DNA of 64,000 nucleotides, from positions 62,001 through 126,000 of the forward strand of contig WHVA01000212.1 in the NCBI GenBank assembly GCA_015179125.1, written 5' to 3'. Origin of the DNA: Gautieria morchelliformis (Eukaryota; Basidiomycota; Agaricomycetes; Gomphales; Gomphaceae). This document shows, piece after piece, positions 1-64,000 of this stretch. Numbering within the stretch: position 1 is the stretch's first letter; each line of letters opens with the position of its first letter. The notes below the pieces were generated by a model. That model ran no database searches. It was not told the DNA's origin and saw only the letters and a program-made list of their open reading frames with translations. The position numbers were made by a program, and so were the translations under genes.

Positions 1-780
1 ACAGCCTTACACAGCCTTTCACAGCCTTGCACTGCCCTGCACAGACCTACACAGCCGCTATGACATCAAGGGGCCTATTTGGTGTCATAGTGATGCGTTT
101 GGAGGATCCATTCATCCAATAGGCTTTATCAAACCTGCACCCTAGTTTTGGCTTTGTACATCTTTGTGTGACTTTGTACGCAGCCTTGCACAGCCATGGT
201 TGCTACGATGCAAGTCATGTGCCAGCTGGGTTTGAATTGCACAGGCTTGTGTAAGCGGTAGAGGACACATTCAGTCTCAGTGGCTGAGTTTGAGTGAGCC
301 AAGGTACCGGAGTTGTAGGCGCTTGAGTGCCTGCAACTCTGAGTTCACGGTTCGTGGGAAGCTCCGGTCGGAGTTTGAAACTGAGCGGCTGTGGCAGAGT
401 TGTGGACGTGCGTGGGTTCATAACTCTGCCTGACAGAATAAGGAGTTTTTGAGCCAGGGAAGCCAAGTTAAATGGCGAAAAAATAAAAGGAAATTCAAGG
501 AATATTTGAATAGAATTCTCCCAACAATAGCCACGTGTATTAGCTACTATCAGCTGGGAAAACAGGGTTTTAAAGCGATTTTAATCCTTTTTTCATGAGG
601 CTTTTCATTAGCAACGGTTCTCACACAAGATAGGGCGAGCCCCGTTCGGGCAACCCTCCTATCTCGTGAACATTCATCAGTTCACGTATTCGCCGAATGG
701 CATACTTATTCGCACAAGTTATTCGGGCATTCGCTGTGTTCACTAATACACGATATTAACGCCTAAAAACCAATCTTGAC
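1..780 (-). repeat. Dispersed repeat, copy A (inverted relative to copy B at 15478-16650)
   Basis: Read on the minus strand from 780 downwards, this block matches the plus strand from 15478. The first part (780-625) is about 150 bp of near-identity to 15478-15632. After a spacer, 500-215 matches 16320-16640, with shared words such as an AT-rich run ending in TTTTTTCGCCATTT and a Pro/Ser/Thr-rich low-complexity stretch. The shared outer end begins TGTCAAGATTGG in both copies, as an LTR or transposon end would. The small minus-strand reading frame at 215-466 lies in the low-complexity part and is not considered a gene. The element class is unknown. Confidence 0.6.
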
Positions 781-1060
781 ACACCCAAAGGGGGTTGAGT
801 CGAGAAGATGATGGGACCAGTGATGAACCATCAAGCTGGGTAAAGGATGTCAATCGTGTTTGATGGCATGCCTACTGGCGAATGATGCAAGTAGCAAATG
901 GTCGTTTGGCGAATGCGGCAAAGAGCGAATGGAGCGAACCTAGAGGAGGCGTGGTGGAAGGGAAGGGCGAAGCCGAGCGAACATAGAGGAGGAGTGGTGA
1001 AAGGGACAATAGGGATAGCTGGGTACAAGAAATAAATGGGTCATGACAACTGTATAGAGT
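781..1060 (+). repeat. Diverged dispersed repeat, first of three copies
   Basis: This segment (AAAGGGGGTTGAGTCGAGAAG ... GGTCATGACAA) is a diverged direct repeat of 17842-18112. A third, more distant relative lies at 18133-18360. Shared blocks include GGCGAATGATGC, GGCGAAGCCGAGCGAACA and AGGAGGAG runs. The small frames it carries on the minus strand are not conserved between copies, so it is treated as noncoding mobile debris. It directly abuts repeat copy A, whereas the second copy lies about 1.2 kb beyond copy B. Confidence 0.55.
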
Positions 1061-1944
1061 GAAAACTTCAGCGAAGCTAATTCATACTGCCCTGCAGTGG
1101 TACAAGTCCCATTGAGTCCAACCTGCACGGAGGCTGCAACTGACACTATCCAAATGCGTCCTGAGCCTCTGGGTCTGTTGTGGAGTGGGAGTTTAACAGA
1201 TGATGGGTTCTATGATGGATGATGGCCCCAACACCTGGGGTCCTGACAGGAATGATGCGAATACCGAATGTGAAAGCAGTATGGTGACAAATATTTTGGC
1301 GAGGTATTCGCTGGTTCAGGAAGTCATTTTCTGGTTTGGGAGGTCATTCGCTGTGTGTTGAGGGATGATTCGCAGAATACATGAATCATGACACCACCCC
1401 CCCTACTCCCTACAGGATATAAGACAGCTGCTCACTGATCAAGCATTTCTAAGTAGCTAGGAAGCTCAAGAGATATATTAACTAGTAAATTCTTATAATG
1501 AGTGCAGTGGTAGAGAGTGTGTGGGTGGAGGTAGAGGCGGCAGGAGATGGCCCTGTTTCATGATCTTGGTACAAGCCCCTTCTCCTGAAGGTGCTCGCGG
1601 AGCATGAAGTTTGAGTCTGAGATGGGGCTTGTGCTGAAACTAATATCGTGTTTCATTTCAGTTGTCAGAACTGGGTAGCGTGATGTGTGATGCTGTTAAA
1701 TCTCAAACCTAAACTTCAGCCATAGATCTCGCTTCTGCTGCCGCTTGATGCCTGGACAGTGGCTCCGTGGGTGCCAGTGTTGTCACGGCACGGCTTTGGC
1801 TTAGCCCTGAGCCGCACTTATGAAAGCCGGCTACTATAATGCTCTAAGCCAAGCTGAGCATGGCTAAAAACAGGCTTTTAGCCTCCAGCTGGATATAGCT
1901 AAGGGAGATACCTGATTATTATTACATTATTTTAGTAGCGGTTC
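1061..1944. other. No gene seen; possible hAT-like terminal motif
   Basis: No supportable reading frame. Repeated ATTCGCTG-type words occur at about 1245-1390. At 1771-1800 the sequence CCAGTGTTGTCACGGCACGG resembles the CAGTG-type ends of hAT elements. No matching inverted end was found on the other side of the hAT fragment at 4583-5080, so the assignment is only a suggestion. Confidence 0.25.
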
Positions 1945-3470
1945 ATGGCCAGTCTTGTGGCCATTTTAAAGTATCTTATCAATGTTATCAATGTTCTGAA
2001 CCTTCAGTATTTACATGATAGGCACTCTAGCCAAGATATACTTGTGAGTAAGGATGACAGGGAAGGAAGCCGCTCTGGGGGGGGGAAAGAGACCTTACTG
2101 AGGGTCCAGACGCCAATGCCAAGCATTGAGGGATTGGAGTGGGCATGCGCATAGGAGAACTGTGACCTATGGAGATGTCTTTAGTAGGTACTGGCGGTGG
2201 CTGGTCATAGTTTGCCTTAAGCAACACCGCTAGATCACAAAGTAGATCTTCGATGTGATCCAAGTGGCTTGCCATGTCTTTACATTCTGCTCACTCCAAG
2301 TAGCATCAATTTCATGCAGATACTGCAAAAGACGTTCACATCATGTGTGAGAATTTTTCTAGGAGGGGCTGCTCTTAGATCACTAGTGTTACCATCAAGA
2401 GATGGAATTGTCTTGGGCTGAGAGGCAATAGAAGGCGCATTAGAATAGGGTGTACTAATACTGACGCTAAATGTTGCCTCAGGCATTGCTGTATATGACC
2501 GCAGCACAGGGGTGCCAGGTGTTGAGAAAGATTAGGGTGTGCTAAGAGGAGTACTCTGTACAGCCCAGTCAACTGAGTGAAATTGCAAGCTGAACAAATC
2601 TGAACTTACACTAACAGATGGTGCCATTGGTGTACGAGATCAGATGGAAACTGTAGAATCTGGTGTGACCGAGGATTCTGAAGACAGCAACAAGACAGAT
2701 GTTGAAGGATCTGCACTAGAAGGCAATTCTGCATAGTACAATGACTCCATGTCAGGACTGATCATAGAAGAATGCATGGAGATACTTGAGACATTAGCGT
2801 CCTGGTCATAGTGCTTGGCAAGGAAAGAGGGGGCGTGACTGGTGGATGAGTCATTGCAGCAATGTGAAATCTAGAATCAGAAACCTCCATATAGTCGGAA
2901 GGGTGGAGGAATGAGAAATCAATAAAATTTTAACATCATTACAGTCATACAGAGGAGACACACTAGCAGGACAGAGCCAGAATTGTATATGGACATCAAT
3001 ATGCCATCGTGTTGAATATCAGATATTGGTACATATTTGATCTTGGTCACGTCAACGCTGTTATGGTAAGTGGCAGGTTGGTGTGACCAAGATCGGTCAT
3101 CCCTTGACCCTAATAAAAGTCAAGATGATGCGAGAATATAACAATAAGAAAAGACTAACGTAGGATTCATTAAGCACAGTAACACTCCAGACTCTCTGGA
3201 TTTCCAGGGGGTTTCACATCAAGACAACATTCTGCACTTCAGATCTGGGTGAGCTGCTGTCTGAGTCTCTGTTCATCGTGGAACTGATGCCACCCATTGT
3301 TCCAACCCACAACGTGTTCACCTTGGCACTTTTGCTGTGTGTTCCGGAAAAATCTCTTGAACCTGAGCATGCCTGCTCTTGTGTGTCTCTGCAATCCATC
3401 AACATGAAACAAAAGGTATCTAGAGAGCCAGCATTCAAGGATAGCTCATGAACAGGGAAGGAACACAACA
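1945..3470 (-). pseudogene. Weak, broken coding-like stretch, unrecognised
   Basis: Several short minus-strand frames (3468-3214, 2507-2280, 2275-2027) have Ser/Thr/Pro-rich, protein-like composition. One junction looks like an intron end, with TTTTGCAG read on the minus strand near 2330. No continuous gene can be assembled and no motif is recognised. It could be the remains of a host gene or of a transposon-encoded protein related to the hAT remnant at 4583-5080. Confidence 0.2.
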
Positions 3471-4582
3471 GATATGAGTTTCATGAGGCCACATCGATAA
3501 AAAGAAAGCCATCGCTCGAGGGTTCAGAACCAGAATCTACCTCATCACCATGAATGTCCAAATGAGCAGCAGGCACAAATATGCCACCCTGCGTGGCTGC
3601 CTCATCCGTGATATGAAAAGTCGGAGTACTGTCAAGTATAGTCAAGACATTGACTAATCAGTTGGTAGAGAGGCAAAGTGAGAGCAAGAAAGATGGAAGG
3701 TGTGCACTTGATATGGAGGAATGACAAAGACGGCCAGATCGCAGAGTTGCACTGGACGGATAAGAAGGGGAGGCAATTCATACACTAGTAGTTCAGATGT
3801 GTCTCCATCTGCTATGATGAGATATTTGTGTGTGTGGGTAAATGTGTGTGCGGCCTGTGTATATGATACGGAATACAGTCAGTTATGGCTGTTGGACAGA
3901 GGGAAGAAATAAGGGCAGCCAATGACCTACCTCGTGATAATAGTGTCATCTTCTTGCAGTGCACATCCACATGCACATGTTAATGGGGTTATAATCCCAA
4001 AAGAGAACACCGTCAAATAAATCTACAATGATGTGTCCACACTGTGGATAGATTTGCACCTCTGAGCCTTGTTGCCAGACAAACCTATCAATTCAACGAA
4101 ATTTTGAGATGTCTTTATTATTCATGAAAATAACTGCAGCATCTCAAGCATCCTGCATAGTCATGAGCATGAAGAACTTGGGAAAGAATAATGATAACCA
4201 TACACAAAACACCATCCAGAACTTCAAACTCTGTCTGAGAGATGGGAACTGGCTCACTTTCCACAATACTGGGTGGCCTTGATGCTGGAGAGTCAAGTTA
4301 ATGGTATGCATGGAGGGCTAGACTCCAGCAGACTGGGGATCATTCCTATAGTCGAAGGTGGTGGTCAAGAGCCAACAGCCACGCTGTTCAGGCTCCTATA
4401 ATCTGACACATGGGTCAGTCTCTGCGAGATTTTTTACAATAGAAAATATATGCTGTTATTAGAAGCTCATTATTACAGTGCCTACTTAAGGTTCCTCCTC
4501 CCATTCGTCACAGCCCTCAAAAACAAACTCTTCAGACTCTAGATCTGTTGAGTCCCTCCCAGATCCCCTACTGGCCTCCCTA
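3471..4582. other. Gene-free stretch
   Basis: Only short frames without motif or codon signal (for example plus strand 3721-3912). Nothing that could be supported as a gene or RNA was seen. Confidence 0.4.
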
Positions 4583-5080
4583 TCAAGCTCCTGCATGTCC
4601 TTGTCGTTCAATATCCATCTGCCAGTCAAACTCATTGTGAAGGTTCTGCGCACATGCTGAGAATCCCTGGTCTTGCCATTCATTCTCCTGTTCTATATCT
4701 TTCTCCTCCCACTTCCAGCTAGCCGTGAAATCCAGGCGTGCCTTCTTGACCATAAATTTGAGCATCTGGAGTTGTTCCATCAGATATGGTGATATGCGGT
4801 TTCTGCAACGTGTATCTGTCTCTCCACTAGAAGAGAAGACACACTCCATGGGGATGGACAATGCCGGTAGCTGGGAGGTAGTCGAGTGCCCAATGAGAAA
4901 GTCATGGATAGTTTCCGTCATTGTGCTGGTTATGATTAGAATATTGAATTGGACAAGAATATTATTACACACATCCCACCATTTTACTAGGTTGACACTA
5001 TATATGTCAGGCCAGTTCACAGTGTGACTGTTATGATCCATTCCCGAGTCTGGTCCCGAAGCCTCGGCTTCGGTACTCAC
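4583..5080 (-). pseudogene. hAT-family transposase C-terminal remnant
   Basis: The minus-strand frame of 165 codons contains a tryptophan pair (LVKWWDV, about residue 32), then IPMECVFSSSGETDT, RISPYLMEQLQMLKF and a charged tail. This order is characteristic of the hAT C-terminal dimerisation domain of fungal elements. The catalytic RNase H-like part that should lie upstream (above 5080) is missing, because that DNA is AT-rich noncoding sequence. A short intron may separate the WW motif from the rest: GTAATA-like donor and an ACCAG acceptor near 4930-4970. The protein would normally pair transposase subunits in the nucleus. Here it is a fragment and presumed inactive. Confidence 0.65.
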
Positions 5081-5819
5081 TCAGGAACCTTGGGTTACAC
5101 TTGGCTTCCTTCGGGTTTCTCTTCGTACCTTCCATCACCCCTGACTTCCTTTCCTAGTTAGTTCCCCGTATGCCTGACCCTTTGTTCCCCTGGGAGGATA
5201 ATCAAAATGGTCATGTGATACAGCATATATGAGTGTTAATAACAAGATATAGGAATATATAGTAGTATTTATAAGGAGAATAATAGATGTTATTAGATGA
5301 TTCTGTATATATTTAAACATCTCGAAGATATATATATGTATGAGAGAGTATTAGACTACAAGATAGAGTAACAAATACTTGGACAGATACTTGTAACAGA
5401 TATGAGTAGGAGTATTAGTATGAATAGTTATAATGAGAGAGTATTAGACTACAATATGGAGTAATAGTAGTTGTCTAGATATTTGTAATATATATGAATA
5501 GTTATAATGATGTGGTGTATATTAAAAGTGGGTAGAAAAAATAAGAAGAGGTGTTCTCATCGGCGGAGCCGCCGCTTGGGGAGGGACAAAAGAAAATTTA
5601 TTTATATCCCAACAATAAGATTGGCATGTACTTTCATCCTCTTCTTTTCTATAATCTGAGAATAAAATGGGTGAAGCTACAGGTAATAAAAAGTTGTGAG
5701 CATCCGACCAAGCATTCAAGCCCTTATGGTGACTTCCACCTTTCCAATGATCCTTGAGTGAACACAGACAGTGCTGAAGGTTCGGCCCAACTTTCGGGGA
5801 GACTTGCATGAGGAGATGG
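5081..5819. repeat. AT-rich region with a diverged tandem duplication; no gene
   Basis: At 5339-5515 a roughly 95-bp unit, recognisable by GAGAGAGTATTAGACTACAA and GAATAGTTATAATG, occurs twice in tandem with substitutions. The surroundings are ATATAT-rich. The minus-strand frame 5809-5522 has no recognisable domain. It ends next to the gypsy-1 insertion site (target duplication at 5820-5824). Confidence 0.45.
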
Positions 5820-5824
5820 AGCAG

Positions 5825-6479
5825 TGTTACGTATCGAGACTTCCGCTAAGTCGGGACTGGAAAGGACAGCAGCTTCAACTTGTAGGTTGTGCCCCCAATG
5901 AACTATTGTCCTAGGTATTTCGGAAATGGGTCGGAAGTCGGAATATACTGAACTGAAGGTTTAGTTGGAACTTGAGGTGGAATTGAGGCAGAAGATGGAA
6001 GGCGGAGAGACGGAGGTCTTGCTAGACTCGCTGTGCTAAGAACAGGAGATGGAGCGAAGGAAATCAAGTATCGAAGGTGATTATCTGATTGCAGAATAAC
6101 AGACATACATGACAGGCTTTTATACAAAGAGCTGAGACAACAGGTAATGGGGTAGTACTAAGCAAATCCCGGGGGAAGCAGAAGTCGAGTAGACAATACG
6201 TGGGAACTAACTAATCGGGAACAATGGGACTACAAGGGGGGTTCAGGGTAAGGTAGAACAATGGCAAAGAACAAGGGGTCGGGAAAACATATCTGACAAC
6301 GAAACACAAGGAGGGCCAGACATATGGTCTTGATGAACGATGAAGCGGGTCCAGTGGGTCTGAGTAATCGAGTCGAAAGAACAAGGGAATAGAACAATGG
6401 ACGAAATGTCGGAAATATCGGAGGGGCGGAAAGTGTTGCGGAACTGAAGGTCGGAAGTCGGAAATGAACGGTCGTAACA
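5825..6479 (-). repeat. Gypsy-1 3' LTR
   Basis: 655-bp terminal repeat. It aligns end to end with 14678-15332 and carries the terminal inverted heptamer TGTTACG/CGTAACA. The purine-rich segment just inside the element (minus-strand AGAAGGGAGA next to 6480) is the likely polypurine tract. Confidence 0.93.
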
Positions 6480-6627
6480 GTATCTCCCTTCTAAGGTCGA
6501 GCCCCGCGAGACCACAGGTCGGATCAGGTGACTTGTGAACAAACTCGTCAGAGTTCGAAAGATAGGCGGGAAGTAAACGCGTCTTTATCCTAGCCACCAT
6601 GAACTCCCAACCTGATCCAGTGCCGAA

Positions 6628-8903
6628 ATGCAGAAATATTTCGACGATCTTCTCGCACAGAAGAAGCTGGCGGAAAAGCAAGGGGCCGAGGAAGCTGCGC
6701 GGAAAGAGAAGGAACGGCTGGAGGAGGAGCGCAGGGAACAGGAGCGTCGGGACCAGGAGCGGAAGCAGAAGGAGGAACGGGACCGTAAATGCCGCGAGGA
6801 GGAGTCGCGCCTCCGCAAGGAACAGGGGAAACGGGACGCAGCCAAAAAAGCTGCGGAGACAAGGCCACGGCGGAAAAGGCAGGGAAATCCCGGGTGAGTC
6901 GGAAATGTCTTGTGAGGTGTTTCCGGAGCTCACAGAAAGAACTGCCAGAGGGTCGTAGAATCTGAGGGGGAGTCGGAAGCGGAAAGCACTGCGGAAAGCA
7001 CTGCGGAAAGCACGCCGCCTCCGGAGAGCAAGGGGAAGCAAAAGGGAGTTGCTCCCATGCTGAGCGGAAACGGAGGGCAGACAAGTTCCAGCAGGCTCGG
7101 AAGGAGAAGATAGCCTGGATACTGGAGTTGCGGGAGTTGGGGCCGGAGAATCCCATGACGAAGAAGCAGAAAACGAGGGACGATGACAAGGAAGAGAAAA
7201 CCCCGTGTGACCCATGTGAAACCAAGAGGCTGGATTGCATGTGGTCCAAAAATCCGCGGGAGACCTCCTGCGAACAGTGCCGAGACAAGTAGAGGCGCTG
7301 CATCGTGGACGGTTGTGCCGCGAGGGTGGAAAGGAAAAGGCGCAGGGTCAAGACCGAGGGGCCTGAAACCCCCAAGTCGAAACCGGGACCCAGCGGGAAA
7401 AAAGCCTTGGAAGGATTTCCGGTGACCGGGAACTCGGAGACAGCGGTACTCAACCGCTTCTCCATGGTGTCGCCGTTATTCGACATCGCCGATTCATTGA
7501 GGGGTATCCGGAAAACCCAACGTGGGATCCGGAACCTCCTTGCGGAGATGGCGGTGGTTCAGGAACAGCAGTTGCTGTCATTCCAGAACCAAATGACCGT
7601 CATGTCGACGGTTTTGGAGCAATTTAAACGGGAGTTCCGGTGGCGGAACGACATGCTCCGGGATCGCATGGAGGTGCGCATGCAGTTTTGGATTAAGATG
7701 TTAATTGGTGCCTTTTAACAAGTGAAATCTATTGCTCAGTGGTTGGGACCACTGTGTTCGCCTCTCTTCTGTGTGCTGACTAAGCCTTTCGAGGCGCGTC
7801 CGACACTGATGAATCAGAGTCACGTGACCGTGTCGACAGAAGAATGGTGTCGATCCAAGGGATAACCAAATCAAAAGCGTTCGCTTTTGAGGTAGTATAG
7901 AGTAAACAGTGATAGTAAACCCTCAACGAAGATTTGGAATAAACTATCAAGATTTGGACTCTGTAGCTATCAAACAAGACTACAGTAGTTTCAGGGGGTA
8001 AAACAATCGATTCTGGATGATCTCGTTCATACATTTGTACTAGCTATTTATACTATGTTAACAGTAACTACTAGTGTTCAAGATATTGGACAGATGGGTC
8101 GAAAAACTACTTGTAACTAAGGGGTGACTAATTTATAGTCATAAAGTCATGGGGTGATGGGAATAGTGTTAGGATTGTTTAGGCTTTGGAATAGAGATTT
8201 GTACCTGGCATACAAAGCCCCTGTCCACATGATGTTAGGATAGTAATCAGTCGGTCATGTCATGGAGTTCAGATAGAAAAATGGAGTTGAATCTGCCCTG
8301 CCTAGCATAAATGCTAGGCTTGGTGATGGGGCCGCTGTTTCTGTGCCCTTTCTGTGGGGCAGCTAATTGAGTATATGTACTGCGGATGACATTCTCAAGT
8401 CGCTCCACAGCACCCTGTGCTCCTGTGCAGTCTATTGTCCTCTGCGGCGTTTGGTACCCGCACCCACTCGGTGCCTGTGGCCTGGCGCCTGTCGACGTCA
8501 TGGCCGATGCCATCACTCGATAGGCGCGCCGTCCCTGATCGACCGCACGTGGTTGATGCCCAAACTTCTGTACATTACCCGATCTATGGGTAATATAGCA
8601 TGTCGTAAATTCATGTGATCGTCGTCTGCGCCGACGTCTATCGTAAGTATCATTTCTATTTCTTTTTGATCTTTTTTCTTGTTTTTCTTTCTTTATTAGT
8701 TTCTTTTATATATAGATGATTTAAAATGGGATAGTTGCGTTTATCACAACATGCAGGAGCAGGAGAATGAGGCGGAAGCGGGTACGAGCCAAAGGGCGGA
8801 AGCAAGGGTGGGGACTGAGTTTGTGAACGTGAGGATAGGGCATGCGGAAGAAGGTCCGGAAGCGGAGAACAAGGGCGAGGGGGAAACGATGAGGGAGGAG
8901 TAG
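6628..8903 (+). pseudogene. Accessory gene inside gypsy-1, on the strand opposite to gag-pol
   Basis: Between the pol stop (9035) and the 3' LTR lies about 2.5 kb with its own plus-strand coding signal. From 6628 a frame encodes a Lys/Glu/Arg-rich coiled coil of about 89 residues. After a break it continues as a cysteine cluster (CDPCETKRLDCMW, then SCEQCRDK and RRC, about 7210-7305), a basic segment, and a second helical region ending with TAA at 7716-7718. The Cys spacing resembles small zinc-cluster proteins, not retroviral zinc knuckles. A TAG interrupts the cluster at about 7290. A possible last exon follows a GTAAGT...GCAG intron (about 8642-8750) and ends near 8903 with a Glu-rich tail. 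Function unknown; nucleic-acid binding is a guess. Exon order and intactness are uncertain, and 7719-8640 may include an inserted sequence. Confidence 0.55.
7719..8640. other. Unassigned insert within the accessory region of gypsy-1
   Basis: AT-rich sequence without CGGAA richness, unlike the rest of the element, and with no continuous frame. It contains a TATA-like TATTTATACTA near 8045 and a perfect short hairpin CCTAGCAT/ATGCTAGG near 8299-8316. The composition change suggests a later insertion or a solo LTR, but no clear ends or target duplication were found. Confidence 0.35.
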
Positions 8904-9034
8904 GTGTCTAAGGGTTTTGTAATTAATTTCTTGAAGTGTCGGAAAAATAGTGTATCGAAGAATTAATCAGATTTTGACATGTAACTTGGGAACTGTAAGA
9001 TTCAATGGGGTATCGGAAATGGGGTCGGAATTGA

Positions 9035-12000
9035 CTAGGGCACGGAAATGGGGCCAGGCTTATCAGGATAAGACTTGTGGAAATCAGAGATGAGGTCAGA
9101 GGCGTGATCTAGTTCCGTGGCAGAAATCCAGGACGTCTCTTCGTCGGTGTTTTCGTAGCCTGCCCACTTGACCAGGTACTGGAGTTGGCAGCGGTATCGT
9201 CTGTCAAGCTTGGAGCTGAGAATTTCTGAGATCTCATATTCCAGTTCTCCGTCAATGATGACTGGCGGAGGCGGAGGTTGATCTCGATTCGGAATTGTAT
9301 TCGGAACTGCTGGCTCAAGCATGGAGACATGGAATACCGGATGTACTGCGCGCATATTGTCAGGAAGTCTGAGAGTGAAAGAACGACTGCCGGCCTTAGC
9401 GATGATCTCGTAAGGGCCAAGGTATTTTTCAGAGAGCTTCTTCGAGGGGCGAGTGGTGCGGAAGTTTTCAGCTTGACAAAGACTTTGTTGCCTATCTCGA
9501 ATGCCGGTTGCGGAAGTCGTTTCCAATCGGCGGAAGTTTGGTATCTCTTTTGTGCAGCGGTAATGTTCTCTCGGAGGTGCTGGTGAAGGTTGTCAAGTTC
9601 CACAATGAAATCTTGGGCTCTTGCAGAGGCAAGGTCGCGTTCAGGGTGGATGGCGAGATTCGGGTGGTAGCCCTTGTTGGCGTAAAAAGGTGAAATTCCG
9701 GTGGTGGCGGAAGGTGCATTGTTGTAAGCAAATTCCGCGAGTGGAAGAAGGTCGGACCAATTGCTGTGTTGGTAGTTGCAATAGACGCGGAGATACTGCT
9801 CAAGGGTCTGATTAGGACGTTCCGTTTGTCCGTCTCCTTCGGGATGATAACCGGAAGTGAAGTGGAGCTTCATGTCAAGAGCCTTGCCGAGTGTGCGGAA
9901 AAAGGATGACACGAATTCGGAACCACGGTCAGACGTGACATGGGAAGGGATTCCGTGCTTGGAAAATACGTGGAGCACAAAGAGCTGTGCGAGCTGGGCG
10001 GAAGTTATGGTGTCGTAGGTCGGAATAAAGATGGGCTGCTTTGTGAGGCGGTCAACGATCACTAGAATGGTATCATAGCCAGATGACTTAGGAAGTTTCT
10101 CAATGAAATCCATGGATATCGAATTCCACGGTTGTTCCGGGATCGGAAGTTGCTTCAGGAGGCCGTAGGGTTTGTGACGTTGAGGCTTGGCTCGCATACA
10201 GGTGGTGCACGACTTGCAGTAGTCTTGGACCATCATGCGGAGGAGGGGCCAAGTGTAGGTACGTCGAATGATGTCGAGGGTCTTGTTCTGGCCTTGGTGT
10301 CCTGAGAGCGGATGATCGTGGCTTTGCTGGAGTATGCGAAGTCGTAGATCATTGGTATCCGGAACGTAGATCCGGGACTTGTACCGGAGAAATCCATCGG
10401 AATTGAGGGACCATCCAGGACTGGTTGGGTCATCAAGGTGGGTTGCAGAGATGGGATCGGAACGAAGTGCAGAACGGATGTCGGAATGGAGAGACTCGGT
10501 GTCCATAATAATCGAGGCGCGGAGTAGCGGAAACTGCAATGCTGTGGCTCGCAGGGACGATGCCAGTTGCTCAGTGGAGAATACTGGGTGGAAGTTGTGC
10601 GGATTAACACTGGCATAGTCGCTACTTCCCTCTTTTGGGTAGACGTCCCAACGTCTAGTGAGTGCGTCGGGTTTTGCTCCGAGCTTTCCGGGGTGGAAGC
10701 GGATCACCATGTTGAACTGTGAGAGATATTCAGACCAGCGGACTTGACGGCGAGTCAAAATTTTAGTAGTCACGAAATACTCAAGGTTCTTATGATCCGT
10801 TACAACGTCGATCGGATAAGTTGGACCTTCGAGGTAGTGTCTCCAGATTTTGAAGGCTTCGAAAATCGCAAGTAGTTCCTTTCGTGGACGTCGTAGTTGA
10901 GTTCCGGGGCGGAAAAGGTGCGGGAATGAAAAGCGATCGGATGAATTTCTCCATCGTCGGGGGAAATGATGGAAAGAATGGCGGCTAGCGCGTAGTTGGA
11001 AGCGTCGGTTTCGAGTACAAGTTGGGCATCAGGAATCCAGAAACCGAGTATGGGAGCCGTAGTGAAGGCTGATTTGAGAGCTTCAAATGCGGAACGGCAT
11101 TCCGGAGTAAAATTCCATGGGGCTGTTAGCAACTCGGGGTTATGGCAGGGAAGGTTCGGTTGAGTTCTTAGAAAGCTAGAATCAAATGTACTCTCTCAGT
11201 GAATTTATTGTCACTGATATATTAATACAATACCTAGAATCAAATGTACTACATGATTTTCAGTCAACATGCTATGTAAATATGAAAGATACTACTCGCC
11301 TCTCTCAGTGAATTTATTGTCACTGAGAGAGGAGTACAATCCTGTCTCAGAAGGCATATACATGCACCCGGCCCTTTAGCGCCCAAGGGCTCGCGCGTCG
11401 AAGTCATTTCAAACTCCGCTGGGTGCAGCCGCCTGTGAAAATAGGAATAACAGAATGAAATGGAGAGATGGGGAGTGACTGGAAAATTTCAAAAATAACC
11501 AGAGAAGTGAATGCATGGTACAAGAACAATGTGAGAAGGAATTGAAACACCACACAATAAATCGAACATATGTGCTTGATTTTGGTGCAGGAGCATAAAT
11601 GCACCCAACAGGGGCACCCTTCCTGGTGAGACGCGTGAGTGGAACAGTAATGTCAGAAAAATTGTAAATGAAGCGCCAGTAAAAGTTGGCGAAGCCAAGG
11701 AAAGACTGTACATCCTTAACACGTCGGGGTTCCGGCCATTCTTGAATTGCCTTGACCTTGTCCTCTGCCATGGTAAGACCCGTAGGAGAGAGGATGTAGC
11801 CTAGGTATTCAACCGTGTCGCGATGCCATTCGCATTTCTCTGCTTTTGCGTAGAGGTGGTGTTTGCATAGGCGGCGGAGTACTTCGCGGACATGTTCCCG
11901 ATGTTTTTCCGGTGTGTCGGAATAAATGAGGATGTCGTCAATGTAGACTAGAATGCATACATCGAGAAGGTCGGAAAATACATCGTTCATGAATCGCTGA

Positions 12001-13231
12001 AAAGTGGCAGGAGCATTGGTTAGACCGAAAGGCATGACAACCCACTCGAAAGCACCGTAGCGGGTGCGGAAGGTGGTTTTCCACTCATCACCTTCACGGA
12101 TGCGGACAAGGTGATAAGCGTGCCGGAGGTCGATTTTGGTGTAGATCTTCACCCTGCAGGGAGTGTTGAGTAGGTCGGAAATGCGCAGAAGCGGATATTT
12201 GTCCTTTTTAGTGAGGGCATTGAGTCCGCGGAAATCGATGCAGAGGCGGAGAGATCCATCCTTCTTCTTGACGAAAAGGACCGGAGTGCCGTGCAGAGAC
12301 AGCAAAGGGCAGATGAAGCCGATGTTGAGATGTTCATCGACGAACTCGCGGAGAGTTTGGAGTTCACTTTGCGAAAGAGAGTAGATCGGTCCAAGGGGCG
12401 GAGATACCCCTTCTTCCAAATCTATCTTCAGATCGTAAGGTCGATGTTCAGCAGGTTTATCGGCTTTGGCCTTATTGAACATGTCTGGGAAGTCACGATA
12501 TTCTTCCGGAACTGAGCTCATGTTGACCGGAGCGGAAGTCGAGGCGGAACGAGCCTTGACTGAAGCCAAGTCGGAAAGGTGAAGCTGGAAAACGGTCGTG
12601 TCTTCTTGCCGTTGCAATACGTGGAAAGCGGTGGCGGAAACGAGCGCAATTCGAGGAGCTTCGAGGGACGGAGGTGCTAAAGCGGGACCGGAGTGAGGAA
12701 CTGAATCCACGAGCGGAGTTGCAGAAGAGGCTTGAGCCATCTTTGCGGACGACATCAGAATAGACGGAAGTTGATCCGGGGTACGGAACTGTATTTGACC
12801 CAATGCCCAGTTAATCGACAGATTATAGCGGGTGAGCCAATTGTGTCCTAGTACAACGGAACAGCTAGCATCTAGCGGAGTAACGTAAAATGTAACTTCA
12901 TGGTTGTCCCCAGTAGCAAAATGGATAGACAGGTCCATGACTTGGGAAATTGCCGTGTTGGATGACCCGTCGAAAAGGCGGAGCGGAATTGTCAGACTGT
13001 TGCGGGTCGGAAGTTTATGTTTCAAAACAAAGTCGGAATCGAGGAAACAATGAGTTGAACCGGAGTCGACCAATGCTGTAAACGGGGGTGCAGAAATGGT
13101 GTCAGTAGTGAGCGGAACAGAGAGGGAGTCGGAGGACGAAAGAGTGGATGCGTTGAGTTTAACCTCATTTGTCGCACAAATGGGGTCAACACAGCCCTCA
13201 GCTCGTGCGGAGGCCGGAGGACTGCTGACTA
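9035..13231 (-). pseudogene. pol: Gypsy-1 pol: protease, RT, RNase H, integrase, chromodomain
   Basis: Minus-strand polyprotein that would cleave Gag-Pol, copy element RNA into DNA and insert it. Protease: VDSGSTHCF (about 13072). RT: the catalytic LVYIDDILIY box (about 11940). RNase H begins [14 protein letters not shown] (about 11015). Integrase: an HHCC zinc module (HDHPLSGHQ and CKSCTTC) followed by [16 protein letters not shown] and the downstream Glu in a [14 protein letters not shown] block. The C-terminal chromodomain has [18 protein letters not shown] (about 9150), which marks it as a chromovirus. Breaks: a solo LTR between RT and RNase H (11124-11610), a 1-nt loss in RNase H near 10885, and a 1-nt loss just after integrase near 9465. 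Without the solo LTR the flanking codons rejoin in frame through GCCCC. The pol frame is entered from gag by a -1 shift. Confidence 0.92.
11119..11615 (-). repeat. Solo LTR of another family inside gypsy-1 pol
   Basis: Positions 11124-11610 (487 bp) start TGTTAGCAAC and end CACCCAACA on the plus strand. They are flanked by the 5-bp duplication GGGGC (11119-11123 and 11611-11615). Removing the insert and one GGGGC restores the expected pol reading (KGAP followed by WNFTPECRSAF). Inside are two copies of CTCAGTGAATTTATTGTCAC (11195 and 11305). The second forms a 13-bp-stem hairpin with CACTGAGAGAGG. No internal coding region is present, as expected after LTR-LTR recombination. Confidence 0.85.
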
Positions 13232-13240
13232 TTTTTTTGC
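13228..13240 (-). promoter_or_regulatory. Probable -1 ribosomal frameshift site between gag and pol of gypsy-1
   Basis: The last gag codons read GCA AAA AAA TAG on the minus strand, giving the canonical slippery heptamer A AAA AAA directly before the stop. Slipping back one base leads into an open frame (IVSSPPASAR...) that runs into the protease motif VDSGSTHCF. No other gag-to-pol route was found. A downstream RNA structure was not evaluated. Confidence 0.7.
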
Positions 13241-14644
13241 ATCCGTAGCAGGAGCCGCTTCGGATTTCTCTTCCATCTTCGCCGCACGGCCCTTGGCCTT
13301 AGCAGCGGAAGCGGAAGCTCGGGTGCAATCGCAAGCGACGTGACTGCCTTTGCCGCAGAAAAGGCAAAGGTTGTTTTCCATGCGACGCTGGCGTTCTACA
13401 GGGGTTAGTTTTCCGTCCTTCCCAAGTTTGTCGGAAAGGTCCGGAGTGATCTTCCGGGCGTTGGTGTTGGAACAAGAGGCCTGGTTATTGCGAGGGGTGG
13501 AGTTGTTGTTCCGGGTGCCGGAGTTGGAGCCGGAACTGTTGTTGTTGTTGTTGTTTCCGGAGTTGTTGTTTCCGGAATTAGTCTTCTTCTTGTCTTTGTC
13601 AGACTTCTTGTCGGAAGACTTGTCGTTCTTGCTCTGGGCGGAGGTTTCGCGAGCAATCTCGGAGTGTCTTTCCCAGTAGCGCGAATCAATGGATTGGGCT
13701 AAATTGCGAAGGTCGGTAAGGGTGGCGGGTTTTCCGACGTGGGCAATTTCATCCTTGATCCGGGATGGCAAGCCCATGTAAAACTGGCGTCGGAGTGCGG
13801 CTTCTCCCCATTGGACTCGAGAGAGCTGCTGGAATGTGACGATATATTTAGCTATCTTATGAGTGTCTTTCATACGAAGCTTATCGAGTTCATTTTCTGC
13901 GTCGGCTTCCATATCAAATGGTCCGAAGTTGCTGCGGAGTTCAGAAACGAAGTTGTGGTAATCGTCGGCCCAGTCGATGAGAGCGAACGGATCCATGAGG
14001 GCGGGTTCGAAGTAGTCGAGAGCCGTGCCTCGGAGATAGGAAAGGGCGTAATTGAGCTTTCGTTCGTCGTCGGGAAAGGCGTCGGGACGATCGCGGAAGT
14101 TGAGTTGAAGCTGGACCAGAAATGGCTGGAGCTTCTTGGGGTCGGAACCGTCAAACTGATCTGGTTCGCGGACCTTGGTCTTGGGGCGTGGTGGTGCTTG
14201 GGCCGGGCGCTGGAGTTGTCCGGCTAGCATGGCAATGGCTTGTGCAAGATCCAGAACTGGCATGGGCGGAACTGGGTTGGCGGGAATCTGAGGTGGGATT
14301 GGAGGTGGAGGACCGCCTGGGGGACCGCCGGGTGGGCCACTGTGAGGGCCGCCTGGAGGTGGTCCTGGTGGTGGTGGTGGTGGTGGAGCTGGGCGTTGGA
14401 ATGACGCTGCTGTTTGTTCGCCGCTGCTACTCGTCGATTTTCCGTCATAGTCGGGATTGTCGTCGGGATTAGCGTCGGGAACTTCTTCGAAGCATTGCGG
14501 AATAGCATCGGAGAGCTCATCGTCGGCACAAGAGCTGCCGGAGGGTTCCGCGTGCCTTGGTGCTGCGGATCTAAGACTGCCAAAATAAGAGAGAGCTTCA
14601 ACAGCTCCTGCTCAAGCTGAAGTAGCTGTGGTACGAGGAGGCAT
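13229..14644 (-). pseudogene. gag: Gypsy-1 gag
   Basis: Structural capsid/nucleocapsid protein of the element. From the internal ATG at 14263 the frame is 344 codons. It has a retrotransposon-type gag core (KLQPFLVQLQLNF, YLRGTALDYFEP), an Asn/Ser/Lys-rich low-complexity linker, and one zinc knuckle CLFCGKGSHVACDC (CX2CX4HX4C). The same frame extends upstream through a proline-rich stretch to an ATG at 14644, 34 nt inside the 5' LTR, but a TGA at codon 11 (14612-14614) interrupts it. Either that stop is an inactivating mutation or translation starts later. It ends at TAG 13229-13231 after an A7 run, where pol is entered by -1 frameshifting. Confidence 0.85.
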
Positions 14645-14677
14645 AGCGATAGTTATCGGGTGGGAATCAGATAATAC

Positions 14678-15332
14678 TGTTACGTATCGAGATTTCCGCT
14701 AAGTCGGAACTGGAAAGAACAGCAGCTTCAACTTGTAGGTTGTGCCCCCAATGAACTATTGTCCTAGGTATTTCTGAAATGAGTCGGAAGTCGGAATATA
14801 CTGAACTGAAGGTTTAGTCGGAACTTGAGGCGGAATTGAGGTGGAAGACGGAAGGCGGAGAGACGGAGGTCTTGCTAGACTCGCTGTGCTAAGAACAGGA
14901 GATGGAGCGAAGGAAATCAAGTATCGAAGGTGATTATCTGATTGCAGAATAACAGACATACATGACAGGCTTTTATACAAAGAGCTGAGACAACAGGTAA
15001 TGGGGTAGTACTAAGCAAATTCCAGGGGAAGCGGAAGTCAAGTAGACAATACGTGGGAACTAACTAATCGGGAACAATGGGACTACAAGGGGGGTTCAGG
15101 GTAAGGTAGAACAATGGCAAAGAACAAGGGGTCGGGAAAACATATCTGCCAACGAAACACAAGGAGGTCCGGACATATGGTCTTGATGAACGATGAAGCG
15201 GGTCCGGTGGGTCCAAGTAATTGAGTCGAAAGAACAAGGGAATAGAACAATGGATGAAATGTCGGAAATATAGGAGGGGTGGAAAGTGTTGCGGAACTGA
15301 AGGTTGGAAGTCGGAAATGAATGGTCGTAACA
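14678..15332 (-). repeat. Gypsy-1 5' LTR
   Basis: 655-bp LTR matching 5825-6479 end to end. On the minus strand it would contain the element's promoter. The gag ATG at 14644 lies 34 nt downstream of its end. The sequence following the LTR did not match a tRNA end that I recognise. Confidence 0.93.
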
Positions 15333-15477
15333 AGCAGTGCCTAAGAGGCTCGACAGCACCCAGGCACAGCATGCCAGCACCATGCATGGGAAGCTTAGAT
15401 AAGGCGCTTAATAATCAAATGAGTGATGCAAAGGGTGTTTTTCACCCTGCAGCCATGCTTCAGCGAGCCGAGCCAAG

Positions 15478-16650
15478 TGTCAAGATTGGTTTTTAGGCGT
15501 TAATATCGTGTATTAGTGAACACAGCAAATGCCCGAATAACTTGTGCGAATAAGTATGCCGTTCGGCGAATACATGAACTGATGAATGTTCACAAGATAG
15601 GAGGGTTGCCCGAACGGGGCTCGCCCTATCTACAGTCGTAGCGAAATGGCCCATGGCGCTTGACGATGTAACGTGCAAGGTATCACGGAAGGGCTGTCTA
15701 AGTTTCAACAATCCCTTCGCCGGCGAAGGTGCTCCTTCGGAGCCCTTCGCCAACAGCCCAGAAAATAGTTCGAAGGCTAAGGTAACGAAGATGAAGTATG
15801 AGAACTCACCAGTGATGCCTAAGTGCTCTGCTGGTCGAAGATAGAAATCTTCAAGAGAAGGCTTAAGACGATGATCACAGTGAGGTCAAGTCTGCACAAG
15901 ATGGACGACGTATGATAATTGAACTGGGGAATATACATGCGAATGTAAACTACTTATATCGAATGCTCGTAAGGTATCAGCGAATAGGAAAGAGGCCGTC
16001 ACGAGTCAGGGTTGGATAGGGGTGTGCAGTCATGATACAACATAGATGAAATAAACATACAATAGAATGAGAGAAGAGGGAGAACATGAAACGACGGAGA
16101 GTGAAGGTGGCGAAGACACCTGTATACAAAATCATGTCTTGGGGCCCGCATATACACTGCCCTGCACGGGTTCTTCATCTCCTGGGTTGATCCCACACGA
16201 CCTATGGGTAGGACGTTGTATGGGATCCTGCTTTGCTGGTCAAATAGGAGAAATTCCATGTATTTTCGAAATAGTGACCTTAAAATATAGCATACTGGTA
16301 TTGCTATCATTGGGGATGAACTATTTAAACTTCCTCTAATTTCCTACCATTTTTTCGCCATTTCTAATGAAGTCTTTGGCTCAAAACACTTCTATTCTGT
16401 TGCAGCAGAGTTATGAATCCACATGTATCCACAACTCTGCTTATTCAAACTCCGACGCGCGCGAGCCCGAACTCGAGCCTGTGGACACTTACGCACCCAC
16501 AAACTCTGTCCAACCTACCGGTTCGGACTCAGCACTCTGGAAATTGCAATTTATTCCCAAGCCTCCACAACACAGTTTGTGCAATACAAACTCTGCCCAA
16601 CCTATGCTACCATAGCAACAAGGCTATGCTAGGCTGTGCTGTGCCATAGC
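15478..16650 (+). repeat. Dispersed repeat, copy B, with an internal insertion
   Basis: 15478-15632 matches 780-625 in inverse orientation, and about 16260-16650 matches about 580-180. In copy A the two parts are about 130 bp apart, whereas here about 630 bp of unrelated DNA (15633 to about 16260) separates them. That insert carries several small frames but nothing recognisable. With copy A it flanks the gypsy-1 insertion as a large interrupted inverted repeat. The 15338-15477 flank contains no gene. Confidence 0.55.
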
Positions 16651-16699
16651 TACACTCACATTGGGTCCACAAGATACAACAGTCTCTTGATAGTTTAGC

Positions 16700-17841
16700 T
16701 AAGAATCCCCCATGGTCACATGACTATCACATGACCTCAAAAACAGCTCAAAGTCACCTGATCATCCACAGTCACCTGACAATCACCTGATCTCAAAGTC
16801 ACCTGATTATCTACAGTCACCTGACAATCACCTGACCTCAAAGTCACTTGATTATCTACGGTCACCTGACAATCACATGACACCATCACATGACCTCAAT
16901 CCAGCTTGAAGTCACATGACTTTCCTTCGTCACATGATAATCACATGAGCGTGGGAGTTTCTTACATACTCTTAGCTTTACTGTCACAGAGCTGTGACTT
17001 TAACCCAATATAGCAATAGAACCTTCCACAGCCTTCCAATAGTTTCCAAACCTTTCCTGAAGCTTGTCTAAGCTTCCACAAGGTTCTTCACAGTAGTAGA
17101 AGCCTCTACAAGGTTCCTAGCAGTAGTTACATAAGCTAGATAGATGCACTATAAATAGCCTGCAGTTTTAGCAGTGAATCAGCCAATACATCATCATCTA
17201 CTATCCACGTACCTCGTGTGACTTGCCAAGCTTGCACAGCTTACTAAGCTGCTAACCCCAGCTAGGGTTATTACACTTACTTAGTGTATTAATTCTCAGT
17301 TAAGTAGTTGCGTTTCTACTTAGCCACCCGGACTAACACTCCAGGTGAAATTCTGCAGAGTGAGTCTGACAATCGATTTCCTTGTCAATTAGCTCTCCAA
17401 TACCCGAGACGAACTGATCAGTGACTTTCCTGTTCAGTGACTTTCACAAGTCACTTCTTAAACCCTAGTCGCTCGTTTATTGCAGTGCATTGACATTAAT
17501 CGGGTCAGTCCACTTACAAACTCTCCTGTGAAGCCATTCCTATCCTTTTGGAATACTTGGACCCCAATAGTCGTCCTCGAACCTACAGACTTTTAGTTTA
17601 TTGTTCAGTGCTGCTAAGAAACGTATTGCCTTCCATCCGTATTAACTTGGACTAGTTTTTACGCGGATTGCAACCAAGGTACAAATATTAAATTATTTCC
17701 GGAGTTGTGCTGCAGCATTGTTTAATATTCTTTGAGTTTCGTATACGACACGTTCTGATAGACCAAAGTGTTAGCTCTGACACCAAAGTCTTGAAGGGTT
17801 CCAAAACAGACGTCCCACGAACGCACCCTGCTCATATGAAC
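16700..17841 (+). promoter_or_regulatory. LTR- or promoter-like region with a TCACnTGA array and TATA box
   Basis: From 16712 to 16955 the octamer TCACCTGA/TCACATGA (one TCACTTGA) occurs about 15 times, partly as a 45-bp tandem unit also containing CTCAAAG and TTATCTAC. These are E-box-like (CANNTG) cores. A good TATA box (CACTATAAATAGCC) follows at about 17148-17162. The 700 bp beyond it is pyrimidine-rich with no long frame, like the leader of an LTR element. No gag or pol follows, so it may be a solo LTR or a decayed element end. No target duplication was identified. Confidence 0.5.
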
Positions 17842-18360
17842 ACCAAAAGGGGGTTGGATCGAGAAGCTGATGGAGTTACTGACGAGCCATCATGCCGGAT
17901 ATGGATGTCGATCATGATTTGATGGTGTGGCTGCTGGCGAATGATGCGAGCAGCGAATGGCCGTTCAGCGAAATGCGAGGAAGGGCGAAAAGAGGTGACA
18001 TAGAGGAGGAGAGGTCGAGGTGGAGGGCGAAGCCGAGCGAACACTGGGGAGGAGTAGCGAAAGGGGAAATGGGGATAACAAGGTGCAGGAAATACACAGG
18101 TCATGACAATCCAATTATCAGAACACCATCGGAAGAGGGTCGAGCAGAGGAGGTGGTAGACCCAGTGATGACTGCCAAGTCAGTCCAAAGATGTCGATCG
18201 TGCGTTTGACGGTGTGGCTATGGTAATTGGCGCGAACAGTGAGAATCGGTTGCCGAACATGACAATGGCGATCAGAACAAACACAGAAATGGGGTGAGAA
18301 ATGACAGGACAGAGCACCTGAGTATGAGAAATACGCGTCATGACACCAAGCCAGAGCCAG
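17842..18360 (+). repeat. Two further copies of the repeat at 781-1060
   Basis: 17842-18112 is a diverged direct copy of 785-1052, starting AAAGGGGGTTGGATCGAGAAG and ending GGTCATGACAA. A more distant third copy follows at about 18133-18360 (CCAGTGATGAC ... CGTCATGACACC). Small frames on both strands are artefacts of the repeat. Confidence 0.55.
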
Positions 18361-18499
18361 GCCTGAGCCCAAGCTGTGACCAGGGCTTTTGAGCCCAAGC
18401 CAGGCCAGGAAAACACTATATGAGACTTACACACAAAGGGACAGTAAGAAGTTAAGGAAAGCGGTGAGGAATCGCCGTGGATGACATAATCTGTCCCAC

Positions 18500-18937
18500 G
18501 GCTTATCCCGGCTAGCACTGCAGGCATATAAAAGTTTTCTTGTCTGAAAAACTGTTGAAAAAACTGTAAAGATTTTCCAAGTATTTTTAGTGTTTTTTTT
18601 TTATGTAAAAAAAACTATATTAAAATTTTGTGTTTTTATTAGAATTTGTTGAGCAAGAAAATTGTAAACAAATTCAAAGTTTTTTTCAGGGTTTTTTATG
18701 CATTTCTTTGTGTTCTCACGAAGAAACTTATAAAAAGACATAAAAAAACCCCGCAAAAAAACTTTAAACTTTTTTACGATTTTCTTGCTCAACAAATTCT
18801 AACAAAAACACAAAATTTTGTTAAAGTTTTTTTACATTAAAAACACTAAAAAAAATTGGAATATCTTTACAGTTTTTTGAACAGTTTTTCAGACCAGAAA
18901 ATCTTTATATGCCTCCAGTGTAGCTGTCTTATAGCCG
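18500..18937. repeat. AT-rich foldback (long inverted repeat) of about 440 bp
   Basis: The left arm (about 18500-18715) and the right arm (about 18722-18937) are inverted repeats of one another with roughly 85% identity. Both outer ends read GGCATATAAA, then TCTGAAAAACTGTT and AAAAAACTGTAAAGAT toward the centre, which is near 18718. Almost no spacer separates the arms. It could be a foldback or MITE-like element, or a transcribed hairpin. The similar 64-codon Lys/Phe-rich frames on the two strands are a mirror-image artefact. Confidence 0.85.
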
Positions 18938-19409
18938 GCAGCGAGAGGTAGGTGCTGAGTTGGGGACTGTTGGTTGATGTTGGGCTGTGCAGGGAGCCAT
19001 CCAATGGATGGGGCAAATATCTGGTCAGGTGGGGATTGTTCTGTGGCATGTCGTAGAGTACTGTTGTATGTCAAGGTCTACCAAAAATGTCCAATGGTTA
19101 TCGAGCAGTACCAATGGGGCCCAGTCCATTGTAGCTTTTTCTGGCTTATCTCATTTTCACTGCATCCTGAAATATAACTAATATATTCCAAAGTGTTCTA
19201 CAGTATTCCAAATCACAATCGGTCAGACTCTCATTTTGCGGGATACAGGTGAATCGGATCGTTCCAATATTTACCTACAAATCCGGAAGTATCCCTGGGT
19301 GATTCTCACTGGCCTTCAGCGTCCAGATTGTCAAAGAGGTAGGCATCTACAATGTAAATAACCATTGCAACACCGTTGGGATATGATCAATTAAAATGAT
19401 TTATTCTAC
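18938..19409. other. Gene-free stretch downstream of the membrane protein gene
   Basis: Short frames only. It lies 3' of the minus-strand gene ending at 19410 and probably holds its 3' untranslated region. Nothing else can be supported. Confidence 0.4.
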
Positions 19410-21745
19410 TCAGGCTGCACGAAACGTCATGCCCAACACGCCGCCGTCTCTCTGCCTCTCAAGAGCAACCCTTAGATCACCGTCTTCCTCCCTTCCTTCA
19501 CCATCGACCAGCCGTTGGCTTCCCACAATGCTCTGTCTTCGTCTCCGCTCCAGCGTGTCTGTGTCTCCCGCCCACCTCCCCAAAGCGCTAACGGGCCCAA
19601 AAGCGTTCCGCACGACAAGCTCGTGGACAAGCGTCGAGGTGTCTGACAGCCTGATATGCGCAAGGCTCACATCCGGCACAAGAACCGGCGCGAGCTCGGT
19701 GGTCGGGTCAAGCCGCGAATTTCCCTTCGCAGCTTCCACAACATCTGCGCCTGAAGGTCCGCATTCCTTGGGCAGGAAGAGGCATGATATTCCGAGGAGA
19801 ACTATCATGAAGGCATAGGCGAAGTGCATGATTGCAAAGAGGTGGGCGGTTGTCAGGGGTATGGAGAGAGCGAGTTGTGACCTTGTGATGGTTGCGGGGA
19901 CTTGATCGAGCTGTATCACGCCTGCAGTCCATCCAAGATAGCGATTCGAGAGTGCCTGTGCCCAGGCGGTACCAAACTGCTGCGTGCTATTTCCGTAAGT
20001 GTTGCCGGCTGACGAGAGGTCCAGTTGGATTTGATCGTCAAGAAATCGTGATCCCCACTGATAATAGTTTGTGTCGTTGGTCCCTAAAAACATACCGCTG
20101 CCTGACACAGCCACGGCTGCTGAGGCGTTCGCGAGGGTAAAGGACGAGTTGTCGAGCGCTATACTGCCGTTACTGAGATTATACTGGGCGTCATAGACCG
20201 TTGTGTTGCAGACTGAGATGGAGCAGAGAATAAACGGCCGGTTTGGTATACCTGCGCCATCTGTTCAAGAGACTGCTTTAACACCAATACCAGTATATCA
20301 AGAGACCCGTCACCCACATGTCCACCAGTTGATAAACGGGGTTGAGAAGGAATAGTTCGTATTGTTATACTGTATATTACTATAGTCATTGAAGCAACCC
20401 CATTGAGCTGTTGTAAAAGGGTTTACACTCGCGGCGTTCGAAAGAGAGTATGGTGGTTTGGCTCCCGGCACAGTCAAATTACCTTTGTCAGTCAGAAACG
20501 ACTGCAGTCGCATCTGCCACGTCGTTACGTTGAAACCACCCGTCTTTGACATGAATTGATTCCGATCCGTGTCGCCCATATTGCTTGGAATACAGATACT
20601 GATTGTTTGAAGATTCACGGCACACCTCGGGCGATATACCTGGCATTCCGTAGCAGCGACGTAGGTATGCGCAGACAACTCGACTCCAGTATTACTCCCC
20701 AGAGATACAGGTCCAATGTATGCGATGCTCTTCGACCGGGCAGGATCTTCTGCTCCGTGTTCGTACACCCGAAACGATGCGGACTGGTTGAGACCCCCCA
20801 AGCTAGCTTCCTGCGTGCGGTTGATAACGTCGCATCTGTTGATTACCGTGTCGAGGCAATCGGCACGAATGGAGGCATTTGCGGGATATGTGGTTGTTGA
20901 TCCGTTGACAAAGAGAATCGTGGAAACGATCTGGTCGTGTAGTACGACGTCGACAATTTTGATTGCCCATGAAAAGGTGAGAATGATGGTGGCGCCGAGG
21001 ACGGCCATCGTTAGCAGAGGAGTGATTCTTGTCCGAGTGCGGAGAGAAGCGCGAGGTTGGAAGGCGACCTGTGGATCCTGCCAAGACCTCCAAAGATAAT
21101 AGGATAGAAAGCGAACGATGGAGATAGGTGAAACCAGCGAGACCAGCTCGAGGGTGAGGTGATACTGGAATGGAGTTGGAAGGTTGGCGGGACGCGAGTG
21201 TGAAGCCTTCAGCCACAAGTGCCCTAGTTGATACGCGAATAGGCACATGACGAGGGGGGAGATGACGCCGCTATAAAAGGGTTGGGTTATTGAAGCGAGG
21301 TCACTGACGTTTGCAGGACTTACATGAGGGAGCTTGCCACTGTGGACACCAAGAGCGGAGAAAAGTGTGTAGTTATAACCGAACGTTTACCGCCGATACT
21401 GGCACCTTCGTCTATGGGCCTCACATAAGTCCCATCCGGACGAAATATACCGTGGGGCGCTCCAAATCCAATCGAAATGTAAAACAGTGCACCCATCACC
21501 GCTGGCAAAAGGGCGCACGAGGTAAGAAGCATTACGGGTGCTGTAATAGTCTTCCGCTTGGCAAAAGAGGAAGGTGTTTTTGCCTACATTCATCGAATTG
21601 ATCAGGCGCGGTACTCAACAGGAGGATTCAATGATTGGACTACCTTGAGTTCTGTGGTCAAAGTAGGGAGCTCCTCAACCCCCCTTTGATCTGACGACTC
21701 GTCTGAGAGGTAGGCTGTAGAGACAGACTCCTTGGAGTCAACCAT
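19410..21745 (-). CDS. Multi-span membrane glycoprotein-like protein, function unknown (4 exons)
   Basis: Four exons on the minus strand join in frame: 21745-21644, 21583-21324, 21270-20318 and 20251-19410. The introns are 60, 53 and 66 nt with GT...AG ends. The product is 718 aa. Predicted hydrophobic spans: TAPVMLLTSCALLPAVMGAL; the stretch around PLLVSTVASSL, split by intron 2; TPLLTMAVLGATIILTFSWAI; and, near the C-terminus, HLFAIMHFAYAFMIVLLGI. Between spans 3 and 4 is a large, presumably extracytoplasmic domain rich in N-glycosylation sequons (NGS, NAS, NRT, NQS, NVT, NNT, NDT) with several cysteines. The C-terminal tail is charged. The architecture recalls uncharacterised fungal membrane proteins. 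I do not recognise a catalytic motif and assign no function. No frameshift or internal stop remains after splicing. Confidence 0.8.
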
Positions 21746-22688
21746 CCGCTAATCGGCGCAGCCATTCAGTTAAAAAAACCACCAGAATGCGATGAAAGGA
21801 CTGGAAGAACGCACAGGAAAGTGAAAGAGGGCTTCATTGAAACTACTGCCATACTCTCTCAGCGGGACTGTTTCGCTGTCCATGTCTGTTCAACAAATAG
21901 GGTGGTGTTTTATCCGCCGTGATTCCTAGACCCTTCCCAGAGACCGTACACTGCAACAGGAATTGGTCAGAGGCGTTAAAAGATGGTGTCTAAGGCAAAA
22001 GAGACACAAAGAGTCAGGCTTCTGTTAGCTCTTACTGAATTAACGGGAACGAGATACCACAGTGACATGAGGGTGATGGAATTAGTAGGGATTGTTGGCA
22101 CGTTGCTGAGTGAATCGAAATTTATTGACCTGCCACGGGGGTATGTTCCTGAAGTGAAATCGCGTCTCGTCTCGTACCAATTCAGGAATGAAGCGAGATC
22201 CCAAAGAACTCCTCATTACATCTAGGGCTAGAGCTTGCGGTGTATGTAGGCCTACGCTACTTAGACTGCAAACGGCTGTAATTCAAGTTAGCAGTGTCAT
22301 TTGCTGCTCACCAATCCACAGAATGTTATCCTGGGTGTAGGACGGATGGTGCATGTAGCGTCATAAACGAAAACGAGCCGGGATAGTCGCTGTCAAAGAA
22401 GAGGGCGTTGCCGTTCCAACATATGTATGTAGATCAGCAACCAGTTGCAAATTTGGACAAATTGGATCCCGGACCAAGGGTGCCAAAAGTGATGCGCTGA
22501 TGCGCCCTTGTGCTGAAACGACCCTATTTAGCAACGACGAACTTCTTGGCTTGGCGGCTTAGCCGGAATCGAGCCAAACCGGCGACAGCATTATGTGGAC
22601 TCAGAACGATTTCCTGGGCTCTGGAATTTGAGAGTACCATGCGCACGTGGGAACAAGCGCCAATAGGAGCCAATATTAATGTTTGCTA
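21746..22688. other. Intergenic, no gene seen
   Basis: Upstream (5') flank of the membrane protein gene. The plus-strand frame 21983-22225 has no supporting feature. The promoter of the minus-strand gene should lie just above 21745, but no clear TATA element stands out. Confidence 0.4.
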
Positions 22689-22816
22689 ATCCGAGTCGAA
22701 TTCCGGTGTCATGCCGGAATTCGACTCGGATGAGTCTAGAGCCGCCGCTCGGGCATGTGATGCCCGAGAGGCGGCTCTAGACTTCTGTGGCAACGCCGGT
22801 GCCGAGCGAGGCACCG
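22689..22816. repeat. Cluster of three adjacent perfect or near-perfect hairpins
   Basis: Hairpin 1: 22689-22731, an 18-bp perfect stem (ATCCGAGTCGAATTCCGG) with a 7-nt loop. Hairpin 2: 22734-22782, a 13+9 bp stem (GTCTAGAGCCGCC, one mismatch, CTCGGGCAT) with a 3-nt loop. Hairpin 3: 22797-22816, a 7-bp stem CGGTGCC with a 6-nt loop. All sit within 128 bp in an otherwise featureless intergenic region. The stems are GC-rich and unrelated to each other in sequence. Confidence 0.85.
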
Positions 22817-23258
22817 CAAAGAAGAAAATTGACTCAAGTGCGGTACACAGAGCCAGCTGTTCGGCGCCATCCTGTTGCAGGTAGTGACTACAGGCCGCAA
22901 TAATCTCTCCATAAATTTCATGTTTTTCTCCCTGTGCTAAGTATGTAAGTCACTGGATTCAGTGAGTGCTCCATGAACTATCTTAAAGATTTTTAAATGT
23001 GCGAAACAACGGGAATCCAGGCCTTCAAGGACTGAAATTCTCATGATGATTACGTTGAATTTGTAGTTCGTATGGGGCCTGTTTCAATGAGGTAACCACT
23101 GAAAAGGGAAACCCCGTGGGTGAACCCCTTAGGTTTCAATGGATTCACTATCCGCTAATATAATATCAGACACAACGTCTTCGGAGGATTGATCCATTTG
23201 GTAGTCTACACTTGCTTAATATGAACATCCACCACCCACTCACTGCGGACAGGGTGAA
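22817..23258. other. 3' flank of permease copy 1
   Basis: Read on the minus strand, the part next to the gene (about 23258-23150) resembles the 3' flank of permease copies 2 and 3, with ATTCACC, GTTCATATTAAGCAA and GACGTTGTGT. The duplication unit therefore extended beyond the coding region. No gene is present here. Confidence 0.5.
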
Positions 23259-26178
23259 TCACCGCCCCCATTTTCTGATCTCCAGCCATCGAAGTGGGGG
23301 ATAGACTACCCCAGTGAAGACAGCTGCAAACTCAAATCCCATGTCGCCGCCGAAAGGGCCTAGCTTTGCAGCCACAGGGCCAATATACCACACTTGCGCC
23401 ATGGAAATCACTGCACCACAAATTCCACAAAGACTAGCAAAACTACAGGTTCATCAAGAGATTAGCATGCGGGCCAGGCGCTACAGTACGTTGAAATTTT
23501 GAATGAACATACATGGCCGCGAGCCCGACTGGCAACCTGCAAGCGAACATGTGTGTCGGAGAAGGGGCATCATTAAAAAAGAAGGTTGACTGACAGATGG
23601 GGGGCGTCATAAGCGTCTAAATCATACCCACCAAGCACGCCATCTTTCCGACGAAAGATGTAGTGTTCCTCGAGAAGAATTACAATCCAGAATGAGACCC
23701 AATATCCTACCTTCCGGAGGTGCAAATGGATGACCTGAGGCAGCAATGACAGCGAAAACCTACCACGGCAAGGAAATTTTTTAGAAACACGCTAAAATGC
23801 TGACGACCTGCAACGCCTGCAACAGTGTAAATGATGAAAGCAAGCACGGTGAATATCGCGCGTGGAATGCGGCGGAATGGTGGGATGAGTGTCTGCATCG
23901 ACAAGGCGGCGGAATCTGCAAGTAAGCAAAGAGGTTCAAGCGTGGCAAAATAGAAAAAAAGATGTCCGTGCCGTACATGTATTAGGGACTTCGCAAGATG
24001 TAACGTCAATGAGCGTTCACCATAGACGATGTCACGGCTTACTGTTATTCGCGATTACGGAAAGAGAAAGTAGCGCCAGAATGAAGTCCCCACCACGTCC
24101 CCATGGTTCAAATACTTATGGAGAAGATAAGCGCCACTGCAGATATGACCTGCCTACGGTGTATGGTACACGCACCTTTCCTTAATACTCCAGCCGCATC
24201 GCCGTTTCCATATGCCTCGGCATACGCGGGGACTGTCATGAGTAACGCACCCAGGAGCAAAATAAAAACAACAGGAAGAAGCACCCCGAGGAATGTGATC
24301 ACGAAGATTTTGGCGGGACGTGTATTCGCTGGGAGGCGGCAGTTGAAGTCAGCTGCACTAAAGGTGAACCGGTGAGTGATTTCCACAACTAAAATCGGAA
24401 CAAACACAAACACGGGTGCCCATCCCGCACACAACGAGAAAATGACTCCTCCAAAGCTTAGAACAGCGGCGGCACGGAGATGACCTGCTGGAGCCTCGAG
24501 GGAAACTTCTAGCGAAATCTCGTAACCTGGATGGACGTGAAGGAGTAAATAAAACGATGCAGATTCAAGAAGAGCAGGGAGTATAGGACGTCTAGGAGAA
24601 ACATGTGTGGATATTTGACAGGTCTCACAAGGACTAGTGAATTAAGGAAGCATGTCGAGAACGAATACAACGGGATCGAGCAAACGCACCAGCCTGGCCG
24701 CCGAGGGAATATACCACGATGAAGAGAACCGACATGAGGAGCCACGAGTAACGTTCGTAATGGTGTAGAGACTGAGCAAGAACTTATATCGTCACAGTTG
24801 ATAATAGGGGACTGATGTATATGACGTACGTGATATCTACAGGAATGTGGGGTGTAAGTTCTCGTAGATATTAATAACATGGGAAGAATGGTAGGCATAC
24901 CCGATGAAACAAATTAGTACTATTAGCCATATGGTTGAGGATGCATCGCGTCGACCGATATCGCATTGGATGTAAAATGGTCAGAATTTTTACAGGCAGA
25001 TGAGGGCACCCATGCAGTCATTACTCAGCACAGTTGGGAATATGATAACTGAGCCCAGGCTTACCTGAAATAATTCTAGAATAACGTGCATGGGTTGTGT
25101 GAGAATGACGAATGAATGAATATAAAAGGTAACATTGATGGTGACGACGAGAGTGGTATATAGCGTCGGTTGCGTCTGCAACGCCATCCTAAAAATCGAT
25201 GGACATACGAATTTATGAAAGCACGGATATTCATAATAAGAACGAGGGGTTCGAGAGAAGACCAGGAGCGAGAGGGCCGAAAGGTACCACAATCATGGAG
25301 TTAATGTTGCATGAACAGAACCACGCACCCAATCAGAATCACGCCGACAACAAGGGGGATGTTTGAATCCAGGTTATGGAGAACCTGGCCCGCAAGAATT
25401 ACCACGACGACAGAGAATCCCAGCTTTCCACACGGAAGGGATGGAATTTACAGCGATGATTCAGATTATTAATTGCACCATGGAGAGCCGCACGGATAGC
25501 AGAGAAAAAAAGTGCTATTATGGGTGAAGATATTACACTGTCCGGGGACTGAGAGCGCACCGTGGTCAAGATATTGAAAAGAGACGCGGCCGTGGCGCCC
25601 CAGTAGCCGAACGCATAACGCGTGATAACCATGGTTCGCATTCCGAAGCGGGGACCAAGCATCGCAGTGAAAGCAATGGTGGTGCAACCACTGATAGAAA
25701 TAATGGTCATTGGTCAGACGCCCGAAGCACGAGATGGCGAGCGCACATAATTCCAAACCCGATGACAACACCAACAGTATCAGGGAAAGTCAGTTTGAAA
25801 TGCTGCTGGGCGAGCATGCCGACGGAGAGATTGGTCAGGACAGTGGTCACACTGCACTGAGAGGTCAACTGAACGCCACATCGAATGGAAAATTCACATA
25901 CGAGAACCAGAAGAGCATGAGGCCAGCGACATGTTTATCTTGTCTCTCATTTTCTGGAACACGCTCGATACCCCGTGCTTCAACTTATATATCCACAGTC
26001 AGGTATCGCAAGCGATGTATGCACAAAATATCGCACCTCCAAAGTCGAAAAGTTTGCCTAGACCATATCTCCCCAGCCTTGCACGGATTTGGCCCTCGTC
26101 CTCTACATTGAGGGCCGCGGGTATTGGCACCACTGGCGTTTGAAAGGCCTCCTTGTCGAAGGAGGACTGGCTCGTCAT
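23259..26178 (-). CDS. NCS1/Fcy-type purine-cytosine permease, copy 1 (multi-exon)
   Basis: Likely a plasma-membrane proton symporter for cytosine/purines of the fungal NCS1 (Fcy2-like) family. Starts at ATG 26178 (MTSQSSFDKEAF) and stops at 23261-23259. In order: a short N-terminus ending RLGRYGLGKLFDFG, split by an intron from VEARGIERVPENER; GMLAQQ; AMLGPRFGMRTMVITRYAFGY (family signature around TM3); GFSVIVVILAGQV; FLHHYERY; EAPAGHLRAADILSFGGVVF; AADFNCRLPANTRPAKIF; VIANN then PNTY then LSMQTL; GYW..SFWVVILLEEHYIFRR; and a GGDMGFEFA-type C-terminus ending RKWGR. At least ten GT-AG introns of about 45-130 nt are shared with copies 2 and 3, including a 12-nt microexon (23977-23988). I could not resolve the exons between TM4 and FLHHYERY (about 24780-25330), so intactness there is unproven. 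Divergent from the FAD gene across a 2.1-kb intergenic region. Confidence 0.8.
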
Positions 26179-26264
26179 AGTGAAAAACGTGGAATCTGAT
26201 GCTGAAACCTCGACTTATTACACATAGGTTTTCCTTCGAAACTTATTATACCAGAAGGATATAC

Positions 26265-26470
26265 AGTCGGCCCCGTTAATGCATACTACCTTGAGTAATG
26301 CATACCCCACAATAATGCATTGAAAAGTTAACCACCAGCTTGGTAGTTTGAAAATTACTTAGAAGAATGCATACTTCAAGATGGTGCATATATGTATCAA
26401 TGCATGACATATTTGGCAGGTTTAATGATAATGTGCAATATCACAGGTGCAGTTTCGGAGCCACATATGG
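26265..26470. repeat. Possible end of a pogo/Fot-like DNA transposon
   Basis: The stretch begins ACAGTCGGCCCCGTTAATGC and then repeats TAATGCATAC-like words (about 26283, 26299, 26315, 26355). Fot1/pogo-type fungal elements have this kind of CAGT-start end with subterminal repeats. No transposase and no matching second end were seen. Confidence 0.3.
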
Positions 26471-26599
26471 AGCTCAGCAAACCAGGGTTAATTAAGCAGT
26501 GGAGGCAGGCTGTATCAAGTGTGTACAGCCCGCTGTAAATACACCCATATATGTGCATGGGTCACATAAATTCGTTTGGTGTTCACCCACCAAAAACAA

Positions 26600-27105
26600 C
26601 ACCGTGCACATGCACTGTATGCACCGTACCCCGTCTGCACCTGTACGCACGTTCTCCCCAACTATGGCGCACACCCACCGTGCCCCGGCTCCAGTGCGAT
26701 GCACATGCACCGTACGACATCTCCAACTATGGTACGCATGCACCGTACGTCGTCTGCAATCACAGCACTTGCACATGCACCGCAAGCGGGCCGGAATTAC
26801 GGTGCAGAGGCACGGCATGCCGTCTGCACGTACGGTTCACATGCACCGCAAGCCGGCCGCAACTAAGGTGCACAGGCACCATACGTCGTCTCCAACTTGA
26901 AATGGTTACAGTAAATGCTTAATCATGAGCTTTTTTTTTGGCTTTTGCCTATGTGCACGTGCACCGCGCGCAAGCCAGCTGCAAGCGCGGTTCACGTGCA
27001 CCGTGTCTTCAACTATGGTGCACATGCACCGTACGTCGTCTCCCACTACGGTGCATGTGCACCGTCCGTCGTCTGGACGTACGGTGCACGTGCACCGCAA
27101 GCCGT
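26600..27105. repeat. Degenerate minisatellite with a palindromic GTGCACrTGCAC core
   Basis: About twelve units of roughly 30-36 bp each carry a palindromic core such as GGTGCACGTGCACC (perfect at about 27083-27096), usually followed by GTACGTCGTCT or GCAAGCC and preceded by AACTAYG. Cores are visible at about 26604, 26699, 26732, 26770, 26802, 26835, 26866, 26953, 26990, 27018, 27050 and 27083. A 50-bp interruption with a T9 run separates two blocks near 26895-26945. Open frames in nearly every phase (His/Arg/Ala/Pro repeats) are a by-product. It lies between the divergent permease copy 1 and FAD gene. Confidence 0.85.
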
Positions 27106-28330
27106 CTCTGCGGGAAGTTCGATTGCTCAGCACGAGGTCTTCAAAAGCTGGAGTATAGCATGCACCATCCTTTCCATTCATGAATGCTGAAGGGTAGTAC
27201 TACATATCATGCTGGTCCACAGCTGTCAATATCCCTCAAGGCACATATACGGTGCCTGCAAACCCATTCGCCCGCATCGATGCAGATTGCTAGTCCCGTA
27301 GTCCGAGCGACTGAAATACTATACATGAAGATGCATCGTATTCCCCGTGCTTGAAATATGGTGCGTCGTTACGATATCGACTTCCTCTCTGGTTGGGCCT
27401 GTGCTTCCATGGCTGAAATATGGTGAGCCTGTAGACGAATGTGGAGGGTGAGTGCGATGTTTGCTCTGTCAATTCGAACAATAGGTGGGCATGTGAGGAA
27501 TAACTGGATAAAAAAAAAAAAGCCTTAGATTTTTTTTCGGGGCAACCGTGTTTTGATCACACATCTCACGTGATCTACTGTAGAAAACACCGACACATTT
27601 ACACAAACGGCAATAATCAGCATTTTCACAGTCGGGAGTGTGATTAACAGAACACCAAAAATAAGGCGTTTTGAATTTGAAATTTGAGCACTTATTTTAT
27701 ATAAATAACATGTGATGACATGTAGGAAAACAAACTTGACCCCGCCGACCTAACCCTACTCGTACGTCCGTAATGAGAATAGTGCACGGAATCTTTTTCT
27801 TGCCGGACCTCGCTCGCCCCTGCCTCGGGCTAAGGATTCGTACGCACATCGGCCCAGTGTTCACGTCAAGAGCGTGGTGGGCAGTCCATCGAGATCGTAC
27901 AGCTCTGGACTGGCGTGTATGAGTCTGGAGATGCTGTGGGACATTACAAGTTATGTATAAGTATAGGTGTTAAAATATTAGGAGTTGTGCATGAGGACGG
28001 GAATGACGGAACCTGCACAGCCGCGCAAGCTGCTGCGTTTTTGCTGGCCGGTCGCCCGAGGCACCCGGGAGGCCATCCCTGGACCAATCTTGGTCCTAGA
28101 GAACTCCCAATCATACTCGACGAGGACTGTTCAGTCATCACTGTACATGCCGGGTCTATCATGTATGACGTGTATAAGTCGTTGAGCCTAGAACCCATAT
28201 CTCTCATGCGTGTACAAGCAAGACCAGGCGCACCGGGCATACTGTACAGGGTCCGTCTCCAGCATCCGCCCATCTTATCAAGGGCTAGCCACTATATAAC
28301 CCGTAACAGACCTAGCGTTCCACCACTCCC
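27106..28330. other. Intergenic / 5' flank of the FAD monooxygenase gene
   Basis: No supportable gene. It contains an A12 and T8 pair around 27510-27535. Just upstream of the FAD gene, at about 28290, is ACTATATAACCC, a plausible TATA element 30-40 nt before the start codon. The plus-strand frame 27915-28391 overlaps the FAD gene start in another phase and is rejected. Confidence 0.45.
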
Positions 28331-30923
28331 ATGGCGATATCCACATTCATCTCGACCTGTATCGTCCTGCTCTTCGGGTACCAGACTGTAGCGGGCCTCG
28401 TTAAGAAACACCTGCGAGGTAGGCTCACGGCGATGGACGACCTTTCTTTACTCGGAGTGCCCAGAAAGGATGGGGGTAAGCTTAGTGGCACAGCCGTCAT
28501 ATGCGGGGGGAGGTGCGTCCGCACACCTCCATGGTAAACTTACGCTTTAATTACTGCAGCATTGCTGGGCTTCTTTCCGCCCGAGTGTGCGCCAACCATT
28601 TTGAGCACGTCATCATGGTCGAGCCAGAGGAATGGGTCACTACACCCGAAGGGCTGGTGGACCACCCCGCCGATTCCAGTGCACCGAAGCGTGCCCGTGT
28701 CTCGCAATTCACGTCATTCCACTCATTCCAGACATTCCTCACCCTCGCGCTGCGCAAACTGTTCCCAACGTTCGACCACGAGCTGGCCAAAGTCGGATCT
28801 CTGTGCGTCATGCGCTGTTATATCTTAAGCTGAACTGTATTTCCGTTCGTTGTGCTATAGCCTTGTCTCGGGAAACCCAAACGTCCACATTTCAGGGCTC
28901 GGAGTCAAGCCCCCTTGGGACCACCACCCCGTACATGATTACCAGATGAACATGAACCTAAGCCGCGCCGCGTTCGAGCCGTTCCTCCGGCGACTCGTGT
29001 TGGATACGTGCCACAATGTTGAGTATATGACAGGTACGGTTACGGGGTTTGTCAGAGGAGAGTCAGCACCCGTCAGATATGAGAAACCCGTCGGCATGGA
29101 GTCGTCTGACACCATCCCCACCGCCACACCCGTCGCCGCTGTCCGGATTCGCTCGCGCGACGGAGAAGAGAACATCCTCCCCGCTGCGCTTGTTGTCGGT
29201 ATGTCTGCATGTTCACATCTTCTCCTCACGTCCACTTACTTGATTTCCTCCTCCTCTTTCTCCTTTCCCCTTCCTACATTCTCCCTTCTTCCTTTGTCAA
29301 CCTACACACCCTTCCTTTCTACCGCAACCCTTGACTCACACTCGACCCCACGAAACCAGACTGTACAGGACCCGCCATCGGCGGCTTCAGGTGGCTCCAG
29401 AGTCTCAATCAGTCCCCGTCATCCTTGGAACCTGCGAGTGACGCGAAAGAGGCACAATTTGAAGCCCCCAATGCCACCCTACCATCCGACACCGAAAGTT
29501 CCTTCCGCCCCATGAAAAACGACGTCCAAAATCCCCCCTCACAGCTCCCACTCTCCGCACTCAGACTAACCTACGACCACAGAATGGCGTACACCACTTG
29601 TTCATTCGACGTCCCGCCGCATCTCGTGCCCAAGCTTATGGAGCTTGGGTTTCCTAGTGCTTATGCCACTGCGGGCCTCGTATACCTCAGCGTGCCCAAC
29701 CCGCGTGTGGACAAGCGCAACGTGATCATAGCAAGGAAGGGGCCAACATCGCGTATGTGACATTCCGTTTTCCAGTAAATCTGTCGTATTTTGGATTCTG
29801 CAGCCTTGAATGACTCAGAGGTTTTCCTTTACTTATCTCTATCCACCTCTAATCTTCTTTACTTCTGACGCTCGATGCGGGTATAATAGTCGTATTCACG
29901 CTAGGCGGCTGGGACGTCCGCTCGCGCATTGTCAGTTTAGTGGACGTCCGCTCTTTCCTCTCCCAGATGACCCTGGCGGCACCGTTACCTGTCTGGATTG
30001 GAAGGGTATTAGAGATATTTGAAGAGGAAGATGTGCCACTCGAGTGCGTGCATGCAAGGAGTCGTACGTCATCCATGGCAATACATTTCAACTAAACATG
30101 CAATAACCTCGCTACGCCGTGCATTTCGCTTTGCAGCGCCTTCGGTATACATTCGATACCACCTCTCTCCATCGTCCATTCCCCACAACTTCGTCGCTGT
30201 CGGAGACTCTGTCCTCCAGCTTAATCCTGTAAGAGGGTGGGTCTGCCCAATTCTTTCCTCCCGCCATTCATCCCACTGAACACGCCCCAGACATGGCTGC
30301 ACCAAAGCCTGCGTCGATGCTGTAACGCTCGACGGGCTGCTGCGAAAACTTAAGTCTGCGCCCAGCGACCGCCCCATCCGCTCCGGCTCGCACGCCTATA
30401 CTGGAGTCATTTCCCCGGACTTCAGCCGTGCCTTCTTCCGTTCGCAAGCGTTGCGCACGGGGGGGCTATGGTCAGTGCTTTCACCTTCCCCACTACCCTC
30501 CTTTCGTCTCCCTCCTCCTCCTCCTTTATGTAGTGAACATTGACACCTTCTCTCACCGCTACCACTTTCTAAACCGCCGCCCTCACGGATATAGGAAGTC
30601 CTATACCTCCCAAGACTACCGCTTCCCCACCACAACGCCCGCGCACGGCGACACCCACAGCACCGGCAGTTGGCAGCGGCAATATGGGGTGTGGATTGCA
30701 ACGCTCGCTATGAAGGTGGGTGACACACACGTTTTGTATTACTGTAACGAGCATTTTGAATGCACATTTGATTCTTTGATTTTTCGTTGGGGTATAGGAT
30801 CAGGAAGTCTCAGAAGTCTGGTGGCGCGTAGTCAACTGGTTAAACCCGCCCACGGATCTCTACTCGCCTGTCATCGTGTTCAAGATTGCGAGGATGGTTG
30901 TTGGGGGCTTTTTGAGGGCATAG
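28331..30923 (+). CDS. FAD-dependent monooxygenase-like protein (9 exons)
   Basis: Nine exons join into one 618-aa frame: 28331-28512, 28560-28802, 28861-29198, 29360-29752, 29890-30063, 30137-30236, 30291-30470, 30595-30715 and 30798-30923. All introns are GT-AG; most are 47-160 nt. Motifs follow the order of class-A flavoprotein hydroxylases: an N-terminal hydrophobic anchor (TFISTCIVLLFGYQ), the dinucleotide-binding loop AVICGGSIAGLLSAR followed by an acidic VEPE, an Arg-containing middle domain, VVDCTGPAIGG (the DxTG-like flavin motif), and VAVGDSVLQLNPVRGHG (the GD...P flavin-ribityl motif). It probably hydroxylates or epoxidises a small hydrophobic substrate using FAD and NAD(P)H, with membrane attachment. 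The substrate is unknown. No mutation was found, so it is likely functional. It is not in a recognisable biosynthetic cluster. Copia-1 inserted about 330 bp beyond its stop. Confidence 0.85.
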
Positions 30924-31254
30924 CTGCGCACGTTCTATTTCCGAGGATTATATGGGTGGAGCAACAGGGTTCTTTGTATAGCATATATATGGACAGTGGC
31001 ACCAGTGCTGGCAGTATTTTATGGTGTCGAACCTGGGTGAAGTATCCTCAAAGTGAGATGCTTTGTAGGTATAGATTGGAATTATTGCTAATGTAGTAGA
31101 CCGCAGCGTCAGTGAAGACAGAGGTCTGAGACCATGATGACACGGTCACGTGCTCAATGGCACGAGATTCGCAAATCATCAGGAAAGTTTGCAGGTAGTC
31201 GCGCACTAGTCCGATATTCGCACATATGATGCACATGCGTTCGCGGGTACGTAT

Positions 31255-31458
31255 GGTTAGTAATCGGGACGATGATACGGCCGAGGCAGAGCCGGCACGG
31301 ATCGCTCTCGACCCCGGGATGCTGGTGCACCGGCACGGCATCGGCACAGCATCAGCTCGAAGGATTAGTAATATAGGAACATCATATTTAGTATATAAGG
31401 ACAGACGATCTTGTACAGATCATAATATAACAGATTATCATTACTCCTTCGTTCCACA
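31255..31458 (+). repeat. Copia-1 5' LTR
   Basis: 204-bp LTR. It is 19 bp shorter than its partner because of a deletion just after GAGCCGGCA, which neither the 3' LTR nor the copia-2 LTR shows. It contains a TATATAAGG promoter-like box near 31395. Confidence 0.9.
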
Positions 31459-31472
31459 GGTTATGGGCCCCG
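31459..31472 (+). promoter_or_regulatory. Primer-binding site matching the initiator tRNA-Met anticodon arm
   Basis: The sequence immediately after the 5' LTR, GGTTATGGGCCC, is complementary to the conserved eukaryotic initiator tRNA-Met anticodon arm (GGGCCCAUAACC). Drosophila copia and yeast Ty5 use such an internal half-tRNA primer instead of the tRNA 3' end. The same site occurs in copia-2 (60338) and copia-3 (52663-52674). Confidence 0.8.
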
Positions 31473-31547
31473 CGCATAACTAAACTACTACAAATCTAGC
31501 TTACTCCAACTACACTCTATACTCCACCAACTCAATACCGATCGACG

Positions 31548-34500
31548 ATGTCGAGTAGCAATAACACGTACAAGATCGACCCCTTGAACGGGGATAATTA
31601 CGCGGCGTGGCGCCGGCGGCTCAAGTGGATACTCGATGATTTAGATCTGTGGGACGTGGCTATCGGCAGGGAGACGGAACCTAGACCGGCAGATGCCGAC
31701 AACGTCACTGCGACCGAGCAGCAGGAAATCGACGATTGGAGAAGGAAGGACAAGAAAGCCAGAAAAGAGATTTGCCTCAGAGTCGCCGATGAACAACTAG
31801 TTTACATCAATCAGATGATGTCTGCATTTGCTGTATGGACTACTTTACAAGCTATATTCAAATCTAAGGGAGCAGTGGGGATTGTAAATCTCTGAAGAGA
31901 TTTCTTCCGGACGCTTGCCGAGGATGGCGCGAACATGGAGGAGCACGTACGCAAGCTCCGCGGCATTCAACAGGAACTGAATGCGCGGGGACATCACATC
32001 AGTGACACCGAGTTCTCGAACACGTTGCTGACATCATTACCAGATTCTTGGTCGGCGTTTATTACGGCAGTAAACGCCAGTGGAGCTGGGATGACAGCTG
32101 ATATATTAATAGCTCGAGTCCTCGATGAAGATCGAGCACGGAAAGCTGGATCGGCACGGCAGACGGCGCTTAAGGCGCAACAACGTCACAGGCCCAGGAA
32201 AGATGACTCAGGAGCAACAAAGGGAAAGTGCCGAAATTGCGGCAAGAAGGGTCATTACGTGAAGGACTGCTGGGCGAAAGGTGGCGGCAAGGAGGGCCAA
32301 GCACCGAAATGGTTCAAATCAGGGAACAAAGAAATGGTTAAAAAAGCGGAAGAAAAGGACTTCGCGTTTGTATCTAAGGAAGTAGCATACAGTGCTATAT
32401 CTGCATCCGACTGGCTAGCCGATTCAGCGGCAACAACACACATAGCTCGAAGCCGAAACGATTTCGCTAGCTATGCTGAGGAACCATCAGAAATTGAAGG
32501 AATTTCACCCGGTGCGGTACTACATACACAAGGCCGAGGCACTATATACATGGAATTCAAGATCGGCGCCAAGACGAACATGATCGAACTACATGACGTC
32601 AAGCATGCACCGGATGCGCCGAACAACCTTATCAGCGTAGGGCGTCTAACTGATAAGGGCAACACGGCCACATTTACAGGCACCGGCATCGAATTCAAAT
32701 CACGTGCCGGAGTTATTTTTGCACAAGGACAGAAGCGCGGGAGGCTATTCTGTATGAAGGCACGGGTCACTCGATCAGTCGAAGCACGGGACTTTGCCGC
32801 AGCGGCAAAGGGACGGTCATGGGACAAATGGCACAGGATACTCGGGCACGTCAACATAAACTCGGTTAAAATGTTGAAATCTAACGACCTAGTTACCGGA
32901 CTCGAAATCGACGAGTCAAAAGAGCCAAGTCAGTGTAAGGCCTGCATACAAGGCAAACGGCATGTGGAACCATTCCCCAAGAGAGCCGAGGACACTGTCG
33001 ATCAGGTCGGTGACCTAACAGTATCCAATGTATGGGGGCCTGCCCAGACCGAGGGACCATCACGTGAAAAGTACTTCTATTCTTTCACGGATATCAAATC
33101 CAGATACACAGTCATTTATTTGGGGAGCGCCAAAGATGAAGCGCTCAAGCACTTCGAGACGTACAAAGCATTCCTCGAGACCCAAACAGGCCAGAAACTG
33201 AAGAGGTTTCGCTTGGATAATGGAGGGGAATATGTCAATAAAATTTTCAAGGAATTTTGTGCAAAATATGGCATTATCATGGAGACCACAGCTCCATACT
33301 CCCCAGCCCAGAATGGAATCGCCGAACGACTCAACCGGACCTTACTCGAGCACGCACGGGCAATGATATTTGCCAAGAACCTGCCAAAAATACTCTGGCC
33401 CGAGGCCGTGGCTTACGTGTGTTATATCAAAAATCAATCACCCACGCGAGCGCTTGGAGATGACGCAACGCCGTTCCAGGCACTATTCGGCAAGAAGCCG
33501 AACATAGCACGTCTAGAGGAATTCGGGACAAATTGCTGGGTTATGGTGCCGGATCAACGTCGAGCTAAACTTGATCCAAAGGCAGAAGAACATATATTCG
33601 TTGGAGTAGCTGAACATGCCAAAGCCTGGAGGTATTACAATAAAGCCTCAAAGCACGTTCAAATCTCAAGAAATATCACATTCGACGAAAGTAACAAAAC
33701 TGTACCCTATCCCAGATAACGACGATGACGACACTACTACGGCACCGCTCGAGGGGGAGCACTCACCGCGCGAGCATGTGCCGGACCCAATCCCATCTAC
33801 CCCGCAGATGTCATCACCCCAGACGACGCCCATTCCTGATCCACCTGAACAAGCGCCAGCTCCACAGATTCGACGGAGCGCGCGTATCACTCAAAGACCG
33901 GATTATTGGAAACTGAATGATTCAGGACGCACCGAGCAGGTTTACATAACGAGAGAAATCATCACTGAACCTGAGAATTACAGAACGGCGGTATCACGTG
34001 ATGATGCGCCGATCTGGGAGAAAGCAATGGAAATTGAAATGGATCAACACAAGACGTTAGGAATATGGGAATTAACAGAACTACCACCTGGACGAGTAGC
34101 TATCGGTTGCCGATGGGTATACACTGTCAAAACACAACCGGATGGACAATTCGATAAAGCTAAAGCAAGGGTTGTAGCTCAAGGATTCACACAGAGGCTA
34201 GGGATGGATTACTATGAAATAACTTCACCCGTGGTCAAATTCGATTCACTACGTGTTCTATTAGCCATCGCAAACACACTCGATTGGGAAATCGAGATGA
34301 TGGATATCAAAGGCGCCTATCTCAATTCAACTATAGATGAGGAGATCTACATGCGTCAGCCCGACGGTTTTGATGATGGATCTGGACGTGTTCTAAGAAT
34401 ATACAGAGCACTCTACGGACTCAAGCAATCGGGACGAGCTTGGCATCAGCGCTTACGCAAATTACTACTCGATCTCGGCTTCCACCAAAGCACAGCCGAT

Positions 34501-35573
34501 GAATGTGTCTACATCAGACAAGATAAGGACTCAATCGAAGTCATATCAGTATATGTGGACGACTTCGGACTATTTGCTGATTCCAAAGGAGGGATGGTTA
34601 AGCTCAAGGGGGAGCTCCATGGAAAATTCCCTTTAACAGATTTAGGAGAAATGAAGAAAATCTTGGGAATTAGGGTTGAGAGGAATAGGGATGAGGGAAC
34701 ACTGATCATGTCTCAAGGACATTACATCAACATCATACTCGATCGATTTAACATGGCTATGGCACATTCCGTATCTACACCCTACACAAAATGATCAAGC
34801 TCACAACACCTATGGACTCAACAGGTCCAACTGCCGAAGTACCCTACGCTAAAGCAATCGGATCACTAATGTATGCAGCACTCAGCACGCGACCTGATTT
34901 GGCCTTTACCGTACAACATCTGAGCCAATTCACTACTACTTACGGAGCCGAGCACTGGACGGTGATCAAGCACGTGCTCAGGTACCTCAAGGGGTCACGT
35001 GATGACGGCATAACCTTCCAATGAGACACTGGTCTCGACCTCGAAATATTCATTGACTCGGATTATGCTAATAGAAATGACGCACTGTCTATTAGTGGCT
35101 ATGTAGCTATACTAGGAGGAGGAGCCATCGCATGGAGCTCAAAGAAACAGCGAACGATCGTGTTATCTACTACGGAGGCCGAATACATGGCACTTACCGA
35201 GGGCGCCAAGCAATTGATCTGGCTGAGGCGCTTCATCGAGGAGCTAGGAATAGATCAAGCCCAGCCCACGTCACTTCGATCAGACAATCTAGGCACCATT
35301 ACACTATCACATGACGCAACGTATCATGCGCGTACCAAACATATCAATATTGCATATCATTTCATCCGTGAGAAAGTGGCCTCTCACGAGGCATCACTTA
35401 CGTACGTACCGACGAAGGAGAACGTAGCGGACATATTTACGAAGGGACTGGACTTACACCAACATAGGTATTTATTAGGGAAATTAGGATTTTGCCGAAG
35501 GGACTTCTCGCTGAGGGGGAGTGTTAGTAATCGGGACGATGATACGGCCGAGGCAGAGCCGGCATGCACTTAG
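31548..35573 (+). pseudogene. gag-pol: Copia-1 gag-pol polyprotein, broken
   Basis: Order typical of Ty1/copia: Gag with zinc knuckle CRNCGKKGHYVKDC (about 32230), protease ADSAATTHI (about 32420), gag-pre-integrase WHRILGHVN ... CKACIQGK, integrase with DLTV, RLDNGGEYV and NGIAERLNRTLLEHAR, reverse transcriptase with the catalytic VYVDDFGLF (about 34550), and RNase H with STTEAEYMAL. Compared with copia-2 there is a stop at 31893-31895 (CGA to TGA), a 2-nt deletion near 33690, a 1-nt deletion near 34782 and a stop at 35022-35024 (CGA to TGA). Both stops are C-to-T at CpG. The frame runs into the 3' LTR and stops at 35573. It cannot make a complete polyprotein. Confidence 0.93.
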
Positions 35574-36443
35574 CCAGAAGTTCGAGATCGCTCTCGACCC
35601 CGGGATGCTGGTGCACCGGCACGGCATTTGCACAGCATCAGCTCGAAGGATTAGTAATATAGGAACATCATATTTAGTATATAAGGACAGACGATCTTGT
35701 ACAGATCTGTTACGACAGTTCACTTCCGACTTCCGACCCTCAGTTCCGCCACACCTTCCGCCCCTCCGATATTTCTGCAACACATTCTGCCCCTCCGATA
35801 TTTCCGACATTCCGCCCCTTGTACATTTCCCTTGTTCTTTCGACTCTATTACTCGGACCCACCGGACCCGTTTCATCGTTCATCAAAACCACATATCCGG
35901 TCACCCTTGTAGTTCATTGTCAGATATGTTTTTCCGACCCCTTGTTCTTTTGCCATTGTTCTACCTTACCCTGAACCCCCCTTGTAGTCCCATTGTTTCC
36001 CAATAGTTAGTTCCCACGCATTGTCTACTCGACTTCCGCTTCCTCTGGAATTTGTTTAGTATCATATCATTACCTGTTGTCTCAGCTCTTTGTATAAAAG
36101 CCTGTCATGTATGTCTCTCTTTCTGCAATCAGATAATCACCTTCGATACTTGATTTCCTTCGCTCCATCTCCTGTTCTTAGCACAGCGAGTCTAGCAAGA
36201 TCTCAGTCTCTCTCCACCTTCCGTCTTCCGCCTTCCGCCTCAGTTCCGACTCAAGTTCCGACCAAACCTTTGGCTCAGGACGTTCCGACTTCCAACTCAG
36301 TTCCGAAATACTTAGGACGATAGTTCATCGGGGGCGCAACCTATAAGTTGAAGCTGCTGTCCTTTCCAGTTCCGACTTAGTGGAAATCTCGATACGTAAC
36401 AAGATCATAATATAACAGATTATCATTACTCCTTCGTTCCACA
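35522..36443 (+). repeat. Copia-1 3' LTR, interrupted
   Basis: Begins TGTTAGTAATCGGG right after the purine tract GCTGAGGGGGAG and ends CGTTCCACA at 36443. It is split after 35707 by a solo gypsy-1 LTR and resumes at 36407. Confidence 0.92.
35703..36406 (+). repeat. Solo LTR of the gypsy-1 family, nested in the copia-1 3' LTR
   Basis: 35708-36401 (694 bp) starts TGTTACGACAG and ends GATACGTAACA, flanked by the 5-bp duplication AGATC (35703-35707 and 36402-36406). It matches the gypsy-1 LTRs in reverse orientation. It is about 40 bp longer because a segment with CCGCCCCTCCGATATTTC is duplicated near its start. Confidence 0.93.
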
Positions 36444-36448
36444 CGTAT

Positions 36449-36899
36449 GTGGCATTAATATTTCATGAATTCAGGCGGGTTCTGCAGAATTACACAGCCA
36501 CTAGCAATCCACCTGCAACTGAACACTAAGAGCGTACATCATTTCGAATTCAACGAGTCTCGAATGTGAAACTAAAACGTTAGTTGGTCCTATTCAGCCT
36601 ATGGCTGGTACATTTGGACGTCACAATGGAGTCAGCGGAAACCCGTGGGAGTCCTGAATTTACATTACTTATGTATGTATCCTCAAGGACATATATTTCC
36701 GCTTGATTCCCACTAAGTGTTGGTAGGCAAAAACTCTATGTACTTTCCCATGCGGAAATCTGTCGTGTCCTAAGGCTTGGGTGCCCCGGACCCAGAGGCG
36801 CGCGTGACTCTAGCTCGCGTTCACATTGTGCTAGCGAATTTTGCCTTCCTCTAAGCTCTATCCATCATCCACGTTGTTTCTTTCATTCTGTTGTACGTC
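36449..36899. other. Unique DNA between copia-1 and copia-3
   Basis: About 450 bp without a supportable gene, RNA or repeat. It represents the host DNA in which both elements landed. Confidence 0.4.
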
Positions 36900-36904
36900 A
36901 TGAG

Positions 36905-37079
36905 TGAAGAGAGTAGATGATGGTTGTGGATAAAGATGATAATATTCGACCAGCGAGTCTCAGAAAAATATACAGCGCCTGTAACTACTGTAACTAAGGG
37001 ATTCGGTAGGAGATGGAAATGGGAACCACAACCACGAGTGACCACAGGATGACTAACGGTTGAGCAATGGTATTCAACA
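36905..37079 (-). repeat. Copia-3 3' LTR
   Basis: 175-bp LTR, TG...CA on the plus strand (TGAAGAGAG ... TATTCAACA). It matches 52675-52841 except for an 8-bp indel near its end. The minus-strand polypurine tract CTCGGGGGGTC adjoins it at 37080-37092. Confidence 0.88.
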
Positions 37080-37135
37080 GACCCCCCGAGCGAAACAAAT
37101 CAAAAGGAAATATGATGGGATACAGGAGGGGATGG

Positions 37136-39259
37136 TCACAACATGCCTAATTTATGAATCAAGAAATGGTGTTGAGCCAAAGGCAGGGCCTTCGTGAAAA
37201 CGTCGGCGACGTTCTCAGCGGACCTGACATAGGTGATCTCGGCGTCACCGTGATCGATGAGCCTGCGGAGCCAATGCCCCTTGACGCGGAAGTGCTTGGT
37301 GCGGGGGTGATGGGAAACGTCCTGGAGGTTGGAGATCGTCTGCATGTTGTCGCAGTAGATATGGATCGGTCCGGCAAGGGGCAGCCCAAGTTCCTGGAGG
37401 AAATGGCGGACCCAAAGGGCGTGCTTGGCGCCAGGGATCAAGGCCATAGACTCGGACTCAGTCGTCGACAGAGCGATCCGGGTTTGCTTCTTAGATACCC
37501 ACGTGGTAATACAGCCGTGATAAAAGCAGATAAAACCCCCCACAGAATGGGAGTCAGCTAGACCCGTGAAGTCGGCATCGGAATAGATCTCGATGAGGGG
37601 AGTGGAGGACGAGCGGCGCAACACAACGCCTGCGTCGCGAGTGCCCTTCAAATAACGTATAACGCATTTAACCGCCGTCCAGTGAGCCTCACTGAAGTCA
37701 TGTGTGTGTTGGCTCAGCTGCTGGACGGCGAGCGCGATGTCGGGGCGGGATCCTAGAACGGTGTACATCAAGGAGCCGATCGCTTGGGCGTAAGGTGCGT
37801 CTGGTGTGGGACCACCATCAGGGCGTGGCTCGAGGGTTTTGATGTCATGCAGGACAGGAGTGTTGACTGGCGGTGCTTCATCCAGATTGAAACGCTGGGC
37901 AATGACATCGATGTAATGGCCTTGGGAGAGTTTAATGAAATCGCGATTTGGATTGATCTCGACCCTGATCCCGAGGATCTTGAGCATCTCGCCAAGGTCC
38001 TTCATAGTGAAATTAGAATGGAGGAGGGTTTTAACACTCGCCATCAGCGTCTTAGAACTAGCAAAAAGACTGAGGTCGTCGACGTAAATAGTGATGATGG
38101 TGAGCCGGTCGCCGGTCTTTTTGTAGAAAACGCAGTCATCTGCGTGACACCGCGTGAAACCGTCATTGAGCAAGACCGTCGTGAGCTTCTTGTACCAGGA
38201 GCGGCCTGACTGCTTCAAACCGTAAATAGCCCGGTGCAATTTGAGCACGCGACCCGAGACATCGTCAAAGCCGTCCGGCTGGCGCATGTATATCTCCTCA
38301 TCTAGAGTAGAATTAAGATATGCGCCTTTGACATCCATCATCTCGATCTCCCATCCCTTTTGGATGGCGATAGCGAGGATGAGCCGGAGGCTGTCTAATT
38401 TGACAACCGGTGATGTGACCTCAAAATAATCCATGCTGGGTCGTTGCATGAACCCCTGAGCAACGACCCTTGCTTTTCCGAGGTCAAATTTCCCTTCTGC
38501 ATTAGTCTTAGCCGTGTACACCCATCGGCTGCCTACCATGTTCTTCCCCGCTGGTAACTCAGCCAGCGTCCACGTGCCCACCTCCGCATGCTGCTCCATC
38601 TCAGTCTCCATGGCTTTCTGCCATATTGGGTAATCTGGGTGGCGCAGCGCCTCTGCATAGGACGCGGGCTCTGTCACGATCTCCGTCGCTGACAACGCCC
38701 GCTCTCCCTCATGCATGTGGCGGTAATCAGGCACGGGTCTACCCGCGATCCTGGTGCTGCGCCTCGGATCCGCCTTCGGTTCCACAGCCACAGGCACAGC
38801 AGCGGCCTCGACTGGAGGCGCGGCAGCTGAAGCGGGGGCCGGGACCAGCTGGGCGGCCCTGGTGGTGTTCCCTGCAGGCAGCCCAACCACCAGGTTGTCA
38901 TCCTCAGGGACGGGATGAATGGCGTTGTCAACGTCATCGAAGATGACATTGCGGGAGGTCTGGATGTGGCGCATGTGTACATTGTAGAAACGCCAAGCCT
39001 TAGCATTAGGTGCGATGCTGGTAAAAATGTGTTGCTCGGATTTGGGCTCTAATTTAGTACGACGCTGGTCCGGAACTTGGACCCAGCACTTTTTACCGAA
39101 TTCTTCCAACCTCCCGATGTCAGGTTTCTTGCCAAAAAAGGCCTCGAATGGCGTCATGTCTGCGCCAAGGGCTCGAGTGGGCGTCCTGTTCTTGATATAA
39201 CAGGCGTAGGCGATGGCTTTGGGCCATAAGATCTTGGGTGCTTGTTTCGCAAAGATCAT
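37136..39259 (-). CDS. pol: Copia-3 pol, 3' part: integrase tail, reverse transcriptase, RNase H
   Basis: Uninterrupted 707-codon frame, cut off at its start by gypsy-2. It begins within the integrase (AKQAPKILWPKAIAYACYIKN, the GKKPDIGRLEEFG segment) and has an Ala/Pro-rich linker. The copia reverse transcriptase follows, with SRWVYTAKTN, QGFMQRPSMDYFEVTSPV, MMDVKGAYLNSTLDEEIYM and the catalytic IYVDDLSLFAS (about 38070). RNase H has YSDADFTGLADSHSVGG, STTESESMAL and CDNMQTI. It ends at the stop 37136-37138. No mutation was seen in this half. As a separate piece it has no natural start, because the first Met used by a naive call lies at the insertion duplication. Its upstream half is at 45255-47092. 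Confidence 0.93.
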   Translation of the reverse strand: MIFAKQAPKILWPKAIAYACYIKNRTPTRALGADMTPFEAFFGKKPDIGRLEEFGKKCWVQVPDQRRTKLEPKSEQHIFTSIAPNAKAWRFYNVHMRHIQTSRNVIFDDVDNAIHPVPEDDNLVVGLPAGNTTRAAQLVPAPASAAAPPVEAAAVPVAVEPKADPRRSTRIAGRPVPDYRHMHEGERALSATEIVTEPASYAEALRHPDYPIWQKAMETEMEQHAEVGTWTLAELPAGKNMVGSRWVYTAKTNAEGKFDLGKARVVAQGFMQRPSMDYFEVTSPVVKLDSLRLILAIAIQKGWEIEMMDVKGAYLNSTLDEEIYMRQPDGFDDVSGRVLKLHRAIYGLKQSGRSWYKKLTTVLLNDGFTRCHADDCVFYKKTGDRLTIITIYVDDLSLFASSKTLMASVKTLLHSNFTMKDLGEMLKILGIRVEINPNRDFIKLSQGHYIDVIAQRFNLDEAPPVNTPVLHDIKTLEPRPDGGPTPDAPYAQAIGSLMYTVLGSRPDIALAVQQLSQHTHDFSEAHWTAVKCVIRYLKGTRDAGVVLRRSSSTPLIEIYSDADFTGLADSHSVGGFICFYHGCITTWVSKKQTRIALSTTESESMALIPGAKHALWVRHFLQELGLPLAGPIHIYCDNMQTISNLQDVSHHPRTKHFRVKGHWLRRLIDHGDAEITYVRSAENVADVFTKALPLAQHHFLIHKLGML

Positions 39260-39749
39260 TGTAAGGGCAACCCTGGCTGGTTGTGGAGATCACACTACCA
39301 CACAACTGACAAGGGGAAATCCAAAGTATGTATAAATGAACAGAGCATACAAGAGAGGGGATTCTCACCTGACAAGGGGAAATCCAAAGAGAAAAGTCTA
39401 AGGACCCCCAATGTCAGCGAGCCCGTATTATACTACGCTGCGCAGCCAGGGACAACACTTGGCACCTGCCATCAACCCTGCATCTCCCTGACCACCCTGA
39501 CCCTTGATCGACCCTTGATGCCACCTATTACGCGAGTTGCTTGATTTCCGACACTGTTCCAAGAGTGGAAGTCGGAAATTGGAGTGGAACTGGCGAGGCG
39601 AACAGAACTGGTGGAAGTTCTCCCAGAAGCGGAATCATTTCCGAAAGCGGAGGCGGAGATGGAATCGGAACCGGAACCGGAGTCGGAAATGGAGTCGGAA
39701 CTGGGTGTGGTGTCGGAAATGGAAATGGAAAACAGGGTGTCCCCTGACA
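39260..39749 (-). repeat. Gypsy-2 3' LTR
   Basis: 490 bp, with a 63-bp tandem-type insertion (about 39317-39379) absent from the partner LTR. The pol frame runs into it, ending at 39472 with a Ser-Asp-rich tail. The minus-strand polypurine tract GAGGGGGGTGA is at 39750-39760. Confidence 0.92.
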
Positions 39750-42700
39750 TCACCCCCCCTCTAGCGTGCTGCGTCCTCGAAGCACGGGACACGAGGGATT
39801 GAAATGCCAGTGAGCGGATTCGGCGAGGGGCACCAGGGTGTGTCCTATAGAACTCACGGAGTTTGTCTGGAGCCGAAACATCTTGCTCTGGGACCCACGA
39901 ATTCTCCTCGTACCCATACCCTTCCCATTTCACAAGGAATTGGAGTCGTCCTCGCACAAACCGGCTGTCCAGGATCCGTTCCACCACATAGTGCTCTTCC
40001 CCATCTACAATTTCCGGCAGAGGTGGCGGACGAGCCTTCCGACCTGGAATTGGGTCCTCAAGCATAGGGAGTAACTTCACCACGTTGAAGACGGGGTGGA
40101 GGCGGGACATGGACCCGACTTGGCTTCCGCAAGGGTGGAGTCCATGCGGTCCCGGAACTCATTGACCGTCTCGAGTCGGGAGTCAGCCTGGCGTGGCTCG
40201 AAGCCCATCCGCGGGTGTCGTCCGGAGTCAAGCATGAAGGGAGTCTGTTGTGTGGCGGAATGTACATGGTTGTTGTATTGGAATTCCGCCAGTGGAAGTA
40301 ACTCATCCCAGTCATCCTGCCTCTCATTGACAAAGAGGCGGAGATATTGCTCCAACTCCTGATTGACCCGTTCCGTCTGTCTGTCACCCTGCGGATGGTA
40401 TGCTGTGGTGGTAGCCAGCTTTATGCCGAGCAGGCGGTAGAGCTCCCGAGTCAGTTCCGCGACAACTGCGGACCTCGGTCGGAAACAACTTGCTTCGGGA
40501 GCCCATGCAACTTCCAGACATGTGCAAGGAACAGGCAGGCCGCTCCGAGGGCTGTGATCATCGTGTGCGTCGGAATGAAGTGGGACACCTTGCTTACCGA
40601 ATCCACGACATTCATGATTGCGTCGTAGCCATGAGACTCTGGGAGTTCAACGATGAAGTCGACACTGATGGTGTCCCAGCGGGATTCGGGAATCGGGAGC
40701 GGAACAAGTTCTCCGACGGGCGGACGTCGTTGTGCTTTAGTTCGGAGACAAAGGTCACATGTCTTCACGTACTGTCCAATGTAGCGGGACATCTGGGGCC
40801 ACCAGTAATTCTGAGCCACTAACTCTAGCGTCTTCCACCTGCCAGCATGCCCAGCGACCCGTGTGTCATGGTGCTGGGACACGATGCAGCGGCGGAGGTC
40901 CGCCCCACCTGGAACGTAGACCTTGCCTCTGAAGTGGAGCAGTCCATCACGTTCCGACCATTCCACTGCCCATACAGACCGTGAGTGCCCTTTCCGAAGT
41001 TCCTCCACTGCCTTCACCACCGACTCCTCCTTCTCTCCATTCCGGTACTGCCTCCGGATATCCCGGAGCATTTCTGCTTCCACCCCAACTGCAGTCACTC
41101 CCTCTAGGGCACGGATTGCAAAGAGACTTGGGCGGAGCAGTGTCATATCCGCGTTGTCTCCACTTCCGCTTCCGTGATCCGCACGGCGGGATAGGGCATC
41201 GGGCTTGCCCATGGTGCGGCCGGGGCGGTGGTGGAGCATGAAGTCGAACCGGGACAGGTGTAGGGACCACCATGCTTGTCGTCGGTTCAACTTCTTAGAC
41301 GTGCGGAAATACTCGAGGTTCTTGTGGTCTGTCCAGATCTCAAATGGGCATAGAGCACCCTCAAGGAAGTGTCGCCACTCCTCCAGCGCTCGGATGATTG
41401 CCAGCATCTCCTTGTCATGGATCTCATAGTTCCGCTCGACCGGACTAAGGCTCTTAGAGAAGAAGGCAATCGGATGCCACCCCCCACCATCTTCCGGTGA
41501 CTGTTGTGACAAGACCACTCCGGTAGCTGTGTCGGAAGAATCCGCCTCGACTCGGTAAGGGCGAGAGTCGTTGGGAAAGATCAGGACCGGGGCAGAAGTG
41601 ATCAGCTCTTTGAGTTTGTCGAAGGAGGCCTGTTCCGGCTCTCCCCACCGTCATCCAACCTCCTTCTTGGTGAGGTCAAAGAGGGCACCGGCATGGCAGG
41701 AGAAGTCCTTGATGAACCGCCGGTAGAAATTGACAAACCCAATGAAGGACTGGACCTCCTTCTTGTTCCGCGGCACGGGCCAATCCGACACACCGGAAAC
41801 TTTGACTGGGTCCATTTCCACCTTTCCTTCCGACACAATCACCCCAAGATACTCTATCCGCGTCCGCTCAAATTCGCACTTTTCCGGCTTGAGACACAGG
41901 TTGTACTCCCGGAGCCATTCCAGCACTCTCCACACGACTTCCCGATGTTCGGACATTGTTTTTGTGAAGATGAGGATGTCATCGAGGTAGACGCAGACAA
42001 CCCCTTCTGCTATCATGTCACGGAAAATGTCATTCATCATTGTCTGGAATGTGGCGGGACTGTTGGTGAGGCCAAAGAACATGACCTGCGGCTCAAAGAG
42101 TCCTCGGTTGGTGCGGAATGCGGCCTTCCACTCGTCTCCCTCTCGGATCCGAACATTATTGAAGCCCCAGCGGACATCCAGCTTAGTGGAGTACCTTGCC
42201 CCGTGGAGTTGTGTGATTAGTTTGGAAATGAGTGGAATGGGGTACCGGTTCTTGATTGTGATCGCATTCAAGGCCCGGTAATCCTGCACAAGTCTGAGCG
42301 AGCTGTCCTTCTTCTTGATGAAGAACACCGGAGATGCCATGGGTGACTTGGAGGGGCGGATCCTCCCTGTACGGAGGTTTTCCGCAAGGAATGCATCGAG
42401 CTCTACCTGCTCCTTGGGTGACAGCGGGTAGACCTTGCAGTTGGTGGGCTTTGACCCAGGCTCCAACTCGATGGCGTGGTCCCACAGCTTCCGTGGAGGC
42501 AGGGCATCAAACGACTCCTTGGAAAAGACGTCCTCGAACTCCCGCAGGTACTCTGGAATTTCCGCCTCCACTCTATCATGCTTCTTGGAGGCTTCAGCAA
42601 GGTGTTGCGAAATATTTCCGGTGGCGCGGATGTGTTCCGCTTCCGGCGGAAGGTTTACGTACAGCAAGCGCTCCCCTTCCGCCAGAGTGTCTTCCGGGCC

Positions 42701-43477
42701 GAGTCGGATGACGTCGGAGTTGGAATCGGAATCGGAATCGGGATTGGGAGTGGGATCCGGTTCAAATTCCGCTTCCGAGTCTTCTTTTGCAAGCAGTGGA
42801 TGGGGGCCAGAACGACATGTCTGTATGAGCCGTTCGGTCTTCCGCTGCTCCTGGCGTTCCTTCCGCACTTCCGACCGGCACATGTGACACTTGGCTGGAC
42901 ATCAACTCATCAGTACCTTCCGAGTCTGCCAATTGATCTCCGGGTTGTGCTCCTGAAGCCAGGTAAACCCGAGGATGATGTCTTGCTTCCCCAAGCTGGT
43001 GACTGCAAAGGAAGTGCGTTCTGAGTGCCCATCGTAGCGGAGAATTGTGTCTACTATCTCCGTGATGGACCCTGCCTCATTGGGGCTTCCATCCACATTG
43101 AACACCGGGATTGCACGTTGCAACTTCCGCGTGGTCAGTCGGTTCCGTTCCACATAGTCCCAGTCTATAAACTGACCAGTGGCCCCGCAATCGACAAGGG
43201 CGGGTCCGGATTTGACTTCCGCCGTATCCGCCGTCTGGATCTCCACCTTAATGACTAGTGACTTGGGGAAAGGGGTGGCAGCGACAACATAGCGCTTCGG
43301 AAGGTGTTTCTCCCAAGGGCGGATGCGGGATGGACGGGGTGTCGGATTTGGTTTTTGTGTGACTTTATCCGGTGGGTCTGTACGAAGTGAGGGGAGTGGG
43401 GGCTTTTCATTCTCTACTTCAAGACAGGCAAACCGGTTATGTACAGGCAGCAGGGGCACACATCTCACCCGCTGCAC
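39472..43477 (-). pseudogene. pol: Gypsy-2 pol: protease, RT, RNase H, integrase, chromodomain; broken
   Basis: Protease: LVDCGATGQFID (Cys where Ser/Thr is usual). RT: VCVYLDDILIF (YLDD variant, about 41985). RNase H begins VEADSSDTATGVVLSQ. Integrase: HHDTRVAGHAG, CDLCLR, VDFIVELP, VSDRG and QTERVNQELEQYLR. The chromodomain has QFLVKWEGYGYEENSW near 39900. Defects: an in-frame TGA at 42902-42904 between protease and RT (a CGA-to-TGA change would explain it), an in-frame TGA at 41651-41653 after RT, a 1-nt loss inside integrase near 40452, and loss of the whole stretch between integrase and the SRLHPVFNV motif at about 40110. That stretch normally holds the GPY/F-type module. A non-autonomous copy. 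Confidence 0.92.
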
Positions 43478-44640
43478 GTCACAAAATCCGACGCATCCTC
43501 CGCTTCCGGTGGATCATGTTCCGCATTTTCGGAAACCTCTTCCGCAGAGGGCACTCCGCTTATGTCCGCAAGTGCGAGGAACTCTGGAAGGAGCTCGAGT
43601 TTCTCCTCTGTGGTCATAAGCCGGATATCAAAGGCTTGGGGGCACTCGCGAGCATAGTGGCCTGGTTGTCGGCATCGGAAGCAGGTGATAGTTCCGTGGC
43701 CTTTTCCGTGCATGTGGTCAACATCCATCGGGGCAGGGCCACTCTTCGAGGGAGGAGGGCTATGGTTCCTAATAGGAGCAGGCGGAGCAAGCGTCGGAAA
43801 TAGTTTCCGCATGGGAATGAATGCACTTCCGGGTTTTGGCACAGGTGGAGTAGGACGAGTGGAACTGTGTGTCATGTTCCGGCTTGTCTCCACGAAGGCC
43901 TCATTTGCTTCCCTGTTCCGGGACACCCTCTGCGCAGCTTGGTACCACCCTTCTGGGTCATCGAAATCCGGAGCTCCATCCCCAAGCAGCGCAACTTGGT
44001 TCTGGAGTGTCGGATCAAGTCCTCGTCGGAATTTGATGACGATCGTCTTGTCGTCGTCATACTCCGCAAGGTCGATGAGCTCCTGGAAACGATCGATGTA
44101 GTCATCGATCGGATCCTTGGCCTGGTACCAGCTGGTCCCCTCGAGCTTCATAAGGGCTGTGAGCTGCTCGTTTTTCAGGCAGAACTGGTCGGAAAATGTT
44201 TTCTTGAAGGCGTCCCAGTCCCGGAAGTAGTTCCCCTTGCCCTTTGCTTCATGTCGGATCACCTTGTTTGCAAAACGGGCTGCGCGGTCCGACTTGAAAA
44301 AGGACAATGCCCAGTGAATCCGAGCCTGGTCGTTCGGAAAGAGGTCTCCGACAATTGCGAAGTAGATGCTGCATGTGTTGAAGAATGCGCGTCCCTTCTC
44401 CCGATCTCCGTCAAAGTCCACCGGAGTTGCGGGTTTGACCTTTGCTAACTTCGCGGAGACCCTCTCTTCCGCTACTTCAGCTTTTCCGAAATCCGGATCG
44501 TCCAGCATTTCATTTCCACCACTTTGTGGAATATCTAACTTAGCCAAAATCGCTTGCAAGGCTGTTTCAATCGCGTCGGTCTTCATCCGGTTCCGCGTCA
44601 GTTCCTCCTCCATATTCCGAAGACGATCGTCCGGATCCAT
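43465..44640 (-). CDS. gag: Gypsy-2 gag
   Basis: Capsid/nucleocapsid protein. The same frame is open into the LTR, but the first ATG is at 44640 (MDPDDRLRNMEEEL), giving 391 aa. An N-terminal coiled-coil-like segment is followed by the gag core (FFNTCSIYFAIVGDLFPND, FRDWDAFKKTFSDQF), a Pro-rich linker, and a zinc knuckle CFRCRQPGHYAREC (CX2CX4HX4C). It ends at TGA 43465-43467. The pol frame lies at -1. The codons TCG GAT TTT just before the end form a G GAT TTT heptamer, a plausible slippery site. Gag looks intact, unlike pol, so this copy could still make particles. Confidence 0.88.
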   Translation of the reverse strand: MDPDDRLRNMEEELTRNRMKTDAIETALQAILAKLDIPQSGGNEMLDDPDFGKAEVAEERVSAKLAKVKPATPVDFDGDREKGRAFFNTCSIYFAIVGDLFPNDQARIHWALSFFKSDRAARFANKVIRHEAKGKGNYFRDWDAFKKTFSDQFCLKNEQLTALMKLEGTSWYQAKDPIDDYIDRFQELIDLAEYDDDKTIVIKFRRGLDPTLQNQVALLGDGAPDFDDPEGWYQAAQRVSRNREANEAFVETSRNMTHSSTRPTPPVPKPGSAFIPMRKLFPTLAPPAPIRNHSPPPSKSGPAPMDVDHMHGKGHGTITCFRCRQPGHYARECPQAFDIRLMTTEEKLELLPEFLALADISGVPSAEEVSENAEHDPPEAEDASDFVTCSG

Positions 44641-44827
44641 GTCGGAAGGAGAAATATGGGACGGGATTTCCGGGGTTGGGAGCTCAACGTAAGAAGAGGG
44701 GCTGTCGTACGCTGTGTGTGCGGAAGAGGTCGCGATCTCCGAGTCGCTGTCTCCGATTCCAAACGCACCTATGGCGAATGCAACGCGCAGAACGACCGCC
44801 GGTCCTCTAGGGGAGAGACTTTTCTGC

Positions 44828-45254
44828 TGTAAGGGCAACCCTGGCTGGTTGTGGAGATCACACTACCACACAACTGACAAGGGGAAATCCAAAGAGAAAA
44901 GTCTAAGGACCCCCAATGTCAGCGAGCCCGTATTATACTACGCTGCGCAGCCAGGGACAACACTTGGCACCCGCCATCAACCCTGCATCTCCCTGACCAC
45001 CCTGACCCTTGATCTACCCTTGATGCCACCTATTACGCGAGTCGCTTGATTTCCGACACTGTTCCAAGAGTGGAAGTCAGAAATTGGAGTGGAACTGGCG
45101 AGGCGAACAGAACTGGTGGAAGTTCTCCCAGAAGCGGAATCATTTCCGAAAGCGGAGGCGGAGATGGAATCGGAACCGGAAGCGGAGTCGGAAATGGAGT
45201 CGGAACTGGGTGTGGTGTCGGAACTGGAAATGGAAAACAGGGTGTCCCCTGACA
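44828..45254 (-). repeat. Gypsy-2 5' LTR
   Basis: 427-bp LTR, the shorter of the pair. The minus-strand sequence after it (GCAGAAAAGTCTCTCC) did not match a tRNA end that I recognise. Confidence 0.92.
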
Positions 45255-47092
45255 ATCATGGCGCGAGCATGTTCGAGCAAGGTGCAATTCAGGCGTTCGG
45301 CAATGCCATTCTGGGCTGGTGAGTAAGGGGCGGTAGATTCCATTATGATCCCTTTCTGGGCGCAGAAATCTCTGAATGGGCCGTTAATATATTCACCGCC
45401 TCCATCGCTGCGCAGGCGCTTAAGCTGGAGCCCAGTCTGTGTTTCAACCAGGGCGGCGTATTCCTTGAAACGATCAAGGACGCCGTCCTTGGTGTGGCTG
45501 AAATAGATGGTGGAGTACCTGCTTTTGGCATCGGTAAACGAATAAAAATACCATTCCCGCGCCGGGCCCTCTGTATTCGCCGGTCCCCAAACGTCGGAGA
45601 CGGTCAGATCGCCTACCAATGTAGCAGCGTCTTCCGACCGTTTGGGGAACGGTTCCACGTGATGCTTGCCCTGAATGCAAGCAACACATTGTGTCACCGG
45701 CGCGGCCGTGTCTACATCCATCCCGGTGACAAGATCGCGCGCTTTCATCAATTTGATCGCACCGATGTTGACATGCCCAAGGATGCGATGCCAGGAGTCC
45801 CAGGACTTCGGCTTAGCCACAGCGGTGAAATCCGTCTGAATGGCAGGGCGGATCCGGGCACGCATGAGGTACACGCGCCCTACCTTGCGCCCCTCGGCAA
45901 ATACTGTCCCTGACTGGGAGCGGAATTTCACGCCGTTGTTGGTGAACAGAGCTACATGCTCCATGTCCGTGAGCCTCCCAACGCTGAGGATGTTGTTTGG
46001 TGCGTCGGGAGCGTGCTTCACGTCCGTTAGTCTCACCGTAAATGTGCGATCGCTGGCCTTGAATTCCATTTGGACAATCCCGTGGCCTAAAGTCTTCAAG
46101 GGGCTCCCAGGGGCAATGCCCTCAATCTCTGATGGGTCAGAACTGAACTCAATAAAATCCCCCCTGTTTCGGGCGATATGTGTCGTCGATCCCATGTCCG
46201 CCAGCCATTCTGATGCAGAGATGGTGGCGCGACATGATAGATCTTCAGCAATGGATGACTGATCGCCCGGCTCGGGGTCTGCGGACTCTATGGCGGCGAA
46301 CACAAAGTTGTCAGCAGCGTTTTTGCTTTCGGTAGCTTGTTTAGTAGAGTCTGCATTTGAGTTCTTAGCTGGATCTTTCCACCACTTCGGCGCTTGCCCC
46401 TCTTTGCCGCCACCCTTGGCCCAGCAGTCTTTGACCCAATGCCCCTTTTTGCCACAATTATTACACTTCCCTTTTGTGGCACCGCCATCATTACGTCCAT
46501 TGCGCCCCTTTCCGCGCTTGTCCTGCACCCTCAAGGCCGTCTCCGTGCCGTGAGTGGAGCGCCGAGTTCGATCCTCTTCGAGGACGTGAGCTATGAGTAC
46601 GTCAGAGGAGAGCGTGGGAAGGGCGGCATTGATCGCTGTAAGGAACGTGGGCCAGGAGCCGGGGAGTGAGGTGAGCAGCGCGTTGCAGAAGTCGCGATCG
46701 CTGACTAGATCACCGAGTGTGTGCAGCTGCTGTTGGAGGCTGCGCAGCTTTCGTATATGCTCTTCCATGTTGCCGCCTTCGGCTATGAAAGCGTGGAAGA
46801 AATCCCGACGTACATTTATTATACCCAACGGCCCTCTTGCTTCGAAGATCGTAAGCAGGGCTAGCCACACCTCACGTGCCGTCGTGGCACCGTATGTATA
46901 GACTAGGTAATCATCACTGATATGCAAGCTGATTGCCGCAAAAGCCTGTTGATCTCTTTTCATCCAATCTGCGATCGCTTGTTTCTCCAGGGCCGTTACG
47001 TTTTTGTCGTCAGCCGGCACTGGTTTCGTCGCCTGACCCGATGCATGTTCCCATAGATCTTGCTCAAGCAAGATCCATCGCATCTTCTCCTT
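45255..47092 (-). CDS. gag-pol: Copia-3 gag-pol, middle part: gag, protease, integrase N-terminal half
   Basis: Open frame starting inside the gag (KEKMRWILLEQDLWEHASG). It continues through the zinc knuckle CNNCGKKGHWVKDC (about 46440), a protease-like WLADMGSTTHIA (Asp-Met-Gly in place of Asp-Ser/Thr-Gly), the pre-integrase WHRILGHVN ... CVACIQGKHHVEPF, and integrase DLTVSDVWGP, RSDGGGEYI and QNGIAERLNCTLLEHARAMI. There it meets gypsy-2 at 45255. A naive start at 47158 would use codons of the tyrosine-recombinase element's terminal repeat. The true N-terminus is at 52588-52517. Confidence 0.92.
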
Positions 47093-47668
47093 CCAGCTTC
47101 GACTGCGCGCGTCCGGGATGAGAGCTGTGAGGTTGGGCTGAGGTGAGTTAGAGCTCACCGGTTGCGCGGAGTAGGATCGCCGCTCGGGTGGGCGGGATTC
47201 TGCTCTGCGGCTGCTCTCATCTCGGTTTCGCGCTGGTTGCGCACTTCGATTTTATTATTCTTCTGGTGTTCTCTATAGTATTCATGTCTAATTAATGGTT
47301 AATACTGTGTCTGTGTCTATATTTTTTTTTTTTTTGCTACGGGGCTGTGTGCTTCGATCCCTTTGGCAAGTCCATGGATCGTCCTCAGGTTCTGATTGGT
47401 GTGGGCGGGTGGGTAAACAAAAAACTTAAGGAGCGGTGTCCGAGCGAAAGAGTGTAGGCGGTGTTTCTTGAGCGAGTGGGTGGTGCGGAGAAGAAGAAAA
47501 ACGGTCGGGAATAGGCACTGGCTGCTGCGCTCTGCTGGACGCTTGGTGCCGACGTCTGCCGGCACCTCTCTCATTCCAGCTTCGACTGCGCGCGTCCGGG
47601 ATGAGAGCTGTGAGGTTGGGCTGAGGTGAGTTAGAGCTCACCGGTTGCGTGGAGTAGGATCGCCGCTC
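47093..47668 (-). repeat. Split direct repeats B1, A2, B2 of the tyrosine-recombinase element
   Basis: B1 is 47576-47668 and B2 is 47093-47185; I see one difference (T/C near the ...GTTGCG word). A2 is 47414-47575, matching A1 at 52355-52516 with two or three differences. The spacer 47186-47413 contains a T15 run. Short plus- and minus-strand frames in this block are not genes. Confidence 0.9.
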
Positions 47669-47730
47669 ACCCATAGCTGCACCCCCCGCGGCGCTCTTGC
47701 GACGCGCTCCCCAACCCGGCACAGCTACGC

Positions 47731-48915
47731 CTAGGCTTCTTCGAGCACTCGCAGGTGTCTTGACGCGACCTGCTCGAATGCCCTGATGTAGGTCTCATAT
47801 GCCAGTGATTTCCACTGTCCTGCTATGCGTACTATCTCTGGGTTTACTCCTTGTGCTAAATAAAAGGAGGCGCCTCCGATTCTGAATGAGTGTCCGAATG
47901 TCGTTCCCCATCCCCAAGCGCCAAGGATCTTGTTTACTCGCTCTAGGGCTCTCGCCTTGGTCATCGGTCTGATCTCGCCGTTGGTGTCTCTCCAGGAGAA
48001 CAGCGGGTCGTCCGGGGCGGCGGGTACCATGGCGGCTAGATTTAGCAGCGCTTGGAGCGGGCATAGGTCTCCTTGCGCTATCATGAACACTGATTGCGTC
48101 TCTCCGGGGCGGGCGGTTTTGGCTGTGGGTAGGTCCAGACGGGTGTACGGTTTTCCATCGTTGTCCCTGCTCAGCAGGGCGTCGGACCTCTTCAGGTGTC
48201 TGCTGCCGTCGAAGGAGCTGCGCGATGCGACGGCCACTTCCCCGAATCTCATCATTCCCCAGAATGCGCACGCGGCCATAGCCCATATGCACGTGTCGAA
48301 TGGGGCGTTGATGTCTAATGTTGCCTTTAGCGCTCTAAGCATGCGTGTGGTCACTGGCGGCCGCATTGGTTTCCTGCGTGTGTTACCGCCTAAGTTCTCT
48401 AGCCCTCGCAGGGACCAATTTATTCGTGTCAGTCCTTCGCTGGTGAGGGGCGGGCGCCATCCTTGGGCTATGTGCCAGGCCCTTACCGCCGCCAGGTACT
48501 TGCGCGCCATGGACACTGAGACTGGCTCCATTGGGACGCTCGCCGCGATGGTCGGGTCCAGCGAGTTTGGGTCAGACACGACCCACAGGGCGAATGAGTG
48601 CATCACTTCGAATGATGCTGGCAGTCTGTCTGTTTCCTGTATTGAGAATGTGTCGCAGAATATGTGAAACTTGCGGAGCCCGGCCCCGTAGCTGACAGCG
48701 TCGCACAGCGATGACCTCGAGGCCAGGCTCTCTATGTACCGTATGAAGGTGTTGCTGATCGTGTTCAGGGGTGGGGTGTGCACGCCTCTCCAGTGGAATA
48801 GGCATTCCTCTGCTCTGCATCCGTGTCTCAGCGGCGATGGCCGGAGTCTTAGCTTGGCGCTGTCCCTTGGGACGGGGGTCGTGGAGGGTGCTGGGTGTGC
48901 GAAGAGTACTGCCAC
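47731..48915 (-). CDS. Tyrosine recombinase of the Ngaro-type element
   Basis: 394-aa site-specific recombinase that would insert the circular DNA copy. The catalytic set is complete: the first Arg in FWGMMRFGEV, a Lys-containing beta-strand region before it, His-x-x-Arg in FGHSFRIGGASF, the second His/Trp in IAGQWKS, and the nucleophilic Tyr in YETYIRAFEQ, close to the C-terminus. The N-terminal SAM-like core-binding domain spans about residues 50-170. The ATG at 48915 overlaps the end of the RT/RNase H frame (48849) in another phase. This is usual for the family and suggests coupled translation or frameshifting. The frame is intact. Confidence 0.92.
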   Translation of the reverse strand: MAVLFAHPAPSTTPVPRDSAKLRLRPSPLRHGCRAEECLFHWRGVHTPPLNTISNTFIRYIESLASRSSLCDAVSYGAGLRKFHIFCDTFSIQETDRLPASFEVMHSFALWVVSDPNSLDPTIAASVPMEPVSVSMARKYLAAVRAWHIAQGWRPPLTSEGLTRINWSLRGLENLGGNTRRKPMRPPVTTRMLRALKATLDINAPFDTCIWAMAACAFWGMMRFGEVAVASRSSFDGSRHLKRSDALLSRDNDGKPYTRLDLPTAKTARPGETQSVFMIAQGDLCPLQALLNLAAMVPAAPDDPLFSWRDTNGEIRPMTKARALERVNKILGAWGWGTTFGHSFRIGGASFYLAQGVNPEIVRIAGQWKSLAYETYIRAFEQVASRHLRVLEEA

Positions 48916-50900
48916 TGTAATAACCGTCCTTCCAGCGAAGCTGGGAGGGGGGTGTTGGAGCTGTCCTGCGCGTGCGGGAAGGCCGCTTTGAACACTGCTA
49001 TGTCGCCTCTTGAGAGCGGGTCGGTGACGTTCGTTTCAGATGGTACGTAGCTTGCTACTAGGCGCAGGCCATGCTTCGCGAGCAGCCTGTAGATCTGTTT
49101 GAGTACCATGTTCATTTCTTTGTTCCGTGCTCTCCCGCTGTTCACCACGGCTACGACACTGGTGTTGTCGGACCTTACTAGTACCTGTCTGCCCTTCAGC
49201 CCGGCTGTCACGCCGCTCTGGATTGCGAGTGTCAGCCCCAAGAGGACCGCTACTGCCTCTCCCCAGGCAATGTCGAACTGTCGCTTGGGCCCTACTTCCG
49301 TGCCGGGTGCCCAGCTCCATGCTCCCCACTGGTCGCCTACGACGACTCCGGCTCTGTATGAGGAGCTGGCATCCCCCCACCATCCGATGTCGACTGGTTC
49401 CCACGTCGCTAGTGGCGTTTCGTTGGGTGAGGCCTCTATGATGTATCGTATCCACGACATGTCTGCTCGCACCTCTGGTGGCGGGGATAGCCGCGCCCGT
49501 TTGGACCGGAAGCTGGCAGCGAATCGTGCTATTGACCTGAGGAAAGGTCTCACTAGCCTGAATATGCACGCCGCGTGCACCAATTTTCCATGGGTGCTGG
49601 CCGCGTCGTGTTCCAAAAACTTGCCTTTGGCATCCATCCATTTTTCTAGCAGGTCTAGGACAGCCTGGACCTTCTCCGTGGGGAGCGCTGCTGTTCTTTT
49701 GGCTAGGTCCCAGATGAATCCGATGTATTTCTGGCATGCCGCTAGCCTTCTTGTTTTCGGTCGACTCCATGGCACCCCAATCTGTTCCGTGAGCGCTATG
49801 AATTCTTCCTCCGTCCACGACTCCTCCGGCGTTTGGATGACAAGGAAGTCGTCCACCCATTTGCGGATGGGTCCGAACCCTGCTGCCAGGTGTATGTCTA
49901 CGATCATGTCGGCTACTGCGCCGAACACCCCGGCGCTTGATGTTAGGCCAAACATGAGCATGCGGTCGACGTAGACCTTGCCTCTCCAATACACGCAGAG
50001 CGCGTTCTGCTGCTCTGGTCGGACTGGCGTCATGCGGTATGCCGCTGATATGTCGAAGGTTGCTGCTCTGCAGCCGTCTGGCAGGGTAACGATCAGCTCT
50101 GCAGTGCTGTCGAAGGTACCCCATTCCGTTGGGAACTTGTCCGAATTTATCCCCGTGTTGATGGACGGGAACTCGGGGTCGTTCCTCGGGAACGATAGGT
50201 CCTGTACCATCCTGAGTTTCTCCGAGTGCGGCTTGGGTACCAGCCCAAGTGGTGCTGACCGGAACGGGCCAATGATCTCCTCTAGGTCCGCTGGGTCGAA
50301 CGCTTCCGAGTAGCGCCCTATCTCCTGCTCTGCTATTATGTAGTCGTCTATCATACTGGGGCTCAGACGCGATGAGCTGTGATTTTCGAAATAAATACGT
50401 GCGTTGGGGCCGCTCGCGCACCAACGTCAAAACCACTGCGTAGTCCATCTGCTATGTGCATCCACTTGTTGTGCAGGCCATATTTACAGAGCAATGACAC
50501 CACTCGATCGGGATCGAGCGGTGTCACTACCTTTCTTGGATCAGGCCTGGGGCGGGCATGTGCCGGCCCTGTGGGTGGTGTCTCCGCACAGGCTACAGCC
50601 GTGCGCGTTGCTGCATGCGTCGCCAAAGGAGCAGGCTGATCCCTTGGCCCAATTAAAGCAATACTGCTTTCCGCTGGGGGCGACAAGGGCGTGTCTGCTC
50701 CTCGCATTGCTGGCGATGCTCGCAACCGGCCGACCGTGGTTGGTCGTGGACGCTTTGCAGTCCGCGGGGAGGTGTCCGGCGGTTCCGCATTGAAAGCAGC
50801 AGGCCCGGGATTTCTTTCCGGTTGGTGGAGGAGAGAATTCGCGGGGGAATGGCCGTTTGCTATGTGGGGAGGGAGGTCGGACAATGCGTGGTCCCGCAAC
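48849..50900 (-). pseudogene. RT/RNase H of the Ngaro-type element (frameshift near its start)
   Basis: The main frame (50354-48849, 501 codons) has RT blocks PLGLVPKPHSEKLRMVQDLS, AATFDISAAYR, MLMFGLTSSAGVF and the catalytic RKWVDDFLVIQ (about 49845), then RNase H with WWGDASSSYRAGVVVG, a GEAVAVLLGL Glu, VRSDNTSVVAVVNSG and NVTDPLSRG. Upstream in another phase, to about 50520, is the family's N-terminal block (TPLDPDRVVSLLCKYGLHNKW, then GFDVGARAAPTHVFIS). It connects to the RT frame only if a single-base change near 50390 is assumed, so the copy is probably inactivated there. The Ngaro-type SGNH hydrolase domain is not seen. Primer and integration chemistry differ from LTR elements, since no DDE integrase is present. 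Confidence 0.88.
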
Positions 50901-52324
50901 CGGCTTGGTCGCTATCAGCGTCAGCGCTGTCACGTCCAGCGTTCTCAGATCGTGCGCCGGGTTCAGCGCTGCCAGCTCCCGCTGCTGGATGTCATACTCC
51001 ATCACGACATCCCAGTTGTGGGAACGCCCTAGGTCCATCACCAGCCTGTGGTGAGAGGCGAGGGAATCTGCTCTCGCATCGCCGTGGTGGAACCTGGTCC
51101 TATCCTCGGTGGCTCTGGCCGCCGCGTACCATTCTATTGTTGAAATGGTTTTCTCGTTTCGGGGTCCAGGCCTTTGGCGGTTAGGCCCCCTTGCGCGTTT
51201 ACGACGAAGTCTTCCTCTCCTCTGCCCGCTTTGAGCCTGGCGGCTAGTGAGAGGGAGGTGTAAGGGACATAACGGTAGGCCTTGAAGGTGTCGTCCGCTT
51301 TCAGCGGCACGGCTGGTGCAGGGTCATCGGTCAGTATGTTGCGGAGCGTGGTTCGCCGGGTGCCGCGTTGGTGGCGCGGGCGCGGAGAAGAAAAAGAAAA
51401 GAAAAAAAAAAAAGAAAACGAAAGGTGGGGAATGAAGGGAAGTAATGGATGGGGTGTCTCTGTGCGGGTGCGTGCCGCTGCTCTGCCCTGGGCCACCACG
51501 CGCGAGCCTATCCTTGGCTGGCTGGCGCTGCTGCCAGCGGGTGCCGACCACGCACGAGCCTATCGCCTGGCTGGTAGGTGCGGTGGAGGACGTGGTCGCA
51601 CGCGAGCCTGTCGCTCGGCCGGCCAGCCTGGATGCGGGGAGGCCTATCGCTCTCCTCCGCCCGATGTTTCGGAGGGTGGGGTGGGGTGGGGGGGGTGTTG
51701 GATTGAAATTGAAACGGCTGGCTCACCTATGTCCAGGGTGCTTGCTTTGAAGCCCGGGATGAGGTCCGGGAGGTGCACCTTCTTGCCGTCGTCCCTGGCC
51801 GCTGCTAGCGCTCTCGCTTGCTCGATGGTCGCTTCGTCGGCGAATAGGGCCTCCTGCACGTTTCCTTGGGGCGGCGGTTGTTCTGCTAGGGGCGGGAGGT
51901 GGACCGGTTGCTGCTGCTGCTGGTGTATCTGCAGCGGTTGCTGCTGTGGCTGCTGCTGCAGCTGTTGGGGTTGTTGTGGCCGCTGTGGCTGCTGCGGCAG
52001 TTGTTGTTGCTGCTGCGGCTGATGCTGGGGTCCTGCGGCTGCTATTTGGGCTCTGAGCTGCCTGATTTCCTTCTCTTGCTCCCTCAGCCTGGCTGCCATT
52101 TCCTGACCGCCGGTCGTCGCGCTCTGCGGATTGTGGACGTTTGCTGCGTGTGTCTCCCTGTTTCTGGCAGGTGCGGGGGGCCTAGGTGCCATCTGTTCCT
52201 GTCGCTGGTGTGCTGGTTGACGTCCGATGCCACCGTTGGGTGACTCGCTCCGCTCGGCGCGCTGGCCTTGCTGCATCTGGGACGGCGGGGGGGTGATGTT
52301 CAGTCCTAGGTGCTCGTGGGTCAT
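50541..52324 (-). pseudogene. Gag-like ORF1 of the Ngaro-type element (possible intron, one frameshift)
   Basis: Starts at ATG 52324 with a Gln/Pro-rich N-terminus and a short coiled coil (MAARLREQEKEIRQLRAQIA). After PGFKASTLDI a GTGAGC donor (51726) and a CACCAG acceptor (51313) would remove 414 nt and continue in frame as VPLKADDTFKAYRYVPYTSL. A frameshift near 51148 (after ETRK) separates this from EWYAAARATEDRTRFHHGD and the last frame 51041-50541. That frame carries a zinc knuckle CFQCGTAGHLPADC and a second Cys-rich module (CFNWAKGSACSF, CSLCGDTTHRAGTC). It would package element RNA. The intron and frameshift are my inference from frame and family pattern. Confidence 0.7.
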
Positions 52325-52354
52325 CGTTCTGCTGCGTGTTGTGCGATGCGGAGT

Positions 52355-52516
52355 TAAACAAAAAACTTAAGGAGCGGTGTCCAAGCGAAAGAGTGTAGGC
52401 GGTGTTTCTTGAGCGAGTGGGTGGTGCGGAGAAGAAGAAAAACGGTCGGGAATAGGCGCTGGCTGCTGCGCTCTGCTGGACGCTTGGTGCCGACGTCTGC
52501 CGGCACCTCTCTCATT
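52355..52516 (-). repeat. A1 terminal repeat of the Ngaro-type element
   Basis: 162 bp, starting AATGAGAGAGGTGCCGGCAG on the minus strand and ending TTAAGTTTTTTGTTTA. It matches A2 at 47414-47575. ORF1 begins 31 nt downstream. Confidence 0.9.
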
Positions 52517-52588
52517 CCACGCGGGATAATTGTCTCCGGTGAGTGGTTCGATCCGGTATAGGGAGCTCGGCTGTGTGAGGGCAGACAT
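52517..52588 (-). CDS. gag: Copia-3 gag N-terminus (24 codons)
   Basis: ATG at 52588 opens a frame with YRIEPLTGDNYPAW, matching the gag start of copia-1 and copia-2 (YKIDPLNGDNYAAW). It is cut after the Trp codon by the Ngaro-type element and resumes at 47092 with KEKMRW. This is too short to be called on its own, but the match to the other copies and the exact in-frame continuation support it. Confidence 0.88.
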
Positions 52589-52662
52589 AATGGCGATTGT
52601 TACAGGAAGTTTTTTTTTTTTTTTTTTTTTTCTACTTTACTTTGGATTATGGTTTAGAGCGC

Positions 52663-52841
52663 GGGCCCATAACCTGAAGAGAGTAGATGATGGTTGTGGA
52701 TAAAGATGATAATATTCGACCAGCGAGTCTCAGAAAAATATACAGCGCCTGTAACTACTGTAACTAAGGGATTCGGTAGGAGATGGAAATGGGAACCACA
52801 ACCACGAGTGACCACAGGATGACTAACGGTTGAGCGATACA
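52663..52841 (-). repeat. Copia-3 5' LTR and primer-binding site
   Basis: LTR 52675-52841 (167 bp, TGAAGAGAG ... CGATACA on the plus strand). Directly inside it, 52663-52674 reads GGTTATGGGCCC on the minus strand, the same initiator tRNA-Met anticodon-arm site as in copia-1 and copia-2. A T22 run lies at 52609-52631. Confidence 0.88.
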
Positions 52842-52846
52842 ATGAG

Positions 52847-53262
52847 AAGGCGGGCTTTCCCTATTTCCACACATTCCAGCGCGGAACAGCTCGGCAGGCA
52901 CCACTATTAGAGTTACTGCACGTCAGCTGCAGCTTCCTGGCACGTGTTGCGTGTCCTTGGCCAGCTTGAAGGAGGGCTGCAAGCAGATATAATAGCGCGT
53001 CACACATGGTGGTAACTGGGAATACAATAGATCGTAAGATCAATTGTCTCCGACTCGAGTGTCTCCTTGTACAGGTGCCTCCTTGGTTCTTCTCGCACAC
53101 GCTATGCTAGTCTTCTCCGCCCGGAGGTCCTCCCGGATCCTTTAAATCAATTATAGAACTTCGGGTGTGTGCTTCTGGTATAGTAAGTTTCGAAGGAAAA
53201 CCTACGTGTAATAAGTCAACGCGCCTCCTGTCGCCTACACACATTCCTTGGTTTTCACTACG
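52847..53262. promoter_or_regulatory. 5' flank of permease copy 2
   Basis: No gene. The last 100 bp (about 53165-53262) resembles the 5' flank of permease copy 1, sharing TTCTGGTATA, AAGTTTCGAAGGAAAACCTA and GTGTAATAAGTC. The promoter was therefore duplicated together with the gene. Copia-3 ends 416 bp upstream. Confidence 0.5.
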
Positions 53263-56141
53263 ATGAGCAAGTCCCCTTTCGACAAGAAGGGCCTTCAAAG
53301 GCCGGTGGTGCCAATATCTGCGCCCCCCAATGTAGAGGACGAGGGTCAAATTCGTACAAGGCTGGGAAGATATGGTCTAGGCAAACTTTTCGACTTTGGA
53401 GGTGCGATATATCGCGCATACATCGTTTGTGATACCTGACTGTGGATATATAAGTTGAAGCACGGGGTATCGAGCGTGTTCCAGAAAATGAGAGACAAGA
53501 TAAACATGTCGTTGGCCTCCTACTCTTCTGGTTCTCGTATGTGAATTTTCCACTCGATGTGGCGTTCAGTTGACCTCTCAGTGCAGTGTGATTATCGTCC
53601 TGACCAATGTTTCCGTTGGCATGCTCGCCCAACAGAATTTCAAACTGACCTTCCCTGATACTGTTGGTGTTGTCATCGGGTTTGGAATTATGTGCGCTCG
53701 TCATCTCGTGCTTCGGGCGTCTGACCAATGACCATTTAATTCTATCAGTGGTTGCACACCCATTGCTTTCACTGCGATGCTTGGTCCCCGCTTCGGAATG
53801 CGTACCATGGTTATCACGCGTTATGCGTTCGGCTACTGGGGCGCTACGGCCGTGTCTCTTCTTAATATCTTGACCACGGTGCGCTCTCAGTCCCCGGACA
53901 GTGTAATATTTTCACCCATCATAGCACTTTTTCCTACTATCCGTGCGACTTTCCCTGGGGCAATTAATAATCTGAATCATCATCACTGTAAATTCCATCC
54001 ATTCCGTCGGGAAAGCTGGGATTCTCTGTCATCGTGGTTATTCTTGCGGGCCAGGTTCTCCATAACCTGAATTCAAACATGCCCCTTGTTGTTGGCGTGA
54101 TTCTCATTGGGTGCGTGGTTCTGCTCATGGGTGGTTCCTTTTGGCCCTCTCGCTCCTCGTCTTCTCTCGAACCCCTTTTTATTATGAATATCCGAGCTTC
54201 CCTAAATTCGTATGTCCATGGATTTTTTAAGATGGCGTTGCAAGGGCAACGCTATATACCACTCGTCTTCACCTATCAATGTTACCTTCTATATTCATTC
54301 ATTCGTCATTCTCACATAACCCACCACGTTATTCTAGGATTATTTCAGGTAAGCAGGGGCTCAATTATGATATTCCCAGCTGTGCTGAGTTATAGCTGCC
54401 TGTGTGCCCTCCTGCCTGCAAAAAATTCTGTCTCATCCAATGCGATATCTGTCGACGCGATGCATACTCAACCATATGACCAATAGTACTAATCTGTTTC
54501 ATCGGGTATGCGTACCATTCTTCCCATATTATTAGTCTACGAGCACTTACACGGTTAAACCCCGCCTTCCTGCAGATATGACGTACGTCGCATACATCGG
54601 TCACCTATTGTCAACCTGTGATGAGATAAGTCCTTGCTCAGTTTCTACACCATTACGAACGCTACTCGTGGCTCCTCATGTCGGTTCTCTTCATCATGGT
54701 ATATTCCCTCGGCGGCCATGCTGGTGCGTCTTCTCGATCTCGTTGTATTCGTTCTCGACATCCTTCCTTAATTAACTAGTCCATGTGAGACCTGTCAAAT
54801 ATCCACACATGCTTCTCCTAGATGTCCGATTCTCCCTGCTCGTCTTCTTGAATCTGCATGGTTTTCACGTCTATCCAGGTTACCAGATTTCGCTGGAAGT
54901 TCCCTTCGAAGCGCCAGCTGGTCACCTCCGTGCCGCAGATATTCTAAGCTTCGGAGGAGTTGTTTTCTCATCGTCTGCGGGATGGGCACCCGTGTTTGTG
55001 TTTGTTCCGATTTTGGATGTGGAAATCACTCACCCGTTCACCTTTAGTGCAGCTGACTTCAACTGCCGCTTCCCAGCGAATACACGTCCCGCCAAAATCT
55101 TCGTGATCACATTCCTCGGGGTGCTTCTTCCTATTGTTTTCATTTTGCTCCTGGGTGCGTTACTCGTGACAGTCCCCGCGTATGCCGAGGCATATGGAAA
55201 CGGCGATGCGGCTGGAGTATTAAGGAAAGGTGCGTGTATTATACACCATGGGCAGGTCATAGCTGCAGTGGCGGTTATCTCCTTCCATAAGTATTTGAAC
55301 CATGGGGACGTGGTGGGGACTTCATTCTGGCGCTACTTGCTCTTTCCGTAATCGCGAATAACAGTAAGTAGTGACATCGTCTATGGTGAACGCTCATTGA
55401 CGTTACATCTTGCGAAGTCGCTAATACATGTACGGCACGGGCATATCTTTTGCTATTTTTCCACGCTTGAACCTCTTTCCTTACTTGCAGATTCCGCCGG
55501 CCTGTCAATGCAGACACTCATCCCACCATTCCGCCGCATTCCACGCGCGATATTCACCGTGCTTGCTTTCATCATATACACTGTGGCAGGCGTTGCAGGT
55601 CGTCAGCATTTTAGTGTGTTCCTAAAGAATTTCCTTGCCGTGGTAGGTTTTCGCTGTCATTGCTACCTCAGGTCATTCATTTGCACCTCCGGAAGGTGGG
55701 ATATTGGGTCTCATTTTGGGTTGTAATTCTTCTTGAGGAACACTACATCTTTCGTCGGAAAGATGGCGTGCTTGGTGGGTATGATTTAGATGCTTATGAC
55801 ACCCCCCATCTGTCAGTCAACCTTCTTTCTTAGTGATGTCCCTTCTCCGACACAGATTTTCGCTTGCAGGTTGCCAGTCGGGCTCGCGGCCATGTATGTT
55901 CATTCAAAATTTCAAGATAGCACCTGGCCTCATGCTAATCTCTTGATGAACCTGTAGTTTTGCTAGTCTTTGTGGAATTTGTGGTGCAGTGATTTCCATG
56001 GCGCAAGTGTGGCATATTGGCCCTGTGGCTGCAAAGCTAGGCCCTTCCGGCGGCGACATGGGATTTGAGTTTGCAGCTGTCTTCGCTGGGGTAGTCTATC
56101 CCCAACTTCGATGGCTGGAGATCAGAAAATGGGGGCGGTGA
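53263..56141 (+). CDS. NCS1/Fcy-type purine-cytosine permease, copy 2 (multi-exon)
   Basis: Starts at ATG 53263 (MSKSPFDKKGLQRP) and stops at 56139-56141. In-frame exon chain that I could follow: ...GKLFDFG / VEARGIERVPENERQDKH..FWFS / VIIVLTNVSVGMLAQQNF / GCTPIAFTAMLGPRFGMRT / LGFSVIVVILAGQVLHNLN, then FLHHYERYSWLLMSVLF / GYQISLEVPFEAPAGHL / AADFNCRFPANTRPAKIF / VFEPWGRGGDFILALLALSV / the 12-nt microexon at 55418-55429 / SAGLSMQTLIPPFRRIPRA / GYWVSFWVVILLEEHY / the C-terminal exon ending RKWGR. The microexon encodes ANT where copies 1 and 3 have PNT, a change in a conserved NNxPNTY motif. The region about 54120-54625 between TM4 and FLHHYERY is unresolved. Role as for copy 1, which it resembles more than copy 3. 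Confidence 0.8.
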
Positions 56142-56636
56142 TTCACCCTGTCCGTGAGAGGGTGGTGGACGTTCATATTAAGCAATTGTAGACTACCAAA
56201 GGGATCTATCCACCCAGGACGTTGTGTCGGATTATGCCCCGCGTACAGTATGAAGACTCTATAGAGGCCAAATTACCTAAGGCGCCCAAATGTTAATCGG
56301 TGACCGGTGAGGAGTCCATTAGTCCCCGAAGTATCCGGGCGCTAGTGGTTATTTTTGCCTGTCGCTCGAAAAGGAAATCCTTTGTGTGGGCCGTAAATCC
56401 CTGATTTCATTGTGAAAAACCTGCTGAAAACCCGTACTAGTGCGTACGGATTTTAAGTAAGTGTCGTTCTTCCTCAGGATGTGGAGACACGCGAGGTACC
56501 CGCGATGACATTCAAGCGATCGGATCACAGTATATACTTAGTATCCGGCTGCTCGACGCTCACGCTCAAAAAGGGTCTAGAAGCTGTGATAAGCACTTTT
56601 GACTTGTCAGCGACTTCTTCCTCGTTCTTCACTACA
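56142..56636. other. Spacer between permease copies 2 and 3
   Basis: 495 bp with the 3' flank of copy 2 (shared with copies 1 and 3 for about 90 bp) and the promoter of copy 3. No other gene seen. Confidence 0.45.
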
Positions 56637-59620
56637 ATGAGCAACTCCTCTTTCGACAAGGAGAAGGCCTTTGAACCAGTGGGGTCAATACCTGTGGCTG
56701 TCAAGGCAGAGGACGAAGGTCAAATCCGCGCAAGGTTAGGCAGATATGGTCTAGGCAAGCTTTTCGACGCGGGAGGTGTGTGATTATATACACCGCCCAC
56801 ATCGTGTGCAATGATTCACTCGGGGTATGCAAGTCGAAGCCCGGGGTATCGAGCGTGTCCCAGAATATGAGAGGCAAAATAAACATGCCATTGGCCTCAT
56901 ACTCTTCTGGTTCTCGTACGTGAATCTCCCACATGACGTGGCGTTTGGTTGACCTCGCAGAGCAGCGTGAACATCGTCTTGACCACTCTCCCCATCGGGA
57001 TGCTCGCCCAACAGATTTTCACGCTGACCTTTCCCCATGCAGTAGGTGTTATCGTCGGGTTTGCAACTATGTACGCTCGGGTGGCCATCTTGTGCTTCGA
57101 GATTGTGACCATTTCTATCAGTGGTAGCACAGCCGCTGCTTTCGTTGCGATGCTTGGTCCCCGCTTCGGAATGCGTACCATGGTTATCACACGTTATGCG
57201 TTCGGTTACTGGGGCGCTACGTTTGTGTGTCTTCTCAATATCTTGACGGAGGTGCGCTCTCAGTACTCCAGCCATGTAATACTTTCACCGATGCATATCG
57301 CTACATCCTTCTACTATTCGCGTCCCTCTTCATGGTGCAACTACACTCCACACTATTGTCCCTTACATTCCGCGGGGAAAGCTGGGATTTTCTGTCATCG
57401 CGGTGATTCTCGCTGGCCAGGTTCTACATAACGTAAATCCACATATGCCCCTTGTTGTTGGCGTGATTCTCATAGGGTGCGTGATTCTGTCCATTGAGCG
57501 TTGACTCCATGATCGTGGTTCCTTCACCATCTCGCTTGTGGTATTTTCTCATATTTCTCGTTTTTATTACGAATATCCGTGCTTTCATAAATTCGACCGT
57601 CCATCAATTTCTAATGCAGTTGCGACCGCAACTGAACCTACACCCCACTCTGGTCTTCACTTTCTGTTGCTTGCCTTCCATATTCGTTCTTTCAGCCTTC
57701 TCATACAATCCATCCCGGCAATCTAGACTTATTTCAGGTAAGGCTGGGCACAGTTATCGTGTCCCCAGCTGTTCTGAATAATGTGTGCGTCTGTGCTTTC
57801 CCGCGTCTGTGCTTGCCCCCTCTGCAAAATCCTGGTCCTTCGTACATTCAATGGTGACGTTGGTTGATGCATACTCAACAACATAACTAATAGTACTAAT
57901 TTGTTTCATCGGGTATGCGTAGCATTTTTCCCATTTTCGATGCAAACGCTTATATCACCTCCCTGCAGATATGACGTATGTTGTATACACCGGTCACCTG
58001 GTGTCGTCTGTGATGTGATGTGTTCTTCCCCAGTTTCTACATCATTACGAACGCTACGCATGGCTCCTCATGTCAGTACTTTTCATCATCGTATATGCCC
58101 TCGGTGGACATGCTGGTGCGTATGCTCGGGCCCATTTTATTCGTTCTCGCAATATCATTCAGGCTTAACATGTTGCCGGTCCTTATTTGAAACGTCGCCT
58201 TACTACTGTGACTTTCGATCTATTCACCCCAAATACCTGTCCAATGTCCACACTTGAGTACCGTAGACTTCCTATATTCTCTCTGTTCATTTTATGTTTC
58301 GAATCTGCCTCGTTTTATTTACTACTTCATATGCTTCTTCGACTATCCAGGTTACGAGATTTTGCCACAAGTCCCCCTTGAAGCCCCAGCCGGTCACCTC
58401 CGTGCCGCAGATATTCTAAGCTTCGGAGGAGTTGTTTTCTCATCGTCTGCGGGATGGGCACCCGTGTTCGTGTTTCCTCTGCTTTTGTCTACTTCTGTAG
58501 GAAACCCTAACCCGTTCGTTCACCTTTTAGTGCAGCTGACTTCAATTGTCGTCTCCCAGTGAACACACGTCCCACCAAAATATTCATGCTCACTTTCCTC
58601 GGGATCCTCCTTCCTATTGTATTTATCATGGCTCTGGGTGCGGTACTCATGACAGTCCCCGCGTATGCTGAGGCATATATAAACGGTGAGGCGGCTGGAG
58701 TATTAAGCAAAGGTGCGGTGCACCATACACCGTGGACAGATTATAGCAGTGACGTTTATGTTCTTCCACTAGTATTTGAACCATGGGGGCGTGGTGGCGA
58801 CTTTGTTCTGGTGCTCCTTTCTCTTTCCGTAATCGCGAATAACAGTACGTGGTGAAGCCTTGCGCGGTGAACGCGCATTGACATTGCCTGTTGCGAAGTT
58901 CCTAATACGTGTGCGGCACGGATATCCATCATTTTCCAGTTTGCCACGCTTGACCATATTTCCTTGCACTTGCAGATTCCACCGGCCTGTCGATGCAGAC
59001 ACTCATCCCACCATTCCGCCACATTCCACGCGCGATATTCACCGTGCTCGCCTTCATCATTTACACTGTGGCAGGCGTTGCAGGTCGCCAGCATTTTACT
59101 ATATTCCTAAACAATTTCCTTGCAGTGGTAGGTGTTCGCTGCCATTGCTACCTTAGCTCACTTGTGTTTCACCTCGGGAAGCTGGGATATTGGCTCTCAT
59201 TCTGGGTTGTAATTCTTCTTGAGGAACACTACATCTTTCGTCGGAAAGATGGCGTGCTCGGCGGGTATGATTTAGATGCTTATGACACCCCGCGTCTGTC
59301 AGTCAAGATACTTTCTTAGTGATGTCCTTTCTCCGACTCACTCTTTCACTTGCAGGTTGCCAGTCGGGCTCGCGGCCATGTATGTTCAGTCAACATAGCG
59401 CCTGGCCTCATGCTAATCTCTCGACGAACCTCGTAGTTTTGCTAGTCTTTGCGGCATTGGTGGCGCAGTTATTTCCATGGCGCAAGTGTGGTATATTGGC
59501 CCTGTAGCTGCAAAGCTAGGCCCCTTCGGTGGCGACATGGGCTTTGAGTTTGCAGCTGTTTTCACTGGGGTAGTCTATCCCCCACTTCGATGGCTGGAGA
59601 TCAGAAAATGGGGGCGGTGA
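56637..59620 (+). CDS. NCS1/Fcy-type purine-cytosine permease, copy 3 (multi-exon)
   Basis: Starts at ATG 56637 (MSNSSFDKEKAFEP) and stops at 59618-59620. The first exons are 56637-56775, 56834-56915, 56966-57070, 57122-57251 and 57382-57476, all in frame, giving FSVNIVLTTLPIGMLAQQIF, AMLGPRFGMRTMVITRYAFG and LGFSVIAVILAGQVLHNVN. Later exons give FLHHYERYAWLLMSVLFII (from 58034), VPLEAPAGHLRAADILSFG, AADFNCRLPVNTRPTKIF, VFEPWGRGGDFVLVLLSLSV (ends 58844), the 12-nt microexon 58899-58910, STGLSMQTLIPPFRHIPRA (from 58976), LGYWLSFWVVILLEEHYIF, and FASLCGIGGAVISMAQVW to RKWGR. The family's PNTY and C-terminal GGDMGFEFA...PPLRWLE motifs are present. Exons between 57476 and 58034 are unresolved. 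It is the most divergent of the three copies. Confidence 0.82.
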
Positions 59621-60116
59621 TTCACCAAGTCCATCTTGGAATGGGCTTTCTGCCAAGCAATTGTACTACATGGATCTATTCACCGAAGACGTTGTGTTGG
59701 ATTATGTCGACTAGCTTGGGATTCTCGACGACCGTCTTGAATAAATATTCGTCGCTAATAGAATTTAACCTTGCCCTCTCGATAATACATCCAATGATCT
59801 TCGCCGGGGAGTAATACTCTGTTGGACTGAACGTGGCTTTTGCTACGCAGATAAGTCGTCGGTCTTCTCGAAACATTCTCAGCAAGGTCCGAGCATCGAG
59901 TCCAACCTCACCTTCTCGAAACATTCTCGAGGAAAGTGCAGGCACCCACTGCAGGAAGACCAGGCACTTACCTTAAGTACATTACACACTGATACTGTAT
60001 ATCACACCCCCTTTGAGGTTTATCACTGAGTCAGTATGCTTTCTCATCCTGCTTATGGCACACAACTCAGCCCCTGTTAGGACCCAGCCTGCTACTTACC
60101 GGGTATACCCTTTTGC
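59621..60116. other. Spacer between permease copy 3 and copia-2
   Basis: The minus-strand frame 59945-59676 (89 codons, with MFREGEVGLDARTLLRMFRED and an ISDEYLFKTVVENP segment) is protein-like but unrecognised. It contains a short direct repeat (CTTCTCGAAACATTCTC at about 59866 and 59913), so I do not call it a gene. The last five bases (TTTGC, 60112-60116) are the left half of the presumed copia-2 target duplication. Confidence 0.3.
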
Positions 60117-60350
60117 TGTTAGTAATCGGGACGATGACACCGCCGAGGCAGAGCCGGCACGCACTTAGCCGGAGGTTCGAGATCGCTCTCGACCCCGGGT
60201 TGCTGGTGCACCGGCATCGCATCGGCACAGCAGCTCGAAGAGATTGGTAATACAATGGACATCATATTTTGTATATAAGGCAGATGATCTTGTACAGATC
60301 GTAGAATATCAGATTATTATATCTCCTTCATTCCACAGGTTATGGGCCCC
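60117..60350 (+). repeat. Copia-2 5' LTR and primer-binding site
   Basis: 221-bp LTR with a TATATAAGG box near 60277. It keeps the segment ACTTAGCCGGAGGTTCGAG that the copia-1 5' LTR has lost. The next bases GGTTATGGGCCC are the half-tRNA primer site. Confidence 0.9.
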
Positions 60351-60416
60351 GCGCATAACTAAACTACTACAAATCTAACTACGCTCTATACTCCAATAAC
60401 TCAATACCGATCGACG

Positions 60417-63400
60417 ATGTCGAGTAGCAACAACACGTACAAGATCGATCCCTTGAACGGGGATAATTACGCAGCGTGGCGCCGGCGGCTCGAGTGGATA
60501 CTCGATGACTTAGATCTGTGGGACGTGGCTATCGGCAGGGAGACGGAACCGAGACCGGCAGATGCCGACAACGTCACTGCGAGTGAGCAGCAGGAGATCG
60601 ACGATTGGAGAAGGAAAGACAAGAAAGCTAGAAAAGAGATTTGCCTCAGAGTTGCCGATGAACAACTAGTTTACATCAATCAGACGATGTCTGCATTTGC
60701 TGTATGGACTAGTCTACAAGCTATATTCGAATCTAAGGGAGCAGTGGGGATTGTAAATCTCCGAAGAGATTTCTTCCGGACGCTTGCCGAGGACGGCGCG
60801 AACATGGAGGAGCACGTACGCAAGCTCCGCGGCATTCAACAGGAATTGAATGCGCGGGGGCATTACATCAGTGACACCGAGTTCTCGAACACGTTGCTGA
60901 CGTCATTACCAGATTCTTGGTCGGCGTTTATTACGGCAGTAAACGCCAGTGGAGCCGGGACAACAGCTGATATATTAATAGCTCGGGTCCTCGATGAGGA
61001 TCGAGCACGGAAAGCTGGATCGGCACGGCAGACGGCGCTTAAGGCGCAACAACGTCACAGGACCAGGAAAGATGACTCAGGAGCAACAAAGGGAAAGTGC
61101 CGAAATTGCGGCAAGAAGGGTCATTACGTGAAGGACTGTTGGGCGAAAGGTGGCGGCAAGGAGGGCCAAGCACCAAAATGGTTCAAATCAGGGAACAAAG
61201 AAACAGTCAAACAAGCAGAAGAAAAGGACTTCGCATTTGTATCTAAGGAGGTAGCATACAGTGCTATATCCGCATCCGACTGGTTAGCCGATTCAGCGGC
61301 AACAACACATATAGCTAGAAGCCGAAACGATTTCGCTAGCTATGCCGAGGAACCATCAGAAATCGAAGGAATTTCACCCGGTGCGGTACTACATACACAA
61401 GGCCGAGGCACTATATACATGGAATTCAAGATCGGCGCCAAGACGAACACGATCGAGCTACGTGACGTCAAACACGCACCAGATGCGCCGAACAACCTTA
61501 TCAGCGTAGGGCGTTTAACTGATAAGGGCAACACGGCCACATTTTCAGGCACCGGCGTCGAATTCAAATCACGCGCCGGAGTTACCTTCGCACAGGGACA
61601 GAAGCGTGGGCGGCTATTCTGTATGAAGGCACGGGTCACTCGATCAGTCGAGGCACGGGACTTTGCCGCAGCGGCAAAAGGACGGTCATGGGACAAATGG
61701 CACAGGATACTAGGGCACGTCAACATAAACTCAATTAAATTGTTGAAATCTAACGATCTAGTCACCGGACTTGAGATCGACGAGTCAAACGAGCCGAGCC
61801 AGTGCAAGGCATGCATACAAGGCAAGCGGCATGTGGAGCCGTTCCCCAAAAGAGCCGAGGACACTGTAGAACAGGTCGGTGACCTGACAGTATCCGATGT
61901 ATGGGGACCTGCCCAGACCGAGGGACCATCGCGTGAGAAATACTTTTATTCTTTCACGGACATCAAATCGAGGTACACCGTAATCTATTTTGGGAGCACC
62001 AAAGATGAAGCGCTCAGACACTTCGAGACGTACAAGGCATTCCTCGAGACCCAAACAGGTCAGAAACTGAAGAGGTTTCGCTCGGATAATGGAGGGGAAT
62101 ATGTCAATAAAAATTTCAAGGAATTTTGTGCAAAATATGGCATTATCATGGAGACCACAGCTCCATACTCCCCAGCCCAGAATGGAATTGCCGAACGACT
62201 CAACCGGACCTTACTCGAGCACGCACGGGCAATGATATTTGCCAAGAACCTGCCAAAAATACTCTGGCCCGAGGCCGTGGCTTACGCGTGTTATATCAAA
62301 AATCGATCACCCACGCGAGCGCTTGGAGGTGACGCAACACCGTTCCAGGCACTATTCGGCAAGAAGCCGAACATAGCACGTCTAGAGGAATTCGGGACAA
62401 ATTGCTGGGTTATGGTGCCGGATCAACGTCGAGCCAAACTTGATCCAAAAGCAGAAGAACATATATTCGTCAGAGTAGCTGAACATGCAAAGGCCTGGAG
62501 GTACTACAATAAAGCCTCAAAGCACGTTCAAGTATCTAGGAACATTACATTTGACGAAAATGACAACCGACTCTACCCCATCCCAGATAACGACGATGAC
62601 GACATGGCACCGCTCGAGGGGAGCACTCACCGCGCGAGCATGTGCCGGACCCGATCACATCTACCCCACAGACGTCATCACCCCACACGATGCCCGTTCC
62701 TGATCCACCTGAACAAGCGCCAGCTCCACAGATCCGACGGAGCGCGCGTATCACTCAAAGACCGGATTACCGGAAGCTGAATAATTCAGGATGCACCGAG
62801 CAGGTTTACATAACGAAAGAAATCGTCACTGAACCTGAGAATTACAGAGCGGCGGTATCACGTGATGATGCACCGATCTGGGAGAAAGCGATGGAAATTG
62901 AGATGGACCAACACAAGACGTTAGGAACATGGGAGCTAACAGAACTACCACCCGGACGAGTAGCTATCGGTTGCCGATGGGTATACGCTGTCAAAACGCA
63001 ACCGGATGGACAATTCGATAAGGCTAAAGCAAGGGTTGTGGCTCAAGGATTCACACAGAGGCCAGGGATGGATTACTACGAGATAACCTCACCCGTGGTC
63101 AAATTCGATTCACTACGTGTTCTATTAGCGATCGCAAACACACTCGATTGGGAAATCGAAATGATGGATGTCAAAGGCGCCTACCTCAATTCAACCATAG
63201 ATGAGGAGATCTACATGCGCCAGCCCGACGGATTTGATGATGGATCTGGACGCGTTCTAAGAATATACAGAGCGCTCTACGGACTCAAACAATCGGGGCG
63301 AGCTTGGCATCAGCGCTTACGCAAATCACTACTCAATCTCGGCTTCCATCAAAGTACAGCCGATGAATGCGTCTACATCAGACAAGATAAGGACTCAATC

Positions 63401-64000
63401 GAAGTCATATCAGTATATGTGGACGACTTTGGACTATTTGCTGACTCCAAAGGAGGGATGATTAAGCTCAAGGGGGAGCTTCATGGGAAATTCCCTTTAA
63501 CAGATTTAGGAGAAATGAAGAAAATATTGGGAATTAGAGTTGAGAGGAATAGGGATGAGGGAACACTGATCATGTCACAAGGGCATTACATCGACATCAT
63601 ACTCGATCGATTCAACATGACAATGGCACATTCGGTATCTACACCTCTGCATAAAATGATCAAACTCACGACACCCATGGACTCAACAGGTCCAACTGCC
63701 GAAGTACCCTATGCTAAGGCGGTCGGATCACTCATGTATGCAGCACTCAGCACGCGACCTGATTTGGCTTTTACCGTACAACATCTGAGCCAATTCACTA
63801 CTACTTACGGAACCGAGCACTGGACGGCGATCAAGCACGCGCTCAGGTACCTCAAAGGGTCACGTGACGACGGCATAATCTTCCGACGAGACGCTGGTCT
63901 CGACCTCGAAATATTTGTCGACTCGGATTATGCTAATAGAAACGACGCACTATCTATTAGTGGCTACGTAGCTATACTAGGAGGAGGAACCATTGCATGG
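60417..64000 (+). pseudogene. gag-pol: Copia-2 gag-pol polyprotein, one frameshift, incomplete at window end
   Basis: From ATG 60417 the frame is open for 787 codons, covering Gag, the zinc knuckle CRNCGKKGHYVKDC, protease ADSAATTHI, the WHRILGHVN module and integrase (DLTVSDVWGP, RSDNGGEYV, NGIAERLNRTLLEHAR). It then shifts at about 62617, where GAGGGG has one G fewer than copia-1 (GAGGGGG), and stops at 62780. The reverse transcriptase (VYVDDFGLF near 63420) and RNase H continue in the shifted frame to the window end without a stop that I noticed. It is the best preserved of the copia-1/2 pair: a single-base loss separates it from a complete frame in the part visible. Expression would make a Gag-integrase fragment only. 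Confidence 0.92.

Follow-up and report, generated by a model that had tools for sequence, protein, structure and literature searches.

The window analysed here, a stretch of 64,000 nucleotides from Gautieria morchelliformis, holds a minus-strand element of the Ngaro type with the complete order A1-ORFs-B1-A2-B2, lodged in the gag frame of a copia-like element (Table 1). The split direct repeats expected of a Ngaro element are present, in agreement with a preliminary description of the locus: there are 2 differences between A1 and A2 over 165 positions, and 1 between B1 and B2 over 95. The long repeats are direct, and no long inverted terminal pair, by which a DIRS1-like element would be recognised, is listed among the repeats of the element. 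The same description had the element running from 47091 to 52519; the element stands and its limits move slightly inwards, to 47092–52515, as the family comparison assigns the TGGA at 52516–52519 and the single base at 47091 to the target.

Table 1. Features of the Ngaro-type element and of its copia-like target, in window positions
Feature	Position	Strand	Remark
Whole Ngaro-type element	47092..52515	-	limits from family comparison
A1 repeat, left end	52355..52515	-	starts ATGAG
Gag-like open frame, glutamine-rich	51644..52366	-	stop to stop; overlaps A1; no Pfam match at 1e-3
Gag-like open frame with cysteine/histidine clusters	50541..51323	-	stop to stop; zinc-finger matches sub-threshold only
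Putative reverse transcriptase/RNase H open frame	48849..50426	-	stop to stop; RVT_3 26.6 bits, cut-off 21.6
Tyrosine recombinase open frame	47731..49035	-	stop to stop
B1 repeat	47575..47668	-
A2 repeat	47414..47574	-	B1-A2 seam between 47575 and 47574
A2-to-B2 spacer	47186..47413	-	228 bases
B2 repeat, right end	47092..47185	-	terminates CTGGA
Hairpin close to A1 left end	52486..52507	-	A2 copy at 47545-47566
Seam-stem arm on A side, TCCAGC	52475..52480	-	A2 copy at 47534-47539
Seam-stem arm on B side, GCTGGA, right end	47092..47097	-	B1 copy at 47575-47580
TGGA of copia target	52516..52519	-	left of insertion
Copia-like frame right of insertion	45140..47091	-	remaining part left of 52516, to about 52590

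Among the open frames, the third matches RVT_3, which we take to be an RNase H-like Pfam family; no separate Pfam match, RVT_1 included, covers its putative reverse transcriptase part, and the recombinase frame has no significant one. With three frames scanned to an E-value of 5 and the first frame at 1e-3, no Pfam match to a methyltransferase, a protease or a DDE integrase was found. The predicted structure of the recombinase (mean pLDDT 80, pTM 0.55) has Cre as its top structural match (E 1.2e-9, TM-scores 0.43/0.51, rmsd 10.9) and matches Tn1549 Int more weakly, supporting a putative tyrosine recombinase with a predicted Cre fold. In an alignment of 22 proteins, consisting of the window protein and 21 chosen among the best 120 of 394 homologues, R218, H337 and Y371 are invariant and R340 is nearly so, and from the R-H-R-Y motif we read these four residues as catalytic. 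The named recombinase homologues, among the matches listed, come from mushroom-forming fungi, which fits a basidiomycete host.

A genome search with the joined flanks of the window copy yielded 40 matches, including both flanks of that copy itself. An unbroken TGGAAGGAGAAG is read in all six uninterrupted copia copies examined, together with CGTGGAAGG in five of them and with CATGGAAGG in the sixth, which confirms the copia target inferred earlier and bears out the claim that it was not duplicated: the insertion neither duplicated nor removed target bases, as is expected of a Ngaro element. Three other targets could be compared in the same way. For the host repeat of the copies C793, C682 and C438, 58 matches were listed and 30 loci fetched. 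One of these is occupied; the remaining 29 all run unbroken across the join, with a two-base gap two bases away from it in one of them. For C371, 10 places besides its own flanks were listed and the six examined are all continuous at the join (72–78% identical), and both relatives that span the join of C970 are continuous there (78–79% identical), with an 18-base difference five bases to the left; a caveat for these two targets is that their relatives are only 72–79% identical to the occupied sites. For C826, the search found no join-spanning match in the genome and no empty site. Insertion was exact at all four targets with readable empty sites, representing 4 of the 14 insertions.

The ends of sister copies were gathered with an A query (24 places), a B query (32 places) and two pattern searches (21 and 29 places, some of them new), and merging duplicate insertions left 14 independent left ends and 20 independent right ends. 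The counts omit as duplicates C682, C438, C305, C385, C588 and one of the two C332 places on each side; they also omit C159 (left CGGAG, right CTGGC), C163 (a partial B match), C191 (no locus) and the truncated left ends of C694 and C382. All 14 left ends begin with ATGAG, and the right ends finish with CTGGA in 19 cases and with CTGGG in one, the next base being A in seven, C in six, G in four and T in three. CTGGA/ATGAG is likewise read at all eight B1-A2 seams, from seven elements; the B1-A2 sequence equals both element ends brought together, and the passage between target and element falls on the same seam step at either end.

Against this regularity, the core TGGAA that the preliminary description considered common to circle, target and ends does not survive. 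As a fact of sequence it is there, at both outer junctions and at B1/A2 of the window copy (left CCGCGTGGAATGAG, internal CTGGAATGAG, right CTGGAAGGAG), and the window junction by itself does not place the crossover within TGGA. Yet the tetramer preceding ATGAG is TGGA in this one copy of 14; the other 13 are GGGA, CACC (twice), AGGT, TTCG, CTCG, TTCA (twice), CGCG, ATCT, GGCT, ATAC and CACG. Unrelated flanks in other copies, which the description had suggested listing and had named beforehand as evidence that would refute it, are what the list contains. Over all left tetramers, 16 of 56 bases agree with TGGA where 14.0 would be expected, which is chance level, and with equal base frequencies at least one TGGA among 14 ends has a probability of 0.053. 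As all left ends start with ATGAG and TGGA precedes the window copy only, the left TGGA is copia's own; the TGGAA match is probably a coincidence of one copy and, given the unrelated tetramers and chance-level matching, no evidence for homology-guided recombination. Flank-versus-end comparison gave no end repeats beyond chance in the window family, and the strongest base preference in the target is a C at position -2, seen in 10 of 14 cases (nominal p 4e-4, uncorrected for the 24 positions). On the right side, the first four flank bases match ATGA at 26 of 80 positions against 19.9 expected, a small excess that counts against joining free of homology.

Taken together, the comparisons of ends and empty sites show that four targets were entered exactly, with no bases duplicated or lost, that each end has a single constant step and that homology to the target is not detectable. 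The explanation that we favour, with a probability of roughly three in four, is that the Ngaro recombinase joins a fixed CTGGA/ATGAG seam to a target and that no resemblance between the two is required. A Ngaro-type retrotransposon would make a DNA copy with the end of B joined to the start of A, a joined sequence that would be retained within the element as B1-A2; the element's tyrosine recombinase would then join the seam, constantly at CTGGA/ATGAG, to the target without need for likeness, in the window case TGGA/AGGAG in the copia gag frame. We infer both the joined or circular intermediate, which the B1-A2 sequence fits in that it is the two ends brought together, and the catalysis by the element's own recombinase. 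Of the earlier proposal that a circular intermediate was integrated, then, the exact insertion, the joined ends at B1-A2 and the predicted Cre-fold recombinase speak in favour, and what falls away is the support sought in TGGAA for recombination guided by homology.

How the step is kept constant is a separate question. One route, to which we would give somewhat less than an even chance, is a double-stranded circle cut with a stagger as in Tn916/Tn1549: a non-homologous overlap, for example TGGA, would be melted, and repair or replication would always retain, at the right end, the version carried by the circle. According to the available part of PMC5871717, Tn1549 is an established case of tyrosine recombination with almost no homology, and the recombinase model offers its Cre-like fold and the weaker Tn1549 Int matches. 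Random resolution of the overlap, however, would place target bases at all 13 informative left ends with a probability of only 1.2e-4 (assuming a TGGA overlap and independence), so either the overlap is always resolved in one way, or a single strand or a single position is exchanged; the staggered-cut circle thus needs an added, strong bias in overlap resolution.

A second Ngaro clade extends the comparison. The recombinase search of the genome gave 109 matches, many of them near 30% identity, and two such relatives, C604 and C382, each carry a complete set of repeats; their seams are ATTAGTCAGC/TGGATG and ATTAATCAGC/TGGGTA, respectively, and the first 35 bases of A1 are missing from C382. Seam-spanning pieces were used as genome queries, with the seam between positions 120 and 121. 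Among the B-only matches, 21 of 23 stop at 119–122 and two at 60, while 22 of the 36 A-only matches start at 116–121, 13 later and one at 109. Three further clade-2 seams were read, and three places belong to intermediate families, two of them with a seam; C229, a B-like end with no recognisable A, was set aside. No direct repeats were found at L106 and L107, and of the 46 stretches in viral contigs that fit a pattern, none was confirmed as a relative. A mirrored overlap, with TGGA kept at opposite ends in the two clades, was considered and dropped; pairing of the B terminus with an arm in A gives both clades one geometry.

This pairing is the other candidate for what fixes the step. In both clades, the end of B can pair with a segment of A situated beyond the hairpin of A. 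The clade-2 terminus, TTARTCAGC, has its potential partner GCTGAYTAA immediately after that hairpin; for the window-clade terminus, AGCTGGA, the potential partner is TCCAGCT, located at A+34 to A+37 (at A+25 in one A2), with six pairs in the window copy. With 37 possible arm ends scanned, nine of 13 seams from the two clades have their longest Watson–Crick stem terminating precisely at the crossover. The four exceptions are C241, where a stem just as long is found elsewhere, C615 and C142, where the stem depends on G-T pairs, and C238, where it contains one mismatch. With G-T pairs allowed, runs of at least six are found in 12 of the 15 window-clade elements with both parts at hand, three of the 12 being one duplicated insertion and C308, C159 and C332 having no six-base run. 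In clade 2, four of five elements have a run of nine. Pairing is formed in 97.8% of the cells of the clade-2 stem and in 83.3% of those of the window-clade stem, where one of eight pairs never forms, and each clade has one compensated pair. The covariation score of stem and hairpin is reached by 4 and 5 of 500 shuffles in clade 2 and the window clade, respectively; these figures derive from 5 and 9 related sequences and should not be read as probabilities. From these patterns, we consider the seam stem likely to be real. It may serve as a single-strand recombination site, in the pairing of cDNA ends or as an RNA signal, and, since the crossover step coincides with the stem end, seam structure may set the position of the cut.

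It is a longer step from the stem to an integration in which a single strand, folded at the B-A seam much like an integron attC site, is exchanged at the stem end, which would fix the step and make homology unnecessary. The coincidence of stem end and crossover, the long runs and the compensated pairs all point that way, but several results do not, and we regard this route as unlikely. Shuffled A pieces contain a six-base run in 76–91 of 500 cases and a seven-base run in 5–31, the clades consist of related elements, and the pair-type counts of clade 2 give no support, 487 of 500 shuffles scoring as high; in the A piece alone, covariation is weak, with changes on both sides in 1 of 15 pairs. 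Folding as DNA stands out in only two of six seams (C604, z -4.0, and C238, z -3.6; the others -1.41, -1.44, -1.43 and +0.32), and the complement of C604 folds almost as well (z -3.3), so that folding energy gives no strand preference. A competing stem of CTCTCAT with ATGAGAG is the lowest-energy fold in five of seven window-clade seams and also in the window seam folded as DNA, being absent from C694 and C437; in the C382 seam folded as DNA, another stem is preferred, too.

Joining of the fixed seam by the recombinase, on either route, is to be set against two explanations that fare far worse. Insertion of linear cDNA by host end-joining, with no part for the recombinase, could draw on the left ends of C382 and C694, which start about 30–35 bases late, beyond most of the terminal hairpin; the remaining counted ends are base-exact and the examined targets show no loss at the join, and we hold it to be very improbable. 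The recombination of a short circle junction, TGGAA, with an identical target, as the preliminary description had it and as the DIRS1 model in the available part of PMC3266345 would suggest, fits the window copy itself but is refuted for the window family by the absence of TGGA from 13 of 14 left ends and the chance-level matching, and we give it almost no credence.

Most of what is known of how tyrosine recombinase retrotransposons integrate comes from models, of which the one for DIRS1 demands a target identical to the circle junction. Here, exact, duplication-free and homology-free insertion at a constant step is seen in a family with 14 left and 20 right ends and with empty sites that can be read, and these data suggest a possible seam structure that is amenable to study with short oligonucleotides. 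They also caution against reading a mechanism off one copy with a chance match in its target. The element itself is of a known kind, while its seam rule may be new: no report of Ngaro crossover mapping or of a seam stem was found in the literature searched, by titles and abstracts.

Fungal Ngaro elements are described with the order A-pol-B-A-B, RNase H, a tyrosine recombinase, no methyltransferase found and no target duplication, an anatomy from which the window element, as far as its predicted frames tell, does not differ; the available part of that account has no mention of a constant crossover or a seam stem (PMC3783388). The following comparisons likewise draw on parts of the sources cited. 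DIRS1-like elements share the tyrosine recombinase, the internal copy of the joined ends and the lack of target duplication, but they have inverted repeats, and a 3-base circle junction of DIRS1 is described as recombining with an identical genomic sequence, whereas the window family has direct repeats and no such identity (PMC3266345). Cryptons, too, are eukaryotic tyrosine recombinase elements with a proposed circular form; they have direct repeats of 4–6 bases at their ends, in contrast to the window family, which has none beyond chance and carries putative genes for reverse transcription (PMC3212892). The conjugative transposons Tn916 and Tn1549 resemble the window family in inserting by a tyrosine recombinase almost without homology, but their circles carry 5–7 variable bases where the B-A seam is constant (PMC5871717). 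Structure-directed or strand-biased exchange is found in integron attC sites and Vibrio SE elements (PMC2727003, PMC9345347), the latter circularising one strand, with the carried spacer tending to one side (PMC9345347). These systems are bacterial, and the use of one strand by Ngaro is hypothetical; if true, integration from a folded seam would make Ngaro a eukaryotic counterpart of integron attC or CTX phage integration.

At C694, one of the other places in the genome with elements of this family, units are arranged in tandem in the order ORFs-B/A-ORFs-B/A-spacer-B, and the two units are 99.94% identical across 1,760 bases, with both internal seams, the joins of B to A, reading CTGGA/ATGAG. 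Some copies elsewhere appear to have reduced repeat sets, in the form A-ORFs-B with a single A and a single B, and others appear as A-spacer-B; such copies could have arisen either through recombination between repeats or through resolution of a circle at its two seams.

Two left ends, at C382 and C694, lack the first ~30-35 bases of A, so that the terminal hairpin is largely or entirely missing there; the right ends are normal in both cases. At two duplicated loci (C231 and C385), two ends of the window family, one left and one right, lie a few kilobases apart in opposite orientation, an arrangement that suggests an inversion. In the target, position -2 is C in 10 of the 14 left flanks, and with G counted as well the number rises to 13, a base bias that may reflect a target preference.

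Coordinates and loci of the features discussed
Feature	Place	Loci	Position
Tandem array	C694	L051, L052, L099	15400-26858
Shortened left end	C382	L108	1053
Shortened left end	C694	L099	
Reduced repeat set	C826	L003/L027	
Reduced repeat set	C371	L013/L037	
Reduced repeat set		L030, L029, L035, L034, L039	
Opposed ends	C231, C385	L020, L028, L019, L031	
Rival stem	Window and relatives		47574-47607 (window)

Besides the possible stem between the B terminus and a segment of A, a rival pairing of CTCTCAT with ATGAGAG likewise crosses the seam and, in the window element and its relatives, is often the lowest-energy fold. AGCTGG is found at the B/A seam of both clades (the window family, and L108 and L109), and the crossover position relative to it differs: in clade 2, the second Ngaro group of the genome, it falls after AGC, but in the window clade it follows AGCTGGA.
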